Assembly (NCBI RefSeq): GCF_024138715.1
Contig: NZ_CP092074.1
Location: 1,860,001-1,924,000, forward strand
Source: Emticicia sp. 21SJ11W-3
GTDB lineage: Bacteria; Bacteroidota; Bacteroidia; Cytophagales; Spirosomataceae
Length of the DNA: 64,000 nt
Direction of reading: 5' to 3'
The translations under genes were made by a program, and so were the position numbers. The notes under the pieces were generated by a model. The model was not told the origin of the DNA. It ran no database searches and worked only from the letters and a program-made list of their open reading frames with translations. Shown here one piece after another: positions 1 to 64,000 of this stretch; position 1 is the stretch's first letter; each line of letters begins with the position of its first letter.

Positions 1-428
1 CAAACCCCTACCGGCTGGCGAATCATGAATTCGTCTACCCCTCTGGCTATATCTTCCGAGAAACTGCCCTGCATCATAGTTGGTATGCCGCAGGCGTTTT
101 CAACGTTTTCAATAGCACGCTGCATTTCTGCTTTGGCTTCGCCGAAAGTCTTGCCACTTTCTAATACTATAGTTCTTGAGATATCGTCAATGTTATCTTC
201 AAGCAGGGTTTTCAGCTTGAACAAATATTGCACGCGACGATGCGCCGGAACGTTTCTCCATTCAGGAAAAGCCTTCGCTGCGGCTTCAGCAGCTTGTTGC
301 ACATCCTGCACCGAACCTTGCGGTACTAGCGCTATTACCTCCTGGCTGGCAGGGTTTACTACATTCAGTGTGGCATCTGAGCTGCTGTTTACCCACTGTC
401 CGTTTATATAGTTCCTTAATTTTGTCAT
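1..428 (-). CDS. iolA: Methylmalonate-semialdehyde dehydrogenase (CoA-acylating), N-terminal part
   Basis: Only the first 142 codons are in the window; the gene continues past the left edge, so it is partial at its 3' end. Read on the minus strand from ATG at 428 it begins [12 protein letters not shown], then has the aldehyde-dehydrogenase N-terminal stretch with VNPASQEV and a segment [15 protein letters not shown] followed by IRQPVGV, which is typical of the CoA-acylating MMSDH branch rather than generic aldehyde dehydrogenases. The family oxidises (methyl)malonate semialdehyde to propionyl-CoA or acetyl-CoA with NAD+ and CoA, the last step of myo-inositol degradation and also of valine breakdown. 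It lies 27 bp downstream of iolC on the same strand, which supports the inositol role. The catalytic Cys and Glu are beyond the window and cannot be checked. Confidence 0.9.
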
Positions 429-455
429 TATGTTTTAATAGAATTTTTCTGATTA

Positions 456-1475
456 TTATAAACCTCCTTTGCTGTCGGCGAAAGCCATCGCTTCTTCAAG
501 TGTTGCCATAAAGTTGGCGCACCCATGTTTGGTTACCATTATGGCCCCTGTGGCGTTGGCCATACGAACTGCTTTGTACAAACTCCAGCCTTGCAGGTAG
601 CCGTACATAAATCCGGCTGCAAAAGAATCTCCTGCCCCCAGCACATTAATTACCTCAACAGGAAAACCCGGTACTTTCACTTCTTCTTTACCAGGTTCAA
701 AAATAGAAGCGCCATCGGCTCCGCGTTTTACTATCAGGGTTTTTACCCCTTTGTTCAGAATCTCCTGAATGGCGTTGTCTATATTACCTCTGATTTCAGG
801 CGCTGAAATCTGCTGATGTTTAATTTCTAATTGTTTTGGGTCGGTCATAAACGCAGCCAGTATCTCTTCTTCAGTGCCCAATACATAGTCCATGTAAGGC
901 AGTGCGGCTCTGATGGTTACGCCAAAGGCGAGTGGGTCAAACCACTGGTCGGCTCTGAAGTCAATATCCAGTGCAGTTACGGCATTGTTCTTTTTTGCCT
1001 CTTCAATAGCATAAAACATGGCTGTGCGGCTGGGGTCTTTGCTAAAGGCGGTACCTGAAAACATTACCGAGCGATATTGTGAAATATCGGCCTGCCGTAT
1101 ATGCTCCAGATTAATGTTGATATCGGCACAATTTTCACGGTAATAAACCAGCGGGAATCTGTCCGGGGGTTCAATACCCAGAATAACTGCCGAACTTCGC
1201 GGGCCTGTTAAAGTTGGAATGACGGAGGTATCTATACCTTCTTTTTCCAGAAAATGAAGAATAAATTTACCAACCTGGTCATTACCAACGGCTGTCAGAA
1301 AACGGGTTTTCAGGCCGAGCCTCTGGCAACCTACCGCAATATTTAAAGGCGAGCCGCCAACAAATGCACCAAATGAAGTGATATCAACAAAAGGAGAACC
1401 AATATCGTTAGAATATAAATCAATTGACGAACGCCCGATTGTCAGAATATCATATTTTTTAATAGTATCTTGCAT
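456..1475 (-). CDS. iolC: 5-dehydro-2-deoxygluconokinase (PfkB-family sugar kinase)
   Basis: This is a 339-residue ribokinase/PfkB-type kinase. I place the start at ATG 1475 (MQDTIKKYDILTIGRSSIDL) because the longer open frame upstream starts with GTG and runs into the end of iolB. Visible family features are the N-terminal GRSSIDLY, the substrate-loop FGAFVGGSPLNIAVG, and the C-terminal GAGDSFAAGF signature with the catalytic Asp. IolC phosphorylates 5-dehydro-2-deoxy-D-gluconate with ATP in the myo-inositol pathway, in the cytoplasm. Placement between iolB (11-bp gap) and iolA (27-bp gap) makes this function much more likely than fructo- or ribokinase. Unlike some proteobacterial IolC proteins it lacks a fused C-terminal aldolase-like domain, since it ends shortly after the PfkB domain. 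Confidence 0.92.
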   Translation of the reverse strand: MQDTIKKYDILTIGRSSIDLYSNDIGSPFVDITSFGAFVGGSPLNIAVGCQRLGLKTRFLTAVGNDQVGKFILHFLEKEGIDTSVIPTLTGPRSSAVILGIEPPDRFPLVYYRENCADININLEHIRQADISQYRSVMFSGTAFSKDPSRTAMFYAIEEAKKNNAVTALDIDFRADQWFDPLAFGVTIRAALPYMDYVLGTEEEILAAFMTDPKQLEIKHQQISAPEIRGNIDNAIQEILNKGVKTLIVKRGADGASIFEPGKEEVKVPGFPVEVINVLGAGDSFAAGFMYGYLQGWSLYKAVRMANATGAIMVTKHGCANFMATLEEAMAFADSKGGL

Positions 1476-1486
1476 GTAGAGTTTGG

Positions 1487-2353
1487 TTAAACGTTCATGT
1501 CGGCGGTTACAAGTGGTAGCCTGGTATCCTGTGTTTTCCAGGTGCCGTAAATCCACTCGTGGTCAGGGTCGTTGGTAGCAGTCAGAACCTGGTCGCTTCC
1601 TGCCAGAAAATTAAGGTAATAGGCATGGTAGCCATGACACGCAGCCACCGGATGGTAACCCTTCGGAACCAGAACGGCTTCGTTGTTTTTTGCTCTTACA
1701 ATTTCATCAAGGCTGCGGTCATAGGTATAAACCTGCTGAATAGCGTACGCCTGTGGCGACTGAAACTTGTAAAAATAAATTTCTTCCAGTTCGGCCTCTA
1801 TTAATTTGCCGTCTGCATCAATAATCCTTTCGTCATGCTTGTGAGCAGGGAAAGAACTCCAGTTGCCTGAAGGGGTGTACACCTCAACACAAACAATTTT
1901 ATCGCAGGCAAAACCGGGCTGGATAAGACTGTTTATCTGCCGATTGGCGTTATCGCCTCCGCGAAGCTCAATGGCTGCTTCATGCGGTTGTTTCAGGTAA
2001 GGCGGAAAATCTCTTTCACTTGCTACCCATGAATAAGCAATATCTAATGTTTCGCTGGTAGCAGTAAGTGTGAATTTAGTATGACGGGATAAGTAAAGCG
2101 TATGAGCAATACCACTGAAAACATCTTTGCGCCCGTTGGATATTTCCCAGTTGCCTTTGTCAGATTCAACCCTGAAATTACCGCCAAGCACAACTATGGC
2201 CATTTCATGTTCTGTGGTATCAAATTGCCAGGTTTCACCTTTCTGCATCAGGCGGGCACCAAAGTTGAGGTGTTTCCAGCCGGCTTCTTCTGCGGTAAAA
2301 TTCTGATATACCGGGTTTTGTTGCGGTTTAACTAAAAGGTTGCTGATTTTCAT
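1487..2353 (-). CDS. iolB: 5-deoxy-glucuronate isomerase
   Basis: This 288-residue bicupin protein matches the IolB family. It isomerises 5-deoxy-glucuronate to 5-dehydro-2-deoxygluconate, the substrate of IolC, which is the next gene downstream. Characteristic stretches are NLLVKPQQNPVYQ near the N-terminus, the metal-binding FPAHKHDE in the C-terminal cupin, the following LEEIYFYKFQSPQAYAIQQVY, and GYHPVAACHGY. I chose ATG 2353 (MKISNLLVKP) over an in-frame GTG three codons upstream, because a purine-rich GTGGAG sits just ahead of the ATG. It is the first gene of the visible iolB-iolC-iolA operon; the control region lies upstream at 2354-2857. Confidence 0.93.
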   Translation of the reverse strand: MKISNLLVKPQQNPVYQNFTAEEAGWKHLNFGARLMQKGETWQFDTTEHEMAIVVLGGNFRVESDKGNWEISNGRKDVFSGIAHTLYLSRHTKFTLTATSETLDIAYSWVASERDFPPYLKQPHEAAIELRGGDNANRQINSLIQPGFACDKIVCVEVYTPSGNWSSFPAHKHDERIIDADGKLIEAELEEIYFYKFQSPQAYAIQQVYTYDRSLDEIVRAKNNEAVLVPKGYHPVAACHGYHAYYLNFLAGSDQVLTATNDPDHEWIYGTWKTQDTRLPLVTADMNV

Positions 2354-2400
2354 ACTCCACACTACAGCTAAGAAAATTTATAAGATTATATTTATAAGAA

Positions 2401-2452
2401 CTTGTATAGACAAGTGGCACTAAATTTAATGTATCTGCCTTGTATAGACAAG
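2401..2452. promoter_or_regulatory. Two identical GntR-like operator sites
   Basis: The 14-mer CTTGTATAGACAAG occurs twice in direct orientation, at 2401-2414 and 2439-2452, 38 bp start to start. Each copy is a near-perfect inverted repeat (CTTGT-N4-ACAAG), which is the general shape of GntR-family operators. They lie 48-99 bp upstream of the iolB start codon, so control of the iol operon is the natural inference. No GntR gene is in the window, so the regulator would act from elsewhere. Confidence 0.65.
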
Positions 2453-2537
2453 CGACTGCACCAGAATAATTGTTGCCATTACAAATGCCCGATGCAATAG
2501 TATTATATAAAGACTTAATATAAAAATATTTATTTTT

Positions 2538-2576
2538 GCAAACGTTTCAAATTGTCATGCAAACGTTTTAAATTGT
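2538..2576. promoter_or_regulatory. Two LacI-like operator half-sets, 21 bp apart
   Basis: Two 18-mers, GCAAACGTTTCAAATTGT (beginning 2538) and GCAAACGTTTTAAATTGT (beginning 2559), differ at one position and are offset by 21 bp, two helical turns. Each contains the palindrome AAACGTTT with a central CG, the hallmark of LacI/CcpA-family operators. They are distinct from the GntR-like pair about 90 bp closer to iolB. Whether they control iolB (leftward) or yceI (rightward) cannot be decided from sequence alone; no LacI-type gene is in the window. Confidence 0.6.
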
Positions 2577-2785
2577 TAAAAATAAAAGCTCCTCTATTGT
2601 TGGTATGTGTCAGATTTCTGGTGGCAGGCTTTTAAACATATCTTTAAAGCCATAATCTTCGTATTATTGAAAAATGCCGAGAAAATTTTGGTTTATGTCT
2701 ACTCATTTTTTTCTGTCACAGATTGCATTACATATTTGTCTGGCCAAGGGCTTGTTTATTGTTATGTTAATTCAGTAAAAATCCC

Positions 2786-2815
2786 TTGCAGATAAAATAA
2801 ATGTATATACATTTG
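2786..2815 (+). promoter_or_regulatory. Bacteroidota-type promoter for the yceI-like gene
   Basis: A TTG at 2786-2788 is followed after 19 bp by TACATTTG at 2808-2815, matching the phylum's -33 TTG / -7 TAnnTTTG arrangement. The predicted start of transcription is about 40 bp before the ATG at 2858. Confidence 0.7.
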
Positions 2816-2857
2816 TTATAATCAATTCACTATTATTAATTTAATCATTTAAGACTA

Positions 2858-3421
2858 ATGAAAAAAGCAGTTGTTTTGGTACTATGCCTATTTGTTTCAA
2901 TAGGTTCATTTGCACAAAAGTGGGTAGCAGACAAAGCCCACGCAAAAGTGAACTTTACTGTAACACACTTAATGTTGTCTGAAGTGGATGGCACTTTCAG
3001 AAATTTTGATGCCAGCATTACCTCTTCTAAAGAGGATTTTTCTGATGCAGTATTTGAATTGACAATTGACGCCAAAAGCGTTAATACTAATCAGGATAAC
3101 AGAGATGCACACTTGCAAAAAGCTGATATGTTTGATACTGAAAAGTACCCGACCATTACCTTTAAAAGCACATCTATTAAAAGTGTAGGGGCTAAAAAAT
3201 ACCAATTGGGTGGTAACCTTACTATGAAAGGTGTAACCAAGCCTGTTACTATTGACCTGACTTTAATTGGAACAACCACTAACCGTCAGGGTAAAAAAGT
3301 AGTAGGTTTCAAAGCCGCAGGTACCATCAACCGTACTGACTTTGGTGTGGGCGCTATGCCGTCAGCAGTGGTGAGCGAAGAAGTTGAACTAAGAGCCAGT
3401 GGCGAATTTGTAGCTAACTGA
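2858..3421 (+). CDS. Exported YceI-family (lipocalin-fold) protein
   Basis: The 187-residue product begins with a Sec signal peptide (MKKAVVLVLCLFVSIGSFAQ) and continues as a complete YceI domain: WVADKAHAKVNFTVTHL near residue 22, the central FELTIDAKSVNT and NRDAHLQKADMFDTEKYPTI block, and the C-terminal GTINRTDFGVG. YceI proteins form an extended lipocalin-like barrel that binds amphiphiles such as polyisoprenoids; the physiological role is unclear, so the substrate is unknown. The mature protein is expected in the periplasm. It is monocistronic: its own TAnnTTTG promoter lies upstream and a strong hairpin terminator follows the stop codon by about 15 bp. Confidence 0.9.
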   Translation: MKKAVVLVLCLFVSIGSFAQKWVADKAHAKVNFTVTHLMLSEVDGTFRNFDASITSSKEDFSDAVFELTIDAKSVNTNQDNRDAHLQKADMFDTEKYPTITFKSTSIKSVGAKKYQLGGNLTMKGVTKPVTIDLTLIGTTTNRQGKKVVGFKAAGTINRTDFGVGAMPSAVVSEEVELRASGEFVAN

Positions 3422-3435
3422 TACCTATAAATTTT

Positions 3436-3472
3436 AAAAGAGACTTTCTGAATACCGGAAAGTCTCTTTTTT
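3436..3472 (+). terminator. Rho-independent terminator after yceI
   Basis: AAAAGAGACTTTC (3436-3448) pairs with GAAAGTCTCTTTT (3458-3470) around a 9-nt loop and runs into T residues. Confidence 0.85.
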
Positions 3473-3520
3473 ATTACATTTACTTTTAGAATTATAAATC
3501 TATTACAAACATCTATAACA

Positions 3521-4051
3521 ATGAAAAAAACATCTTTACTAGTATCTCTACTGGCAATGCTTGTCTTTAGTTTCAGTAGTGCCTTTGCACTTGATAAAGA
3601 CCAGATGCTGAAAGAATGGGAGCGGGCCAAAGCCTATACCAAAGTATATCTGGAAACCATGCCGGAAGACGGATACGACTTTAAGGCTTCTCCGGATATC
3701 CGTTCTTTTGCACAGCAATTGTTGCACCTGGCCGACGCCAACTATAGTTTTGGCTCTTTGGCCAGTGGCGTAAAAAGCCCGGTAGAAAGAGGCGCCTGCG
3801 AAAAAGCAGAAGATAAATCGAAAGCGGCTACTACCAAAATGGTTTTAGACAGCTACGACTTTGTTATCAATGCCCTTAAAGGTATGACAGACGCACAGCT
3901 GAAAGAAATGGTAACCTTTGGCAACAGAGGTGAAATGAGCAAAGAACTGGTATTTGCCAAGGCGTTTGAGCACCAGACTCATCATCGCGGACAAACCACC
4001 ATTTACATCCGTCTGAAAGGTATAAAACCACCAAATGAAATGTTGTTTTAA
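3521..4051 (+). CDS. Exported DinB-like four-helix protein
   Basis: This 176-residue protein has a Sec signal peptide (cleavage probably after SSAFA, about residue 23) followed by a DinB/DfsB-type four-helix bundle. The likely metal-binding histidines are in QQLLHLADANY and in the C-terminal HQTHHRGQTTIYIRL. DinB-superfamily proteins are a broad group of metal-dependent enzymes including thiol transferases and are usually cytosolic, so a signal peptide is noteworthy. A second DinB with an export-like N-terminus lies at 27124-27687 and shares the HHRGQ motif. The gene stands alone between two terminators. The function cannot be assigned beyond the fold. Confidence 0.82.
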   Translation: MKKTSLLVSLLAMLVFSFSSAFALDKDQMLKEWERAKAYTKVYLETMPEDGYDFKASPDIRSFAQQLLHLADANYSFGSLASGVKSPVERGACEKAEDKSKAATTKMVLDSYDFVINALKGMTDAQLKEMVTFGNRGEMSKELVFAKAFEHQTHHRGQTTIYIRLKGIKPPNEMLF

Positions 4052-4060
4052 CGATTAGCG

Positions 4061-4102
4061 AACCCGTTCAGAAACTAGCCTGAACGGGTTTTGTTTTTTT
4101 TA
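4061..4102 (+). terminator. Rho-independent terminator after DinB gene
   Basis: AACCCGTTCAG (4061-4071) pairs with CTGAACGGGTT (4080-4090), an 11-bp perfect stem followed by a T-rich tract. Confidence 0.9.
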
Positions 4103-4199
4103 AGATGCCCGAATAATTCTAAATATTGCTGAACAAAAACGGCTTTCCGGGCGTTCTGTTATTAGAAAAATACAAAACGGCTTCGGCTATTGATATACT

Positions 4200-5486
4200 A
4201 TGGAACCTAATATTCCGGATACTTCTCAGAAACGCATCGTAATTGTAGGCGCTGGTTTTGGAGGCCTGGCATTGGCACAGAAACTCGAAAAAAACGATGT
4301 TCAAATCGTATTAATTGACAAAAATAATTACCACCAGTTTCAACCACTCTTTTACCAGGTGGCTATGGCAGGGTTAGAGCCCAGCTCTATATCTTTTCCG
4401 CTCCGGAAAATATTCCAGAAGAAAAAAAACATTCATATCCGTATTACAAGCGTAACAAGAGTAGTGCCGTCAGAACAGAAAATAGAAACAGAACTGGGCG
4501 ATGTGCATTACGATTACCTGGTTTTGGCAATGGGTGCAGGTACCAATTTTTTTGGTATGCAAAACATGATAAACAATGCCATACCCATGAAATCGGTGTC
4601 GGAGGCAATCTACTTAAGAAACCGGGTATTGCAGAATTTTGAAGATGCCTTAACCGCCGAAGACGCCGAAACCCGTGAAGGCCTGATGAACATGGTGGTG
4701 GTAGGTGGCGGCCCGACAGGTGTGGAGGTATCCGGGACATTGGCAGAAATGAAAAAAATGATTTTGCCAAAAGATTATCCCGAGCTTGATTTCAACATGA
4801 TGAAAATCTATCTGTTTGAGTCTTCGCCTCATGTATTAGAAGTGATGTCTGACGAGGCCTCGGTTAAAGGAAAAGAATATCTTGAGCGGTTAGGTGTAAT
4901 TGTAAGGGCTGGTGAAAGAATTGTAGATTTTGACGGGCAATTTGCTTACACGAGTAACAATGAGAAAATCAGAACCCATAATGTGGTTTGGGCTGCGGGT
5001 GTAAAAGGCAATACTATTGAAGGTTTTGCTCCGGAAGTGTATGGAAGAGGCGGGAGAATGAAAGTTAATCAGTTTAACCAGGTAGACGGCTATCAGAATA
5101 TTTTTGCGGTGGGCGATATTGCTTTAATGAGCGGAGATGAGAAATTTCCGAACGGGCACCCACAGGTAGCGCAACCGGCTATTCAACAAGGTAAACTACT
5201 GGCAAAGAATATCCTTAACCTGATGAAAGGCGAAGATTTGAAACCATTCAGTTATAAAGACCTGGGTTCAATGGCAACAGTGGGCAGAAACCTGGCGGTG
5301 GTAGATTTACCTTTCTGGAAGTTCCAGGGGGCATTTGCCTGGTACGTCTGGATGTTTGTGCATCTGATGTCTATTCTCGGCGTTAAGAACAAAGTGATGG
5401 TATTTATTAATTGGGTTTGGAGCTATATTACTTACGATCAGTCGCTGCGATTAATCATCAGGCCTAAAACCAAAGTCAGTAATTAG
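4200..5486 (+). CDS. ndh: Type II NADH:quinone oxidoreductase (NDH-2)
   Basis: The 428-residue protein is a two-dinucleotide-binding-domain flavoprotein. The FAD-binding motif GAGFGG is at residues 17-22, the NADH-binding motif VVVGGGPTGVEVSG at about 165-178, and the FAD/quinone-side motif NIFAVGDIA at about 300. NYHQFQPLFYQVA near residue 40 is typical of NDH-2. The enzyme passes electrons from NADH to quinone without pumping protons. The C-terminal portion (FQGAFAWYVWMFVHLMSILG) is amphipathic to hydrophobic, consistent with attachment to the inner membrane. It is transcribed alone and ends at a hairpin. No TAnnTTTG box is evident in the 97 bp upstream. Confidence 0.9.
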   Translation: MEPNIPDTSQKRIVIVGAGFGGLALAQKLEKNDVQIVLIDKNNYHQFQPLFYQVAMAGLEPSSISFPLRKIFQKKKNIHIRITSVTRVVPSEQKIETELGDVHYDYLVLAMGAGTNFFGMQNMINNAIPMKSVSEAIYLRNRVLQNFEDALTAEDAETREGLMNMVVVGGGPTGVEVSGTLAEMKKMILPKDYPELDFNMMKIYLFESSPHVLEVMSDEASVKGKEYLERLGVIVRAGERIVDFDGQFAYTSNNEKIRTHNVVWAAGVKGNTIEGFAPEVYGRGGRMKVNQFNQVDGYQNIFAVGDIALMSGDEKFPNGHPQVAQPAIQQGKLLAKNILNLMKGEDLKPFSYKDLGSMATVGRNLAVVDLPFWKFQGAFAWYVWMFVHLMSILGVKNKVMVFINWVWSYITYDQSLRLIIRPKTKVSN

Positions 5487-5506
5487 CGAATCATCAGATA
5501 TCACAA

Positions 5507-5533
5507 GGGAGAATGAGAATTCTCTCTTTTTTT
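5507..5533 (+). terminator. Terminator after ndh
   Basis: GGGAGAAT (5507-5514) pairs with ATTCTCTC (5519-5526), with one G-T pair and a 4-nt loop, followed by seven T residues. Confidence 0.75.
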
Positions 5534-5537
5534 ATTA

Positions 5538-5545
5538 TAAATTTG
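5538..5545 (+). promoter_or_regulatory. Possible -7 box for the serine hydrolase-YdjC gene
   Basis: TAAATTTG fits the Bacteroidota TAnnTTTG consensus and lies directly after the ndh terminator, about 110 bp before the chosen start. No clear TTG is at the right upstream distance, so this is tentative. Confidence 0.4.
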
Positions 5546-5655
5546 CTTTAATCGAAAGGCGCAAGGATGTTAAGGTTTAAGGCATTATGAAAATAAACAG
5601 ATATTCCATAACTTTCAAACTCATATTCAACTATATAACCTGTCTAAAACTACCT

Positions 5656-7992
5656 ATGATGAAAAAGACGTTTCTACTGCTTTTTCTGAGCGTGTATGTA
5701 TTCGCTCAGAAAAATACTTCTTTGCCCAGAAGCACCCCTGAAGCTGAAGGGGTTTCAAGCGAGGGCATTATTCAGTTTCTGGAAGCCGCCGGAAAAAGCA
5801 AACTTGAGTTTCACAGCTATATGATTCTACGTCATGGGAAAGTGGTGGCTGAGGGCTGGTGGAATCCGTACAGAGCAGACTTAAAACATACTATGTATTC
5901 GTGCAGCAAAAGTTTTACAGCCACCGCTGTAGGTTTTGCAGTTGCCGAGAAACGGTTAACGGTTGACGATAAAGTGATTTCCTTCTTCCCGGATGATTTG
6001 CCAAAAACAATAAGCGCTAATCTGGCTGAGCTACGCGTAAAAGACCTGCTAAGCATGAGTGCCGGACAAGCCCCAGACCCCACCGGCCCTGTTGCAATTA
6101 GCGACAATTGGGTAAAAACTTTTCTCAGTACTCCTATTGTTAATAAGCCCGGTACTAAGTTTCTGTACAACTCTGTAGCAACTTACATGCTCTCAGCTAT
6201 TGTACAGAAAGTGACAGGGGATAAAATAGTAGATTACCTGAAACCCAGGTTGTTTGACCCACTTGGTATTGAGGGCATAGACTGGGAGGTTGACCCGCAC
6301 GGAATTAATACCGGTGGTTGGGGATTAAGATTAAAAACTGAAGACATGGCCAAATTCGGCCAGATGTTTCTGCAAAAAGGCAAATGGAAAGGCAAACAAA
6401 TTTTACCCGCAGCCTGGGTAGAGGAAGCCTCAACCATGAAAATAATGCAAGACCCTGATGCCCCTCAGGCCAAAAAAGATTCAAGCGACTGGCTGCAGGG
6501 CTATTGCTATCAGATGTGGCGTTGCCGTAATAATGCGTATCGTGGAGACGGCGCTAATGGTCAGTTTATAATAGTTATGCCTGATCAGGATGCAGTAGTT
6601 TTACTAACAGCAGAAGCACCCGATATGCAGTCAGAAATCAACCTGGTCTGGAAATACATTCTTCCGGCATTCAAGCCTGAAAAATTGCCTGCCAATGCCA
6701 AAGCGCTTGCAGTGTTAAAAGAAAAATCGAAACAACTGGCATTGCCTATTCCTCAAAAGAATGCAGGTTCAGCTTTAGAATCTAAGATTTCAGGCAGAAC
6801 TTTTGGCGTAATAGCCAAAGACAAATCACTTGCCAGTGTCGGGTTTGAGTTTAAGAACAATATTTGTTATCTGAGTTTAGAAACTGACTCAGTAACGCAC
6901 CGGATTCCGTTTGGTGCAGGCAAATGGGAGTATAGCGAAACCACCAAATTTGGGCCCTATCTGGTTGCAAGGGCTAAAGCCAATCGTTCTTATATACCTA
7001 CTTTTAAAGTGGCAGGCAGCTATACCTGGAATGGCGATGATAACCTGGAATTAACCCTGAGATACATTGAAAGCCCTCATACAGAAACCCTGAAATTTGC
7101 CTTTAATGGCGACAATGTGGGTATTGAAATAGCCAGTATTTTCTCTAAGATTAATAAAAAAGGTGTTTTGAGAAACACAATAAGCAATGCACCAAAACTG
7201 ATTGTGCGAGGTGACGACATGGGCTATTCTCACTCTGGCAATGAGGCATTGATTAAGTGCTATAAAGAAGGAATCGAAACATCTATAGAAGTAATCGCGC
7301 CATCGCCCTGGTTCCCGGAGGCGGTAAAATTATTAGACCAAAATAAGAGTATTGACGCAGGTCTGCATTTTGCCATTACCAGCGAATGGGACAATGTAAA
7401 GTGGAGACCATTGACGGATGCTCCGAGCTTAAGAGATAAAGACGGCTATTTTTATCCGATGTTATTCCATAATAACAATTACCTGCAACAGGCAGTGATG
7501 GACAATGCCTGGAAACTTGCTGATATTGAGAAAGAGCTTCGCGCGCAGATACAGTTAGCGCTGAAATATATTCCCCGGTTAAGCCATATATCAGGCCACA
7601 TGGGTAGTGTGGCGTTTACGCCTGAGGTAAAAGAAATGGCCAAAAGAGTGGCTAAAGAATATAATCTGGCTTTGGTAGATGCCGATAGTCAGAAAGATTT
7701 TGGTATCAGCTACACCGGTTTTGATTTCAGAAATAAAACTACTGCCGAACGAATAGATGCATTTATCAGCATGCTTGATAAATTGGAAGAAGGCAAAACC
7801 TATGTGTACGTAGAGCATCCTGGTCTGGATAATGATGAACTGAAAGCCATTCACCACATTGGTTATGAAGATGTTGCACAGGGCCGGCAGGATGTAACCC
7901 ATATTTTTACCAGCGACAAAGTTAAAGAAGCCATTGAACGCAAAGGCATTAAACTGGTAAGCTACAAAGAGGTTATTCAGCCAAAGAAATAA
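5656..7992 (+). CDS. Exported fusion of a class C beta-lactamase-like serine hydrolase and a YdjC/ChbG-type deacetylase
   Basis: The start is placed at ATG 5656 because the signal peptide (MMKKTFLLLFLSVYVFAQ) begins there; an ORF extends 23 codons further upstream without one. The N-terminal half (about residues 20-345) is a serine hydrolase of the beta-lactamase/PBP class C family, with nucleophile motif SCSK at 82-85 and YNS at 171-173. After a linker of about 160 residues, the C-terminal part (about 513-778) matches the YdjC/ChbG carbohydrate-deacetylase family: RGDDMG at 518-523, GLHF at 569, HISGHMGS at 644-651 and EHPG at 720-723 carry the expected metal-binding Asp/His set. Both sites look intact. 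An exported enzyme that trims esters/amides and N-acetyl groups from glycans is plausible but is inference; the exact substrate is unknown. Confidence 0.85.
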   Translation: MMKKTFLLLFLSVYVFAQKNTSLPRSTPEAEGVSSEGIIQFLEAAGKSKLEFHSYMILRHGKVVAEGWWNPYRADLKHTMYSCSKSFTATAVGFAVAEKRLTVDDKVISFFPDDLPKTISANLAELRVKDLLSMSAGQAPDPTGPVAISDNWVKTFLSTPIVNKPGTKFLYNSVATYMLSAIVQKVTGDKIVDYLKPRLFDPLGIEGIDWEVDPHGINTGGWGLRLKTEDMAKFGQMFLQKGKWKGKQILPAAWVEEASTMKIMQDPDAPQAKKDSSDWLQGYCYQMWRCRNNAYRGDGANGQFIIVMPDQDAVVLLTAEAPDMQSEINLVWKYILPAFKPEKLPANAKALAVLKEKSKQLALPIPQKNAGSALESKISGRTFGVIAKDKSLASVGFEFKNNICYLSLETDSVTHRIPFGAGKWEYSETTKFGPYLVARAKANRSYIPTFKVAGSYTWNGDDNLELTLRYIESPHTETLKFAFNGDNVGIEIASIFSKINKKGVLRNTISNAPKLIVRGDDMGYSHSGNEALIKCYKEGIETSIEVIAPSPWFPEAVKLLDQNKSIDAGLHFAITSEWDNVKWRPLTDAPSLRDKDGYFYPMLFHNNNYLQQAVMDNAWKLADIEKELRAQIQLALKYIPRLSHISGHMGSVAFTPEVKEMAKRVAKEYNLALVDADSQKDFGISYTGFDFRNKTTAERIDAFISMLDKLEEGKTYVYVEHPGLDNDELKAIHHIGYEDVAQGRQDVTHIFTSDKVKEAIERKGIKLVSYKEVIQPKK

Positions 7993-8130
7993 CCATACAG
8001 GTTGCAACAATAGCCAATGCTGTTTTCAGTGTTGGCTTTTGTTTTTGATTTATTAGTGCTCTTACATTCGTTTTTTCTGAAATTCAATTAAATTGGTATT
8101 CAAATCAATCAACAATACTATTTTGTGCCA

Positions 8131-9780
8131 ATGAAAAAACTTCTACTACCAGCGGCCTGTCTGGCGTCGCTTATGCTTGGTGCTTTTATAACAAAACTGA
8201 CCGATAACCGCCCCATTACGGTTGCGGCAATTAACGAAGCAGAGAAAATTCTGGGCATTGACTTTACTGAAGCAGAGGCTGACTCCATGATTAGTGATTT
8301 GAATGATAACCGAAAAGATTTTGAGAGCATCAGAAAAATTTCGTTAAACAACAGTGTAGCGCCAGCTTTATACTTTAATCCTCTGCCGGTGGGTTTTAAA
8401 TTTGAGAAGAAATATGAACCGTTCAGGGTCTCACAAATTGGCAACGTCAGCTTACCCGCCAATAGAGAAGAACTGGCTTATTATTCGGTAAGAGCATTGG
8501 CAGAGTTAATCAGAACAAAGAAAATCTCTTCTGTTGATCTGACAAAGTTCTTTCTTGACAGGCTCAAAAAATATGATGCCCGACTGCATTGTGCCATAAC
8601 CATAACCGAGGCGTTGGCCTTGAAGCAGGCCCTACAAGCCGATGCAGAGATAAAAGCTGGTAAATACCGTGGCTTGCTGCATGGCATACCCTATGGCGCC
8701 AAAGATTTATTGGCTGTAAAAGGTTATAAAACAACCTGGGGTTCTGTACCATATAAAGAACAGGTTATTGACCAGGATGCTGAGGTTATTAGGAGATTAG
8801 AAAAGGCAGGAGCCATTCTTTGTGCTAAACTTACTTTGGGAGAACTAGCCATGGGTGATGTATGGTTTGGTGGTAAAACCCTTAATCCGTGGGATTTGAA
8901 CCGGGGTTCAAGCGGCTCCTCTGCGGGGTCGGCATCTTCAGTGTCAGCCGGATTATTGCCATTTGCCATCGGTAGTGAAACCCTGGGCTCAATTGTATCG
9001 CCTTCTACCGAATGCGGAACAACCGGGCTACGACCCACATTCGGAAGAGTACCACGCACTGGTGCCATGGCTTTAAGTTGGAGCATGGATAAACTTGGAC
9101 CCATTTGCAGAACTGTGGAAGATTGTGCCATTGTGTTCAATGCCATACAGGGGCCTGATGGGCAAGACTTTACCTGTATGCCGGCACCGTTTAATTATGA
9201 TGGCGCCAAAGGCTTAAAAGGAATAAGGATAGCCTACCTGAAAAACGACTTTGAGCGAAAATATCCAACCCGAACAATGGATTCGCTTACATTAATAACT
9301 CTGAAAAAACTAGGTGCAGAGCTGATACCGATGGAGCTGCCTAACCTTCCATCTAACGATATCAGTTTTTTATTGGGTGTTGAAGCCGCCGCCGCCTTTG
9401 ATGAACTCACCCTTTCAGGCAGAGACGATTTGATGGTAAGGCAGAACAAAAATGCCTGGCCCAATGCTTTTCGCTCTGCTCGTTTTATACCGGCAGTAGA
9501 ATACTTACAGGCCAACAGACACAGAACATTGCTTATTCAGGAAATGGAAAATAAACTTAAAGGTATTGATGTATATCTCTCTCCATCTTTTGGCAGAAAC
9601 CTGACGTTAACCAACCTGACCGGCCACCCTTGTGTGGTATTACCTAACGGTTTCAGAGCTGAGGGCAGGCCAACCAGTATTACATTTATGGGCAAATTAT
9701 TTGGTGAGGCCAAATTACTTCAAGTAGCAAAGGCTTATCAGGATGCCACCGGTTTCCACAAGAAGCACCCGAACTTATAG
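8131..9780 (+). CDS. Exported amidase (amidase-signature family)
   Basis: This 549-residue protein starts at ATG 8131 (MKKLLLPAACLASLMLGAF, a signal peptide or N-terminal anchor); a GTG two codons upstream is less likely. An N-terminal extension of about 100 residues precedes the amidase-signature core. The Ser-cisSer-Lys triad is visible: Lys191 in HGIPYGAKDLLAVKG, Ser263 in the glycine/serine-rich loop, and Ser287 in GSETLGSIVSPS. The family hydrolyses amides and includes GatA, but the export signal and missing gatB/gatC neighbours argue against a tRNA amidotransferase role. The substrate is unknown. The stop codon is one base from that of the convergent batD gene, with no clear terminator hairpin between them. 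Confidence 0.88.
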   Translation: MKKLLLPAACLASLMLGAFITKLTDNRPITVAAINEAEKILGIDFTEAEADSMISDLNDNRKDFESIRKISLNNSVAPALYFNPLPVGFKFEKKYEPFRVSQIGNVSLPANREELAYYSVRALAELIRTKKISSVDLTKFFLDRLKKYDARLHCAITITEALALKQALQADAEIKAGKYRGLLHGIPYGAKDLLAVKGYKTTWGSVPYKEQVIDQDAEVIRRLEKAGAILCAKLTLGELAMGDVWFGGKTLNPWDLNRGSSGSSAGSASSVSAGLLPFAIGSETLGSIVSPSTECGTTGLRPTFGRVPRTGAMALSWSMDKLGPICRTVEDCAIVFNAIQGPDGQDFTCMPAPFNYDGAKGLKGIRIAYLKNDFERKYPTRTMDSLTLITLKKLGAELIPMELPNLPSNDISFLLGVEAAAAFDELTLSGRDDLMVRQNKNAWPNAFRSARFIPAVEYLQANRHRTLLIQEMENKLKGIDVYLSPSFGRNLTLTNLTGHPCVVLPNGFRAEGRPTSITFMGKLFGEAKLLQVAKAYQDATGFHKKHPNL

Positions 9781-9781
9781 C

Positions 9782-11143
9782 CTATTTTCCTGAGCGTTTC
9801 CAACTGAACAGGTACAGGCAACCCATTATCATACAGATTATCAGGAAGTTTGAAATGTTCTTGAAAACTTCCTGATAATTGGTTTGCATCAAAGAGGTAT
9901 CGAGCCTGTCAATGCCAGCAAATATATCTTCCGATTCGCCCGATTCCTTGTCATGAATGGCTTTCCCCAATACCTTTATTTTTATTTTAGACTTAAGGGT
10001 GTCATAAGCCTTGTTTTTGGTATTGAAATATATCCAGTAAAAATATTTATCCAGTGCCTGCTGGCCCGAATCTTTAGGTACTACGCGGTACCTGAATTCT
10101 TTTTCCTGCAAGGTAAAGTCGCGGTTATGCTCTTCCTTAACATCAGGCGGGTAGAAATCAAAGAAACTATCATTAGCAGGAGACGCAACATTAATAGTCG
10201 AGAAATTGCCTCTGCCAACAATCTTAAAACTATAATTGAAGCTTTTGCCAGTGTTTATCTTTCGGGTTTCAATTTCTTCAACCAAATCAAAATTACCTGC
10301 TACTACTTTATCTTTCAGTGGGTGGTCGGGCAGGGCAATTACTTTTACAGTAAATGGTTTACTTATAAAGCCTATGCTTTCTTTGTCTTCACTTTTTCTT
10401 TTTTGCTGATCCATTTTTAATTCCACCGATGGAATTACCACCGGCTGTGAATTAAGCGGAAAATAAATGGCCTCAAAAAATTTATAAACCAGAAATTTCT
10501 TATCGTCAATTGTTCTGTGTTCTTCAACAATATTGGTAATATTGATTCTTTCTTCCAGGCAGTAGGCCGATTTAATTTTCTTGGCAATGGCATCTACCTG
10601 TGCATTCAGATTATCAGGGAAACTTATCTGCATGGTATTGGTTTCGGCAATATAAAACGCCAGCGATACCCTGAAACCCTCACTTACATAAACATTGCTT
10701 TTATCGATAGTCAAGGCCAGAAAGGCATTGTCTTTTAAGCTTTCAAAACTGATAACCTCTTTATTTTCTTCCTCATCTTCATCCGGCGCCGCTACTGTAA
10801 TCATCACAGGTTCAGACTCATAAATTTTGCCATTAATAGTCAGTTCAAAGGAAGATACCCGGTAAGAACCCTCTTTAATGGGCGTATAATTTTGCGTAAT
10901 GGTATGCTGCTGTCCTTTGGCGTGGGTTATTTTTCTGTCAGTTTTGGTAAAACCCGGTATATCCGGAAAATTGCTTACCACAGATTTGTCGCTTCCTTTA
11001 ATGATCACATTCACAACCAGGGGTTCGTCAATCATCAGATTCTTCTTCCCGAATTCTATCTTAACATCGTCTTGCGCTGAAGCGAAAAAGCTGATGGAAA
11101 AAAAGAAAAGAGTTGAAAGAAATATGTACATTCGTTGCTTCAT
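9782..11143 (-). CDS. batD: BatD-family protein
   Basis: The 453-residue protein has an N-terminal signal peptide (through FFASAQ, about residue 24), repeated beta-rich domains, and one transmembrane segment near the C-terminus (NFLIICMIMGCLYLFSW, about 431-447) followed by a short basic tail. N-terminal features such as KIEFGKKNLMIDEPLVV and GFTKTDRKITHAKGQQH fit BatD of the Bat (Bacteroides aerotolerance) system. BatD normally sits with batA/B/C/E and a MoxR ATPase, but none of these is adjacent here, so this is an orphan copy. The start could be ATG 11143 or Met5 at 11131; a -7-like box lies immediately upstream. Confidence 0.8.
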   Translation of the reverse strand: MKQRMYIFLSTLFFFSISFFASAQDDVKIEFGKKNLMIDEPLVVNVIIKGSDKSVVSNFPDIPGFTKTDRKITHAKGQQHTITQNYTPIKEGSYRVSSFELTINGKIYESEPVMITVAAPDEDEEENKEVISFESLKDNAFLALTIDKSNVYVSEGFRVSLAFYIAETNTMQISFPDNLNAQVDAIAKKIKSAYCLEERINITNIVEEHRTIDDKKFLVYKFFEAIYFPLNSQPVVIPSVELKMDQQKRKSEDKESIGFISKPFTVKVIALPDHPLKDKVVAGNFDLVEEIETRKINTGKSFNYSFKIVGRGNFSTINVASPANDSFFDFYPPDVKEEHNRDFTLQEKEFRYRVVPKDSGQQALDKYFYWIYFNTKNKAYDTLKSKIKIKVLGKAIHDKESGESEDIFAGIDRLDTSLMQTNYQEVFKNISNFLIICMIMGCLYLFSWKRSGK

Positions 11144-11147
11144 TTTA

Positions 11148-11155
11148 CAAAAATA
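11148..11155 (-). promoter_or_regulatory. -7-like box just upstream of batD
   Basis: On the minus strand this reads TATTTTTG, matching TAnnTTTG. It ends only 4 bp before the annotated batD ATG, so a transcript from it would be nearly leaderless, or translation begins at the second Met (11131). No convincing TTG element is at the right distance. Confidence 0.4.
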
Positions 11156-11169
11156 TACCTCTATTCTGA

Positions 11170-12201
11170 ATGATTGATATGATTAACTCTATTTTTAAGA
11201 AAAAACGTTTTTGCCTTTTAATAATTCTATCGGTCAGCACTGCTCAGGCACAATGGGTTAAGCAGAACGCCGGTACAGATGCGTCGTTCCGTTCTATATC
11301 TGCTGCAAGCAGCAAAGTTGTTTGGGCTGGTGGCACCAAAGGCACCATACTGAAAACAATTAACGGTGGGGCAGCCTGGCAGGTAATAAAAGTAGCAGGT
11401 GCCGAAACCCTCGATTTCAGAGATATACACGGCGTGAATGAAAAAACGGCCTTTGCCATGAGCGCCGGTGAAGCAGATAAAGGCGCAGCAAAAATATTTA
11501 AAACCACCGACGGCGGTGCAAACTGGCGCGTTGTTTTTCAGACTACCGAAAAGGGAGCCTTTTTTGATTCTTTTGATTTCTGGAATGATAAAGAGGGAAT
11601 ACTGATTGGTGACCCCGTAGATGATAAACCCTACATATTGCGAACGCTGGATGGCGAAAAATGGGATCGGGTATCGCCTGAAAAACTGCCTGCTATTAAG
11701 CCCAAAGAAGCTTCTTTTGCAGCCAGTGGCACTTGTGTAAACACCAGAAACAAAAAACTGGCCTGGATAAACACCCAAAGCAGAGTTTTTTACACTACCG
11801 ATAAAGGCGAAACCTGGCAGGTGGCTGAAACCCCTTTTAAACAAGGTGAAACCTCAGGTATATTCGGCTTACATTTTTATACCGATAAAGATGGCATTGC
11901 TACCGGTGGAGATTACAAAGACGACAAGAAAGCCACAGATAATGTAGCTATTACTCATGATGGCGGAAAAACCTGGACACTGCTTACTCAGGCGAAACCA
12001 GATGGACTAAAGGAGTCGGCATGGATGCTGCCAGACAACAGCCTGATAGTGGTGGGTACATCAGGCACAGGGGTATCAGCCGATAACGGAAAAACATGGA
12101 AAGCCATCGATACCGAGTCTTTCCACGCTGTTTCGTGTTATAAAAATAGCTGTTGGGCCATTGGTGGCAAAGGTAATTTAGCTAAGTGGACAGGCCGTTA
12201 A
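11170..12201 (+). CDS. Exported YCF48/BNR-type beta-propeller protein
   Basis: The 343-residue protein has an N-terminal signal segment (FCLLIILSVSTAQA) and then a propeller built from repeats carrying Asp-box-like turns: INGGAAW, TDGGANW, LDGEKWD, TDKGETW, HDGGKTW and ADNGKTW are all visible. This arrangement matches YCF48/photosystem II assembly factor-like and sortilin/sialidase-type propellers. In Bacteroidota such proteins are common secreted proteins of unknown ligand, so no function is assigned. ATG 11170 (MIDMINSIF) and ATG 11179 are both possible starts. The gene is divergent from batD with only 26 bp between start codons. Confidence 0.85.
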   Translation: MIDMINSIFKKKRFCLLIILSVSTAQAQWVKQNAGTDASFRSISAASSKVVWAGGTKGTILKTINGGAAWQVIKVAGAETLDFRDIHGVNEKTAFAMSAGEADKGAAKIFKTTDGGANWRVVFQTTEKGAFFDSFDFWNDKEGILIGDPVDDKPYILRTLDGEKWDRVSPEKLPAIKPKEASFAASGTCVNTRNKKLAWINTQSRVFYTTDKGETWQVAETPFKQGETSGIFGLHFYTDKDGIATGGDYKDDKKATDNVAITHDGGKTWTLLTQAKPDGLKESAWMLPDNSLIVVGTSGTGVSADNGKTWKAIDTESFHAVSCYKNSCWAIGGKGNLAKWTGR

Positions 12202-12217
12202 GGCCCGTCTATATTAA

Positions 12218-12571
12218 CTATTCTTTGTTATTGCGGTCTAGCTGCAATTGTATATAGTAAGATACAAGCAGCCCCAAGCCACCAAAGACTAGAATCAGAG
12301 CCGGGTAAAGTGCTTCGGCGTCTTCTTTAACACTATCTATCATATTAGCTATAAAAATACCTAAACCTACACCCATAAACAAACAGCCCCAACGTAAAGC
12401 AGAGGCAGGGTTAACTTTGGTGCCTTGCTTTTGGGGTGGTGTAAGGCCTTTTTCAATCATAGCCATTTTTTCGTCGTTGTCAAATTTTCTTAATACAACC
12501 AGCAGTCCAACGAGTCCAAGAATGGCTGTTACCGGAATTGCAATGGCAACTAATGCTTTGGCGGAATCCAT
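12218..12571 (-). CDS. DUF6249-type small membrane protein
   Basis: The 117-residue protein starts at ATG 12571 (MDSAKALVAIAIPVTAILG); a longer frame upstream is probably not translated. It has an N-terminal transmembrane segment, a cytosolic EKMAMIEKGLTPP motif typical of DUF6249 proteins, and two further hydrophobic segments (ALRWGCLFMGVGLGIFIANMI and ALYPALILVFGGLGLLVSYY). Such genes often lie next to an ECF sigma factor, and here the neighbour is the sigma gene at 12704 on the opposite strand. Its role is unknown. Confidence 0.8.
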   Translation of the reverse strand: MDSAKALVAIAIPVTAILGLVGLLVVLRKFDNDEKMAMIEKGLTPPQKQGTKVNPASALRWGCLFMGVGLGIFIANMIDSVKEDAEALYPALILVFGGLGLLVSYYIQLQLDRNNKE

Positions 12572-12703
12572 AATAATGTATGTTTTAAAAGTTAAATAAT
12601 AATTTGGCAATAGGATGCAGGCAATTTAAGTGAGGTTACAGGCTGATATGAAAATAAAATATTTCAGAACAAGTGTAACGTTTAGCAAAATGGCGCATCA
12701 AAT

Positions 12704-13285
12704 GTGCTAGTGAACAACGAACATAAAGATATTACCCTACTGAAGCGTATGCAGGCAGGTGATAGGTTAGCTTATAAAGAGTTAATCAATCGCCATAAAG
12801 ACTATGCATTTACCGTAGCGTACCGGATTCTGAACAGCAGGGAAGACGCCGAAGAGGTTGCTCAGGATGCCTTTCTGCAGGTATATAAACATATCAATGA
12901 CTTTAACTATGAATCTAAGTTTACTACCTGGTTTTATAGAATAGTGTTTAATGCTGCTCTAATGCAGAAACGGAAAAACCGTGTCTTTACCGAAGACATT
13001 GAGACGTCAACCCAGGCTATGATGGTAAGAGCTCAGGCTGATACCACCGAACATATCAGAAGCCAGGAGCGGAGCAAGGCTATTCACAAGGCCTTGCAGA
13101 ATCTGTCGTCAGATGATGCCTTACTTATAACTTTGTTTTATCTGAAAGAACAAACTCTTGAAGAAATTGCAGAAATTTTAACAATAAGTGCCGAAACCGC
13201 CAAGGTAAAGTTGTTCAGAGCCAGAAAGCGGCTGGCCGATGAAATAAAGAAAAAACTAAAAGAAGAGGTGCGAAGCCTTTTGTAA
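12704..13285 (+). CDS. ECF-type RNA polymerase sigma factor
   Basis: This 193-residue protein has both sigma regions. Region 2 includes DRLAYKELINRHKDYAFTVAYRIL, EDAEEVAQDAFLQVYKHI and TWFYRIVFNAAL; region 4 includes LITLFYLKEQTLEEIAEIL followed by AETAKVKLFRARKRLADEI, a helix-turn-helix for the -35 element. It would direct RNA polymerase to a specific promoter set. The start is non-ATG: GTG at 12704 (or GTG 12710) is used because no in-frame ATG lies nearby. The next gene downstream encodes a membrane protein that may be its anti-sigma. A shared ACGTTTAG motif lies upstream of both genes (see findings). Confidence 0.92.
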   Translation: MLVNNEHKDITLLKRMQAGDRLAYKELINRHKDYAFTVAYRILNSREDAEEVAQDAFLQVYKHINDFNYESKFTTWFYRIVFNAALMQKRKNRVFTEDIETSTQAMMVRAQADTTEHIRSQERSKAIHKALQNLSSDDALLITLFYLKEQTLEEIAEILTISAETAKVKLFRARKRLADEIKKKLKEEVRSLL

Positions 13286-13398
13286 AAGAATAAATACAAA
13301 GCAACTATAAAACGCTTATTTTTACGTTTAGATAAAAAGCAATGTTTGCTTAAACTGGCGTGGAGAGATTGGTTCCACAATAAATATTAAGAATAGAG

Positions 13399-13902
13399 AT
13401 GCTGAAAGACGAACAAATATTTGATATTCTGGATGGCACTGCAACTGAAGCTATTTTGCAGCTACATGCCTGCGAGATGAAGCGTTCTGAAAATTACCGG
13501 GCGTATTTTATGGAAATGAAAGCCTTGCACCTGGATATGCTGAATATGCCGCTGGAGAAACCATCTGCCAGCTTTACTGAAAGTGTTATGGCTGCAGTTC
13601 CTGTTCATCAGCCGGTTTTTGTGGTTGTAAGAAGAAAATCATGGGCAGCCAGGTTACCGCAAGTTATTCTGGGTGTACTTGCCCTGGCAATAATAACTAC
13701 TATTGCCCTGGCCATGATTTATGCACCAGGCAATAGTGTTAACAATATTGTGGCTATTCCGCGCATGCAGGAGTTACGAGATTTTCTGACGGGAGATTTC
13801 ATCCGGATTGTTGCCCTGCTGAATCTGATTGTATTGCTGGCAGTTTTTGACAAAAAGGTGCTGAAGCCCTACTTTAATGAGAGAAAAGTAACATTAGGGT
13901 AA
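13399..13902 (+). CDS. Putative anti-sigma membrane protein
   Basis: The 167-residue protein begins MLKDEQIFDILDGTATEA and has a cytosolic N-terminal helical region of about 85 residues and two transmembrane segments (about 90-112 and 137-153), ending in a short basic tail. This arrangement and its position 114 bp downstream of an ECF sigma gene fit an anti-sigma factor, but I see no zinc-binding HxxxCxxC motif, so the assignment rests on context. Its last 9 bp overlap the convergent GNAT gene. Confidence 0.6.
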   Translation: MLKDEQIFDILDGTATEAILQLHACEMKRSENYRAYFMEMKALHLDMLNMPLEKPSASFTESVMAAVPVHQPVFVVVRRKSWAARLPQVILGVLALAIITTIALAMIYAPGNSVNNIVAIPRMQELRDFLTGDFIRIVALLNLIVLLAVFDKKVLKPYFNERKVTLG

Positions 13903-14337
13903 GTTTATCAGAAAACTGAATCCATGCTTATTGAAACCCAAGGATTCGTAAAACTGGTGAGCCTGTTCTCTGCGAAGGTTGCTTGAGAGCGACATCTTGT
14001 AGCAACCTTTTTCTTTGGCATATTGCAGCGCAAATGCCATCATTTTTTTGCCAATGCCTTGCCCCTGAGCTTCAGGCAGAACACCTACATCTTCAATCAC
14101 AGCCGAAGGGCTGCCCATGTGTGCCATGTTTTCCATTACCAGCAAGGCAAATGTACCAACGGCTGTTCCGTTGTTTTCAGCTACAAAAACGTGGTAGTCA
14201 GGGTACTGGCTTTGTTTTATGAAAATCTCTTTGGCAGCCTCTACCGATAGCACCTTATGATTATCTAATGCCTGTGCATAAATATTTAATAGACTGGGTA
14301 CGTCGTCAATAGTAGCTATGCGGATGACTAATTCCAT
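13894..14337 (-). CDS. GNAT-family N-acetyltransferase
   Basis: This 147-residue protein covers one GNAT domain. The acetyl-CoA-binding motif A is visible as IEDVGVLPEAQGQGIGKKMM (Q/R-x-x-G-x-G), followed by the C-terminal QFYESLGF motif B. It transfers an acetyl group from acetyl-CoA to an unknown amine substrate. It converges on the putative anti-sigma gene with a 9-bp overlap of coding ends. Confidence 0.88.
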   Translation of the reverse strand: MELVIRIATIDDVPSLLNIYAQALDNHKVLSVEAAKEIFIKQSQYPDYHVFVAENNGTAVGTFALLVMENMAHMGSPSAVIEDVGVLPEAQGQGIGKKMMAFALQYAKEKGCYKMSLSSNLRREQAHQFYESLGFNKHGFSFLINLP

Positions 14338-14652
14338 GGTTTAATGAACGTTTATTTGACCTTTTAAGTTAATCAACCAACAGAATATATCAAAATTGGG
14401 AGGTCAGAAAAATAGTAAAGGCAAAACTGTTTCATCTGTGTTTGCAGAAGAAGATTACTATTTTGAAGGTGGATTTATGGTTTTTACCGAAGTTTACCAC
14501 AAAAAGAGGGGCTATTGTTGCAAAAATGGCTGTAGGCACTGCCCGTTTGGTTTCAAAAAAAGGTAAATTTGTTTTTTTATTTGAGAAATAATTACGAATT
14601 TTGCACTCCCGTTTAAGGAATTCCATTTTTTCATAGAAAATATTATAATACA
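14338..14652 (+). other. Intergenic region upstream of rpmB, no gene seen
   Basis: About 315 bp separates the GNAT gene from rpmB. It is AT-rich near rpmB. GAATTTTG at 14596-14603 is one mismatch from the -7 consensus and may be the rpmB promoter. A 75-codon frame on the minus strand has no recognisable features and is treated as spurious. Confidence 0.4.
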
Positions 14653-14892
14653 ATGGCAAAGGTTTGTCAAATTACTGGTAAGAGAACACAAGTCGGTAAC
14701 AACGTATCGCACGCTAACAATAAAACAAAGCGTAAATTTTTCCCGAATCTGAAAACCAAGAAATTTTTCCTGGAGTCAGAAGGTGTATGGGTATCATTGA
14801 AAGTTTCGACTTCAGCCCTTCGTACTATCAACAAAAAAGGCTTGGAAGCTACTTTGATTGATGCAGCCCGCAAAGGTACATTGGCGTTGTAA
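14653..14892 (+). CDS. rpmB: 50S ribosomal protein L28
   Basis: The 79-residue product begins [27 protein letters not shown], the standard L28 N-terminus, and continues with [13 protein letters not shown] and the C-terminal [13 protein letters not shown]. It is a large-subunit ribosomal protein. Many Bacteroidota place rpmG (L33) directly after rpmB; here a terminator follows instead, and the next gene is purine nucleoside phosphorylase. Confidence 0.97.
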
Positions 14893-14913
14893 GATATATT
14901 CTTGTTCGTAGAT

Positions 14914-14950
14914 AAAAAGCATGGCTGTAGCAGTCATGCTTTTTGTTTTT
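14914..14950 (+). terminator. Terminator after rpmB
   Basis: AAAAAGCATG (14914-14923) pairs with CATGCTTTTT (14935-14944) across an 11-nt loop, followed by more T residues. Confidence 0.88.
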
Positions 14951-14989
14951 ATTTAGTACCTTGCCTATCTAATAAACTTTCATTGGCAC

Positions 14990-15805
14990 ATGCTTAACCA
15001 TATTCAGGAGGCCTCAGATTACATCCAGTCACAGACAGACCACTTCAAACCGCAGTTCGGTATCATTCTCGGAACCGGCCTTGGCAAACTGACCGATGAC
15101 ATGGTTATTGAGTTTTCGCTTAACTATTCTGACATACCTTATTTCCCGATATCCACAGTTGAGTCTCATAAAGGTAAATTGTTGTTCGGAACACTCAATG
15201 GCAAAAAGGTGGTTTGTATGCAGGGCAGGTTTCATTATTATGAAGGTTACAGTATGCAGCAGGTTACTTTTCCGGTGCGTGTAATGAAATGGCTGGGCAT
15301 TGATCGCCTGATAGTATCTAATGCTGCAGGCGGGTTGAATCCGGGATTTAAAGAAAGCGACCTGATGATAATAGAAGACCACATCGGTCTGTTTTTACCT
15401 GATAACCCACTGAGAGGAGAAAATATAATGGGCGACAGGTTTCCGGATATGAGCGAACCTTATGAAATAGAAATGATTGAGAAAGCTTTATTATTAGCCA
15501 CTCAGAATGGGATAGAAGGTTTGCATAAAGGCGTTTATGTAAGTGTGCCGGGGCCGAACCTGGAAACCAGGGCCGAATACAGAATGCTGAGGCTGTCGGG
15601 TGCAGATGCCGTAGGGATGAGTACTGTGCCAGAGGTGATTGTAGCCCGCCAGATGGATATACCGGTTTTTGGTATTTCTGTAATTACTGATATGTGCGTG
15701 CCGGAGCTTTTGAAAAAAGCTGAACTTCCGAGAATACTGGAAGCCGCCCGCAAAGCAGAACCAACCATGACACTGATCATTAAAGAGTTAATAGGCAGTT
15801 TATAG
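14990..15805 (+). CDS. Purine nucleoside phosphorylase (trimeric, PNP-I type)
   Basis: The 271-residue enzyme has the trimeric PNP hallmarks: [11 protein letters not shown] near residue 25 (phosphate-binding loop), [10 protein letters not shown] at about 79-88, [12 protein letters not shown], and the purine-site region [14 protein letters not shown] followed by [17 protein letters not shown]. It splits purine nucleosides with phosphate to base and ribose-1-phosphate for salvage. It lies between two terminators, so it is probably transcribed alone. Confidence 0.93.
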
Positions 15806-15832
15806 GCAAACACAGCAAGAAACTAAAAACAG

Positions 15833-15866
15833 AAAGGGGCTTTGTTGCTTAGCAACCAGCCCCTTT
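15833..15866. terminator. Shared bidirectional terminator (PNP / sugar isomerase)
   Basis: AAAGGGGCT (15833-15841) pairs with AGCCCCTTT (15858-15866), with an inner GTTGC/GCAAC stem. It lies between two convergent genes and can serve both. Confidence 0.8.
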
Positions 15867-15886
15867 ACTGATTAAAACTATTATTT

Positions 15887-16870
15887 TCAGGCAAATACCA
15901 GATTCTTCATATAGGCTGCATTAGCTTCGGCAGCTTTCAACGGTGTTGTACCATCAAAACGTTCTTGTTCAACAATAAAATAATTTACGCCGTTCTGAGA
16001 AGCCACATTTAACAAATGAGGGAAATCAATTCTGCCACTACCAATGGTTGTTGAGAACGAGAACAACGGGTCTTTTACTTTCTCTTTTTCTGTTATTTCT
16101 TTTACTTTAGCCTCGCTCAGAATGTCTTTCACATGCACCAGGCGGAAACGGTTTTTATATTTGGTAAGCCATTCTTCGGGATTTTCTCCGGCCGAAACCA
16201 CCCAGTATAAGTCGGCTTCAAAATCTACCAATGCAGGGTCTGTGCCTTCAAGCAGAATGGTTTCAGGCATGGTGCCATCTGCAAATTTCTTAAATTCAAA
16301 ATTATGGTTATGATATGCTACTCGTAGCCCTGCTTTGGCTGCAATTTCTCCCTGACGGTTCAACCCCTCTGCTGCTTTTTTCCATTCGTCAGCTTTGGTA
16401 AGGCTTCCCAAAAATGGATTTATCAGGTATTTCATGCCTATGCTTGCGGCGTCGTCAACCAGTTTTTTAAATTCACTTTCAGTCTCTTTTTTCATGGTGT
16501 AGTCCGGATTGCAATGTGTGCTCACCAGGTTACTTCCGATATCGTCCATGAGTGTTTTAAATTCTTTGGCAGTCATTCCCCAGAAAACTCCTTTGTCACC
16601 CTGAAAACTTTCAATTTGTTTATATCCATAACTTGCCAGTGCTTTCAATACACCTTTCGGGTCTTTGGCTAAGTCTTCCTTCACGGTCCAGAGTTGTATC
16701 CCGAATTGTTTAACTGATGGTTCTGCCGTCATGGCGGAAGTGGCAGTTGAATCGGTGGTTTTTTCTTCAGTTTTTGATGATGGAGTGCATGACCATAATT
16801 GGTTGGCAAGTAGTGGTGCTGCGGCTAGCAGGCTGGTGTTTCTCAGGAAATTTCGACGGTCTATTTTCAT
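15887..16870 (-). CDS. Tat-exported sugar phosphate isomerase/epimerase-like TIM-barrel protein
   Basis: The start is ATG 16870 (MKIDRRNFLRNT), which gives a twin-arginine signal (RRNFLR) followed by a hydrophobic segment and a cysteine in NQLWSC, so the product may be a Tat-exported lipoprotein. After a Ser/Thr-rich linker, the remainder (about 70-327) is an AP-endonuclease-2/xylose-isomerase-like TIM barrel, with QLWTVKEDL, VSTHCNPDY, VAYHNHNFEF and VDFEADLYWV carrying likely metal ligands. Such proteins in Bacteroidota are linked to sugar or polyol turnover. The substrate is unknown. It should not be taken as IolE/IolI without better evidence. It converges on the PNP gene. Confidence 0.85.
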   Translation of the reverse strand: MKIDRRNFLRNTSLLAAAPLLANQLWSCTPSSKTEEKTTDSTATSAMTAEPSVKQFGIQLWTVKEDLAKDPKGVLKALASYGYKQIESFQGDKGVFWGMTAKEFKTLMDDIGSNLVSTHCNPDYTMKKETESEFKKLVDDAASIGMKYLINPFLGSLTKADEWKKAAEGLNRQGEIAAKAGLRVAYHNHNFEFKKFADGTMPETILLEGTDPALVDFEADLYWVVSAGENPEEWLTKYKNRFRLVHVKDILSEAKVKEITEKEKVKDPLFSFSTTIGSGRIDFPHLLNVASQNGVNYFIVEQERFDGTTPLKAAEANAAYMKNLVFA

Positions 16871-17017
16871 AGTGCGTATTTGAATTTTTAAAAGGGTAAG
16901 AATCAAATTAACTATCTATTGAAAGCAAAGTAAAAGTAAATATAAAAATGCAAAAACGTTTTCTTTGGCCTTGTATATTTTCTTATTTTGTATCTGAAAC
17001 GGAACGAAAAAGAAGAT

Positions 17018-18205
17018 ATGTACGCAAAAGTTTTTTTACAGGGCGGAAAAGAGCAGGTAGTGAAGCGGCTGCACCCCTGGGTTTTCTCTGGTGCCATTGC
17101 CAGAACAGAAGGGCAGCCACAAGACGGAGACATTGTTGAAGTGTGCGATAAAAAAGGTAATTATCTGGCCACAGGCCATTTTTATAATGGCAGTATTACG
17201 ATCAAGATTTTTTCGTACGAGCCGGGTATAATTGATGAAGATTTCTGGTTGAAAAAGCTCAGAACAGCTTATGCCATCAGGCAGACAGTGCAAAGTGAAA
17301 GTACTACCTGTTACAGGCTTACGCATGGAGAGGGCGACGGGTTTCCAGGATTAATACTTGATTATTATCAACGTGTAATTGTTTTTCAGGCCCATACGAT
17401 TGGTATGTGGCGCGAGAAAGAAAAAATAGTAAGTGCGCTAAAAAGCATTTATGGCGATGCCCTGATGGCCATTTACGATAAAAGTGCCGAAACATTGCCC
17501 GACGAATTTGGCAAAACCATTAAAAACGGATATTTGTTTTCATCAGGCTCTTCAGAAAACCTTTTGCCTCATGAGGTTTTGGAAAACGGAAACAAATTTC
17601 TTATTGACTGGGAAACGGGTCAGAAAACAGGTTTCTTTCTTGACCAGCGCGACAACCGCGCCTTGTTAGCCCATTATGCCAAAGACAAAAAGGTTCTGAA
17701 TGCCTTTTGTTATTCGGGCGGGTTTTCTATTTACGCATTGAGGGCTGGTGCGCAACGCGTAGAATCTGTTGATGTTTCAAAGAAAGCCATAGAACTGGTA
17801 AACCAGAATGTGGCTGCCAATTTTGGCGATGTAGACAACCACCAGGCAGTAGCAGAAGATGTAATGAGTTTTTTGAAACAAAACGACCAGATTTATGACC
17901 TGATAGTGCTAGACCCGCCAGCCTATGCAAAAAGTATAGCCAAAAGGCATCAGGCAGTACAAGGTTACAAACGGTTGAATATGGAGGGTATTAAGCGGCT
18001 GGCCAGTGGGGGTATCTTGTTTACGTTTTCCTGCTCGCAAGTGGTAGACAGAGAACTATTTTATAATACAGTTGTGTCGGCAGCGCTGGAGGTTGGCAGG
18101 CAGGTAAGAGTGCTGCATCACCTTACACAAGGGGCAGACCACCCTGTAAATCTGTTTCATCCCGAGGGTAGCTACCTGAAAGGCCTGGTTTTGTATGTTG
18201 AATAA
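17018..18205 (+). CDS. Class I SAM-dependent rRNA methyltransferase (RlmI-like)
   Basis: The 395-residue enzyme starts at ATG 17018; the open frame continues upstream only with a TTG. An N-terminal PUA domain (FLQGGKEQVVKRLHPWVFSGAI) is followed by a Rossmann methyltransferase domain: FLDQRDNRALLAHYA, LNAFCYSGGFSIYALRAGA (SAM-binding motif I), VLDPPAYAKS (motif IV) and FTFSCSQ near the C-terminus, which carries a likely catalytic Cys. This order is that of RlmI, which makes 23S rRNA 5-methylcytosine; the exact target here is inferred. It converges on the cupin gene with a shared terminator. Confidence 0.87.
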   Translation: MYAKVFLQGGKEQVVKRLHPWVFSGAIARTEGQPQDGDIVEVCDKKGNYLATGHFYNGSITIKIFSYEPGIIDEDFWLKKLRTAYAIRQTVQSESTTCYRLTHGEGDGFPGLILDYYQRVIVFQAHTIGMWREKEKIVSALKSIYGDALMAIYDKSAETLPDEFGKTIKNGYLFSSGSSENLLPHEVLENGNKFLIDWETGQKTGFFLDQRDNRALLAHYAKDKKVLNAFCYSGGFSIYALRAGAQRVESVDVSKKAIELVNQNVAANFGDVDNHQAVAEDVMSFLKQNDQIYDLIVLDPPAYAKSIAKRHQAVQGYKRLNMEGIKRLASGGILFTFSCSQVVDRELFYNTVVSAALEVGRQVRVLHHLTQGADHPVNLFHPEGSYLKGLVLYVE

Positions 18206-18211
18206 CAAAAA

Positions 18212-18243
18212 GAAAGCCTTTTGAAATTTCTCAAAAGGCTTTC
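18212..18243. terminator. Bidirectional terminator between convergent genes
   Basis: A 13-bp perfect stem, GAAAGCCTTTTGA (18212-18224) with TCAAAAGGCTTTC (18231-18243), has a 6-nt loop and can stop transcription in both directions. Confidence 0.88.
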
Positions 18244-18251
18244 CGGTTATA

Positions 18252-18761
18252 TCAACGACCAAAATCATCCTGAACGCGAACGATGTCATCTTCATCAGAC
18301 GGATTCTCAGCGTCAGTATGTTGCCAGATTTCAGCTATAATGCCCCATTGGCTCAAACCAATCAGGCGGTGTCTTTCACCTTGTTTCAGATTAATTATGT
18401 CTCCAAGGTTTAGTGTTTGCAATTCATTTTCCTCATCCGTATCGCTTGTCACAACACCTGCAATTCCTCCCACTACTTTCCAGATTTCAGCTCTACGGAA
18501 ATGATACTGCCATGAAAGACGTTTCTCTGGTGCAACTACCAGAATTTTCGGGCTCAGCTTGCGGCCAACACCAAAATCATTAATGCTTAAATGCGGAAAA
18601 TACGTTTCTATAAATTTCGGCGCTTGTGATTCATCAAGAACAAAGAAACCACCCCAAGGGCGTGTCTGGTCCTGATTAGCAATAGTAAATCCTAGGTCGG
18701 TTATTACTTTTTCTACTTCTGTAAAAACTGTGCTTTTTTCTGTTTCAGCCGAAAAATTCAT
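18252..18761 (-). CDS. Cupin protein, mannose-6-phosphate isomerase-like
   Basis: The start is ATG 18761 (MNFSAETEKSTVFT), giving 169 residues; the longer upstream frame starts with an unrelated stretch. The C-terminal cupin (about 75-160) has the RLSWQYHFRRAEIWKVV strand with likely metal-binding His, then LKQGERHRLIG and the pattern of type-II phosphomannose isomerase/GDP-mannose pyrophosphorylase C-domains. The N-terminal RPWGGFFVL is also typical of that group. It may act on a phosphosugar, but the residue set does not identify the substrate. It is divergent from the WD40 gene with about 100 bp between starts. Confidence 0.78.
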   Translation of the reverse strand: MNFSAETEKSTVFTEVEKVITDLGFTIANQDQTRPWGGFFVLDESQAPKFIETYFPHLSINDFGVGRKLSPKILVVAPEKRLSWQYHFRRAEIWKVVGGIAGVVTSDTDEENELQTLNLGDIINLKQGERHRLIGLSQWGIIAEIWQHTDAENPSDEDDIVRVQDDFGR

Positions 18762-18864
18762 GGGAGTAATGTTTTTGAGAAATGTTTTACAATTAGTTTT
18801 GCAGGTAAAAATAAATACATATCTACAACAAATAATAATATGATTGGAAAAATCATATAATGTC

Positions 18865-19776
18865 ATGATTCATGTCAAAAAAATAGATACATTTACCGGA
18901 CATCGGGATTGTATATACGCATTGGAGAGGTCTGGAGAGAACCATCGGTTTTTTTCGGCAGCAGGTGACGGATACGTTGTAAGATGGAATCTTGAAAAAC
19001 CGGATGTTGGAGAATTAATTGCGAAAGTAAAAAATTCTGTATATTCGCTTGCCTATTTACCTCAGGCCAATCAACTTTGGGTAGCCCAGAACCAGGAGGG
19101 TATTCATGTGATTGACCTTGAAACCAAACAAGAACTGCGCTCATTAAAATTATCACCGGCATATTATTTTGATATTCAGTTTTACGACGGAAACGCGTTT
19201 ATAGCCGACAGCGCCGGAGTCATTTCTGTTATTGATGCCGAAACTATCAGTTTTCGTAAACACATAAAAGCGGCGGGCGTAAGTGTCCGGTGCCTGGCCG
19301 TTAACCCGGTAGAACGGGAATTGGCCGCCGGCTACAGCGATAACTCTATTAAGATTTTCGACCTGAAAACCTATGAGTTGAAACGCGTAATAGAGGCTCA
19401 TAGCAACTCGGTTTTTACTGTCAGGTACGCACCCGACTTTACCAAGCTGATATCGGGCAGCAGAGATGCCCGCCTGAAAGTCTGGAATGTTGAGACCGGC
19501 TATAAACTTGAAGAAGAAGTTGCGGCGCATACATTTGCCATTAATCATCTGGCATTTAGCCCTGACGGCCTACAATTTGTTACCGGCAGCATGGATAAGT
19601 CTGTAAAAGTATGGGATACCGGGTCGCTCCGGTTATTGAAAGTGATTGACCGCGCCCGACATGCTGGGCATGGTACATCAGTAAACAAGGTTTTGTGGAC
19701 AAACTACAAAAACCAGATAGTTTCTGGTAGTGATGACCGAACCATTTCGGTATGGGAACTGGATACAGACAACTGA
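18865..19776 (+). CDS. WD40-repeat protein
   Basis: The 303-residue protein starts at ATG 18865 (MIHVKKIDTFTGHRD). It is a seven-bladed-type WD40 propeller: repeats ending in VVRWNL, IKIFDL, LKVWNV, VKVWDT and ISVWEL are clear, with GH/AH starts (TGHRDCIY, EAHSNSVF, AAHTFAIN). WD40 propellers are protein-interaction scaffolds. There is no signal peptide, so it is probably cytosolic. No partner domain or neighbour indicates its specific role. Confidence 0.87.
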   Translation: MIHVKKIDTFTGHRDCIYALERSGENHRFFSAAGDGYVVRWNLEKPDVGELIAKVKNSVYSLAYLPQANQLWVAQNQEGIHVIDLETKQELRSLKLSPAYYFDIQFYDGNAFIADSAGVISVIDAETISFRKHIKAAGVSVRCLAVNPVERELAAGYSDNSIKIFDLKTYELKRVIEAHSNSVFTVRYAPDFTKLISGSRDARLKVWNVETGYKLEEEVAAHTFAINHLAFSPDGLQFVTGSMDKSVKVWDTGSLRLLKVIDRARHAGHGTSVNKVLWTNYKNQIVSGSDDRTISVWELDTDN

Positions 19777-19915
19777 AAATCAAATAAATTATTGATTTTT
19801 GAGTTATAAAAAACAGAGGTTAAAATACCTGATAACCTGATGTTTACCACTGGTTGGTGCTCCTGTGCAAATTGAAGAAAATAAATGAAATAGGGAGTAC
19901 CGACAGTTTTTTTGT

Positions 19916-19923
19916 TAATTTTG
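19916..19923 (+). promoter_or_regulatory. -7 box for the DivIVA-HhH gene
   Basis: TAATTTTG matches the TAnnTTTG consensus 30 bp before the ATG at 19954. I see no TTG at a suitable distance upstream. Confidence 0.5.
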
Positions 19924-19953
19924 CCATAAAATCTATATAAAAACATTGAAGAA

Positions 19954-21312
19954 ATGAAAATTACACCGCTCGAAATACGCCAGCATGAATTTGAAAAAAC
20001 TTTCAGAGGCTACAATATCGAAGAAGTTGATAATTTTTTAGCAAATCTCTCGCAGGAATGGGAACGCATATTGAATGAAAGTAAAATGCTTAGAATGCAG
20101 CTTGAAATGGCTGAAAAAGAAGCTAGTAAACTTCGGGAGATTGAAATGACCCTCTTTAAAACGCTTAAAACTGCAGAAGATACCAGCACCATGATTACCG
20201 AGCAGGCTAATCAACAGGCTGATAAGAACATACAAGATGCCAGACAGAAAAGTCAGGAGATATTACGTGATGCGCAACTTGAAGCTGACAAAGTTATTCA
20301 GGAAGCACAAGACCGTGCCAGATACATAAAAGAAGAAGTGCTGGGAGAAGTAAAAGAACTTGAAAAAGATTTCAAGATGATGTATCAGTACAAGACTGAC
20401 CTGCTGGTTCAGATGCGCAGTTTGTCTATGTCGACCTTAGAGCATGTGCAGAGATTGGAGGAGAAATTTAAGAATGAAAATGTTGATGAGAAAATTCAGG
20501 AAGCCTTCAATACTTTTGTAGATGAAAAGAGCGCAATACCTACCTTCAATATTCAGGAAGAACTCTCTTACTTTGAATCTAAAACCGCACAAGTAACAGC
20601 AGAAAAGCTTGTATATAATATCAGCAAAGTTGAAGATACAAGCGATCATATCCCTGAGGAGGTTACCGCCATACAGCCTGCCAGCGCAGCGCTAATTTCA
20701 GAAACGCCGGCGCCTGAGGCAGCTACACTGGCTGAAGACGAGGAAGGCAGGTCTGATGAACTGGGCATAATTGAGGGTATAGGCCCTAAAATTGCCATGC
20801 TGCTTTATGACTCGGGCATATTTACGTTCAGGGGCCTGGCTACAACCCCGGTAGAGCGTATCAAAGAAATACTAGATAATGCCGGGCCTGCCTATGCCAT
20901 GCATGACCCAACCACCTGGGTAGAACAGGCACTTCTGGCCGCTGAGGGACGATTTGATGAGCTGGAAGAAATGAAGAGCCTGCTTGTTGGTGGCAAAGCA
21001 GAAGAAGATGTAGAAGAAAAAGGAATTGATAACAGTGTGTCTATGCCGGAGGCAGCATTGCCAGAAATAACTCAGGAAAAAACCAGTATCCCAGAGCCTG
21101 TGGCTACAAAGGCGGCACCGGTTGCAAGTAACCTGGATTCAGTAACCGAAGAAATGCTTGAAAAAGTGAATAAGGTGAAAGAGGCTGTCAGGAAAGCGAT
21201 GGTAGAAAAAGAAGAAAAAAATATAAAAGATAACACGCCGTTACCAAAAGTAAACGAGATTTTGGCAAAGAACTCTGATATTGGCGGAGGGTCGTTTTTT
21301 GATAATATCTGA
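19954..21312 (+). CDS. DivIVA-domain protein with an internal helix-hairpin-helix domain
   Basis: The 452-residue protein begins with a DivIVA/GpsB-like N-terminus (MKITPLEIRQHEF followed by FRGYNIEEVDNFL, about 1-35), which in this family binds curved membrane or cell-division partners, and a long coiled coil (about 36-175). Residues about 268-340 contain LGIIEGIGPKIAMLLYDSGI followed by TFRGLATTPVERIKEIL, a helix-hairpin-helix domain of the kind found in topoisomerase- and NuoE-associated proteins. A Glu/Ala/Pro-rich region and a C-terminal helix (about 397-425) follow. The domain combination suggests a link between polar or septal scaffolding and a second partner, possibly DNA, but that is inference. 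It is followed by folB after 66 bp. Confidence 0.82.
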   Translation: MKITPLEIRQHEFEKTFRGYNIEEVDNFLANLSQEWERILNESKMLRMQLEMAEKEASKLREIEMTLFKTLKTAEDTSTMITEQANQQADKNIQDARQKSQEILRDAQLEADKVIQEAQDRARYIKEEVLGEVKELEKDFKMMYQYKTDLLVQMRSLSMSTLEHVQRLEEKFKNENVDEKIQEAFNTFVDEKSAIPTFNIQEELSYFESKTAQVTAEKLVYNISKVEDTSDHIPEEVTAIQPASAALISETPAPEAATLAEDEEGRSDELGIIEGIGPKIAMLLYDSGIFTFRGLATTPVERIKEILDNAGPAYAMHDPTTWVEQALLAAEGRFDELEEMKSLLVGGKAEEDVEEKGIDNSVSMPEAALPEITQEKTSIPEPVATKAAPVASNLDSVTEEMLEKVNKVKEAVRKAMVEKEEKNIKDNTPLPKVNEILAKNSDIGGGSFFDNI

Positions 21313-21378
21313 TATCCGGCAAAAGGCTGCTAAATGCTAAAATAATACTCCACAAATATTTTAAGACGATTGACACCC

Positions 21379-21759
21379 ATGGGAATAATCTCACTTGAAG
21401 GTTTAGAATTTTTTGCTTATCATGGATATTACGATGAAGAGCAAAAAATTGGAAATAAGTACTCGATTGATATTGCTATCACAGCAGATTTGAATCGGGC
21501 AGCGCAGGAAGATAAGTTGAGACTTACCGTCAATTATGAAGTGGTATACACCCTGATAGCCAACGTTATGAAAGAGAAACATCGGCTATTAGAGCATATA
21601 GCGTATAAAATTATTGAGGCTGTAAAGCAACAATTTGCTGAAATACAGCAAATTACAGTGAGTGTTTCTAAGTTCAACCCACCAATCGGTGGTGTTTGCG
21701 AGCGCTCAAAAGTAACAATTACTTCGCCGTTCAGCCTTCCTCTGGCAGAGGAAGGCTGA
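21379..21759 (+). CDS. folB: Dihydroneopterin aldolase
   Basis: The 126-residue enzyme starts at ATG 21379; an upstream in-frame TTG is less likely. It has the FolB hallmarks: SLEGLEFFAYHGYYDEEQKIGNKY with the catalytic Tyr/Glu region at the N-terminus, VNYEVVYTLI, LLEHIAYKI with the pterin-binding Glu, and VSVSKFNPPIGG. It cleaves 7,8-dihydroneopterin in folate synthesis. Its last codons form half of a hairpin shared with the convergent peptidase gene. No other folate genes are adjacent. Confidence 0.93.
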   Translation: MGIISLEGLEFFAYHGYYDEEQKIGNKYSIDIAITADLNRAAQEDKLRLTVNYEVVYTLIANVMKEKHRLLEHIAYKIIEAVKQQFAEIQQITVSVSKFNPPIGGVCERSKVTITSPFSLPLAEEG

Positions 21760-21786
21760 GCAGACAGCCATTTAATTGGCTGTCTG
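21732..21786. terminator. Two tandem hairpins overlapping convergent coding ends
   Basis: CAGCCTTCCTCTG (21732-21744) pairs with CAGAGGAAGGCTG (21746-21758) with a one-base loop, inside the 3' end of folB. CAGACAGCCA (21761-21770) pairs with TGGCTGTCTG (21777-21786), inside the 3' end of the M1 peptidase gene. The hairpins probably form a bidirectional terminator, but they lie inside coding sequence and lack long T tracts. Confidence 0.6.
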
Positions 21787-23763
21787 GCTACTATATTTTG
21801 CAGGTTTCCACAGGTTGTTTTTGGTGTTTACTTCTGGTAATTTTCCGTCAGGGTCAATGCTTACCGACTCAATGGCAGACGTAGACGGATGTTTGAAACT
21901 CCAGGTACTGCCTCTTTGCCAGATTTCAACCGGCAACTCCACTCGTTTGGTTGTTCCATTCGATTCTTTAATTTCAACCGTAACTGGCATTGGCATCTTC
22001 TCAAGGTTTTCAATGGTAATTACAGCTCCTTTGGTTACGTCCTGCTGTATATAGCTAACCTCTTTTACCCCCTGGTCAATCTTCCAGTCGTTTACATACC
22101 AGCCTTTCCAGAACCAACCCAGGTCTTCGCCGGCTGCATCTTCCATCGTTCTGAAAAAATCCAGCGGAGTAGGGTGTTTAAATGCCCAGCGATGAACATA
22201 TTCTTTAAAGCCGTAGTCAAATCGTTTTTCTCCAAGCACCAGTTCTCTTAGCATCGTTAAGCCAACGCCTGGTTTAAGATAGGCAGCCACCCCCAGATTA
22301 TTATTCTGTATAACGTCTGGTATGTTCATTATCGGGTCTCTGTCATAAAAATAGGGGGCATACTGGCGTATATTCTCCGGCTGATAATATTCGCCGTTAT
22401 TAAAGTTCTTTGTTGAAAGCGTATTGATAAATGTATTGAAGCCTTCGTCCATCCAGCCATATTTTCTTTCGTTTGAACCCACAATCATCGGGAACCAGTT
22501 ATGCCCGAACTCATGGTCTGTTACACCCCAAAGGCTTTCGTTTTTGTCGCTGTAACTACAAAATACAATTCCCGGATACTCCATACCCGCCACAATACCC
22601 GCCACGTTGGTAGCCGACGGATAGGTGTATTCAAATATGTATTTAGAATAAAACTCAATGCAGGCTTTAACATATTCAGTTGAGCGGTTCCAGCTGTCAT
22701 TAGTTGCGCTTTCAACCGGATACACCGATTGCGCCACTGAAGTTTTACCACTAGGCAGGTTAATACGGGCTGCATCCCAAACAAATGCCTTAGAAGAGGC
22801 CCAGGCAACATCACGCGCCTGTTTGCATCTGAACTTCCAGGTCAGAGTACCACTCTGGCGGGGTCTGCTTTGGGCATCTGTTACTTCTTCTTTGCCTCTT
22901 ATTATAACGGTCTTGTCGCTGTTTTTGGCTTCGTTAAATCTTTTAATCTGCTCGGGTGTCATTACTTCGCCCGGGTTCAATAACTCACCCGAACCAGCTA
23001 CAATGTGGTCCCAAGGCACGGTTATGTTATATTCAAAATCTCCGTATTCAAGGTAAAACTCACCTGCGCCCAGGTAAGGCAGGGTGTTCCAGCCTTCAAT
23101 GTCATCATAAACTGCCATACGGGGGTACCATTGTGCCATTTCATAAATTATGCCGTTTACAGTTTCCTGTTTGCCAATGCGGTCTGACCCGTATCGCGGA
23201 ATCTGGAATGAATAGCTGATTTTTATTTTTAACTCTTCTCCGGTAGCCAATGGCTCAGTTAACCGTATCTGCATCCGTGTGTCGTTAATCAGATGTTCGG
23301 CATATAACGGGCGATAGGTAACCTTTTTACTGGATACATTTTTTTTCTCAGCACTTACCAATTGAATTTGGTACCCCCCTTCAAAGCCGGTAGAACCAAA
23401 ACGCCCACCCGAAATTGTGGTTGTTTTAGTGCCTCTTGAATTATCATTAAACTGGTTCTGGTCAAGCTGCAGCCATACAAAAGCCAGTTTTTCCGGGCTG
23501 TTATTTTTATAAGTAATTTCGGTTTCTCCGGTCAGTTTATTTGCTGCTTCATCAAGTGTGGCGGCAATTTTGTAATCTGCTCTGTTTTGCCAGTACAAAG
23601 GGCCTGGCGAGCCTGACCCACTTCTGTACGCTGTACCCGGCATAAAATTGAACAATGGGTTAAAAGCCTCGCGGTGGTCATATTTTGAAGCCGACGGTAC
23701 CTGAGCCAACACTGTATTGACTGTGAGTAATAATGCTGCATAAAGCAGTTTTTGAAATTTCAT
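21772..23763 (-). CDS. Exported M1-family zinc metallopeptidase
   Basis: The 663-residue protein has a signal peptide (through TVLAQ, about residue 21). The N-terminal M1-type beta domain spans about 60-260. GMEYPG at 393-398 is the equivalent of the GxMEN exopeptidase motif, with N replaced by Y. HEFGH at 417-421 and the third zinc ligand Glu440 in WMDEG, 19 residues later, complete the HExxH-x18-E zinc site. The enzyme would act on peptides in the periplasm or outside the cell; whether it removes single N-terminal residues is uncertain because of the GMEYP variant. Confidence 0.9.
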
Positions 23764-23968
23764 GGTATTGCAATTATTTGAATTTTTAGAACTTTTGCCC
23801 CTTTACTTGTACTGATTCTATTGGTTTATATAAATTAAAACAACCTAAGCTGCGATGGGTAAATATACATACATATTAATTTATAAAACAGAAATGTTTA
23901 ACACACAAACGGTCTTTTTAACAGTTTTTGTGTAATATTGGCAAACAAAATCAACCTATACTATTAAC

Positions 23969-25144
23969 ATGACTCAATTTAAAACCCAAATCAGAATATG
24001 GTTGGCCGGGGCATTACTGGTTTATACCGGCTTGGCCTGCCAATTAAAAAATAACCAAAAAAAGATGGAAACAACAAAATCGGAGGCTTCAATTACAAAA
24101 CAAGCATGGGGGCAACTGCCAGACGGACGTAAAGTAGAATTGTATACATTAAGAAATGCCAAAGGCATGGAAATTAAAATAAGTGATTACGGCGGATTGA
24201 TAACGCATTGGACTGCCCCTGATAAAAACGGAAATTATGAAGACGTAGTATTGGGTTATGATTCACTATCGGGTTATCTGAAGGCCAGTCCTTTCTTCGG
24301 AGCTTTAGTGGGTAGGTACGGCAACCGTATAGCCGGAGCCAAGTTTACTTTAGATGGCCAGACTTATAATCTTTTGCAGAATAATGGCCCCAACCACCTG
24401 CACGGCGGGAAAGTTGGTTTTGATAAAGTTATCTGGAAAACTGAAGAACTAAAAGACGGCAGAAACGGCTTGAAACTGAATTATGTTAGCAAAGACGGAG
24501 AAGAGGGGTATCCCGGGAATCTTGATGCAGAGGTAACTTATGTTTTAACAGATGACAACGCGCTGGAGATTACCTACACCGCCACTACCGATAAACCTAC
24601 CGTAATTAATCTTACTCAACATTCTTATTTTAATCTGACCGGTGGAAAAACTGACCACCTGGGGCATGAGGTTACAATTAACGCCGACCGATTTGTACCT
24701 GTTGATAAAACGCTGATACCCACCGGTGAACTTAAACCCGTTAAAGGTACTGTTTTTGATTTTACCAAACCCATAGCAATAGGCAAGGGAATAGATGATA
24801 CCACAGATGAGCAAATAAAGCTGGGTGGCGGTTATGACCACTGCTGGGTGCTTAACCAACCAGCAAAAGACACACTTGTATTGGCGGCAACTGCGTATGA
24901 GCCAGGTTCAGGCCGCTTCATGGAGGTTTTTACAACAGAGCCCGGTGTACAATTCTATACAGGAAATTTTCTTGATGGCAGCATAACCGGTAAAAATGGT
25001 GTCGTTTACAAAAAACGCCACGGATTTTGCTTTGAAACAGAACACTTCCCTGATTCGCCGAACCAGAAGTCTTTCCCAACGGTTGTTCTGAGACCCGGTG
25101 AAACCTATAAAACCACTACTATCTATAAATTTTCGGGCAAATAA
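23969..25144 (+). CDS. galM: Lipoprotein aldose 1-epimerase (galactose mutarotase)
   Basis: The 391-residue protein has a lipoprotein signal with lipobox TGLAC (Cys24), then a complete mutarotase domain: ISDYGGLITHWTAPD, the phosphate/substrate-like GRYGNRI, NNGPNHLHGG (catalytic His), NLTQHSYFNLTG (second His) and the C-terminal CFETEHFPDSPNQ with the catalytic Glu. It interconverts alpha and beta anomers of galactose or glucose. Most GalM enzymes are cytosolic; lipidation here suggests periplasmic or surface action on imported sugars, which occurs in other Bacteroidota. TAATATTG near 23931 is one base from the -7 consensus. Confidence 0.9.
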   Translation: MTQFKTQIRIWLAGALLVYTGLACQLKNNQKKMETTKSEASITKQAWGQLPDGRKVELYTLRNAKGMEIKISDYGGLITHWTAPDKNGNYEDVVLGYDSLSGYLKASPFFGALVGRYGNRIAGAKFTLDGQTYNLLQNNGPNHLHGGKVGFDKVIWKTEELKDGRNGLKLNYVSKDGEEGYPGNLDAEVTYVLTDDNALEITYTATTDKPTVINLTQHSYFNLTGGKTDHLGHEVTINADRFVPVDKTLIPTGELKPVKGTVFDFTKPIAIGKGIDDTTDEQIKLGGGYDHCWVLNQPAKDTLVLAATAYEPGSGRFMEVFTTEPGVQFYTGNFLDGSITGKNGVVYKKRHGFCFETEHFPDSPNQKSFPTVVLRPGETYKTTTIYKFSGK

Positions 25145-25436
25145 AGTTTTAAAGCCGGATCTACAGGCCATTACCGGTAATATATAAACGAGAAAACAAT
25201 ATTTAATTCATAATGCGATTAATGTCATTTGTTTTTCAATTATAAATTACCATTTTTGCGCTAGTAGTCTTTCCGGCTATTCTTACTTATTGCACCCTTA
25301 TCAGATTAACCTCACAGAACCTGAATTGATGGTACAGTTTTTTTACGGGAAATCTGTAAACATCACTTTATTCAAATAATTTACTTTTTTGTTCTTAACG
25401 GACAAAGAATTTTCAGACACTTAAAAATTAAAAAAA

Positions 25437-26891
25437 ATGAAAACTTCTTCATTTAGAATTCTTGCGCTTGCGGTAATGATGTTACCAGCAGTTGGGTTTT
25501 CTCAACAAAACCCGGCACCTAATCAGCAGTCTTCTCCATGTAATTCTTTGCCTTATAAAGTTTTTCAGGGCAACGCCGACAGAACCCCTGTAGTGCTAAA
25601 TAGATTAGGGACTAGTCCTCAATTTGGGGAAATACCTAAACACACTGCAAAATCAGCTTTCGACCATCTGAAGAGAGTGTACAAAAAGAACCAGAAAGGC
25701 ATTAAAAAAGAAATGGACGACATGCTGGCTGCTTTGGGTTACACTGGTATTAACGACCCTGCGTTTACGGTAGGTAGTTTAACGCCTGAAATCCTACCTA
25801 AAGGTTCAACCGGTTGGATGGGCGCCTATGCCAAAGGCCACAAATACAGCTGGTCTATTTTGGGCAATAACTTTGAAACCTTTAAACTGAAAGCAAAAAC
25901 CGGCGATTGTTTCATTTATATTATGAAAAAATGCGGTAACGCTTTTTATATACCTGTTTACATACCAGCAGGGCCGGTTGTAGAACCCACCAGGGTTGTT
26001 GACCAGCAGGTAAGTATCAGCGCGAAAGGTGAAATTGCCAGCGGAGACGTAATGAATGTCAGCAAAACAATGGAAATTGTAGCAGTTAATGGTAATAAAG
26101 GTGTTTCGCTTGGCACTTATCCGGTTAAATACCGTGCTACTTATGATTACAGCGTAAAAGGTGAAATGGCTTATTCTAAAACCATTCCGGTATGTGTTAC
26201 TGGTAATGAAACAGTTGCCCCTGTAAATCTGATGTTGCCTTTGGCACTAGATTATAAAATTACCAAATCTGATGTTACCGTTGGTGAAGGTGATAAAATC
26301 TACCTGAATGTTGATGAGAAACAATTCAAAAATCTGAGCAAAGCATATAAAACTATGGATGTTACTCCTGCAACATCAGCTACGCCTCAGTCTATTGAAA
26401 AGAAAGTTTTATCAGCAACCACAGCAAATGATGCTACTATCGGAACCACAGGCGCGTCTCAATGTGCTGACCAACGCGTTAATTTTATAGGCAAATCTGA
26501 AATTCAGGATGGAAGTATCAAAACCGCAAATCCAAATGTAACAATTATTGGTGTTTATAAGAAAACAGGTAAGCTTGCAGTAGGTGAAACTCCAGAAAAA
26601 TACCTTTGCCTGGGTTCATTCCCGGTTCCGGTTAAGTCTGGCTATGAGGTCGTAACAACGGGCTCAAGCAGCGTTTCTAAAGCGTTCAGAGTGGCTAATG
26701 CCAGCGCAACTACATTGCCTGATGTGGATGTTAATATCCCGGTGTCATTAACCTATAGCTTTACCAAACAGGATGTAACTGTTGGAGACTACAACAAAAT
26801 TTATGTAACCTTGGATGAAGGGCAATACAAGAAACTATTGAAAAAATATAGCCGTTGTTGCAACGATGGCTCTTGTATAATCAAAAAATAA
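25437..26891 (+). CDS. Secreted protein of unknown function with an internal duplication
   Basis: I do not recognise this 484-residue protein. A signal peptide (through VGFSQ, about residue 23) precedes an N-terminal domain (about 35-180) that includes AFDHLKRVYKKNQKGIKKEMDD and a cysteine pair in TGDCFIYIMKKCGNAFY. Two related units follow: about 188-303 (DQQVSISAKGEI to KSDVTVGEGDKIYLNVDEKQ, FKNLSKAY) and about 343-471 (DQRVNFIGKSEI to KQDVTVGDYNKIYVTLDEGQ, YKKLLKKY). Both end in the same beta-strand and helix pattern, so they are probably a tandem duplication. The C-terminus carries a cysteine-rich YSRCCNDGSCIIKK tail. It stands alone between an approximately 290-bp intergenic region and a terminator. 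It may be a surface or extracellular structural protein, but nothing visible gives its function. Confidence 0.85.
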   Translation: MKTSSFRILALAVMMLPAVGFSQQNPAPNQQSSPCNSLPYKVFQGNADRTPVVLNRLGTSPQFGEIPKHTAKSAFDHLKRVYKKNQKGIKKEMDDMLAALGYTGINDPAFTVGSLTPEILPKGSTGWMGAYAKGHKYSWSILGNNFETFKLKAKTGDCFIYIMKKCGNAFYIPVYIPAGPVVEPTRVVDQQVSISAKGEIASGDVMNVSKTMEIVAVNGNKGVSLGTYPVKYRATYDYSVKGEMAYSKTIPVCVTGNETVAPVNLMLPLALDYKITKSDVTVGEGDKIYLNVDEKQFKNLSKAYKTMDVTPATSATPQSIEKKVLSATTANDATIGTTGASQCADQRVNFIGKSEIQDGSIKTANPNVTIIGVYKKTGKLAVGETPEKYLCLGSFPVPVKSGYEVVTTGSSSVSKAFRVANASATTLPDVDVNIPVSLTYSFTKQDVTVGDYNKIYVTLDEGQYKKLLKKYSRCCNDGSCIIKK

Positions 26892-26938
26892 TTTTGTTGA
26901 ATTAAGATTCCTAAATTATTGATGGTATATACTATTAA

Positions 26939-26973
26939 AACTTCCGGTAACATCTCCGTTGCCGGAAGTTTTT
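26939..26973 (+). terminator. Terminator after the duplicated secreted protein gene
   Basis: AACTTCCGGTAAC (26939-26951) pairs with GTTGCCGGAAGTT (26958-26970) with one G-T pair and a short loop, followed by T residues. Confidence 0.85.
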
Positions 26974-27123
26974 CATTTTGAAATGAATAATCCATATAGC
27001 CCTATATAAAGGCTCGTAGAAGTTTTACGAATTTTTTCTTAGACAGAAACCAAATATAAATTTTCAGCTAGGTTTTAAAACAAATATTTACACAAGACTG
27101 CGTAAAGCAAGTAAAAAAATAGC

Positions 27124-27687
27124 TCACCAGCCAATGTAACCTATCGGAGTAATACCGTTTAGCCTTAGATAACAAATGGCTTGTCCGCGATGGTGTATTA
27201 TATGATTTTCTAAAGCATAAAATAGCCGCCAGACAGGTATTTTATCGCCGGCGTAAGGCTCTAACTGGTTTAGCTTTTCGGGTTTAGTTTCAAAAATTGT
27301 TTTTTCAACCCATGCGTAAAAGCCTTTTATCTCGTTTTCCAGCTCAATTTTAGAAAGTTTGGCCCAATATCCGTTTTGCTTTTCTTTTTCGTCATAAGGG
27401 TTGGGTATATTCAGTCTTCCGCACAACTGGGCAGTGGTAAACGTAATACAGTGCACAAACTGTGTTCTGAAACTAAAAGACTCAGGCGTATACTTATATT
27501 CCATCTTGTCATCCGGCATTTGATTAAAAATTTTGAGTGTATACTCCAAAGAGCTTTTCCAGGCAATGGCAAACTCTTCCTTAAAGCCGGTAAGGTCTTT
27601 TTTTTGACTCTCCCCTTTAGCCAGGGCAGGCAGGCCGACTATTGAGCCAAATAAAGATTTCAGCGCGCTTTTTCTTGTTATTTTCAT
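27124..27687 (-). CDS. DinB-like protein with an export-like N-terminus
   Basis: The 187-residue protein has a DinB four-helix domain, with likely metal ligands in FVHCITFT and the C-terminal HIIHHRGQAICYLRL, the same motif as the exported DinB at 3521-4051. The N-terminus (MKITRKSALKSLFGSIVGLPALAKG) is basic then hydrophobic, resembling a Tat or Sec signal, although only a single Arg-Lys pair is present. The function is unknown. It lies 5 bp downstream of a small GNAT gene on the same strand and is likely co-transcribed with it. Confidence 0.8.
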   Translation of the reverse strand: MKITRKSALKSLFGSIVGLPALAKGESQKKDLTGFKEEFAIAWKSSLEYTLKIFNQMPDDKMEYKYTPESFSFRTQFVHCITFTTAQLCGRLNIPNPYDEKEKQNGYWAKLSKIELENEIKGFYAWVEKTIFETKPEKLNQLEPYAGDKIPVWRLFYALENHIIHHRGQAICYLRLNGITPIGYIGW

Positions 27688-27692
27688 TGTTT

Positions 27693-27992
27693 TCAGACAT
27701 TAAAGCCGGGAGCCAGCAGATGTTTGTAAGTTTCGTAGTTTTTACGCATATAAGCCGCCATAAATGGGCATAAAGGCATTATTTTAAGGTTGTTTTCTTC
27801 AGCATATTTAAGGGCATTTTTGGCCAGTATGCTGCCAATACCTTTACCTTCCATAGCTTTAGGTACTTCTGTATGCGTAATTACCAGGTCTGTATCGGTT
27901 TGAATATATTCCTGAAAAGCCATGTCTTCTTCCAGTTTTATTACAAATAATTTATCTTCTGGAATATGCTTTACTTCTGGTATATCAGCCAT
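27693..27992 (-). CDS. Small GNAT-like N-acetyltransferase (YjdJ type)
   Basis: The start is ATG 27992 (MADIPEVKHIPEDKLF), giving 99 residues; the longer upstream frame is unlikely. The fold is the short single-domain GNAT, with VITHTEVPKAMEGKGIGSIL carrying the acetyl-CoA-binding motif and NLKIMPLCPFMAAYMRKN near the end, typical of COG2388/YjdJ proteins. The substrate is unknown. It is the first gene of a two-gene unit with the DinB at 27124. Confidence 0.85.
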   Translation of the reverse strand: MADIPEVKHIPEDKLFVIKLEEDMAFQEYIQTDTDLVITHTEVPKAMEGKGIGSILAKNALKYAEENNLKIMPLCPFMAAYMRKNYETYKHLLAPGFNV

Positions 27993-28303
27993 TTTATATA
28001 ATTGTTTATTGAAAAAAAATGTATCAGTAAAAATACAATTTTTCTTTTGATGAAAATGTAAAGAATACAAATTAAAGGTTTTTGATACTATGCTGCTACA
28101 ATATAGTTTCTGATTATTGGCTGTTCATCCATTTTGTATGCCCCATTTTTTTAAATTTATTGGTGCTTTTTTTCTACATATAGCGGGTTTCTTTCAGTGC
28201 TTTTTTACATGGCGGCAATATTACCAGTGGTGGCATAATTATTTTATTATTTAAGTCGGAAATACACTGCGTATTCAACAACATTATAGCTTAAGAAGAA
28301 TAT
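27993..28303. other. Intergenic region between divergent GNAT and LytTR genes
   Basis: This AT-rich stretch of 311 bp must hold the promoters of both divergent genes. I see no clean TAnnTTTG box, no operator repeat and no gene. Confidence 0.5.
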
Positions 28304-28687
28304 ATGAAAGACATAAATTATACATCCATGAAAACTAACTTTCCTATGAATCCATCATTAACTTTACGCTTCCTGGTAGGGGGTAAGTCTAAGTTTGTAC
28401 GCCCGGAAGAGGTTATTTTTTTAGAGAGTAAAATCAATTATACCATTTTGTATTTAACCAATGGCAGAACCTACCTGAGTGCCAGAAATTTACAGGTTTA
28501 TGAGAATAAACTTATGGTATTACCTTATTTTTTCAGGATACATCGCGGTATAATCATCAATATGATGCATATAGAGAAAATTAAACTTGATAAACTTTCA
28601 GGGTCTGTTTTGCTGCAGTCAGGCGAAGAGTTATGCATTTCAAGAAGAAGAATAAAAGATTTTGAAGCAAGATATAATGCTATTTAA
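28304..28687 (+). CDS. Stand-alone LytTR DNA-binding protein
   Basis: The 127-residue protein is essentially one LytTR domain (about 22-125): FVRPEEVIFLESKINYTILYL, RTYLSARNLQVYE, FFRIHRGIIINMMHIEKI and the C-terminal ELCISRRRIKDF. LytTR domains bind DNA as part of two-component response regulators; here no receiver domain is present and no sensor kinase is nearby, so signalling input is unknown. Met9 (28328) or Met15 are alternative starts. Two hairpins follow. Confidence 0.9.
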   Translation: MKDINYTSMKTNFPMNPSLTLRFLVGGKSKFVRPEEVIFLESKINYTILYLTNGRTYLSARNLQVYENKLMVLPYFFRIHRGIIINMMHIEKIKLDKLSGSVLLQSGEELCISRRRIKDFEARYNAI

Positions 28688-28693
28688 ATAAAA

Positions 28694-28760
28694 AGGCATT
28701 TAAAATGCCTGACAATGCCTCTTTCTATACCATTTATTTTCGGTATTGAAAGAGGCTTTT
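28694..28760 (+). terminator. Tandem hairpins after the LytTR gene
   Basis: AGGCATTT pairs with AAATGCCT (28694-28710) and is followed by a longer hairpin, GCCTCTTTC with GAAAGAGGC (28717 to about 28756) plus an inner ATACC/GGTAT pairing, ending in TTTT. The second one is the likely terminator. Confidence 0.8.
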
Positions 28761-29064
28761 CTTATTATGTGATGTTTCGTTTGTTATACATCAGCAAGCA
28801 TCTATTGTGGTATTTTTACCTCTTTAATTTAGTGTTGAAGAAGTTATGAAAATGTGGGGAATTTGCCTTAAACATCATTGGTTTGGGGAATATAGTGTTC
28901 ATTATGTGGAAATATTTCCCCTTTTTCGAAATTGTGTCAATGTTGTTCAAATCAGGCAGGAAATTAAAATTTATTAATAGTAGAATATAAACCCCATGAA
29001 TTGCTTCAATTTTTGTGGTATGTGTTTTTTGCAGATAAAGGCATAACTAAATCCTGATTATATC
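28761..29064 (+). other. Intergenic region upstream of the DUF4142 gene
   Basis: About 300 bp without a convincing gene. GGGGAA (28885-28890) can pair with TTCCCC (28916-28921) ahead of TTTTT, possibly a weak attenuator. A 43-codon frame at 28846-28977 runs through it and looks spurious. Confidence 0.4.
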
Positions 29065-29658
29065 ATGAAAAACAAAGGCGTTTTATTAAGTTTGGCCGTT
29101 GCCGTAATGTTGGGAATGGCTTCATGTAATTCTGGCAGCACCGACTCCAAAGATTCAACTGAGGCAATAAATAATGAGGCAATAGATGCCACTGCCTCTA
29201 CTGATTCTATGGCCCGGGCTCAAAAACAAGATGTAGATGATGTAATAGAAATTGCAAGTGCAGGTATGATGGAAGTAGAATTAGCAAAAATTGCTGTAAA
29301 CAAAGCCACATCGCCGCAAGTGAAAAAATTTGCGCAAATGATGATTGACGACCACACCAAAGCCAATGACGAGCTAAAAAGCCTGGCCGAGAGTAAAAGC
29401 ATTGTTTTGCCAACGACCCTGATTGACAAACATCAGAAAATGGTAAACGAGGTGTCTGAAGAAACAGGAAAAAAATTCGATAAGAAATATATGGACACCA
29501 TGGTTGAAGATCATCGGGAAGATGTTGACAAATTTAAAAAGATAGCTGATAATGCCAATGATGCAGAAATTAAGGCTTTTGCAGCCAAGATACTGCCAAC
29601 TTTAATGCATCATAGAGAAGAAGCAGAAAAACTTGAAAAGATTACCGATAAAATGTAA
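29065..29658 (+). CDS. DUF4142 lipoprotein
   Basis: The 197-residue protein has a lipoprotein signal with lipobox GMASC (Cys21), an acidic Ser/Thr-rich linker, then a helical DUF4142 domain: FAQMMIDDHTKANDELKSLA and a C-terminal HREEAEKLEKI. The alternating DH/HR histidine motifs resemble ferritin-like bundles. The role is unknown; genes of this family are common and often stress-linked in Bacteroidota. A small YdaT-like gene follows after 17 bp, likely in the same transcript. Confidence 0.88.
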   Translation: MKNKGVLLSLAVAVMLGMASCNSGSTDSKDSTEAINNEAIDATASTDSMARAQKQDVDDVIEIASAGMMEVELAKIAVNKATSPQVKKFAQMMIDDHTKANDELKSLAESKSIVLPTTLIDKHQKMVNEVSEETGKKFDKKYMDTMVEDHREDVDKFKKIADNANDAEIKAFAAKILPTLMHHREEAEKLEKITDKM

Positions 29659-29675
29659 AGTAAAACTTCAGTAAT

Positions 29676-29870
29676 ATGCCCTGGACAAAATCTGATTATC
29701 CGCAATCTCTGAAAAACTTTCAGGCACCGGTCAGAAACAAGGCTATTGAAATTGCAAATGCTTTGATTGAAGACGGTAGAGACGAAGGCTCAGCCATTGC
29801 CATTGCGACATCAAAAGCAGAGGAGTGGGCAAAAAACAGAGGGAAAAAAGTGAAGAAAAACAACACTTGA
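29676..29870 (+). CDS. Small YdaT-like (DUF2188-linked) protein
   Basis: The 64-residue protein MPWTKSDYPQSLKNF, then APVRNKAIEIANALIEDG and GSAIAIATSKAEEWAKNR, matches the N-terminal part of the YdaT-type family found in Gram-positive and Bacteroidota genomes. The C-terminus is short and Lys/Arg-rich. No function is known for sure; ChaB-like small stress proteins are the closest comparison. It probably shares an mRNA with the DUF4142 lipoprotein gene, and both end at a strong terminator. Confidence 0.72.
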   Translation: MPWTKSDYPQSLKNFQAPVRNKAIEIANALIEDGRDEGSAIAIATSKAEEWAKNRGKKVKKNNT

Positions 29871-29879
29871 CTTTTACAA

Positions 29880-29916
29880 AAGCGAAGAAGGCAGTCTGAA
29901 TTTGCCTTCTTCGCTT
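29880..29916. terminator. Strong bidirectional terminator
   Basis: AAGCGAAGAAGGCA (29880-29893) pairs perfectly over 14 bp with TGCCTTCTTCGCTT (29903-29916). It separates two convergent transcription units. Confidence 0.92.
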
Positions 29917-29924
29917 ATTTTGTA

Positions 29925-31187
29925 TCAGGTTTTAAGTTTCTTTTTCTTGGCAGCCGGAAACAATAAATTATTTAGAATAAGCCTGTAACCTGCCGATGTT
30001 GGATGCAGGTTAAGATCAGTAGGCTCTTCACCTACATAATGTTGGTAATCTTCGGGGTCATGCCCTCCGTAAAATGTCCAGAATCCTTTACCTGCCGTAC
30101 CATGAATATAACGCGCTTCCCCCAGCGAACGGTTTTCGGCCATAATAATTACATCTGGTTTTATGTATTGTTTCTTAAAGGCCGTGGTTTGGCCCATAAA
30201 ACCTTTAATAAGATTTACATGATTCTGCGTTAGCATGGTGGGGATGGGGTCCCATTTGGCAGAGAACTGAAACAATGAAAAATAATCGTTGGTTTCGCTT
30301 ACTCCTCTTTCGTCCTGTTGGCTGTCAATCGTCGAAAACTCCAGTTCATAGGGGTTCAGTACCAGTCTGAAGTTCTGAAAAGCAAAACAATTATCAAAAT
30401 TCAGTTTTTTATCTGCATTGGCGTCTGCGCCATCGCCGTCATAAGGCGTTTCTACAATGTCTATTCCATCTGCGGCCAGAGCAATATCAAAGGTATCGGT
30501 TGCATTACACATGGCAAACATATAACCACCGCCATTTACAAAGTCCCTAATTTTTTTAGAAACGGCCAGTTTCAGCTCTGAGGTTTTCTGAAAATTAAAC
30601 TTACGGGCTATTGCTTCGGCCTCATGTTTTTGTTCCTGATACCAGGCCTGCCCGCGCATACGTAAAAATTTACCAAACTGCCCTGTAAAATCTTCATGGT
30701 GCAAATGTAGCCAGTCGTATTCCGGTAATTTGTTTTCCAGTACCTCTTCATCAAAAACCTTATCGTATGGAATCTCAGCATAAGTAAGCACCAGCGTAAC
30801 GGCGTCGTCCCAGGGCTGGGTGGTTTTAGGAGAATAAACAGCTATTTTGGGCGCTTTATTTAGTTTTACTGCATCCATATTTGCTTCGGGCGATGCAATT
30901 TGTGCTAATATTGATTGTGCCTCTGCGTCTGAAATAACCTCATAACTTACGCCACGTATCACACATTCATTTATAAAATTCTGAGAAGCACTAAACATAA
31001 AACTACCGCCCCTGAAATTCAACAGCCATTCAACCTCGGTTTCGTGTTCTTTAAGCAGCCAGAACGTAATACCATAAGCTTTTAAATGGTTCCTCTGGCT
31101 TTCGTCCATTGGTATCAATATTTTATTGGCCAATACTTCTGAACACAAAGAAAACGCCAGTACAACTAAAATAAGTAATTTCTTCAT
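29925..31187 (-). CDS. Exported amidotransferase-like protein of unknown function
   Basis: I take ATG 31187 (MKKLLILVVLAFSLCSEVLA) as start because it creates a signal peptide; the longer upstream frame has none. The 420-residue product has a segment DFVNGGGYMFAMCNATDTFD that resembles the nucleophile region of class-I-glutamine-amidotransferase-like folds with a candidate Cys, and a further HLHHEDFTGQFGKFLRM stretch. Bacteroidota homologues are often labelled asparagine synthetase B, but the true AsnB N-terminal Cys-glutaminase domain is not present, so I do not use that name. The catalytic role is unproven. Confidence 0.65.
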   Translation of the reverse strand: MKKLLILVVLAFSLCSEVLANKILIPMDESQRNHLKAYGITFWLLKEHETEVEWLLNFRGGSFMFSASQNFINECVIRGVSYEVISDAEAQSILAQIASPEANMDAVKLNKAPKIAVYSPKTTQPWDDAVTLVLTYAEIPYDKVFDEEVLENKLPEYDWLHLHHEDFTGQFGKFLRMRGQAWYQEQKHEAEAIARKFNFQKTSELKLAVSKKIRDFVNGGGYMFAMCNATDTFDIALAADGIDIVETPYDGDGADANADKKLNFDNCFAFQNFRLVLNPYELEFSTIDSQQDERGVSETNDYFSLFQFSAKWDPIPTMLTQNHVNLIKGFMGQTTAFKKQYIKPDVIIMAENRSLGEARYIHGTAGKGFWTFYGGHDPEDYQHYVGEEPTDLNLHPTSAGYRLILNNLLFPAAKKKKLKT

Positions 31188-31383
31188 AGGTAAAAACCAA
31201 ATTAATTTCTCATATTTCCTTGCCCAATATACAGTTAACGTAAAAAGCCAAAGTATATTGAAAGGGGCTTCACTCACCATTATAGCAATTTAAAAAAAAA
31301 TATTCATTGTTTGTCCAATTCTCTCAATCTGATTCGTCAACAGGTTGAAATAAATTTTACAACCATTTAAAACTTAAAAAATC

Positions 31384-31737
31384 ATGGAAAAATTCATGCT
31401 TATTTTCCGTAACGAAATTGAAGTTGAACACATGTACCAAAATTTTTCGCCTGAGCAGATGCAGGCAGAACTTGAAAAATGGACTGTCTGGATTGGCGGT
31501 ATAGCTGCTCAGGGCAAACTGGTAGCTACAGATGCCCTTCAGCCGGTAGGTAAAATTGTAAAAGGCTCGGCCCATTTGGTAACCGATGGCCCTTATACCG
31601 AATCTAAGGAGATTGTAAGCGGATTTTTACTTTTAAATGCCGAGTCGATGGAAGAAGCCATTGAGTTATCGAAGGGTTGCCCGATGTATGAGTATGATAG
31701 TGTAGTAGAAATAAGACCTATTCAAAACTATCAATAG
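31384..31737 (+). CDS. YciI-family (DGPF) protein
   Basis: The 117-residue protein belongs to the YciI/DGPF family: MEKFMLIFRNEIE at the start and GSAHLVTDGPYTESKEIVSGFLLL in the middle carry the DGPF-type motif. The gene ends 2 bp before an ECF42-type sigma gene, a well-known arrangement for this sigma group, so it is probably a target or partner of that regulator rather than a free-standing enzyme. Its biochemical activity is unknown. Confidence 0.88.
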   Translation: MEKFMLIFRNEIEVEHMYQNFSPEQMQAELEKWTVWIGGIAAQGKLVATDALQPVGKIVKGSAHLVTDGPYTESKEIVSGFLLLNAESMEEAIELSKGCPMYEYDSVVEIRPIQNYQ

Positions 31738-31739
31738 AC

Positions 31740-32999
31740 TTGTCTGAAGAATCAGGATACGAACAGGTAAACCAATTGGTCAGTCATCTTTTCAGGCACG
31801 AGGCTGGAAAGATGACTGCTGTTTTGGCGCGTATGTTCGGTTTCGACCGCATAGAGCTGGCTGAGGATATTGTGCAGGATACGCTTATGAAGGCACTAAG
31901 CGAATGGCGCATAAAAATACCTGATAGCCCGGCTGCGTGGTTATACAAAGTAGCAAAAAACCAGGCGCTGGATGTAATAAGAAGAGAAAAACTATTTGCT
32001 GAATTAAGCGCCGAACTAGCCTACCTTAAAGAACCGGAAGAAAGACTTGGGCAAATGTTTATGCCCCACGAAATAGAAGACAGCCAGTTGCGGATGCTGT
32101 TTGCCTGTTGTCATCCGGCTATTGCGCTGGAGTCTCAGATTACGCTAAGCCTGAAAACACTGGGTGGCTTGCATGCCGCTGAAATAGCCAGAGCGTTTTT
32201 AACGTCTGAAGATACCATTAACAAACGACTTTACCGGGCAAAGGAAAAGATAAGAGTAGAGCATGTTAGTCTTGATGTGCCTGTAGCAGAAGAACTAACA
32301 ACAAGGCTGGATGCAGTGCTTAAGATAATATATCTGATTTTCAGTGAGGGTTATAGTTCGTCGCATCCAAATGAGTTAATCAGAAAAGATTTATGTGAAG
32401 AGGCCATCAGGCTGAGCTTGTTATTGACAAAGAACCCGCTCACCAATTTACCCAAAACTAATGCACTGTTGGCGTTGATGTGTTTTCAGACGGCAAGATT
32501 TCCGGCCAGGATAGATGTTAACGGCACTATTGTGCTGCTGAAAGACCAGAACCGGAATCTATGGGATAGTTTTATGATATCAAGAGCCTATGAGTTTTTC
32601 AGGCAGTCTGCCATTGGAAACGAGATAAGCGAGTATCACCTGGAAGCCGCCATTGCCTCTTATCACGCCTCTGCGCAAAGCTTTGAGAAAACCAACTGGG
32701 ACGTTATTCTGAGATTATACAATATGCTGGCCGACTTAAAGCCATCGCCGTTTATACAACTGAACAGAGCAATTGTGAAAGGTTATGTAAATGGGCCAGC
32801 GGCGGCACTGAAAGATTTGAATGAACTGGAAAGCCTGCGCATGAATTATACTTATCAAACTGCTAAAGGAGATTTGTATGCTGAACTGGCTGATTCCGTA
32901 AATGCGATACACTGTTATGAAAAGGCTCTTCAACTGGTGAAATCAGACCCTGAAAAGCGATTAATTGAGAAAAAACTGGCAAAAATAAAGGGTCTCTGA
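31740..32999 (+). CDS. ECF42-type RNA polymerase sigma factor with TPR-like C-terminus
   Basis: The 419-residue protein has an ECF sigma core (about 1-175: LVSHLFRHEAGKMTAVLARMFGF, LAEDIVQDTLMKALSEWR, ALDVIRREKLFAEL) and a long C-terminal extension of helical repeats, the structure of ECF42 sigma factors. TTG at 31740 is taken as start because the next Met lies inside the conserved HEAGKM motif. It follows the YciI gene after 2 bp, which fits the conserved ECF42-DGPF pairing. No anti-sigma gene is adjacent; the C-terminal domain is thought to take that role. The end overlaps a shared terminator. Confidence 0.88.
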   Translation: MSEESGYEQVNQLVSHLFRHEAGKMTAVLARMFGFDRIELAEDIVQDTLMKALSEWRIKIPDSPAAWLYKVAKNQALDVIRREKLFAELSAELAYLKEPEERLGQMFMPHEIEDSQLRMLFACCHPAIALESQITLSLKTLGGLHAAEIARAFLTSEDTINKRLYRAKEKIRVEHVSLDVPVAEELTTRLDAVLKIIYLIFSEGYSSSHPNELIRKDLCEEAIRLSLLLTKNPLTNLPKTNALLALMCFQTARFPARIDVNGTIVLLKDQNRNLWDSFMISRAYEFFRQSAIGNEISEYHLEAAIASYHASAQSFEKTNWDVILRLYNMLADLKPSPFIQLNRAIVKGYVNGPAAALKDLNELESLRMNYTYQTAKGDLYAELADSVNAIHCYEKALQLVKSDPEKRLIEKKLAKIKGL

Positions 33000-33017
33000 T
33001 GAAGACCAAAGACCCTT
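32988..33017. terminator. Hairpin at the convergent ends of sigma and peptidase genes
   Basis: AAGGGTCT (32988-32995) pairs with AGACCCTT (33010-33017). The stem begins within the last codons of the sigma gene and ends 15 bp before the peptidase stop. Confidence 0.65.
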
Positions 33018-33032
33018 AAAAGATATAAAATA

Positions 33033-34601
33033 TTAATCTAAACCGCCTTTTCTGTTCGGGCTTCGTTTAGCCGGCCAGGCAGAAGGTTCACCTTTTTCGT
33101 TCAATGGCAGAACACTTTTTTCGGTTGATGTTCTGGTCGGGTCTTCACTTGCCTGATACGCAAGAATAGCAGCCAGAATAGCGTTGTTACGTACATCATC
33201 AAACACTATTTTGTCGTAAGTGTCGCGGTTGGTGTGCCAGGTATAGGTGCCATAAGACCAGTTTAATGAGCTAAGCGAAAAGCCAGGCGCACCAGCAGCT
33301 ACAAAAGAGGCAAAGTCAGAACCGCCTGCTCCCGGAGCACCCGGAAAACGGGTTTCCAGTCCTTTTTTATACTCGCCAGGTACTTTGGCTAGCCATCTGC
33401 CAATATAATCATAAGCATGCAGGTAGCCCTGGCCAGAGATATTAATTACCCGGCCTGTACCGTTATCCTGATTAAACAGCGCCTGCAGATTTGATACAAT
33501 TTCAGGATGGTCTTCAACAAATGCTCTTGAGCCGTTCAATCCCTGCTCTTCGCTTCCCCAATGGCCAACCAGAATAGTTCTTTTCGGGTTCGGGTAAAAC
33601 TTCTTCAAGAGGCGCATGGCTTCCATCATTACAATGGTGCCTGTGCCGTTATCGGTTGCACCTGTGCCACCATCCCAAGAGTCAAAGTGGGCAGATAACA
33701 TGACATACTCGTTAGGTTTTTCTGTGCCTTTAATTTCGGCAATGGTATTGAAGGTCGGCACAACTCCCAGCTCTTTTGAGTCGGCACGGACACTGATTTT
33801 AGGTTTAATGCCAGATTCCGTCAAACGATAAAGAAGACCATAATCTTCCAACGAAATATCAACAGTCGGGATAGTTTTTGTATTGGCGCCAAAAATCTTG
33901 TTTGCTCCAAAACCTCTTGACCAGTAGCTCATTACAATGCCCGCTGCTCCGGCTTTTTCTAATGCAAGCGGAAGCGCCTTTGCACTTCCGGCAAGACCCG
34001 TTTTGCTGATTCGCCTGGCCCAGGCTTCTGTTTGAGCGGTTCGGGCAGCTTTCATTTTTTCAACAGATTCTTTTGTTCCAAATTCTTCCCAGTTATAATC
34101 CGGGCGCCCGGTTGGTTGGTTCATGTTTATCAACACAAATTTGCCCTTTACGTTGGGTAGCCATTTTTTGAATTCTACTGAATCGGCCACATCAGGAATG
34201 ATAATGGTTTCGCCTACTACTGATTGCCCTTTGGTGCTGGGGCTCCAAGCCAGTTGCATACCTTCTAAAGATTTAACCCGTGGATACACCATATCTATAT
34301 GAGATACACCTCTTTCCCATCCGCGCCATTCGCCCCATTTTTCATTTCGGGCATTAATGCCCCATTGTTTGTATTTTTCAATGGCCCAATCGTGTGCCTG
34401 TTTCATTTGAGGTGAGCCTACGAGACGCGGGCCGATACCGTCCATTAATTCGGTTGCTAATTTTTCAAGTTGAGAGTTGTCGTTGGCTTCTTTAATGATA
34501 CCTGCAACTACGGGGTCTTTTGGGGTATCTTTGGTTTGCGAAAAACCCAGGCCGACAGATAAGGTAAATGCGGCAACAACAAGAAAGGTAGTTTTTTTCA
34601 T
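33033..34601 (-). CDS. Exported M28-family zinc aminopeptidase
   Basis: The 522-residue enzyme has a signal peptide (through LGFSQ, about residue 22), a PA-like inserted domain (about 130-270) and the M28 catalytic core. The two-zinc ligand set is visible: His in SAHFDSW, Asp in GATDNGTG, the catalytic Glu and ligand in GSEEQGLNGS, Asp in NQDNGTGR and His in TWHTNRDTYDKI. It probably cleaves N-terminal residues from peptides in the periplasm. It shares a convergent hairpin with the sigma gene. It is divergent from the ABC permease gene with a 260-bp region between. Confidence 0.92.
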   Translation of the reverse strand: MKKTTFLVVAAFTLSVGLGFSQTKDTPKDPVVAGIIKEANDNSQLEKLATELMDGIGPRLVGSPQMKQAHDWAIEKYKQWGINARNEKWGEWRGWERGVSHIDMVYPRVKSLEGMQLAWSPSTKGQSVVGETIIIPDVADSVEFKKWLPNVKGKFVLINMNQPTGRPDYNWEEFGTKESVEKMKAARTAQTEAWARRISKTGLAGSAKALPLALEKAGAAGIVMSYWSRGFGANKIFGANTKTIPTVDISLEDYGLLYRLTESGIKPKISVRADSKELGVVPTFNTIAEIKGTEKPNEYVMLSAHFDSWDGGTGATDNGTGTIVMMEAMRLLKKFYPNPKRTILVGHWGSEEQGLNGSRAFVEDHPEIVSNLQALFNQDNGTGRVINISGQGYLHAYDYIGRWLAKVPGEYKKGLETRFPGAPGAGGSDFASFVAAGAPGFSLSSLNWSYGTYTWHTNRDTYDKIVFDDVRNNAILAAILAYQASEDPTRTSTEKSVLPLNEKGEPSAWPAKRSPNRKGGLD

Positions 34602-34861
34602 AAACGAGATTTTGTTTGCTGAGGTTAATTGAAAGGTCTAAATTAGACAAATAACAGGTGATGTACCGTAAATTTGATTTAAAAGTAAAAGACCTCAAAC
34701 TCTTTTGGATAAAAAAGAGACGATTCGTTTAAAAATAATGATAAACGGCTGATTCAGTTATTCCATTGGTTTGCTGGTTTCAAAACTCTTAATGAACTTT
34801 GTCATTATAAATTTTGATAGAAATATCTTATACTTCTCTCTGCAAATCAAGCTTTGATTAA

Positions 34862-36103
34862 ATGAATTTACAAGAAAATGTTCGTGAAGGACTCCGGTCT
34901 ATACAAGGCAATATGCTTCGCACAGTGCTTACAGCGTTAATTATTGCAATTGGTATTACCTCATTAGTGGGTATTCTTACTGCCATAGATGGCATGCAGA
35001 GCTCAGTAGACAATAGTTTTGCCGGGCTTGGGGCAAACTCTTTCGATATCATTGGCCCAAGGCCCTGGCGACGCAGAAGCGGCGGGGTAGAGGAGAAGGA
35101 CGTACCACCAATTGACTACCGGCAGGCCAAATTGTATAAAGAACTTTTTCAGGGTAAAACCTCGGCCACTATCAGTATTTATACAAATGTGGCAGGTGCA
35201 GCCCAGTTGAAATATAAATCTATTAAAACAAACCCCAATACCCAGATAAGAGGTATCGACGAAGATTTCTTGACAATAAAAGGTTATAAACTGCAGGCGG
35301 GTAGAGATATTAATAAAAATGATATTGATTTTACCAATAACGTTGTGATTCTTGGCAATGAGTTGTCTACTTTATTGTTTCCGAAAGAGAACCCTATTGA
35401 TAAAGACATAACCCTGATGGGATTAAGATTTAAGGTAATAGGTGTTTTGGAGAAAAAAGGAAGTATAAACGGGGGCGGAGACGACCGCGTAGCACTTGTG
35501 CCGCTGGAAACAGGCCGGCAGATTGCCGGAAACAGAACCCTTACTTTTGATATTACAACCTCTGTGCCTAACGTGTCGGATATGGACTACATTATGGGGG
35601 AAGCCGAGGCCGTGATGCGACGCGTAAGAAGAGACCCTGTAAGCAAGCCGAAATCTTTTGAGATGGAACGCTCTGATGCACTGGCCAAAGACTTTGAAGA
35701 GGTAACCGGGTATTTGCGGGTAGGTGGGTTTGGTATCGGCATTATTACACTTCTTGGTGCATCTATTGCGCTTATGAACATCATGATGGTTTCGGTTACT
35801 GAGCGTACCAGGGAGATTGGCATCAGAAAAGCCATTGGTGCCACGCCTTTCAAAATCAGATTACAGTTTTTAATGGAAGCCATTACTATCTGTATTTTAG
35901 GTGGGCTTGGCGGTATTGTGCTGGGTATTTCGGTTGGTAATGTAATTGCCAGGGTAATCAGCGATAAGAGCAGCTTTATTGTGCCATGGGGCTGGATGAT
36001 AATGGGTATTATTGTATGCGTAATTGTAGGTATTATTTCGGGCATTTATCCGGCCTACAAGGCCTCAAAACTAGACCCGATTGAATCATTGAGATACGAA
36101 TAA
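34862..36103 (+). CDS. MacB/FtsX-type ABC transporter permease
   Basis: The 413-residue protein has the MacB/FtsX layout: an N-terminal transmembrane segment (about 20-45: LRTVLTALIIAIGITSLVGI), a periplasmic MacB_PCD domain (about 50-270), then three C-terminal membrane segments with the SVTERTREIGIRKAIGAT motif and the final GIYPAYKASKLDPIESLRYE. The conserved C-terminus marks it as an ABC-2-like lipoprotein-release or efflux permease. No ATPase gene is adjacent, so its partner lies elsewhere. It is divergent from the M28 gene. TAAATTTG at 34669 in the gap fits the -7 consensus but lacks a clear upstream TTG. Confidence 0.9.
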   Translation: MNLQENVREGLRSIQGNMLRTVLTALIIAIGITSLVGILTAIDGMQSSVDNSFAGLGANSFDIIGPRPWRRRSGGVEEKDVPPIDYRQAKLYKELFQGKTSATISIYTNVAGAAQLKYKSIKTNPNTQIRGIDEDFLTIKGYKLQAGRDINKNDIDFTNNVVILGNELSTLLFPKENPIDKDITLMGLRFKVIGVLEKKGSINGGGDDRVALVPLETGRQIAGNRTLTFDITTSVPNVSDMDYIMGEAEAVMRRVRRDPVSKPKSFEMERSDALAKDFEEVTGYLRVGGFGIGIITLLGASIALMNIMMVSVTERTREIGIRKAIGATPFKIRLQFLMEAITICILGGLGGIVLGISVGNVIARVISDKSSFIVPWGWMIMGIIVCVIVGIISGIYPAYKASKLDPIESLRYE

Positions 36104-36260
36104 CGACTATTGTCTGCTACTAGGTCCATATCCGTTTTTAAGACTTTATGTGGGGGTAAACCTTTCGTGTTTCAGTTATAAAAGCAAAATTTTGTTACAT
36201 TTACTTAGTTGCTGTCAGAGCAGCTAAGTTTTTTTTGTTTATACTCAAACGGCACACCTT

Positions 36261-36623
36261 ATGGCTCGTATTCAGATTATTACTATTGTTATCAATTTTG
36301 CATTTCTTCTATCTATTGCCTGGTTGATTTTAAAGGGTAAGCTACGTGAAGAATATGCCATTGTGTGGTTGGTTTGCACGGTTCTATTGGGCGTATTTGC
36401 CATTTGGAGAGACGGGCTGGAAGTAATGGCCCGCTTGTTTGGGGTTTATGAAGCGCCTAATCTTGTTTTTACGGGTTTTATATTTCTTATTCTGATTTAT
36501 CTGTTGCATTTGTCGATAGTCAACTCTAAACTGCAAAAGAACGTAACCAGGTTAGCACAGGAAATAGCGCTTTTAAAACAGGAAAACGAAGAGAAAGCAA
36601 ACAAAGATCAGAGTAAGGAATAA
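36261..36623 (+). CDS. DUF2304 membrane protein
   Basis: The 120-residue protein matches DUF2304: three hydrophobic segments (about 7-25, 36-52, 68-88) followed by a basic then acidic coiled-coil tail (LQKNVTRLAQEIALLKQENEE). In other genomes this family often lies with a glycosyltransferase; here it is alone. The function is unknown. A terminator follows. Confidence 0.85.
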   Translation: MARIQIITIVINFAFLLSIAWLILKGKLREEYAIVWLVCTVLLGVFAIWRDGLEVMARLFGVYEAPNLVFTGFIFLILIYLLHLSIVNSKLQKNVTRLAQEIALLKQENEEKANKDQSKE

Positions 36624-36634
36624 AGGACGAACAT

Positions 36635-36672
36635 AAAAAAGCCTGACAAGCAAATGCTTATCAGGCTTTTTC
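36635..36672. terminator. Bidirectional terminator (DUF2304 / secG)
   Basis: An AAAAAGCCTGA/TCAGGCTTTTT stem with an inner AAGCA/TGCTT pairing lies between two convergent units and can stop both. Confidence 0.85.
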
Positions 36673-36687
36673 AGTACATTAATATGA

Positions 36688-37053
36688 TTATTTCTGCGGT
36701 TGAGCAGGTGTTGTATTGGCTGGTGTTGTGTTAGCAGGTGTCTGCGTTGGGGCAGGTGCCGGAGCAGTAGCCGGACGAGACTGGGCTTTCTCAACATTAA
36801 GACCGTTGTCTTGTGCATCAGCACCGGTTTTGTCTACAAAAATACCTGAAACAAGGGCTCCTACTATTATAAAAACAAAGAAGCCCCAGGTCAATTGTTC
36901 CAAAAGGTCTCCTGTACGTTGTACGCCAAACATTTGTGAACCGGCACCACTAAACTCGCTTGATATGCCACCACCTTTTGGATTTTGAATTAAAATAATT
37001 AAAACTAACAGAATGGCAACAATAACCATCAAAACTAAGATTGTAGTGTACAT
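36688..37053 (-). CDS. secG: Preprotein translocase subunit SecG
   Basis: The 121-residue protein begins MYTTILVLMVIVAILLVLIILI and has the SecG hallmark QNPKGGGISSEFSGAGSQMFGVQRTGDLLEQLTW, then a second membrane segment and an Ala/Pro/Thr-rich tail (TPANTTPANTTP). It is the small accessory subunit of the SecYEG channel. It lies 54 bp after a TPR gene on the same strand. Confidence 0.95.
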   Translation of the reverse strand: MYTTILVLMVIVAILLVLIILIQNPKGGGISSEFSGAGSQMFGVQRTGDLLEQLTWGFFVFIIVGALVSGIFVDKTGADAQDNGLNVEKAQSRPATAPAPAPTQTPANTTPANTTPAQPQK

Positions 37054-37107
37054 TTTTTCAATTAAAATTAACTATGAACAATGATTTTTATAGGTCAGGC
37101 TCCGGTG

Positions 37108-37770
37108 TCAGAGTCTCTTTTTTTCTAATTCCGTAATTTTTTCTGCAAAGTAAGTATTTTTTCCGGGATTTTTAGCAATAAGTTTTTTATAAACTTCTAT
37201 GGCTTGTTCAAAACGCCCCTGCCGGGCTAATATTTTGGCGTAGCTTTCTGTCAGAAGCGGGCCCTGAAGGGTCGTACTCACTTCGCTCAGGTCTTCAACT
37301 TCTTCGCCGGCTGCCACTGTTCTTATGGGCTGAATACGCGGCTCTTTTTTTATAAATTGCTCAATAATAGCCAGTTGTTCTTCCTGTATGTTTCTTAAGG
37401 CAGGCTTGGCGATTGATTCTATCAGCTCTTCTTCCAGTTTTTCACGATTCAGCTCTTCTTCTATTGAATCCTGTGAGAATCTGGCCTCTGCCGGGCTTTC
37501 ATTGAAACGCATGGAGGAAGTAATGTTCCAGTCCATATCGTTTTCAATTACTTTTCTGAGCGCGTTTCTGCTTAATGCATAAATGGCAGCCTTACGGATG
37601 GCGTCATGCGCAATTTCAGGGGCTTTCAGGTAGATACCCTTGGCAATCATGGTATACCCCAACTGAAAATAAGGATACTTTTTGGTGGCATTTTCCAGAA
37701 ACATGGTATCGTTAAGGCTCAGTGATTGCGGGTTATTAAGTAGGTCTATAAAGTTATTTTTATCAAGCAT
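37108..37770 (-). CDS. TPR-like protein upstream of secG
   Basis: The 220-residue protein has a helical N-terminal domain (NNPQSLSLNDTMFLENATKKYPYFQ) and a TPR-like C-terminus (YAKILARQGRFEQAIEVYKKLIAKNPGK). Bacteroidota commonly place a TPR or DUF gene of this type between lptE and secG in the miaB-sigma54-lptE-secG cluster. The other members are 14 kb away at 51298-54609, so the cluster is split here. It probably shares a promoter with secG. Confidence 0.8.
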   Translation of the reverse strand: MLDKNNFIDLLNNPQSLSLNDTMFLENATKKYPYFQLGYTMIAKGIYLKAPEIAHDAIRKAAIYALSRNALRKVIENDMDWNITSSMRFNESPAEARFSQDSIEEELNREKLEEELIESIAKPALRNIQEEQLAIIEQFIKKEPRIQPIRTVAAGEEVEDLSEVSTTLQGPLLTESYAKILARQGRFEQAIEVYKKLIAKNPGKNTYFAEKITELEKKRL

Positions 37771-37837
37771 AGGAATGCACCGTTAGTTATAAACAATCAG
37801 GTAGTAAAATTGAACCGGTGTAATCCGGTTTGTTAAT

Positions 37838-37845
37838 CAAATATA
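37838..37845 (-). promoter_or_regulatory. -7 box for the TPR-secG operon
   Basis: Minus-strand TATATTTG matches TAnnTTTG, about 65 bp upstream of the TPR gene start (37770). A TTG 12 bp upstream is closer than the usual 19. Confidence 0.5.
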
Positions 37846-37894
37846 AACATAAAACAGCAATTGTTTTTTATTGTGTTTTATAATTCGACCATAG

Positions 37895-37930
37895 AAAAGA
37901 AAATCTCGCAGCGCTATAACTGCGAGATTT
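37895..37930 (-). terminator. Terminator after mdh
   Basis: CTGCGAGATTT and AAATCTCGCAG form an 11-bp stem (37901-37911 with 37920-37930). Read leftwards it is followed by TTTTCTTTT. Confidence 0.85.
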
Positions 37931-37965
37931 CTGAATGTATGCGAAAGCCTTACAACTTTAAGCCA

Positions 37966-38910
37966 TTAGATGCTTAGCGTGCTTAGTACATTATTCATGT
38001 TTCTAACGGCATCAGCCGATTTGGCAAATGCAGCTTGTTCTTCTTTGTTCAGGCGGTAGTTGATTATTTTCTCCCAACCATTTCTGCCTAAAACTACTGG
38101 TACACCCAGACAGATGTCTTTCTGGCCATACTCACCATTTAATGAAACTGAGGCTGGCACTACGCGTTTTTCGTCACGGATGATGGCCTCAACCATTGAG
38201 CAGGCAGCTATACCCGGAGCGTACCAGGCTGAGGTGCCAAGCAGGCCTGTCAGGGTAGCTCCACCCACCATTGTATCGGCTGCAACTTTGGCCAATGCTT
38301 CTTTAGACAAAGAGCGGCTTACAGGAATACCATTCCAGGTAGCCAGACGTGTCAACGGAATCATGGTAGTATCACCGTGGCCACCAATTACATTAGCGTG
38401 CAGGTCGCCCTGAGAAACACCCATTGCCTGCGACAGGTAATAACGGAAACGAGATGAGTCTAACGCACCGCCCATACCAATTACGCGTTTTTTATTTACC
38501 CCTAAAGACTGAGCCACCTGCAAAGCAAGGTAGGTCATGGTATCCATCGGGTTTGAAACAATCAATAAAATTGCTTTTGGCGAGTAAGTAAGAATCTGCG
38601 TTACTACGCCTTTCACAATACCGGCATTAATGCCTATCAGTTCTTCGCGGGTCATACCCGGTTTACGTGGTAAGCCGGAGGTAATCACCACCACGTCAGA
38701 CTTGGCAGTTTTGGCGTAGTCATTAGTTGAGCCTATGATTTTAGTGTCAAATCCTTCCAGAGAAGCGGTTTGCATTAAATCCATAGCTTTTCCTTCGGCT
38801 ACTCCTTGTTTAATATCTAACAATACTACTTCATCGACAATCTGCTTACGAGCGATGTTATCGGCTGTGGTTGCACCAACAGCGCCTGCTCCAACTACGG
38901 TTACTTTCAT
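37966..38910 (-). CDS. mdh: NAD-dependent malate dehydrogenase
   Basis: The 314-residue enzyme has the LDH-like MDH features: GAGAVGATTADNIA (NAD site), the Asp in VVLLDIKQG that selects NAD over NADP, substrate-loop SGLPRKPGMTREEL with Arg residues, SNPMDTMTYLAL, and the catalytic His in IGGHGDTTMIPL. It interconverts malate and oxaloacetate in the TCA cycle. It is transcribed alone with its own terminator. Confidence 0.95.
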   Translation of the reverse strand: MKVTVVGAGAVGATTADNIARKQIVDEVVLLDIKQGVAEGKAMDLMQTASLEGFDTKIIGSTNDYAKTAKSDVVVITSGLPRKPGMTREELIGINAGIVKGVVTQILTYSPKAILLIVSNPMDTMTYLALQVAQSLGVNKKRVIGMGGALDSSRFRYYLSQAMGVSQGDLHANVIGGHGDTTMIPLTRLATWNGIPVSRSLSKEALAKVAADTMVGGATLTGLLGTSAWYAPGIAACSMVEAIIRDEKRVVPASVSLNGEYGQKDICLGVPVVLGRNGWEKIINYRLNKEEQAAFAKSADAVRNMNNVLSTLSI

Positions 38911-39258
38911 TTCGGTAATTATACCCCTAAAATGCTCTGTAAAAAAAGCTTGTTTGTTAGAAACATGTCATGCCCAGGGGTGAAATTTAGCAACATGAAG
39001 TTTCATAAAATATGTAAAAAAATGAATGTAAATGGTAACCCGTAAAACCCCGATTGAGTGTAAATACATATATTTTGGGGTTATCTGCCCTGCAAGTACA
39101 ATCAATAAAAGGTAAACAGGAAATTTTGCTCAAATTTATTGGACAAAACTAATATAATACAACGTTTTTAAGTGTTTTTTTTGTATTTTTTCTCAACGCC
39201 TTACCTTTTTTGGTATTTATTGCGTTTATTAACCATATAATAGCTATTTAAAACCTGC
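38911..39258. other. 348-bp intergenic region between divergent genes mdh and DUF1232
   Basis: AT-rich, with no ORF of interest and no clear TAnnTTTG box. It must hold both promoters. Confidence 0.5.
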
Positions 39259-39690
39259 ATGGCATCAGAGACCAACCAATTGATTTCGAAAGTACTGGAA
39301 TCGGTATTTTATAAAACTGCACTGAGAAGAGCACCAAGACTTGCAAAAAATGCGCACAGTCTGCTTAAACTATTAAGGAATGCGCTTGTCAAAGTACAAA
39401 GCCTGGGTGTTGGCACTACCGTTGATATATTGCGCGATAAGGTTGTGTTGCTGGGTGGATTGATAAAGTCGTACGCCACAGGAGAATACAGGAACATCGA
39501 GATTCAGAATCTCTTGAAAGTGATAGCGGGGTTTATCTATTTTGTTTCGCCAATAGATATTCTGCCCGATTTTCTGCCTTTTGTCGGGTTAACCGACGAC
39601 GTTGCTTTGCTGATGTTTATTATCAAAAGCATCAGCGATGAAATCGAGAAATTTGAGCAGTGGAAAAAGAAAGTGCCACAATCTGTGTAA
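39259..39690 (+). CDS. DUF1232 (YkvA-like) protein
   Basis: The 143-residue protein has a cytosolic N-terminal helix region and the DUF1232 motif: VIAGFIYFVSPIDILPDFLPFVGLTDDVALLMFIIK. This family has one or two membrane-embedded helices and unknown function. It is followed by tatA after 91 bp, which has its own -7 box. Confidence 0.88.
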   Translation: MASETNQLISKVLESVFYKTALRRAPRLAKNAHSLLKLLRNALVKVQSLGVGTTVDILRDKVVLLGGLIKSYATGEYRNIEIQNLLKVIAGFIYFVSPIDILPDFLPFVGLTDDVALLMFIIKSISDEIEKFEQWKKKVPQSV

Positions 39691-39735
39691 TGCATTTTAA
39701 GTGCAATTTAATTTTTTAATTGTTCAAATTTCGTT

Positions 39736-39743
39736 TATATTTG
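39736..39743 (+). promoter_or_regulatory. -7 box for tatA
   Basis: TATATTTG matches TAnnTTTG 38 bp before the tatA ATG. A TTG 13 bp upstream is too near for the usual spacing. Confidence 0.5.
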
Positions 39744-39781
39744 TATTAAATTATTGTAGAAAACTTTAAACTTATTACATC

Positions 39782-39958
39782 ATGTTTGGTCTTGGAACAA
39801 CTGAGATGGTTTTGATTTTAGTCGTTGTCCTATTCTTCTTCGGAGCGAAAAAACTTCCTGAGTTGGCTCGTGGTTTAGGAAAAGGTATCCGTGAATTCAA
39901 AGATGCTTCTCGCGAAGTAAAAGAAAATATCGAAAAGGCTGCAACAGAAGAAAAATAA
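39782..39958 (+). CDS. tatA: Twin-arginine translocase TatA/E subunit
   Basis: A 58-residue protein encoded at 39782-39958: MFGLGTTEMVLILVVVLFFF, then GAKKLPELARGLGKGIREFK and an acidic/basic amphipathic tail. This is the TatA/E plan: a short N-terminal membrane helix, the FGAKKLPELA hinge, and an amphipathic helix. It forms the pore part of the Tat system that exports folded proteins; two Tat-type substrates are in this window (15887 and 62621). No tatC is adjacent. A hairpin follows the stop. Confidence 0.95.
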   Translation: MFGLGTTEMVLILVVVLFFFGAKKLPELARGLGKGIREFKDASREVKENIEKAATEEK

Positions 39959-39988
39959 TATTTTTTCCTTCTTTCAGCCCTAAACTAT

Positions 39989-40034
39989 AAAACAATAGCA
40001 TTCATGTTTATCATGTTATGTTATTGTTTTTTTT
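39989..40034 (+). terminator. Terminator after tatA
   Basis: AAAACAATAGCAT pairs with ATGTTATTGTTTT (one G-T pair) across a loop of about 16 nt, then T residues follow. Confidence 0.65.
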
Positions 40035-40456
40035 GTTTTTAGGATAACCCTCATCCTGATTTTCAAACGCTACATTTTTAGCTCCAGCCTTTTACATTCC
40101 TCTTTAGGCTCATTCAGCATTTTCTCTTTCGGTTTATTTTACTGCTTTACAACTTAATCAGTTTTTATTGAGTTTATTATTGCTTGTTTAATTTAGTTGT
40201 AAGCCAATAGAACTGAGTTTCTTTAAATAATATTGATAAAGTTATATTTCCTGCGCCGCTGATTTGTGATTCGATTTAACCTTGTTTTTTAGTTTTTTGA
40301 ATTTTTTGTCTGAAATTTATCTGTTTCGAAACCTAGATTTGCTGATTTGTGAAAATAATTATTGTATTATTCTAATATTAAAAGATACATAATTTAGTCT
40401 GTTGTCAGAATTATATTTTGTGATTATCAAGAAATGCAAAATTTATTTAAAAATAC
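40035..40456. other. AT-rich gap with no gene
   Basis: About 420 bp of strongly T-rich sequence lies between the tatA terminator and the next promoter. I see no ORF, tRNA, repeat or clear hairpin. Confidence 0.5.
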
Positions 40457-40488
40457 TTGACACAGACTTAATAATTATTTTACATTTG
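40457..40488 (+). promoter_or_regulatory. Bacteroidota-type promoter
   Basis: TTG (40457-40459), 21-bp spacer, TACATTTG (40481-40488). The transcription start is expected about 15-20 bp before the ATG at 40509. Confidence 0.7.
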
Positions 40489-40508
40489 TGTACTTAAACA
40501 ACAAAATC

Positions 40509-40799
40509 ATGAGAAATAACATAGACAAAGAAACTTACACCTGGACAATCAAAGTATTTACTCTTCTTGGAATCCTACTTTTATTGGTAAATGTCTTCCT
40601 GTTTTTCTCGCAGAATCCGGCGCATGCTATGGCGTTTAAGTTTTCAAGCGCGGTTATGTTTTTGTTGCTGGCGGTTGTGGTATGGTTAAGGCTGGAGTAC
40701 CTGAAAGTTTTTAAAGTAGCAGTTTACAAAGCGCGTCGCGTACCTATGTGGGCATCTATTTTTGTATTTGTTGCAGTTGCATTCTCAAGGATCTTCTAA
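40509..40799 (+). CDS. Small membrane protein of unknown function
   Basis: The 96-residue protein starts at ATG 40509 (MRNNIDKETYTWTIKVF); a GTG 21 bp upstream lies inside the promoter and is rejected. It has two strong hydrophobic segments (about 18-34 and 45-60) and a third at the C-terminus (SIFVFVAVAFSRIF). I do not recognise it. It has its own promoter and terminator, so it is expressed alone. Confidence 0.7.
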   Translation: MRNNIDKETYTWTIKVFTLLGILLLLVNVFLFFSQNPAHAMAFKFSSAVMFLLLAVVVWLRLEYLKVFKVAVYKARRVPMWASIFVFVAVAFSRIF

Positions 40800-40826
40800 C
40801 AAACTATAAATCAAATAAGTAAAATT

Positions 40827-40854
40827 AAGCAAGGCCCTGTGCCTTGCTTTTTTT
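40827..40854. terminator. Bidirectional terminator
   Basis: AAGCAAGGC (40827-40835) pairs with GCCTTGCTT (40841-40849) with a 5-nt loop and T tract. It serves the convergent YigZ gene as well. Confidence 0.88.
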
Positions 40855-41467
40855 ATACCGTGTTTTTGTAAACAGTGGTTACACTTTCAATCTTCTCTAT
40901 TTTATTAAGAACCTGATTCAGCAGGGCCTTTCTCACTTCAACAGTAAGTGTGCAACGGTTATCATAAACCTGATTACTGATTTTAAGCGAAAACTCTTTC
41001 ACTACCTTCATTACATCGTTCATATACTCGAAGTCAAAACTTACTTCGTAAATATCATTCACGTTTTTTTCAATGGTTTCGGCATTGTCCAGGGCTTCTG
41101 CCGTGGCCGACTTATAGGCATTTATCAGACCTGGTACACCCAGCAAAGTGCCACCAAAATACCGCACCACCACTACCAGTAAATTGGTAAGGTCTTTAGA
41201 AAGCAAAACATTCAGAATGGGTCTTCCGGCCGAGCCGGAAGGTTCGCCATCATCATTAACTCTGAACTGATTGCGGTCGGTACCAATTCGGTAAGCATAG
41301 CAATGATGATTAGCCTTTGGGTGAAGGCTACGGAGTGTGTCCAGATGTTTCTTTATTTCCTGCTCGCTCGTGATAGGATACGCAAAAGCCAGAAATTTAC
41401 TTCCGCGGTCTTTATAAAGCCCCTCGGTTGGTTTAGCAATGGTGGTGTAGGTGTCTTCGAAAAGCAT
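40853..41467 (-). CDS. YigZ/IMPACT-family protein
   Basis: The 204-residue protein starts at ATG 41467 (MLFEDTYTTIAKP). The N-terminal domain has the Impact/UPF0029 motif KFLAFAYPITSEQEIKKHLD, NHHCYAYRIG, NDDGEPSGSAGRPIL and YFGGTLLGVPGLINAY. A second domain of about 70 residues follows, as in full-length YigZ. The family is linked to translation or stress in E. coli and eukaryotes, but the role is unproven. Confidence 0.92.
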   Translation of the reverse strand: MLFEDTYTTIAKPTEGLYKDRGSKFLAFAYPITSEQEIKKHLDTLRSLHPKANHHCYAYRIGTDRNQFRVNDDGEPSGSAGRPILNVLLSKDLTNLLVVVVRYFGGTLLGVPGLINAYKSATAEALDNAETIEKNVNDIYEVSFDFEYMNDVMKVVKEFSLKISNQVYDNRCTLTVEVRKALLNQVLNKIEKIESVTTVYKNTV

Positions 41468-41636
41468 ACTGTCAGAATGAGACCTCAAAAATGCTAAAAA
41501 TCTTAAACATAAATATAAAAGCGGTCGTTTTGTCTTTGTTTGAATTGGGTTATTGGTTGTTTTCTGTCAATTTTTCCGGAAATGCAGGGTCTGCATATTT
41601 TTTGTGAATTAAGAATTATACAAAATTTGAAAACAA

Positions 41637-44255
41637 ATGAATTTCAATCAATATACCATAAAGGCACAGGAGGTTATCCAGAAAGCGGTGCAGATAGCCC
41701 AGGGAAATATGCAGCAGGCTGTAGAAACCGGGCACTTGTTGAAAGCCATTTTAGAAGAAGATGCCGACACTTCATCTTTTATGCTCAACAAACTGAACGT
41801 AAATCAGCAATTGCTTGTCAGTCGTTTAGAGGCCATAGTAAACGGTTATCCGAAAGTAAGTGGGGCACAGGCTTATCTGGGTAATGAGCTTTCTGCCGCA
41901 TTGGCTAAGTCTCAAAACTATCTGAAAGAATTTAACGACCAGTTTGTGAGCGTAGAATTGCTTTATCTGGGCCTGTTGTCGGGTAAAGACCCGGTTGCTG
42001 CCCTGATGAAAGAAGCAGGCTTTAAAGAAAAAGAACTAAAATCCACCATACAGGAATTGAGAGGAAAAAATAATCCAGTGAAAGACCAGAACGCAGAAAA
42101 CTCTTATCAAGCCCTTGCTCGTTACAGCAAAAATCTGAATGATTTGGCTAGACAAGGCAAAATTGACCCCGTAATTGGCCGTGACGATGAAATCAGGCGT
42201 GTGCTTCAGATTTTATCTCGCCGTACCAAAAATAATCCTATACTTTTAGGTGAGCCCGGAGTTGGTAAAACCGCCATTGTTGAAGGCCTGGCGCAAAGAA
42301 TAGTGTCTGGCGACGTGCCGGAAAACCTGAAATCAAAAACCATAGTATCGCTTGATATGGGTTTACTAATAGCCGGTGCCAAATATAAAGGCGAGTTTGA
42401 AGAACGCCTGAAAGCAGTGATTAAAGAGGTAACGGATTCGGAAGGAGAGATGGTGCTTTTCATTGATGAGATTCACACGCTGATTGGTGCAGGCGCCGGT
42501 GGCGAAAGCGCAATGGATGCCGCCAATTTATTGAAACCTGCCTTGTCTCGTGGCGAATTACACACCATTGGTGCAACCACACTGGCCGAGTACCAGAAAT
42601 ATATAGAAAAAGATAAAGCCCTAGAGCGTCGTTTTCAGTCGGTAATGGTTGATGAACCCAATGTGCCTGATGCCATTTCTATTCTAAGGGGTATTAAAGA
42701 AAAATATGAATTGCACCACGGCGTGCGCATTCAGGATGATGCCGTTATTGCCGCAGTAGAGTTATCTGACAGATATATATCAGACCGGTTTCTGCCCGAC
42801 AAGGCCATTGACTTGATGGACGAGGCGGCTTCTAAATTGCGCCTTGAAATGGACTCGATGCCGGAAGAACTGGATGAGCTGAACAGAAAGATTATGCAGC
42901 TTGAAATTGAAAGAGAGGCCATCAGGAGAGAGAGCAATAAGGATAAAGAAAGTATTCTGAATAAAGAAATAGCCGATTTGAGCGAAAGACGTAACGAACT
43001 AAAAGCCAAATGGGAGAACGAGAAAGGGTCTATTAATGAATTACGTTCATTAAAAGAACAGATTGAGCAGCTGAAACTGGAAGCTGAGCAGGCCGAACGT
43101 GCAGGTGATTATGGTAGGGTAGCGGAGATTCGTTATGGTAAACTGGTAGAAGCAAACAACAGACTTAACCAGATTCAGAAAGAGGCCAACAACGGGCAGG
43201 CTACTTTATTGAACGAAGAAGTATCAGCAGAAAACATTGCAGAAGTAGTAGCTAAGTGGACGGGCATACCGGTGGCTAAAATGTTGCAGAGCGAACGTGA
43301 CAAGTTACTGCATCTGGAAACAGAGTTGCATAACAGGGTTGCCGGGCAGGACGAAGCCATAAAAGTGGTGGCCGATGCCGTGCGTCGTTCTCGTGCCGGT
43401 TTGCAAGACCCAAAACGGCCTATAGGCAGCTTCTTGTTCTTAGGGCCAACGGGTGTAGGTAAAACAGAATTGGCAAAAGCGCTTGCGCAGTATCTTTTCA
43501 ATGACGATAACGCACTGGTAAGAATAGATATGAGTGAGTATCAGGAACGCCATGCGGTAAGCAGGCTGGTAGGGGCTCCTCCCGGATACGTAGGATACGA
43601 TGAAGGCGGGCAGTTAACCGAGGCAATACGTAGAAAGCCTTACAGTGTGGTACTTCTTGACGAGATTGAAAAGGCGCACCCCGATGTTTGGAATATTCTG
43701 CTGCAGGTATTGGACGAAGGCCGCCTGACAGACAACAAAGGCCGTGTGGCTAACTTCAAGAATACGATTATCATCATGACATCGAACATGGGTAGTAACA
43801 TTATTCAGGAAAAGTTTGCCGAAAACGAAGGCTGGAATTATCATCTGATTCTGGAAGAGGCCAAAAATGCTGTGCTTGACCAACTGAAGGCCTATGTGAG
43901 ACCTGAGTTTCTGAACCGAATTGATGAAATTGTTTTGTTTGAGCCATTAAGTAAACTGAATCTGCAAAAAATTATTGGTATTCAGTTTAAACAGATTCAG
44001 AGCCGAGTGGCTGAGCAAGGAATAACATTGGAAGCCACCGATGAAGTATTGGCCAAACTAGGCGAAGAAGGGTATGACCCAAGCTTTGGCGCCAGACCTT
44101 TGAAACGTGTATTGCAGCGCAAGATTCTGAACGAATTATCTAAAGGTATTCTATCAGGGAAGGTCCACAAAGATTCTGTAATTATGATGGAATTGGGGGA
44201 TGATGGCGAAATAGTGTTTGAAAACGTTGGAAACAGTGAATTTGAGATTGAATAA
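41637..44255 (+). CDS. clpB: ATP-dependent disaggregase ClpB
   Basis: The 872-residue ClpB has the two N-terminal Clp repeats (about 1-145), first AAA+ module (Walker A GEPGVGKT 205-212), a middle coiled coil (about 405-530) that marks ClpB rather than ClpA or ClpC, and second AAA+ module (Walker A GPTGVGKT at about 603-610). It works with DnaK to rescue aggregated proteins. It is followed by a clear terminator. No heat-shock operator is obvious. Confidence 0.97.
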
Positions 44256-44274
44256 TAGCTAAATGATTAAGAGC

Positions 44275-44308
44275 AATTGCCGCCGATTTTTTCAGCGGCA
44301 ATTTTTTT
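44275..44308 (+). terminator. Terminator after clpB
   Basis: AATTGCCGC (44275-44283) pairs with GCGGCAATT (44295-44303) and is followed by T residues. Confidence 0.88.
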
Positions 44309-44328
44309 GCTTTCCTGGCTGGTAAGCC

Positions 44329-45306
44329 CTATAATTTTAGTCGGTATATCTTTAATTCTATTCCCTTCGGGAGTATGTAATTTTCCGGCACGGCATCATT
44401 GCTAATCAGCTCAAAGCCATTGCGCTCATAAAAGCGATGGGCGGCGTGTGTAACCAGTGGGGTATCCAACAAAATTTCTTTAAAGTGTTGCTTAAGGGCT
44501 TCAAGTACCAAAATTTCAAAAAGTCTTTGCGCAAGCCCCAGTGCTTTGCCTCGGTATTCCTGCTTAATAAACATCTTTCTTAAAACCGCTTGTTCGTTGT
44601 TAAGCCTTTCCAGTCCTATTGTTCCAACCACATCATCTTTGCTGTTTGTTGCCACCCAGAGCAAATTTCCCCTGTCGTTATAGAACGCTTTCAGATTATG
44701 TAAATCCGGTTGGCGCTGTGCTGTTAAGCCCAGGTTAAATTCGCCGTTCTGGATACCCAGTACCATATCTTCAACCTGTGTCTGGTATTTTTCATCAAAC
44801 AATTGAATGTCAATCTTCGACTGTCTCATTTCTTCAAAAGTTTCATAATACTGGCGTTTAAAGTCATTCTTGTCCAGAAAATCTTCTATCTCCTGCATAG
44901 CCATAAGAATGTTATGTTGAGAGGCGCGAATGATTTTTTCATTGTTTTCCTTAAAGCTTACCCACATTTCTTCCAGTTGAGGCAAATTCTGGTAGGCTTT
45001 CTCTGTGAGTTTCAAGTGCCTTTTGCGGCCGTCTGTTCCTGATTTTACTGATGTTATCCAGCCCGCCTTTTCCATCTCCCGGGCTATCTGTATAACACCA
45101 GGGTGCGTAATATTTAATATTTCGGCAATTTCCATAATGCCCTTTTCTCCTTCTTTACTTAAAACGTAGAAAATTGGAAACCACTTCGACTCAAAATCAA
45201 CACCTGAACTTTTATAGATTTCTGAAACCGATTTCATCATGCGGTCGCTTAATCTTTTTAACCGGCTTCCTAGTGCCAACGCACCCCAATCAGATATTAA
45301 ATCCAT
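44329..45306 (-). CDS. Fused MarR-type regulator and GNAT acetyltransferase
   Basis: The 325-residue protein has an N-terminal winged helix-turn-helix (about 1-150; GIMEIAEILNITHPGVIQIAREME and GWITSVKSGTDGRKRHLKLTE, the MarR wing), and a C-terminal GNAT domain (about 160-325; VLRKMFIKQEYRGKALGLAQRLF, then HRFYERNGFE). This fusion is known in several phyla; it may regulate in response to, or acetylate, a small molecule. It is divergent from another GNAT gene at 45392 with only 85 bp between, which contains a likely operator. Confidence 0.88.
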   Translation of the reverse strand: MDLISDWGALALGSRLKRLSDRMMKSVSEIYKSSGVDFESKWFPIFYVLSKEGEKGIMEIAEILNITHPGVIQIAREMEKAGWITSVKSGTDGRKRHLKLTEKAYQNLPQLEEMWVSFKENNEKIIRASQHNILMAMQEIEDFLDKNDFKRQYYETFEEMRQSKIDIQLFDEKYQTQVEDMVLGIQNGEFNLGLTAQRQPDLHNLKAFYNDRGNLLWVATNSKDDVVGTIGLERLNNEQAVLRKMFIKQEYRGKALGLAQRLFEILVLEALKQHFKEILLDTPLVTHAAHRFYERNGFELISNDAVPENYILPKGIELKIYRLKL

Positions 45307-45316
45307 TTTATGTAAG

Positions 45317-45344
45317 TAGTTACGTAATTAGTTACGCAAATATT
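45317..45344. promoter_or_regulatory. Likely MarR-type operator with overlapping promoter
   Basis: TAGTTACGTAATTA (45317-45330) is an imperfect palindrome around TTACGTAA. TAGTTACG repeats at 45317 and 45329, 12 bp apart. A minus-strand AATATTTG (45337-45344), one base from the -7 consensus, abuts it, so the site would cover the MarR-GNAT transcription start. Confidence 0.6.
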
Positions 45345-45391
45345 TGGATAATAATTTTTCTTTGCAAATTTTTACAAAAAAATAGATACAC

Positions 45392-45907
45392 ATGCAGATA
45401 GTAAATGCCGGAATAAACGATTTGGAAACCTTAATGAATTTTTATGATAATGCCATTGCACATCAGAAAGCCGTTAGTAATCTGGTTTGGAAAGGCTTTG
45501 ACAAGCAAGTAGTGGTAAAGGAAATTGAAGATGGTAGACAATGGAAAATAATGATTGATGGCCAGATAGCCTGTGTGTTTATGACCGCCTTTAATGACCC
45601 CGACATCTGGGATGAAAAAGACAAAGATGCAGCCATTTACATCCATCGTATTTGTACCAGTCCGGATTTCAGAGGTAAAGGATTCGTTAAAATTATTACT
45701 GACTGGGCAATTAATACTGCAAAAAATAAAAACTTAGACTTTGTAAGACTTGATACCTGGCAAGACAACGCCCGCCTGCATCAGTTGTACCTGCATGCTG
45801 GCTTTCATTATGCAGGCATGAAACTGATAGACGCCTCAGGTAATCTGCCAAAACACTATTGGGGTGTTACACTGGGTTTATTCGAAATCAGCATAAATGA
45901 ACTTTAA
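45392..45907 (+). CDS. GNAT-family N-acetyltransferase
   Basis: The 171-residue protein is a single GNAT domain: IYIHRICTSPDFRGKGFVKIITDW contains the acetyl-CoA motif (R-G-K-G), with LDTWQDNARLHQLYLHAGF as motif B. It is divergent from the MarR-GNAT fusion and is a likely target of that regulator (inference). The end overlaps the pentapeptide gene by 4 bp. Confidence 0.87.
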   Translation: MQIVNAGINDLETLMNFYDNAIAHQKAVSNLVWKGFDKQVVVKEIEDGRQWKIMIDGQIACVFMTAFNDPDIWDEKDKDAAIYIHRICTSPDFRGKGFVKIITDWAINTAKNKNLDFVRLDTWQDNARLHQLYLHAGFHYAGMKLIDASGNLPKHYWGVTLGLFEISINEL

Positions 45908-46476
45908 CTGATAACAATACCATACTTATCTAACAACCCGCCTAATCCTTGCAGTGAAAATCTAGCCTTTTTCAATTTGTTGCGTTCAGGGTCTATGGAG
46001 TAATTATAGGCAGACCGAAAGTCAGCTTTTTCCAGGTTAGTATTACTGAAAACGGCACGGGTTAAATCGCAATTATCAAAAATAGCCGTGCTTAAATCAG
46101 CATCAGAGAAGTCAACCTCGTGTAGTGTAGTATCTTTAAAAGTGGTTTTCTTAAGATTTAAACCCAGAAACGTTGAAAGATTAAGCTGGCAATTCTGAAA
46201 TCCTACTTCAAAAAGAAAAGGATTACACTGGTCAAAGTGCACGCCTAAAAGTTTGCAGTCTAAGAATTTAACGTTTTTTAGCGATGTCCCCCTTGTGTGA
46301 GCCATACTCAGGTTACAATCTTTAAAAACGCAATCAGAGAAGATACAGGTTGAGAGGTGCAATTCAGCAAAATTGCAGTTACTGAAAGTACAGTCTTCAT
46401 ATTCGCCTTTTGGTAAAGGGTTGACTCTAAAATCAATTTTTTCGAAGGTTTTGCCTTCAAAGTAGCTGATACTCAT
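45904..46476 (-). CDS. Pentapeptide-repeat protein (Qnr-like)
   Basis: The 190-residue protein is almost wholly pentapeptide repeats of the A(D/N)LXX type, such as CTFSNCNFAELHLSTC, CVFKDCNL and DFSDADLSTAIFDNCDL, forming a right-handed quadrilateral beta-helix. A central break (about residue 80-100) and the overall length resemble Qnr and MfpA gyrase-protecting proteins; whether it protects gyrase is unproven. It follows the SpoU methylase gene after 8 bp and is probably co-transcribed. Confidence 0.85.
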   Translation of the reverse strand: MSISYFEGKTFEKIDFRVNPLPKGEYEDCTFSNCNFAELHLSTCIFSDCVFKDCNLSMAHTRGTSLKNVKFLDCKLLGVHFDQCNPFLFEVGFQNCQLNLSTFLGLNLKKTTFKDTTLHEVDFSDADLSTAIFDNCDLTRAVFSNTNLEKADFRSAYNYSIDPERNKLKKARFSLQGLGGLLDKYGIVIS

Positions 46477-46484
46477 AAAATCAG

Positions 46485-47234
46485 TTATTGGGTTCGCATT
46501 AAATTATCTAAAACAATGGCGGTGGCAATGCCTACATTTAAAGACTCCGCATGGCCAAACCGCGGTATAGTAACCTTGTTAGTTACAAATTGCTCAACAC
46601 CCGCGCCAATACCGTTTGATTCGTTACCCAAAACAATATAGCCTGACGCAGGAAATGCAAATTGATGCAGGTTAGCACTGTTCAGAAAAGTGCCGATAAC
46701 GGCAGCTTTATTATTATGCTGGTTTTCTTTAAAATATTCTGTTAGGTTTGTATAAAAGGCTTTAATACGGGTAAAAGAACCCATTGAAGCGGCAATTACT
46801 TTTGGGTTGTACAAATCAACGGTGGTTTCAGAGCATATCAATTTTTTTATACCATACCAGTCGGCAATGCGGATAATGGTACCCAGATTACCGGGGTCAC
46901 GGATATCATCCAGAACCAGAACAAATTCATTCTCAGCAGCACGTAATGATTCATTGGGTTTCATTTGTGCCACTGCAACGGCGGCATCATTACTTTGCAG
47001 GGTACTTATTTTCTCCAGTTCGGTCTGTGAAATTTGCTCAACCGATATTTTTTTTAGTTTTTTTTCGTTTTCATCAAAAAACTTAGTTGTGCATAGCAGC
47101 AACTCAATTTCAAAATCAGAGTTTACCAACTCTAAAACACTTTTAGCGCCTTCTACTAAAAAAGACTGGTGTTCTTGCCGATATTTTTTGATTTGTAAGG
47201 ATTGAACGTATTTTTGTTGCTGCTTTGAAAACAT
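46485..47234 (-). CDS. SpoU/TrmH-family RNA 2'-O-methyltransferase
   Basis: The 249-residue protein has a short substrate-binding N-terminal domain (FLVEGAKSVLELV) and the SPOUT core: LVLDDIRDPGNLGTIIRIADW (motif 1), GYIVLGNESNGIG (motif 2) and the knotted C-terminus VTIPRFGHAESLNVGIATAIVL (motif 3). It methylates a ribose 2'-OH on rRNA or tRNA; which base is unknown. Its start is 13 bp from the divergent tamL start. It is followed by the pentapeptide gene. Confidence 0.93.
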   Translation of the reverse strand: MFSKQQQKYVQSLQIKKYRQEHQSFLVEGAKSVLELVNSDFEIELLLCTTKFFDENEKKLKKISVEQISQTELEKISTLQSNDAAVAVAQMKPNESLRAAENEFVLVLDDIRDPGNLGTIIRIADWYGIKKLICSETTVDLYNPKVIAASMGSFTRIKAFYTNLTEYFKENQHNNKAAVIGTFLNSANLHQFAFPASGYIVLGNESNGIGAGVEQFVTNKVTIPRFGHAESLNVGIATAIVLDNLMRTQ

Positions 47235-47247
47235 ACCCTTAATATTT

Positions 47248-49755
47248 ATGCGTTTTAATTATTTTTCGTCAGGACATACACCAGATAAAAAAAAGCCAGG
47301 GATTGTCTTGTCTGATAAAATAAAATTTCTGCCTTTACTTTTTCTGATTTTTACTGCTTGTTCAAGAAAGGTTCAGTTAGCGCCAGACGAATACCGTTTG
47401 CATAGTCTGACCATCAAAGGTAATAAACAAATTCCAACTGAGGAATTAGAGTATCTCATTCCTCCGGCACAAAAGCCGAACCGACGCCCATTCAATTTAC
47501 CGGTTACTCCTTATGTGGGCCTGTATAACTTTGGTAAAAATTTTTATAGCCAACAGAAAATCAAGGCACGACGCGACCGCTGGGACAGCAAACTGAAAGC
47601 TTTGCCAAGCCCGGTTAATTTTGATGCTGAGATTGAGAAAAAAAGAAAGCGATACCAAAAAAAAGTAGCGGTTTATCAGGACAGGCTGGATACCGGTGAA
47701 AACTGGTGGATGAAAAACGTCGGCGAACCCCCGGCAAAAATTACCGAGGCGGCTATTAAACATACCTCAGATAACATACAGAAATATATTTATAACAAAG
47801 GTTTTTTTGACAACACCGTTGTATATGACATTGACTCGGCTGCCAGCAAAAGGGGTATAAAACTAACCTACCACGTAGAGGAAAAGAATGCCTACTACAT
47901 TGACACCGTTAATTATGCCATTGAAGACCCACGTATTGATAGTATTCTGCGCCTTAATACGAACGCCAGATTAATAAAAAGTGGCCAAAGGTTAGATATG
48001 AACAACATAACCCTTGAAAAAGCCAGAATAGAGCTGACTCTGAAAGACGAAGGTTATTACAACTTTGTAGCCAAAAACTCAATTGCTGCCGAAATTGACA
48101 CCACAGACTACATCAAACGTAATTACAGGGTTAATGTTAAAATGCTGGTTAGTAACCCGCCTTTCAGAAGCCGGCATGAGCAGTTCAGAATTGAATCAGT
48201 TTATTTTGTTTCAGCAGACCCGTCGGGCGAAGCCATCAGCAAAGGCGATACCACCCGCGTAAGCTACAACAACATTGATTATTCATTTATAGGGAAGCGC
48301 TTTCCGTCCAGGCTGCTCGATAAAAAGATTCTGATACGGCAGGGCCAGCTTTTCAGGATTTCAAAGGTAAACGAAACAAACAGGCAATTATATGGGCTTG
48401 ACCAGTTTGCTTTTGCCAATATCAGGTTTACTCAATTGCCCGATAACAAGCTAAGAACAGAAATAATTGCGCCAACTAACCCAAAGTACACGGCATCCTA
48501 TAATTTTGATGTAAACAATATAAACGGAATTTTAGGTGGCGGGGCCAATGTGTCTTTAAGAGCCAGAAATTTACTAAGTGCGCTTGAAACCACAGAGCTG
48601 GGCCTGCGTGCTAACCTTGAAGGCCAGCCGGGGCTTGATACCACCGTGCAGCGCAGCCGTGAGCTAGGCGCCAACCTTGCATTTAATTTCCCGAAAATTA
48701 TTTTTCTGAACAAAGTTGCCAATTTACTAAGCCTTAAAAGCCCACGCACGCAGGTGGCATTGAGCTATAATAACTCTTCGCAGCAGTTATATCGTCGGCA
48801 GGTATTCAGGTTAACAGGTAACTACTCATGGCTGAAATCAAAATATGAAACCATTCAGATATCTCCATTTGATATCAACCTTATCAACACGCCCTATAAA
48901 AGCAGAGCATTTGACTCTATCCTTACCTCAGAGGCCTTGCGGGGCAACAACCTGAAAGTATTGTTTGACCCCCAGTTTGTGTCCAGCATCAGCGGTAGTT
49001 ATATCTACAACAATCAGGTACAAGGCAAAAATATCAGAGCTAAATTTCTGAGAATTTTTGTTGAATCCGGTGGTACGGCCATCAACTTTTTCCCGGATAA
49101 AAATAAAATCAGATTCATAGACCGGTTGTTTCCTATTGATACCAACCAGCGGGCATATTTCAGATTTGTGAAAATTAACATAGATTTCAGACGGTATATC
49201 CCCATTAACTCCCGTGATTCATGGGCTTACCGGTTTAATGTAGGAGTAGCCCATCCGTATGGCGATAATCAGGCTTTGCCTTTCGAAAAGAACTTCTTTA
49301 TCGGTGGTCCCAACAGTATCAGAGCCTGGCGACCCAGAGCTTTAGGGCCGGGGTCGGCACAGGGTGTAACTGTGGGTAACCGTTTCTTTCAGCAGCCGGG
49401 TGATATTCTGATGGAAGGCAGTTTAGAGTACCGTAAATTTATGTTCAGGTTTATTGGCAACTGGAACGCCGGTTTCTTTATTGATGCCGGAAACGTCTGG
49501 AAGTGGTACCAGATTAACTCTAAATTCAATGAAGCTAATTTTAACTGGGGGCGTTTCTATAAAGAATTCGCTGTTGGCACCGGTGCGGGTATCCGACTGG
49601 ACCTTGACTATTTCATTGCAAGATTTGACTGGGGTGTAAAAGTAATTGACCCGTCAAGAAAAGAAGGCGACAGGTTTGTACTCGACAAAACACGCCTGGG
49701 CCGTAGCAATGAGTATTATCCGGTATTTCACTTTGCTATTGGTTATCCGTTTTAA
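47248..49755 (+). CDS. tamL: TamL-type outer-membrane assembly lipoprotein (BamA/TamA family)
   Basis: The 835-residue protein has a lipoprotein signal with the lipobox FTAC (Cys38), the mark of TamL, the lipid-anchored TamA relative in Bacteroidota. POTRA-like repeats (about 45-430) begin with YRLHSLTIKGNKQIPTEEL. A C-terminal 16-stranded barrel (about 440-835) includes FIGGPNSIRAWRPRALGPG, the counterpart of the BamA VRGF motif, and ends in aromatic FAIGYPF. It helps insert outer-membrane proteins. The partner tamB is not in the window. The gene abuts gntP tail to tail. Confidence 0.93.
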   Translation: MRFNYFSSGHTPDKKKPGIVLSDKIKFLPLLFLIFTACSRKVQLAPDEYRLHSLTIKGNKQIPTEELEYLIPPAQKPNRRPFNLPVTPYVGLYNFGKNFYSQQKIKARRDRWDSKLKALPSPVNFDAEIEKKRKRYQKKVAVYQDRLDTGENWWMKNVGEPPAKITEAAIKHTSDNIQKYIYNKGFFDNTVVYDIDSAASKRGIKLTYHVEEKNAYYIDTVNYAIEDPRIDSILRLNTNARLIKSGQRLDMNNITLEKARIELTLKDEGYYNFVAKNSIAAEIDTTDYIKRNYRVNVKMLVSNPPFRSRHEQFRIESVYFVSADPSGEAISKGDTTRVSYNNIDYSFIGKRFPSRLLDKKILIRQGQLFRISKVNETNRQLYGLDQFAFANIRFTQLPDNKLRTEIIAPTNPKYTASYNFDVNNINGILGGGANVSLRARNLLSALETTELGLRANLEGQPGLDTTVQRSRELGANLAFNFPKIIFLNKVANLLSLKSPRTQVALSYNNSSQQLYRRQVFRLTGNYSWLKSKYETIQISPFDINLINTPYKSRAFDSILTSEALRGNNLKVLFDPQFVSSISGSYIYNNQVQGKNIRAKFLRIFVESGGTAINFFPDKNKIRFIDRLFPIDTNQRAYFRFVKINIDFRRYIPINSRDSWAYRFNVGVAHPYGDNQALPFEKNFFIGGPNSIRAWRPRALGPGSAQGVTVGNRFFQQPGDILMEGSLEYRKFMFRFIGNWNAGFFIDAGNVWKWYQINSKFNEANFNWGRFYKEFAVGTGAGIRLDLDYFIARFDWGVKVIDPSRKEGDRFVLDKTRLGRSNEYYPVFHFAIGYPF

Positions 49756-51072
49756 TCAGCCAATAAAAGCATTTAAAGCCATTACACCGGCCAGCCCTGA
49801 TACCGAAACCAATGTTTCCATAACCGACCATGTTTTAAGGGTATCTGCCATTGACAGTTGAAAATACTCTCTGAAAAGCCAGAATCCGGCATCATTCACA
49901 TGCGAGAACATCATACTACCTGCGCCAATACTTAACACCATTAAATGGGGTTCAGTGTGGGTGGCGGCAAGCAATGGCGTCACAAAGCCAGCAGTAGTGA
50001 TGCCCGAAACAGTTGATGAACCAACGGCCACCCTGATAATAGCCGCCATGCCCCAGGCAAGCACCAGCGGGTGCATTGAAGATGCCTGCATCATACCGGC
50101 TATTGACTGGCTGACACCGCCTTCTGTCAAAACCTGCTTTAGGGCACCTGCCCCACCAAAAATAAGAAACAGCATGGCCACTTCTTTTACCGAATCACCC
50201 AGCAGAACCGTTACTTCTGCCATTTTCTTATGCTGTTTTATGCCCAGAAAGTATGCCGCAAACAGAACAGAAATAAACATACTTACAATAGGGTCGCCAA
50301 CAAATGTGATGGCATGAGCGCTAAAAGAATTTTCCGGAAAATAAGGAATTAGCAGGGTTGAAATACCGATTAACAATATTGGTAACAAAACTGAAGCAAA
50401 ACTGATAAAGGTGGATGGCATCACTTTTTCATCCAGATCAGGGGCAATAAATGCTTTATTGGGCAGGGTAATGTACTTTTTTACTGTTGCGCCAAATAGC
50501 GCTCCAGAAATCAGAATGGCAGGTATGGCTACAATAATACCATAGAAAAGCGTGAGGCCCATGTCAACATTAAACTGTTTTACCAAAGCCAATGGGGCAG
50601 GGTGGGGCGGCAGATAACCCTGCGTAACAGAAAGCGAAGCAAGCATGGGTAAAGCAATATAAACCGCAGGTAGCTTGTAACGATATGACACCGTAATAAC
50701 CAGCGGCGCCAGCAACATGAAGCCTACCGAATAAAAAAGCGGCAGGCCTACTATAAAGCCTGTTATCATAAACGCCCAGCGTACATATCCTGTACCGATG
50801 ATGTTCATCATTTTTACTGATATTCTTTGGGCTGCGCCGCTTTGTGCTACCAGCTTGCCCAGCATAGCACCTAGTGCAATAATAGATACGATTGAGCCCA
50901 AGGTGCTGCCCATGCCATGTTGTATTGCCTGTAAAATTTGCGAAGGTGCCATTTGCAGGGCCAGGCCTACGCCTAACGAAACAACCAGAAAAGAAAGAAA
51001 AGTATGCAGTTTAAAGTAGGATATGAGCAGAATAAGCACCACAAGCCCAATAACGGTAATGAGCAACGGCAT
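49756..51072 (-). CDS. gntP: Gluconate:H+ symporter (GntP family)
   Basis: The 438-residue protein is a 12-to-14-segment membrane transporter of the GntP family: GLPLFYSVGFMLLAPLV, GYLPPHPAPLALV (substrate-site loop), LIFGGAGALKQVLTEGG and VAVGSSTVSGITTAGF. It imports gluconate or related sugar acids with protons. No gluconate kinase or dehydratase is adjacent. The stop codon touches that of tamL. The upstream region holds the TGACA-type palindrome described for miaB. Confidence 0.92.
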   Translation of the reverse strand: MPLLITVIGLVVLILLISYFKLHTFLSFLVVSLGVGLALQMAPSQILQAIQHGMGSTLGSIVSIIALGAMLGKLVAQSGAAQRISVKMMNIIGTGYVRWAFMITGFIVGLPLFYSVGFMLLAPLVITVSYRYKLPAVYIALPMLASLSVTQGYLPPHPAPLALVKQFNVDMGLTLFYGIIVAIPAILISGALFGATVKKYITLPNKAFIAPDLDEKVMPSTFISFASVLLPILLIGISTLLIPYFPENSFSAHAITFVGDPIVSMFISVLFAAYFLGIKQHKKMAEVTVLLGDSVKEVAMLFLIFGGAGALKQVLTEGGVSQSIAGMMQASSMHPLVLAWGMAAIIRVAVGSSTVSGITTAGFVTPLLAATHTEPHLMVLSIGAGSMMFSHVNDAGFWLFREYFQLSMADTLKTWSVMETLVSVSGLAGVMALNAFIG

Positions 51073-51181
51073 AAAACAATAGTTTTAAGGTTGAAAGTGA
51101 AGCAAAATACAAAGGATTATTTAAAATTGATAGGGTTTAAACCTGTATCAGGCCTTTTAACATAAATTATTTCTTTTATTG

Positions 51182-51212
51182 CTGACAATCTGTCAGTATT
51201 ATCTTAATTTTG
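51182..51212 (+). promoter_or_regulatory. miaB promoter with a palindromic operator in its spacer
   Basis: CTGACAATCTGTCAG (51182-51196) is a perfect inverted repeat with a 3-bp centre. TAATTTTG (51205-51212) fits the -7 consensus, and a TTG at 51179-51181 could be the -33. The palindrome fills most of the spacer, where a repressor would block RNA polymerase. It is also about 110 bp upstream of gntP. Confidence 0.6.
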
Positions 51213-51297
51213 TGTCTGAATTGAGCGGCATTGCTGATATGCAGTAGAACTTTATTTTTATCAGCAGGGTTGTTTTTTATAAATCAAGGTAGCAATC

Positions 51298-52746
51298 ATG
51301 GAATTAGTAACAGGCAGATTAGAGATTCTGAAAGAAGAAGATAAGAAAGATTTGGATATAGCCCGCATCAGCGTAGATGAAAATGGCGAAAACAAGCGCA
51401 AGCTGTATATAGAAAGCTACGGATGCCAGATGAATTTTGCAGACAGCGAAATTGTGGCGTCTATCTTAAGAGAAAACGGATTTGCCACTACTTCTAAAAT
51501 TGAAGAGGCAGAACTGATTCTGCTGAACACCTGCGCTATCAGAGAAAACGCCGAACAAAAGGTGCGTAATCGTTTGCAGCACCTGGTGCCTATGAAAAAA
51601 AAGCAGAGCAATGTAAAAATTGGTGTGCTGGGTTGTATGGCTGAACGATTGAAAACCAAGTTTCTGGAAGAAGAAAAAATTGTGGATATGGTGGTAGGCC
51701 CTGATGCCTACCGGGATCTGCCGAATCTGATAAATGAAGTTGAAGACGGCCACAAGGCTGTTAATGTGTTTCTTTCAAGAGAAGAAACCTATGCTGATAT
51801 TACCCCTATCAGGCTTGATTCAAATGGCGTTACTGCCTTTATCAGCATTATGCGTGGCTGCGACAACATGTGTAGCTTTTGTGTAGTGCCATTTACCCGT
51901 GGCCGTGAGCGCAGCCGTGACCCGTTCTCTATTGTGAAAGAAGCCAGAGAATTGTTTGAACAGGGTTACAGGGAAGTAACGCTACTGGGCCAGAATGTTG
52001 ACTCTTACAAATGGAAAGGAACAGACGAAAATCAGACTGAAAACACTACCACCTTTGCTAACCTGTTGGAAATGGTAGCGCTGATACATCCTGATTTGCG
52101 CGTGCGTTTCTCAACATCGCACCCTAAAGACATCACAGATGAGGTACTATACACCATGAAAAACTATGGCAACATCTGTAAGTACATTCACCTGCCTGCA
52201 CAAAGCGGTAGCAGCCGGATTCTTGAGCTGATGAACCGTACTTACGACCGTGAGTGGTACATGGGCAAAATTGACAGAATTCGTGAAATACTGGGTGTTG
52301 AGTGTGGTATCTCTCAGGATATGATAACCGGTTTTTGCACTGAAACCGAAGAAGACCATCAGGAAACACTCTCTTTGATGGACTACGTGAAATATGACTA
52401 CGGCTATATGTTTGCCTACTCTGAAAGACCCAACACACCAGCGGCCAAAAAACTGGTTGACGATATCCCGGCCGAGGTTAAGAACCGTCGTCTGACAGAA
52501 GTGATAAACAAACAGCAGCAACATTCGCTTGAACGTAACCAGATGGCCATCGGTAAAGTGCACCGCGTGTTGGTAGAAGGCTTCTCGAAACGTTCGGCTG
52601 AGCATTTATGCGGTAGAAATGACCAGAACAAGATGATTGTTTTCCCGAAAGAAAACTTTAAAAAAGGTGACTACGTAAATGTGCTGGTAACTGAATGCAC
52701 CGCAGCTACCTTGATAGGAAAGGCAGTGGAAGAAGTTTTAGCTTAG
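51298..52746 (+). CDS. miaB: tRNA-2-methylthio-N6-dimethylallyladenosine synthase
   Basis: The 482-residue radical-SAM enzyme has the MiaB plan: an N-terminal UPF0004 domain with three cysteines (Cys43 in YGCQMN, Cys79 and Cys113), the radical-SAM CxxxCxxC set Cys188, Cys192 and Cys195 in GCDNMCSFC, and a C-terminal TRAM domain. It adds methylthio groups to i6A37 of tRNAs. Homologues start near [10 protein letters not shown]; this one has about 35 extra N-terminal residues, as in other Bacteroidota. Downstream genes are a sigma54 activator (8-bp gap) and lptE. Confidence 0.96.
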
Positions 52747-52754
52747 AATTACAA

Positions 52755-54068
52755 ATGACCAACAACTCAGAAATACAATCAGTTAAAAATCGGTTTGGTA
52801 TTATTGGCAATGCCCCTGCCTTGAACTATGCCCTGAGCATAGCTATACAGGTAGCTCCTACTGATTTGACTGTACTAATAACCGGAGAGAGCGGAAGCGG
52901 GAAAGAATCTTTCTCTAAAATTATTCATGCGCTCAGTACCCGTAAACACGGGCCATTCATTGCCATAAACTGCGGCGCTATTCCTGAAGGAACAATAGAC
53001 TCTGAATTGTTCGGACATGTCAAGGGTTCATTTACAGGCGCTATTGACGACCGCAAAGGTTATTTTGAAACCACCAATTCGGGTACTATATTTCTGGATG
53101 AAATTGCCGAGCTGCCAATTGGCACGCAGGCGCGCCTGCTTCGTGTATTGGAGAACGGCGAGTTTATACCGGTGGGGTCGTCTAAAGTCAAGAAAACAGA
53201 TGTGCGCGTAGTGGCTGCCACCAATGTTAATCTGATTGATGCGGTAGAGAGAGGCAAGTTCAGAGAAGATTTGTATTACCGTTTAAATACGGTACCCATT
53301 TATGTGCCGCCGCTGAGAGAACGAGGCTACGACATAGACTTGCTTTTCAGGAAATTCTCTGCCGATTTTGCAGATAAAAACCATATCCAGCCCATTGAGC
53401 TCACCGAAAGTGCCACGCAGTTACTCATGAATTTTCGTTTTCCCGGTAATATACGTCAGCTTAAAAACATCGCCGAACAGATTACCATTCTTGAAACAGA
53501 AAGACTGGTATCGGCTGAGATTCTGGCCAAATATCTTCCGCGCGAACAGGCGAGTGGTTTACCTGCGCTTCTGCGAGGCATGAATGGCGGCAACGATTCT
53601 GGTATTTCTGAAAGAGACCTGCTTTATAAAGTTCTTTTTGATATGCGGAAAGACATGACCGACCTCAAGAAACTGGTTTTGTCGTTAATGCAGGGCGGGC
53701 AGGTTAACCCTGAAATGATGAAGCAGCACAGCGAACTGTTTAATGGTATACATTCAGACGAAAACGTATCGCTGGTGCCGCAGACATTATACAGCCCCAT
53801 GCCTGCTGCTCCGTATCAGCCATATCAGCCGGTTGATAAAGACGGGTTTATCAAAATTGATGAAATACAGGACGACAGAAATAATATAGAAGACATATCT
53901 CACGAAACCCAGGAAGATTCGTTCTCTTTAGAAAAACAAGAAAAAGAAATGATTATTAAGGCTTTGAAGAAAAACGGCTTTAAACGCAAATATGCCGCTT
54001 CAGACCTTGGTATTTCTGAACGAACACTTTACCGGAAAATAAAGCAATATGATATTGAAGATGAATAG
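52755..54068 (+). CDS. Sigma54-dependent transcriptional activator (no receiver domain)
   Basis: The start is ATG 52755 (MTNNSEIQSVKNRFGIIG); the frame upstream overlaps miaB. The 437-residue protein lacks an N-terminal receiver domain and begins almost directly with the AAA+ core: Walker A GESGSGKE at 44-51, the sigma54-contacting loop GSFTGA (instead of GAFTGA) at 91-96, Walker B GTIFLDEIAE at about 110-119, then an Arg-finger region. A Fis-type helix-turn-helix ends the protein (FKRKYAASDLGISERTLYRKI). Its activating signal and targets are not visible. It is in a fixed position between miaB and lptE, typical of Bacteroidota. Confidence 0.92.
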   Translation: MTNNSEIQSVKNRFGIIGNAPALNYALSIAIQVAPTDLTVLITGESGSGKESFSKIIHALSTRKHGPFIAINCGAIPEGTIDSELFGHVKGSFTGAIDDRKGYFETTNSGTIFLDEIAELPIGTQARLLRVLENGEFIPVGSSKVKKTDVRVVAATNVNLIDAVERGKFREDLYYRLNTVPIYVPPLRERGYDIDLLFRKFSADFADKNHIQPIELTESATQLLMNFRFPGNIRQLKNIAEQITILETERLVSAEILAKYLPREQASGLPALLRGMNGGNDSGISERDLLYKVLFDMRKDMTDLKKLVLSLMQGGQVNPEMMKQHSELFNGIHSDENVSLVPQTLYSPMPAAPYQPYQPVDKDGFIKIDEIQDDRNNIEDISHETQEDSFSLEKQEKEMIIKALKKNGFKRKYAASDLGISERTLYRKIKQYDIEDE

Positions 54069-54609
54069 GCCTTTTGAGATAAAAAACAGGAAGATTACGG
54101 TTTTTAGAAAGCTGATTATGATGCTTTGTATGGTGGGCCTTGCTTTGCTGGCAGGCTCTTGCAAAATTTATTCGTTCAGCAGTGCCAAACTGTCTGAAGA
54201 CCTGAAAACCATTACCATTCAGAATTTTGTTATGAATACCGCAGGTGGCCCTGCTAACCTTACGCTTACCTTTACTGAAAAGCTAAAGGAATACTACCAG
54301 CGTAACTCTAATCTGAAACTGAAGCCGGTTGACGGCGATCTTTACCTGGAAGGCTCTATTGTAGGTTATGAATTAACGCCGGTAGGTGCAACCGCCAGCG
54401 ACAAGGCAGCCCAGAACCGCCTGACGATAAGGGTAGAGGTTAGGTTTGTCAATACCAAAAATGAAGATGAAAGTTTTGAAAAGGAATTTTCTTTCTATCA
54501 GGACTTCTCGCAAGAGCAAACCCTCACCCAGGTAGAGTCGGCTTTGGTGCCAAAAATACTTGACCAGCTGGTACTGAATATCTTCAATGACACCGCCGCA
54601 CAATGGTAG
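54061..54609 (+). CDS. lptE: LPS-assembly lipoprotein LptE
   Basis: ATG 54061 is preferred to ATG 54049 since it overlaps the activator gene less. The 182-residue product has a lipobox LAGSC (Cys34) followed by the LptE-type domain with GDLYLEGSIVGYELTPVG and RLTIRVEVRFVN. Bacteroidota LptE plugs the LptD barrel that inserts LPS into the outer membrane. The gene overlaps the sigma54 activator by 8 bp and ends the operon. Confidence 0.88.
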   Translation: MNRPFEIKNRKITVFRKLIMMLCMVGLALLAGSCKIYSFSSAKLSEDLKTITIQNFVMNTAGGPANLTLTFTEKLKEYYQRNSNLKLKPVDGDLYLEGSIVGYELTPVGATASDKAAQNRLTIRVEVRFVNTKNEDESFEKEFSFYQDFSQEQTLTQVESALVPKILDQLVLNIFNDTAAQW

Positions 54610-54735
54610 GGTTCACTGTAATTACTGTTTTTCAGAAACCAGGATTAAAATAGATTTAATAAGATAATTTCGCTTTTCAGTTGTACTTTTTTAAGTTATT
54701 TTAGTTAATTCGTCGTTAGAATAAAATTTCTGTAC

Positions 54736-54743
54736 TACCTTTG
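54736..54743 (+). promoter_or_regulatory. -7 box for carB
   Basis: TACCTTTG fits TAnnTTTG about 40 bp before the carB start. I see no TTG with standard spacing upstream. Confidence 0.5.
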
Positions 54744-54782
54744 TTCTTCGATTAACGAATCGAAACCCCTTCACGAAAAAAA

Positions 54783-57626
54783 ATGCCAAAAAATCCCAAT
54801 CTTAAGTCAGTTCTTATCATAGGCTCTGGGCCAATTATCATAGGTCAGGCGTGCGAATTCGATTACTCAGGTTCACAAGCAGCAAGGTCATTAAAGGAAG
54901 AAGGTATTGAGGTAAGTTTGATAAATTCAAACCCGGCCACCATCATGACCGACCCCATTAACGCCGACTATGTTTACCTAAAACCACTCGAGAAAAAATC
55001 AATTATTGAAATTCTGGAAAAACACAAGGCAATGGGTAAGCCCATTGACGCGGTTCTACCAACAATGGGTGGTCAGACAGCCCTTAACCTGGCTATTGAT
55101 TGCGACAAAGGCGGTGTCTGGAAAAAATACAATGTGCAGATAATTGGTGTAGATATCAAAGCCATTGAAACTACCGAAGACCGTGAGAAGTTCCGCCTGA
55201 AAATGTTGGAATTAGGCGTAGGTGTTTGTAAGGGCCGCACAGCACGTTCTTTTCTGGAAGGAAAAGAAATTGCACAGGAAATTGGTTTTCCGCTGGTTAT
55301 ACGCCCTTCATTTACGCTTGGTGGTACAGGTGGCGGGTTTGTACATAATCCTGAAGATTTCGACAAGGCGCTTAACCACGGGCTACACGCCTCGCCGGTG
55401 CATGAGGTATTGGTTGAACAATCAATTCTTGGCTGGAAAGAATACGAGTTGGAGCTTTTGAGAGACAACAAAGGCAATATTGTAATTATTTGTACCATCG
55501 AGAACTTTGATCCGATGGGTATTCATACCGGTGACTCCATCACTGTGGCGCCTGCCATGACACTCCCAGATACGATATATCAGCGTATGCGTGACATGGC
55601 CATCAAGATGATGAACGGTATTGGTCAGTTTGCAGGGGGCTGTAATGTGCAGTTCTCGCTTAATCCTGATACCGACGAAATCATCGCCATAGAAATAAAC
55701 CCTCGCGTAAGCCGTTCATCTGCACTTGCTTCTAAAGCAACGGGCTACCCGATTGCAAAAATTGCAGCCAAAATGGCTATCGGGTACAATCTGGACGAAC
55801 TGATTAACCCAATAACAGGCAGTACCTCTGCTTTCTTTGAGCCGGCCATTGACTACGTAATTGTAAAAGTGCCAAGATGGAATTTTGATAAATTCCCGGG
55901 TTCAGACCGTTCGTTGGGCTTGCAGATGAAATCGGTTGGCGAAACCATGGGTATAGGGCGCAACTTTCAGGAAGCGCTTCAGAAGGCCTGCCAGTCGCTT
56001 GAAATCCGCAGAAATGGTCTGGGCGCTGACGGTAAAGAGTTAAGAGATCAGGAAGCGTTGAAAAAATCGCTGGCCAATCCATCATGGAACCGTCTTTTCC
56101 ATATTTATGATGCTTTTAAGGCGGGTCTTTCGTTCAAAACCATTCAGAATCTTACCAAAATTGATAAGTGGTTTTTACGTCAGATTGAAGAATTAATTCT
56201 TCTTGAAAAAGAAATTGAGAAATTTACAGTTGACGAGATACCAAGAGAATTATTACTGACAGCTAAGCAAAAAGGTTATGTTGACCGCCAGATTGCTCAC
56301 CTTTTGAATTGCAAAGAAAGTCAGGTTTTCAATAAGAGAAATGAAATGGGTATCAAGCGTGTTTATAAATGCGTTGACACCTGTTCGGCTGAATTTGAAG
56401 CCAAAACACCATACTATTACTCAACATTCAATGCCAATCAGGATAATCCTGAAAATGAGTCTGTTAGTTCAGACAGAAAGAAAATTCTTGTTTTGGGCTC
56501 AGGGCCAAACCGCATAGGTCAGGGTATAGAGTTTGACTACTCTTGTGTGCATGGTGTATTGGCGGCCAAAGAATGCGGTTATGAAACCATTATGCTTAAC
56601 TGTAATCCTGAAACGGTTTCTACTGACCCTGATATATCGGATAAGCTATATTTTGAGCCTGTTTTCTGGGAACACGTATATGACCTGATTCTGCATGAAA
56701 AACCGGAAGGAGTAATTGTACAGCTGGGTGGCCAAACAGCCCTTAAAATGGCCGAGAAACTAACCAAATACGGCATTAAAATAATTGGTACCTCTTATGA
56801 TGCCCTTGACCTGGCTGAAGACAGAGGAAGATTCTCTGAGCGTTTGAGAGAATTGAACGTTCCATATCCGTTGTTTGATACCGTACGGTCTGCCGACAGA
56901 GCAGTTGAAGTTTCGCGTGAGTTAGGCTTTCCGTTGCTGGTTCGTCCGAGTTATGTATTGGGTGGGCAAAGCATGAAAATTGTAATTAACGAGCAGGAAC
57001 TGGAACAACACGTGGTGAAAATCCTGAACGATATTCCGGATAATAATATTCTGATTGACCATTTTCTTGAAAATGCCATAGAAGCAGAAGCTGACGCCAT
57101 TTGCGATGGTAAAGATGTGTACATTATTGGTATTATGGAGCACATAGAGCCTGCGGGTATACACTCAGGCGATTCTTACGCTTTATTACCACCTTTCGAC
57201 CTAAGTGAATGCGTAATTGCACAAATTGAAGAATACACCAAGAAAATTGCAGTAGGGCTCAATACAGTAGGTTTAATTAATATTCAGTTTGCTATTAAAG
57301 ATGAGAAGGTGTACGTAATAGAGGCTAATCCGCGTGCCAGCCGTACGGTGCCATTCATCTGCAAGGCATACCGTGAACCTTACGTAAACTATGCCACCAA
57401 GGTAATGTTGGGTGCCAAGAAAGTGAAAGACTTTAAATTTAAGCCTTACAAGAAAGGGTACGCAATCAAGATACCTGTGTTCTCGTTCAATAAATTCCCG
57501 AATGTGAACAAAGAGCTTGGACCTGAAATGAAATCAACCGGAGAAGGGATTTACTTCATTAAGGATTTAACAGATGATTTCTTCCTGAAAGTTTATGCAG
57601 AAAGAAACCTGTATCTAAGCAGATAA
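54783..57626 (+). CDS. carB: Carbamoyl-phosphate synthase large subunit, without the C-terminal MGS domain
   Basis: The 947-residue protein has the two homologous ATP-grasp halves: the first starts VLIIGSGPIIIGQACEFDYS near residue 10 and the second ILVLGSGPNRIGQGIEFDYS near residue 562; both contain conserved ATP-site blocks such as VVIRPSFTLGGTGGG-like LVIRPSFTLGGTGGGF and LLVRPSYVLGGQSM. The enzyme makes carbamoyl phosphate for pyrimidines and arginine. E. coli CarB is 1,073 residues and ends with an allosteric MGS-like domain of about 130 residues; here the protein stops at FFLKVYAERNLYLSR, so that domain is missing. This may be normal for the phylum. carA is not adjacent. Confidence 0.94.
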   Translation: MPKNPNLKSVLIIGSGPIIIGQACEFDYSGSQAARSLKEEGIEVSLINSNPATIMTDPINADYVYLKPLEKKSIIEILEKHKAMGKPIDAVLPTMGGQTALNLAIDCDKGGVWKKYNVQIIGVDIKAIETTEDREKFRLKMLELGVGVCKGRTARSFLEGKEIAQEIGFPLVIRPSFTLGGTGGGFVHNPEDFDKALNHGLHASPVHEVLVEQSILGWKEYELELLRDNKGNIVIICTIENFDPMGIHTGDSITVAPAMTLPDTIYQRMRDMAIKMMNGIGQFAGGCNVQFSLNPDTDEIIAIEINPRVSRSSALASKATGYPIAKIAAKMAIGYNLDELINPITGSTSAFFEPAIDYVIVKVPRWNFDKFPGSDRSLGLQMKSVGETMGIGRNFQEALQKACQSLEIRRNGLGADGKELRDQEALKKSLANPSWNRLFHIYDAFKAGLSFKTIQNLTKIDKWFLRQIEELILLEKEIEKFTVDEIPRELLLTAKQKGYVDRQIAHLLNCKESQVFNKRNEMGIKRVYKCVDTCSAEFEAKTPYYYSTFNANQDNPENESVSSDRKKILVLGSGPNRIGQGIEFDYSCVHGVLAAKECGYETIMLNCNPETVSTDPDISDKLYFEPVFWEHVYDLILHEKPEGVIVQLGGQTALKMAEKLTKYGIKIIGTSYDALDLAEDRGRFSERLRELNVPYPLFDTVRSADRAVEVSRELGFPLLVRPSYVLGGQSMKIVINEQELEQHVVKILNDIPDNNILIDHFLENAIEAEADAICDGKDVYIIGIMEHIEPAGIHSGDSYALLPPFDLSECVIAQIEEYTKKIAVGLNTVGLINIQFAIKDEKVYVIEANPRASRTVPFICKAYREPYVNYATKVMLGAKKVKDFKFKPYKKGYAIKIPVFSFNKFPNVNKELGPEMKSTGEGIYFIKDLTDDFFLKVYAERNLYLSR

Positions 57627-57647
57627 TATTTAATAATTGTTAATGAT

Positions 57648-57680
57648 AAAGCCATTCTGAACAGAGTGGCTTTTATTTTT
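57648..57680 (+). terminator. Terminator after carB
   Basis: AAAGCCATTCT (57648-57658) pairs with AGAGTGGCTTT (57663-57673) with one G-T pair and a 4-nt loop, followed by TATTTTTG. Confidence 0.75.
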
Positions 57681-57739
57681 GTTACAAAACAAATAAAAGG
57701 TAATATTTTGAGCGAGTTTTGCTGAACAGAACTAATTAT

Positions 57740-58801
57740 ATGTGGTTGAAAATCAAAAGGTTGTTAAAATACTTTTTTCTTATAGTTGTCGTTCTGGTTG
57801 CAGCATTCATTATGCTTAACTTTGATGCAGCTTTGTATGGTTTCAGGCAGGCCAAAGGTCAGATGAAAGTTATTTTCAATACCAGGCCTGTTGCTGAAGT
57901 AATGGCTGACAGAAGTTTTCCTGATTCACTCAAAAAACGAATCGAATTAATTCAGGAAATTAAGCAATTTGCAATTGACTCTTTGGGCTTAAATCAGTCT
58001 AAGAATTATACCACTTTTTATAACCAGCATGGTAAACCTATTTTATGGGTAATAACAGCCAGTGAACCTTTTGCACTGAAAGCAAAAAAATGGCATTTCC
58101 CGATTGTAGGCACATTTAGTTATAAAGGATATTTTGAAAAACAGCTGGCTGATACCGAGATTACTGAACTAAAAAAAGAAGGTTTTGATACGCAATTGAA
58201 TGAGGTATCGGCATGGAGCACACTCGGGTATCTGAAAGACCCCATATTGAGTTCAATGCTTTATTATTCTGATGGCCGGCTTGCGGCTTTGATTATTCAT
58301 GAGCTGACGCATGGAACACTTTTTGTTAAGGATAATCTGGAGTTTAACGAAAACCTGGCCGATTTTATAGGTGATTACGGCGCAATACGGTTTTTAACAT
58401 ACAAGTATGGTAAAGACGCTCAGCAGTTAAAGGATTATGAGTTTTCAAAGAAATATAATGATGCCTACAGCAGGCACCTGCTTAATGGCGCAAAAAAATT
58501 AGACAGTTTGTATAACGGTTTTAGTAAAAAGCTATCTAAAGAACAAAAAACAAGTCTTAAGTCGGGTTTAATACAAAAAATAATATCGTCTGCCGATACC
58601 TTAATGCACGGCACATTGAAACCATTAAGAAGAAAACCTAAACCCAATGCCCAAATAAATAATGCCTATTTTGTGGGTTTTATGACTTACCAGAGTAAAC
58701 AGAACCAGTTTGAAGAAGAGTTCAGAGTCAAGTACAGCAAAAACTTTAAATTGTATCTGAAATATCTGAAAGAGAAATATTCCGGAAGCCTGGTGTTTTA
58801 A
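57740..58801 (+). CDS. Membrane-anchored predicted aminopeptidase (COG4324-like)
   Basis: The start is ATG 57740 (MWLKIKRLLKYFFLIVVVLVA); an upstream TTG frame is rejected. The 353-residue protein has one N-terminal membrane segment and a domain with a zinc-peptidase motif HELTH (in LAALIIHELTHGTLFV) and Glu residues in NENLADFIGDYGA that may be the third ligand. Bacterial homologues are called predicted aminopeptidases, but substrates are unknown. A DUF3108 gene follows after 31 bp. Confidence 0.78.
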   Translation: MWLKIKRLLKYFFLIVVVLVAAFIMLNFDAALYGFRQAKGQMKVIFNTRPVAEVMADRSFPDSLKKRIELIQEIKQFAIDSLGLNQSKNYTTFYNQHGKPILWVITASEPFALKAKKWHFPIVGTFSYKGYFEKQLADTEITELKKEGFDTQLNEVSAWSTLGYLKDPILSSMLYYSDGRLAALIIHELTHGTLFVKDNLEFNENLADFIGDYGAIRFLTYKYGKDAQQLKDYEFSKKYNDAYSRHLLNGAKKLDSLYNGFSKKLSKEQKTSLKSGLIQKIISSADTLMHGTLKPLRRKPKPNAQINNAYFVGFMTYQSKQNQFEEEFRVKYSKNFKLYLKYLKEKYSGSLVF

Positions 58802-58832
58802 AAGCAGGCACGATTTTTTTCCTTAAAGAATT

Positions 58833-59624
58833 ATGATGAAAAACCTTTTTAAAATATTAACTGCCGGTTTTGTGGTGTTAGGGTCATCTTTCATTGTGGG
58901 TGACTCCTACCGGTTTGTGCCGAACTCAAGCTTTAAAGCCGGTGAGTACTTTGAGTATAAAGTAAAATTCGGCATTCTGCCGGTTGGCGAAGCAACTGTT
59001 GAAGTAAGCCCCCAGATATACTCAGTGAATAGCCGTGCCTGCTACAGGGTTAATGTTTTTGGGCGCACAACCGGCATTACTGATATTTTTCATGTAAGAA
59101 ACACGTACAGAAGTTATTTGGATACAGCGGCAATGCTTCCTCAGAAATTTCTGATGAGCTTGCAGGAAAACAGTTATAAAAAAGACCAGGTAATTTTATT
59201 TGATCATTCCGGCAACTCGGCTCTTCGCGAGCAGAACAACGATAAAAAATCTTTTAACCTGCCCAATAATATTCAGGATGTGGTGTCGGGATATTATTTT
59301 CTGCGTACACTTGATTTCTCAAAAATGAAGGTGGGCGATGTGGTGGAAGCGCCAATGTTTTTTGATGACGAAATTTACAAAATGAAGGTTAAATATACCG
59401 GTAGGGGCGTTGTGAAAACAAGATTCGGGAAGATTGAAGCTATTAAGCTGAATCCTGTTTTACCCAAAAATGATATGTTTAAAGGAGAAGAAGGAATAAG
59501 AATCTGGGTGTCGGATGATAAAAACCATGTGCCTATCAGAATAGAAATTGAGTTTGCCATTGGTAGTGCAAGCATGGAAATTAAAGACTACAAGAATATC
59601 AGACATGCTTTTGAGTGGCGTTAA
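58833..59624 (+). CDS. DUF3108 exported protein
   Basis: The 263-residue protein has a signal peptide (about 1-22) and a DUF3108 domain: FKAGEYFEYKVKFGILPVGEATVEV, then a beta-rich region up to HVPIRIEIEFAIGSASMEI. DUF3108 proteins are predicted periplasmic beta-barrel-like folds of unknown function. It is probably co-transcribed with the aminopeptidase gene upstream. The stop codon overlaps a hairpin. Confidence 0.85.
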   Translation: MMKNLFKILTAGFVVLGSSFIVGDSYRFVPNSSFKAGEYFEYKVKFGILPVGEATVEVSPQIYSVNSRACYRVNVFGRTTGITDIFHVRNTYRSYLDTAAMLPQKFLMSLQENSYKKDQVILFDHSGNSALREQNNDKKSFNLPNNIQDVVSGYYFLRTLDFSKMKVGDVVEAPMFFDDEIYKMKVKYTGRGVVKTRFGKIEAIKLNPVLPKNDMFKGEEGIRIWVSDDKNHVPIRIEIEFAIGSASMEIKDYKNIRHAFEWR

Positions 59625-59649
59625 AATAATTGTACTGCCAATTATTTTA
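59622..59649 (+). terminator. AT-rich hairpin at the DUF3108 stop codon
   Basis: TAAAATAATTG (59622-59632) pairs perfectly over 11 bp with CAATTATTTTA (59639-59649). It is weak (AT-rich), so termination is uncertain. Confidence 0.45.
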
Positions 59650-59687
59650 TAAAATATCTGTTTAATATTGTCTAAAAAAAGACAGGC

Positions 59688-61610
59688 ATGAATTTACCGT
59701 TGTGGACTCCACCCGCCAGCTATATTGAGCAATCTAACCTGAAAAAATATGAGTCGTGGCTCTTAAACAGAGAGAATCTGACTTTTAAGGATTATGAAGC
59801 ACTGTGGAAATGGTCGGTTACTAATATTGAGAAGTTCTGGGAAACGCTATTTTATTTTTTCGACATAAAAACGCACACAGACTATCAGTCTGTGCTACGC
59901 CAGCCCAATACCGAAATGATTGGCACCCGCTGGTTTGAAGGGGCAACTTTAAACTATGCAGAGCATATCTTCAGGCACAAAACCTCTGTCAGACCAGCCA
60001 TTGTTTTTCAATCTGAGACCTGTGAATTAACCGAAATAACCTGGCAGGAGCTTGAAACCAAAGTTGCAGCAATACAGAAATACCTTCTAGAAAACGGAAT
60101 TGAAAAAGGAGACAGGGTTGTTGGGTATCTGCCTAATACCCCCGATACTATTGCCATATTTCTGGCAGTAAGTGCTTTGGGGGCGGTGTGGTCTTGCTGC
60201 TCGCCGGATTTCGGACTTGAAAGCCTCGTAGACAGATTTCAACAAATTGAACCCAAGGCCTTGTTTGCATGCCGCGGCTACCAGTATGGAGGAAAATATT
60301 TCGACAAGTCTGATATTACCTTGGCGTTGTCAGAACAACTAAGCTCTCTTAAAACCACCATTGTGGTAGATAGTACCCAGTGGCTTAATATTGTTAACAG
60401 TACATCTGAAAATTCCATTTTTTTTACACCGGTTGAGTTTAATGACCCTATCTGGATACTGTATTCGTCTGGCACCACCGGAAAACCCAAAGCCATAACG
60501 CATAGCACGGGTGGAAACCTGATTGAACACCTGAAAGCATTGGCGCTGCACCAGGACGTACAGCCGGGTGAGCGGTATTTCTGGTATTCCACAACTGGAT
60601 GGATGATGTGGAATTTTGCACTCTCTTCTTTGGCATGTGGTGCTACACTTTGCCTCTACGATGGCTCGCCTGCCTACCCGGATGCCCATGTATTATGGCA
60701 ATTTGCGCGCGATGCAAAGGTTGACCATTTTGGTGGCGGCGCCGCGTTTTATATTAATTATATGAAGCAGGGTGCAACCTATCTGGCCGAAAATCCTGTA
60801 AAAATCAAAACTTTAGGTTCTACTGGCTCTCCATTGCCTCCGCAGGCTTTCGAATGGATATATGAACATGTTTCTAAAACCGTACAACTGATTTCGTTGA
60901 GTGGTGGCACCGATGTTTGTAGTGCATTTATGGGTGGCTGCCCGTATCTTCCGGTTTATTCAGGAGAGATTCAATGCCGTATGCTGGGTGCTGCCATAGA
61001 TGCCTGGAACGATGAGGGGCAGCCCGTATTTAATGAAGTAGGGGAGCTGGTAATTCAACAACCTATGCCTTCTATGCCCTTGTATTTCTGGAACGATATA
61101 AATAATGAAAAATACAGAAGTAGTTATTTTGAAAAATACCAGGGTATTTGGTGCCATGGAGATTGGATAAAGATTACTGAAAATTACGGAATTATAATTT
61201 ATGGCAGGTCTGATGCTACTTTGAACAGGGATGGCGTAAGAATTGGTACAGCAGAAGTTTACAATGCAGTAGAGGCCTTATCTGAAATAAAAGACAGCCT
61301 GATTATTTGTGTTGAAAAGGCAGACGGCAGCTTTTTTATGCCGCTTTTTGTGGTTTTGAATGAAGGGCAGGTATTGGATGATACCCTGAAAAACAAAGTT
61401 AAAGCGCAGCTACGTAAACAATACAGCCCAAGGCATGTGCCGGATACTATCTTTCATGTGCCGGATATACCCTACACCATCAGTGGAAAAAAAATGGAAA
61501 TGCCCGTCAAGAAAATCCTGATAGGCACTCCTGTGGAAAAAGCAGTTTCGCTGGATGCAATGAGAAACCCGCAGTCTATTGAATGGTTTAAGAATCTGGC
61601 AGTTGATTAA
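59688..61610 (+). CDS. Acetoacetate--CoA ligase
   Basis: The 640-residue protein is an ANL-family acyl-CoA synthetase of the acetoacetyl-CoA synthetase type: the N-terminal motif RWFEGATLNYAEH, AMP-binding LYSSGTTGKPKAI near residue 260, GTTGWMMWNF-like YSTTGWMMWNFALSSL, and the GRSDATLNRDGVRIGTAEVY hinge are all typical. The catalytic Lys near the C-terminus is in PYTISGKKMEMPVKKIL. It activates acetoacetate, useful for ketone-body or leucine breakdown. The end overlaps a small convergent lipoprotein gene by 4 bp. Confidence 0.93.
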   Translation: MNLPLWTPPASYIEQSNLKKYESWLLNRENLTFKDYEALWKWSVTNIEKFWETLFYFFDIKTHTDYQSVLRQPNTEMIGTRWFEGATLNYAEHIFRHKTSVRPAIVFQSETCELTEITWQELETKVAAIQKYLLENGIEKGDRVVGYLPNTPDTIAIFLAVSALGAVWSCCSPDFGLESLVDRFQQIEPKALFACRGYQYGGKYFDKSDITLALSEQLSSLKTTIVVDSTQWLNIVNSTSENSIFFTPVEFNDPIWILYSSGTTGKPKAITHSTGGNLIEHLKALALHQDVQPGERYFWYSTTGWMMWNFALSSLACGATLCLYDGSPAYPDAHVLWQFARDAKVDHFGGGAAFYINYMKQGATYLAENPVKIKTLGSTGSPLPPQAFEWIYEHVSKTVQLISLSGGTDVCSAFMGGCPYLPVYSGEIQCRMLGAAIDAWNDEGQPVFNEVGELVIQQPMPSMPLYFWNDINNEKYRSSYFEKYQGIWCHGDWIKITENYGIIIYGRSDATLNRDGVRIGTAEVYNAVEALSEIKDSLIICVEKADGSFFMPLFVVLNEGQVLDDTLKNKVKAQLRKQYSPRHVPDTIFHVPDIPYTISGKKMEMPVKKILIGTPVEKAVSLDAMRNPQSIEWFKNLAVD

Positions 61611-61849
61611 CGATGGCCCCGATGATGGCCATTGTCCCGGTGATGTTTATAATAATGGTGTCTGTGCTTCTCATATCTTGGCACTACCACAACCCTTGGT
61701 TGTACCCTCACATAATGCCTGTGTGCGTAAGGTGGTCTGTCATAATAACGAACAGGACGACCATTGTAAACGCAACTTGAAAGTATTGTTGCTAACAATA
61801 CAAAAACGCCCATAAGGGTTAATGTGCGAAATTTCGAGTGTTTTTTCAT
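61607..61849 (-). CDS. Small His/Arg-rich lipoprotein
   Basis: The 80-residue protein has a lipoprotein signal with lipobox LSSC (Cys26). The mature 54 residues after the cysteine contain 10 His and 11 Arg, with many Tyr and Pro, ending HHYYKHHRDNGHHRGHR. I do not recognise a family. The composition suggests binding of metals, polyanions or cell wall, but this is inference. It converges with, and overlaps by 4 bp, the acetoacetate-CoA ligase gene. Confidence 0.72.
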   Translation of the reverse strand: MKKHSKFRTLTLMGVFVLLATILSSCVYNGRPVRYYDRPPYAHRHYVRVQPRVVVVPRYEKHRHHYYKHHRDNGHHRGHR

Positions 61850-61993
61850 AAGTTTATGTGATTTTTACTCTTTGATACTTAAAACGAAAAATAGTTTAAA
61901 CCAATTGCTCTTATGACAACCGAAACCAAGTTTTCCCCTATCGGTTTAATTGTAAGCTGAACAATTTACTACGGTTTAATAATTAAGATAGAA

Positions 61994-62554
61994 ATGGCCC
62001 GTACAGAATCAAATATGCTTCCATTGGGAACAAAAGCGCCTGAATTTACTTTGCCTGATACTGTTTCAGGAACAAATCTGTCTTTGAGAGATTTGCCCTC
62101 TGCCAAGGCTACCGTTTTTATGTTTATATGTAATCATTGCCCTTATGTGTTGCATGTAAAAGAAGAGCTTGTCAGATTGGCTAAAGATTACCAACCACAA
62201 GGTGTAGCATTTGTGGCAATCAGTTCTAATGACGTGGTCAGTTATCCGCAGGACGGTCCTGATAGAATGAAGGTCTTTGCAGAAGAAAACGGCTTTACCT
62301 TCCCTTATTTGTTTGATGAAACACAAGAGGTAGCCAAAGCTTATGATGCTGCCTGCACACCAGATTTTTATGTATTTGATAAAGATTTGCGTTTAAAATA
62401 CAGAGGTAGACTGGACGAATCTCGCCCGAGAGAAGAAAACCCGAAGCCGGTTACTGGTAGAGATGTAAGGATTGCCTTAGATGCTATTCTTGCAAACCAG
62501 CCGGTATCAGAAATGCAATATCCGAGCATGGGTTGCAATATCAAATGGAAGTGA
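61994..62554 (+). CDS. Thioredoxin-fold protein (AhpC/TSA type)
   Basis: The 186-residue protein has a redoxin fold: GTKAPEFTLPDTVSGTNLSLRDL and an active-site-like FICNHCPYV (CxxC: Cys-Asn-His-Cys). No signal peptide is present. Similar proteins in Bacteroidota reduce periplasmic or cytosolic partners, or act as peroxiredoxins; which is unknown. A terminator follows. Confidence 0.85.
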   Translation: MARTESNMLPLGTKAPEFTLPDTVSGTNLSLRDLPSAKATVFMFICNHCPYVLHVKEELVRLAKDYQPQGVAFVAISSNDVVSYPQDGPDRMKVFAEENGFTFPYLFDETQEVAKAYDAACTPDFYVFDKDLRLKYRGRLDESRPREENPKPVTGRDVRIALDAILANQPVSEMQYPSMGCNIKWK

Positions 62555-62570
62555 TACATGAATAATAAAA

Positions 62571-62611
62571 AAATGGAAGAGGTAAGCATCAGCCAGTCTC
62601 TTCCATTTTTT
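62571..62611. terminator. Bidirectional terminator
   Basis: AAATGGAAGAG (62571-62581) pairs with CTCTTCCATTT (62598-62608), followed by T residues. It sits between convergent genes. Confidence 0.85.
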
Positions 62612-62620
62612 ATGTAATAA

Positions 62621-63988
62621 CTAAACGCGGGTTGGGTCAGGGTGTTTCCAGGGTTGGCGATATTGACGCGCCAGAAGTGCGGTGGCTTCGCGGTCACCAA
62701 CAACTTCGCGTTTCACCGGGTCATATTTTACAGGTCTGCCTACTTTCATTGATATATTAGCTAATATGCAGCTGGCTGTTGAAATGTGGCCTTCCTGAAT
62801 ATCTGCAACAGGTCTGCTTTTATTTTCAATGGCCGACAGGAAGTCGAGCATGTGCAGGCGCGTTGCAGGGGCTGCGTTCAGTTCTATTCGTTCTTCTTTT
62901 AAATCTTCAGGATATTTCTCTTTTTCAAAAACCACATCTTTGTGTATTTTTTCGCCCTTACCCTGCGGAATAAAGTCATAAGACATAGTGCTTGCCCAGA
63001 GTGTTCCCTTTTCTCCATACAGTGTAAAAGACCAGGGGTAGTCAGGGTTATTGGGCGTTCCCCAGCTTCGGTGCTGCCATACACAATTCAGCTCATCATA
63101 TTCAAAAATCGCCGATTGGGTATCCGGAATGTTAGATTTGCCATCTTTTTGTACATAAATACCACCCGTAGAAGATATTTTGTTGGGCCAGCCCAGTTTC
63201 AGCATCCAGCGTACAGTGTCAAACATGTGTATGCACATATCGCCCATAATACCGTTGCCATATTCTTCAAACGTGCGCCACCATCTGATATGCGGCAGGC
63301 CGTCATAAGGCCTCATTGGGGCAGGGCCTGTCCACATTTCATAATCAAAATAGTCTGGCACTGCCTGTAACGGAGGGTTACCGTTATTACGCATGTGGTA
63401 ATAGCAGCACATTTCAACGTGCGATATCTTACCGAGTAATCCGGCATCAACAATATTCTTCTTGGCGTCTATCAGGTGCGGTGTGCTTTTGCGTTGCGTA
63501 CCTACCTGCACCACTTTGTTATATTTACGGGCAGCAGCCACCATGGCCTCTCCTTCAATAACATCTACACTAATGGGTTTCTGTACATAAACGTTGGCTC
63601 CTGCTTTTACTGCATCTATCATTTGCAGCGCATGCCAGTGATCGGGTGTTCCAACCAGCACAATATCAAGCTGGTTATCGGCTAGTAATTTGCGGTAATC
63701 AGTATATAATTTGGGTACTTTGCCAGACTTCTGCCTTTGGCTTACCAGCTTTCCGGCTTCATTAAGCATATTTTTGTCAACGTCGCAGAGCGCCACTACT
63801 TCTACCGGCGCTACCTGAATCAGGCGGAACAAGTCGCTTTTACCGTACCAGCCGGTACCAATTAACGCTACTTTATATGTACTTGGCGGATTGATGATGT
63901 CCATGCCTCTTGCGCCTAATGTGGACAATGCAAGCGTGGCTGACGCTCCGGTAATAAATTGGCGCCTGTTAATGTTAAAGTTATTCAT
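62621..63988 (-). CDS. Tat-exported Gfo/Idh/MocA-family oxidoreductase
   Basis: The 455-residue protein has a twin-arginine signal (NINRRQFITGASATLALSTLG) and then a Gfo/Idh/MocA Rossmann domain (KVALIGTGWYGKSDLFRL, about 38-55; VVALCDVDKN) with VYVQKPISVDVIEGEAM carrying the EKP-like catalytic Lys, followed by an alpha/beta domain with GIMGDMCIHMFDTVRWM. Exported members of this family in Bacteroidota act on glycans, in some cases with a tightly bound NAD. The substrate is unknown. It is not taken as the inositol dehydrogenase IolG because of the export signal and distance from iol genes. It converges on the thioredoxin-fold gene. Confidence 0.88.
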   Translation of the reverse strand: MNNFNINRRQFITGASATLALSTLGARGMDIINPPSTYKVALIGTGWYGKSDLFRLIQVAPVEVVALCDVDKNMLNEAGKLVSQRQKSGKVPKLYTDYRKLLADNQLDIVLVGTPDHWHALQMIDAVKAGANVYVQKPISVDVIEGEAMVAAARKYNKVVQVGTQRKSTPHLIDAKKNIVDAGLLGKISHVEMCCYYHMRNNGNPPLQAVPDYFDYEMWTGPAPMRPYDGLPHIRWWRTFEEYGNGIMGDMCIHMFDTVRWMLKLGWPNKISSTGGIYVQKDGKSNIPDTQSAIFEYDELNCVWQHRSWGTPNNPDYPWSFTLYGEKGTLWASTMSYDFIPQGKGEKIHKDVVFEKEKYPEDLKEERIELNAAPATRLHMLDFLSAIENKSRPVADIQEGHISTASCILANISMKVGRPVKYDPVKREVVGDREATALLARQYRQPWKHPDPTRV

Positions 63989-64000
63989 TAGTAATTGTTG

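Follow-up and report, generated by a model that had tools for sequence, protein, structure and literature searches.

The gene at 25437–26891 of the window (the whole 64,000-nucleotide stretch of Emticicia sp. 21SJ11W-3 DNA that was analyzed) encodes a 484-residue protein that fits no named family in the libraries searched and belongs to a well-bounded family with an undescribed domain. A signal-peptide-like start is followed by an N-terminal domain, here called the CGN domain, which recurs elsewhere as a separate module, by two homologous units and by a cysteine tail. We favor, with a probability of roughly 0.4, the interpretation that the protein is exported, stabilized by disulfide bonding and serves the cell envelope as a scaffold or adaptor, most likely in the periplasm, where it would face partners in the outer membrane and dock through surfaces on the CGN domain and on both capped units. 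The features of the locus are listed below.

25437–26891, forward strand: complete gene for a 484-residue protein (ATG at 25437, stop codon ending at 26891)
25437–25502, forward strand: signal-peptide-like N-terminus, residues 1–22, without a lipobox cysteine (read by eye)
25539–25541, forward strand: C35, predicted disulfide partner of C158 (co-occurrence in 27 domains of a second taxonomic family)
25572–25961, forward strand: N-terminal CGN domain, residues 46–175 (recurrence in the second family; alignment A9)
25908–25910, forward strand: C158, predicted disulfide partner of C35 (same co-occurrence in 27 domains)
25932–25940, forward strand: invariant C166-G167-N168 motif (39 of 39 rows of A9)
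25992–26354, forward strand: repeat unit 1, residues 186–306 (profile A3), homologous to unit 2, with two long strands in the model
26271–26324, forward strand: first copy of the DVTVG...KIY..VDEKQ motif, residues 279–296 (sequence; A8 profile match at 286–305)
26460–26888, forward strand: repeat unit 2 and C-terminal tail, residues 342–484 (profile A4; separate clade, 100/100; model)
26772–26825, forward strand: second copy of the motif, residues 446–463 (sequence; A8 profile match at 452–470)
26856–26876, forward strand: C-terminal cysteine tail CCNDGSC, residues 474–480 (C474, C475 and C480 invariant in 19 of 19 members)
26937–26972, forward strand: intrinsic terminator with a 15-pair stem, a 6-base loop and a T-rich tail

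The reading frame previously proposed for this interval is open over its full length and is conserved in 28 genomes, the window's own included; the protein aligns from end to end with 18 relatives at 34–73% identity. Its N-terminus reads by eye as a signal peptide (MKTSSFRILALAVMMLPAVGFSQ, with a glutamine on the residue 23 side of the cut), and similar starts are found in the other family members examined. By the same reading, the signal peptide is not directly followed by a lipobox cysteine, the first cysteine being residue 35, after ...SSP. The TGDC and KKCGN sequences that the preliminary description had assigned to an N-terminal domain occupy residues 155–158 and 164–168. Codon adaptation of the gene is 0.755, the sixth highest among 53 open reading frames of the window, with medians of 0.692 for the window and 0.758 for the ribosomal-protein region, which served as the reference (27 reading frames, a few other genes among them). 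This codon usage suggests good or high expression.

In a search of 222 genomes from the window's taxonomic family, 28, counting the window's own, proved to encode a full-length relative, always as one copy per genome. These 28 genomes represent 8 of the 36 genera in that family and include all 11 same-genus genomes among those listed. A scan of a named genome collection returned 23 loci, with the titles Emticicia, Lacihabitans, Jiulongibacter, a Leadbetterella MAG, and MAGs of Spirosomataceae, Cytophagaceae, Cytophagales or Bacteroidetes. One extra match, in genome G044, covers the N-terminal domain only and lies inside a different protein.

The preliminary description could not place the protein in any family, and the library searches agree with it. 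The best Pfam match is below the cut-off at E 0.031, NCBIfam has no match, the best PDB sequence is at E 0.44, and PHROGs gives no significant assignment (a relative had a single row, at E 0.033), so that no clear known family emerged from any of the four. Pfam searches with the relatives returned DUF1508 plus sub-threshold rows only, and none of the publications listed by a literature search concerned this family. Several specific domains were also sought in the window protein. For a type IX C-terminal sorting domain there was no NCBIfam match, and Pfam offered four unrelated sub-threshold rows; the outer membrane beta-barrel domain model had no Pfam match, and neither did Ig-like or PKD-type domains, folds of a kind that can diverge past sequence detection.

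These searches bear on the proposal that the protein is a structural component of the cell surface or the extracellular space, such as an adhesin or a matrix subunit, with β-units that provide length and a CGN domain that does the binding. The signal-peptide-like start, the conserved cysteines, the high codon adaptation and the repeated β-rich units would all suit such a protein. We nevertheless regard it as doubtful, as no known sorting or anchoring domain is recognized in Pfam or NCBIfam and, more weakly, other proteins (described below) combine the CGN domain with a hydrophobic segment or a barrel-like part, an arrangement that suits the envelope better.

The preliminary description had noted a sequence pattern repeated in tandem. 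When profiles of unit 1 (A3, residues 186–306) and unit 2 (A4, residues 342–484), each built from 19 members, were compared, they matched over 120 columns with a pairwise E of 3.1e-36 and a probability of 99.9, which establishes the repeat and shows that what is duplicated is an entire unit of ∼120–140 residues, with the motif at its end. The two units of the window protein are 34% identical to each other. When the 222 genomes were searched with a combined profile of the two units (A6), each of the 28 gave two matches; the only others, four at E 0.078–0.096, were taken as chance. In a tree of 38 units, first and second units fall into two clades with a support of 100/100 (100% of 200 bootstrap trees). 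Because the units separate in this way, the duplication occurred once, before the sampled genera diverged and, judging from these sequences, is older than them. That the reading frame or its repeat is a chance feature is refuted by the full-length open frame, its conservation in 28 genomes and the E-value of the duplication. The preliminary description of an unrecognized exported protein with a tandem duplication is thus supported, its export being read by eye from the signal-peptide-like start.

The full-length model (19 sequences; mean pLDDT 78.3, pTM 0.48) shows a mixed N-terminal domain followed by two units, each composed of long strands that follow one another as in a hairpin, additional strands and a short helix; we use "hairpin" for an arrangement inferred from strand order in the models. 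Strand order and the terminal helix agree between the two units of this model, and the repeated motif covers a strand and the start of the short helix near the unit end. A model of a single unit (pLDDT 74.2, with some blocks near 58; pTM 0.53) has the same layout of strands and helix. Neither model gave a significant match in fold searches. For the single unit, the best Foldseek E is 0.41 and the best VIA-align Z is 2.6, the VIA-align matches extending over 47–76 residues. For the full model, the best Foldseek E is 0.0033, with TM-scores of ∼0.1 or below among the matches listed, and the best VIA-align Z is 2.4.

The weak rows obtained with the single unit include many long hairpin stems of oligomeric pores (six of seven VIA-align entries) and also the flagellar LP ring. 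These rows raise the question of whether the protein forms an oligomeric ring or pore, the long hairpins of its units aligning into a shared β-barrel. The hairpin order of the long strands in both models would allow it. In the long strands, hydrophobic residues mostly take turns with polar ones, and the polar side carries most of the charges, as a barrel would need, a pattern equally compatible with a sandwich. The structural matches are all weak, however, and in unit 2 the alternation shifts its phase within the first long strand, which suits a bulged soluble sheet. We consider a ring or pore improbable.

The N-terminal domain proved to be a separate recurring module, on the evidence of profile searches, and was overlooked as such in the preliminary description. 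A first profile of residues 46–175 matched 2 of 395 genomes of the phylum, the window's own included, the other match being to one protein from outside the family. Extended by this outside protein and the G044 protein, the profile (A5) matched 10 of 390 genomes of the order, all inside the window's own family. It also had matches at 27 places in the family of the outside protein, a second family of Bacteroidia, where 21 of 344 genomes contain the domain; the genome on which this search was centered was itself a match. In a wider alignment of 39 sequences (A9), the invariant positions are one leucine, six glycines and the CGN triplet, and the window protein matches the A9 profile at its N-terminus with this triplet intact. 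Among 316 genomes of the phylum, the A9 profile found only the window's own copy, which indicates that the domain is patchy in its distribution. The genome searches of this analysis add up to 1988 look-ups, with many genomes visited repeatedly. It has no significant match in Pfam, NCBIfam or PDB, and a library scan of all 39 domains gave single-member rows only, at E 0.02 or worse. Rows for PDB proteins of the EF-hand type (sorcin and grancalcin, E 0.59–1.6) were taken as chance.

The CGN domain occurs in several architectures. Of the 27 second-family proteins, 25 are 235–366 residues long and consist of the domain and a C-terminal half of one of two main types. The other two (L111 and L123) are ∼500 residues long, and in them the CGN domain continues into a C-terminus that resembles an outer-membrane barrel; the only barrel match of this pair is that of L123 to the Pfam OMP_b-brl model, below the cut-off. 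Within the window's own family, the G044 protein (L028, contig 9) has its CGN domain at the C-terminus, in one chain with DUF1508 repeats and a hydrophobic segment.

The surroundings of the second-family genes, for which 20 neighborhoods were compared, come from related genomes. In three of them, the CGN gene has an immediate same-strand neighbor that encodes an exported-looking protein of 177–195 residues (L155:8526-9074, L156:8586-9116 and L157:7319-7903); these proteins resemble the C-terminal half only and cluster with the CGN proteins, while having no CGN domain. The stand-alone unit of L157 gave a sub-threshold Pfam row for DUF6689 (E 0.024). A divergent gene with TPR repeats (two members scanned) lies near the CGN gene in nine of the 20 (L140–L147 and L154), at most two genes away in eight, L154 having a further small reading frame between. 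A gene for a protein of 233–252 residues stands between the TPR-repeat and CGN genes in six of the 20; one of three scanned matched a barrel model, at E 0.023, below the cut-off.

How the C-terminal halves of the second-family proteins relate to the repeat unit was addressed with profiles of their two types, A7 and A8. L111 and L123 were excluded from both as a third type, and L119 was excluded from A8 because its first CG match lies upstream. A6 aligned with A7 at E 0.0011 (62 columns, probability 21) and with A8 at E 0.0004 (17 columns, probability 35); A7 and A8 aligned with each other at E 0.0099 (probability 4). Unit 1 alone gave E 0.05 against A7, for which the CGN domain, as a control, gave 0.14. 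Among 285 reading frames from the 20 second-family neighborhoods, 23 of them with a CGN domain, A6 matched 11 distinct proteins at E ≤1, of which nine, including the top seven, are CGN-domain proteins (best E 0.0055); the reversed sequences gave three matches, the best at E 0.17. CGN proteins also rank first with the unit 2 profile (best E 0.023, reversed 0.24), whereas with the unit 1 profile the best match is a protein that has no CGN domain (E 0.014), followed by a CGN protein at 0.082 (reversed 0.27). In the opposite direction, A8 matches the motif in both units of the window protein (residues 286–305 and 452–470) with a whole-protein E of 5.7e-4 among 21 sequences (reversed 1.0). A7 matches some members (best E 6.4e-4, reversed 0.4), and the window protein, at E 2.4, is not among them. 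By these profile comparisons, many distant relatives have, close to the end of their C-terminal half, a sequence resembling the motif of the preliminary description, and those halves are possibly related to the whole repeat unit. In L114, L117 and L118, cysteine-rich tails with six cysteines in ∼25 residues follow the motif.

Cysteines are a prominent feature of the family. The "Cys-rich ends" of the preliminary description are a fair characterization, since seven cysteine columns are invariant in 19 members and three of these (C474, C475 and C480) fall in the C-terminal tail. With cysteines counted after removal of the signal peptide (L132, L134 and L135 have one inside it), 15 of the 27 second-family domains contain both a cysteine in the mature N-terminus and one located eight residues before the CGN cysteine, 12 contain neither and none is mixed. 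Both equivalents, C35 and C158 in the window protein, occur in all 20 window-family members examined, L018 included. Because the two are present or absent together, a C35–C158 disulfide is predicted, the 27 domains being related and not 27 independent events.

A second pair of cysteines, at the two ends of the predicted hairpin, is common without being strictly coupled: 40 of 49 units contain both, four contain neither and five contain only one. Both are kept in each unit by 15 of 19 members. In the window protein (25992–26888), unit 1 is without the first cysteine of the pair and unit 2 without the second, and the two leftover cysteines could bond between units.

All 39 domains keep the CGN cysteine, including those that have lost the C35/C158 pair. 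Such conservation could instead point to a binding protein or an enzyme-like domain, in which this cysteine is a functional thiol or a metal ligand and the β-units are accessory; cysteine-rich stretches resembling CxCxxC in some relatives lean the same way. We view this as unlikely, given that no enzyme or metal-binding family in Pfam, NCBIfam or PDB matches and that the A9 invariants besides CGN, being glycines and one leucine, do not constitute a typical catalytic set.

As the preliminary description stated, the gene stands alone and has its own terminator. It is separated by 292 nt from an upstream aldose epimerase gene and by 232 nt from a downstream, convergent gene of the DinB family, and the 15-pair stem with its T-rich tail lies at 26937–26972. 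A conserved operon partner was sought in 24 neighborhoods of the window protein's family and rejected, as these fall into two main gene contexts. One set of neighbors is common to the window and L031–L040, and another to L042–L053 (Lacihabitans, Jiulongibacter, a Leadbetterella MAG and others); L041 covers too little sequence to be assigned to either. The aldose epimerase gene is the sole adjacent same-strand gene common to several neighborhoods (four of 24). L042, titled Emticicia sp. CRIBPO, has a neighborhood of the Lacihabitans type, unlike the other Emticicia loci, and its title may not correspond to its true genus. A 451-residue protein (29928–31280, reverse strand, in the window; cluster 3) is encoded near the gene in all 11 Emticicia-type neighborhoods, and a Pfam search of it found no match at E 0.001. 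The Bacteroidetes -7 box has the sequence TAnnTTTG. It is present within 160 bases upstream of the gene in five of 20 members and absent from this region in the window. No match was found among 72,556 plasmid records, and one viral scan with one relative gave none either.

The location, partners and role that we propose derive from the signal-peptide-like start (read by eye), the joined domains and the codon usage. According to the scaffold or adaptor model, the signal peptide would export a protein made up of the CGN domain, two predicted β-hairpin units from one ancient duplication, and the cysteine tail. Its site of action would be periplasmic, on the inner side of the outer membrane. The CGN domain would form one docking site, and the two units, each ending in a strand-helix cap with the sequence KIY-x-x-(V/L)-D-E, would bind outer-membrane partners, as suggested by the two relatives that join the CGN domain and a barrel-like part in one chain. 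The N-terminus would be fastened to the CGN domain by one cysteine pair, and each hairpin locked at its base by another.

A more speculative extension, to which we give little credence, is that Bacteroidia possess two undescribed extracytoplasmic modules, the CGN domain and the KIY-capped hairpin unit, which are shuffled among soluble, stand-alone, barrel-joined and membrane-anchored forms and together constitute an envelope assembly system whose long hairpins lie side by side in a ring or sheet at the outer membrane. Whatever the role, the CGN domain and the duplicated unit, neither of which is named in the searched libraries, are now delimited, and the predicted disulfide can be checked. If the outer-membrane role is true, a conserved and probably well-expressed envelope component of this lineage has been left unannotated; if it is false, the family is still a clean one for fold discovery and gene naming. 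On present evidence, it opens no long-standing question and implies no surprising mechanism.

Among known systems, pores of the lysenin and aerolysin type and the flagellar LP ring have long strands in hairpin order, as does the predicted unit. They differ from it in that the matches are weak (Foldseek E 0.41, VIA-align Z ≤2.6) and the unit profile has no match among PDB sequences. The outer-membrane barrel model PF13505 (OMP_b-brl) has a weak match at the C-terminus of L123 (E 0.011), below the cut-off, and none in the window protein. DUF1508 (PF07411) shares a chain with the CGN domain in the G044 protein and is absent from the window protein. The closest counterparts are the unannotated CGN proteins of the second family (L111–L137), which have in common with the window protein the signal-peptide-like start and the CGN domain and, in many cases, a C-terminal half whose ending resembles the KIY..VDE..YK motif. 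They differ in having one unit-like C-terminal half, compared to two units in the window protein, and in the cysteine-rich stretches, charged tails or barrel-like end that some of them contain.
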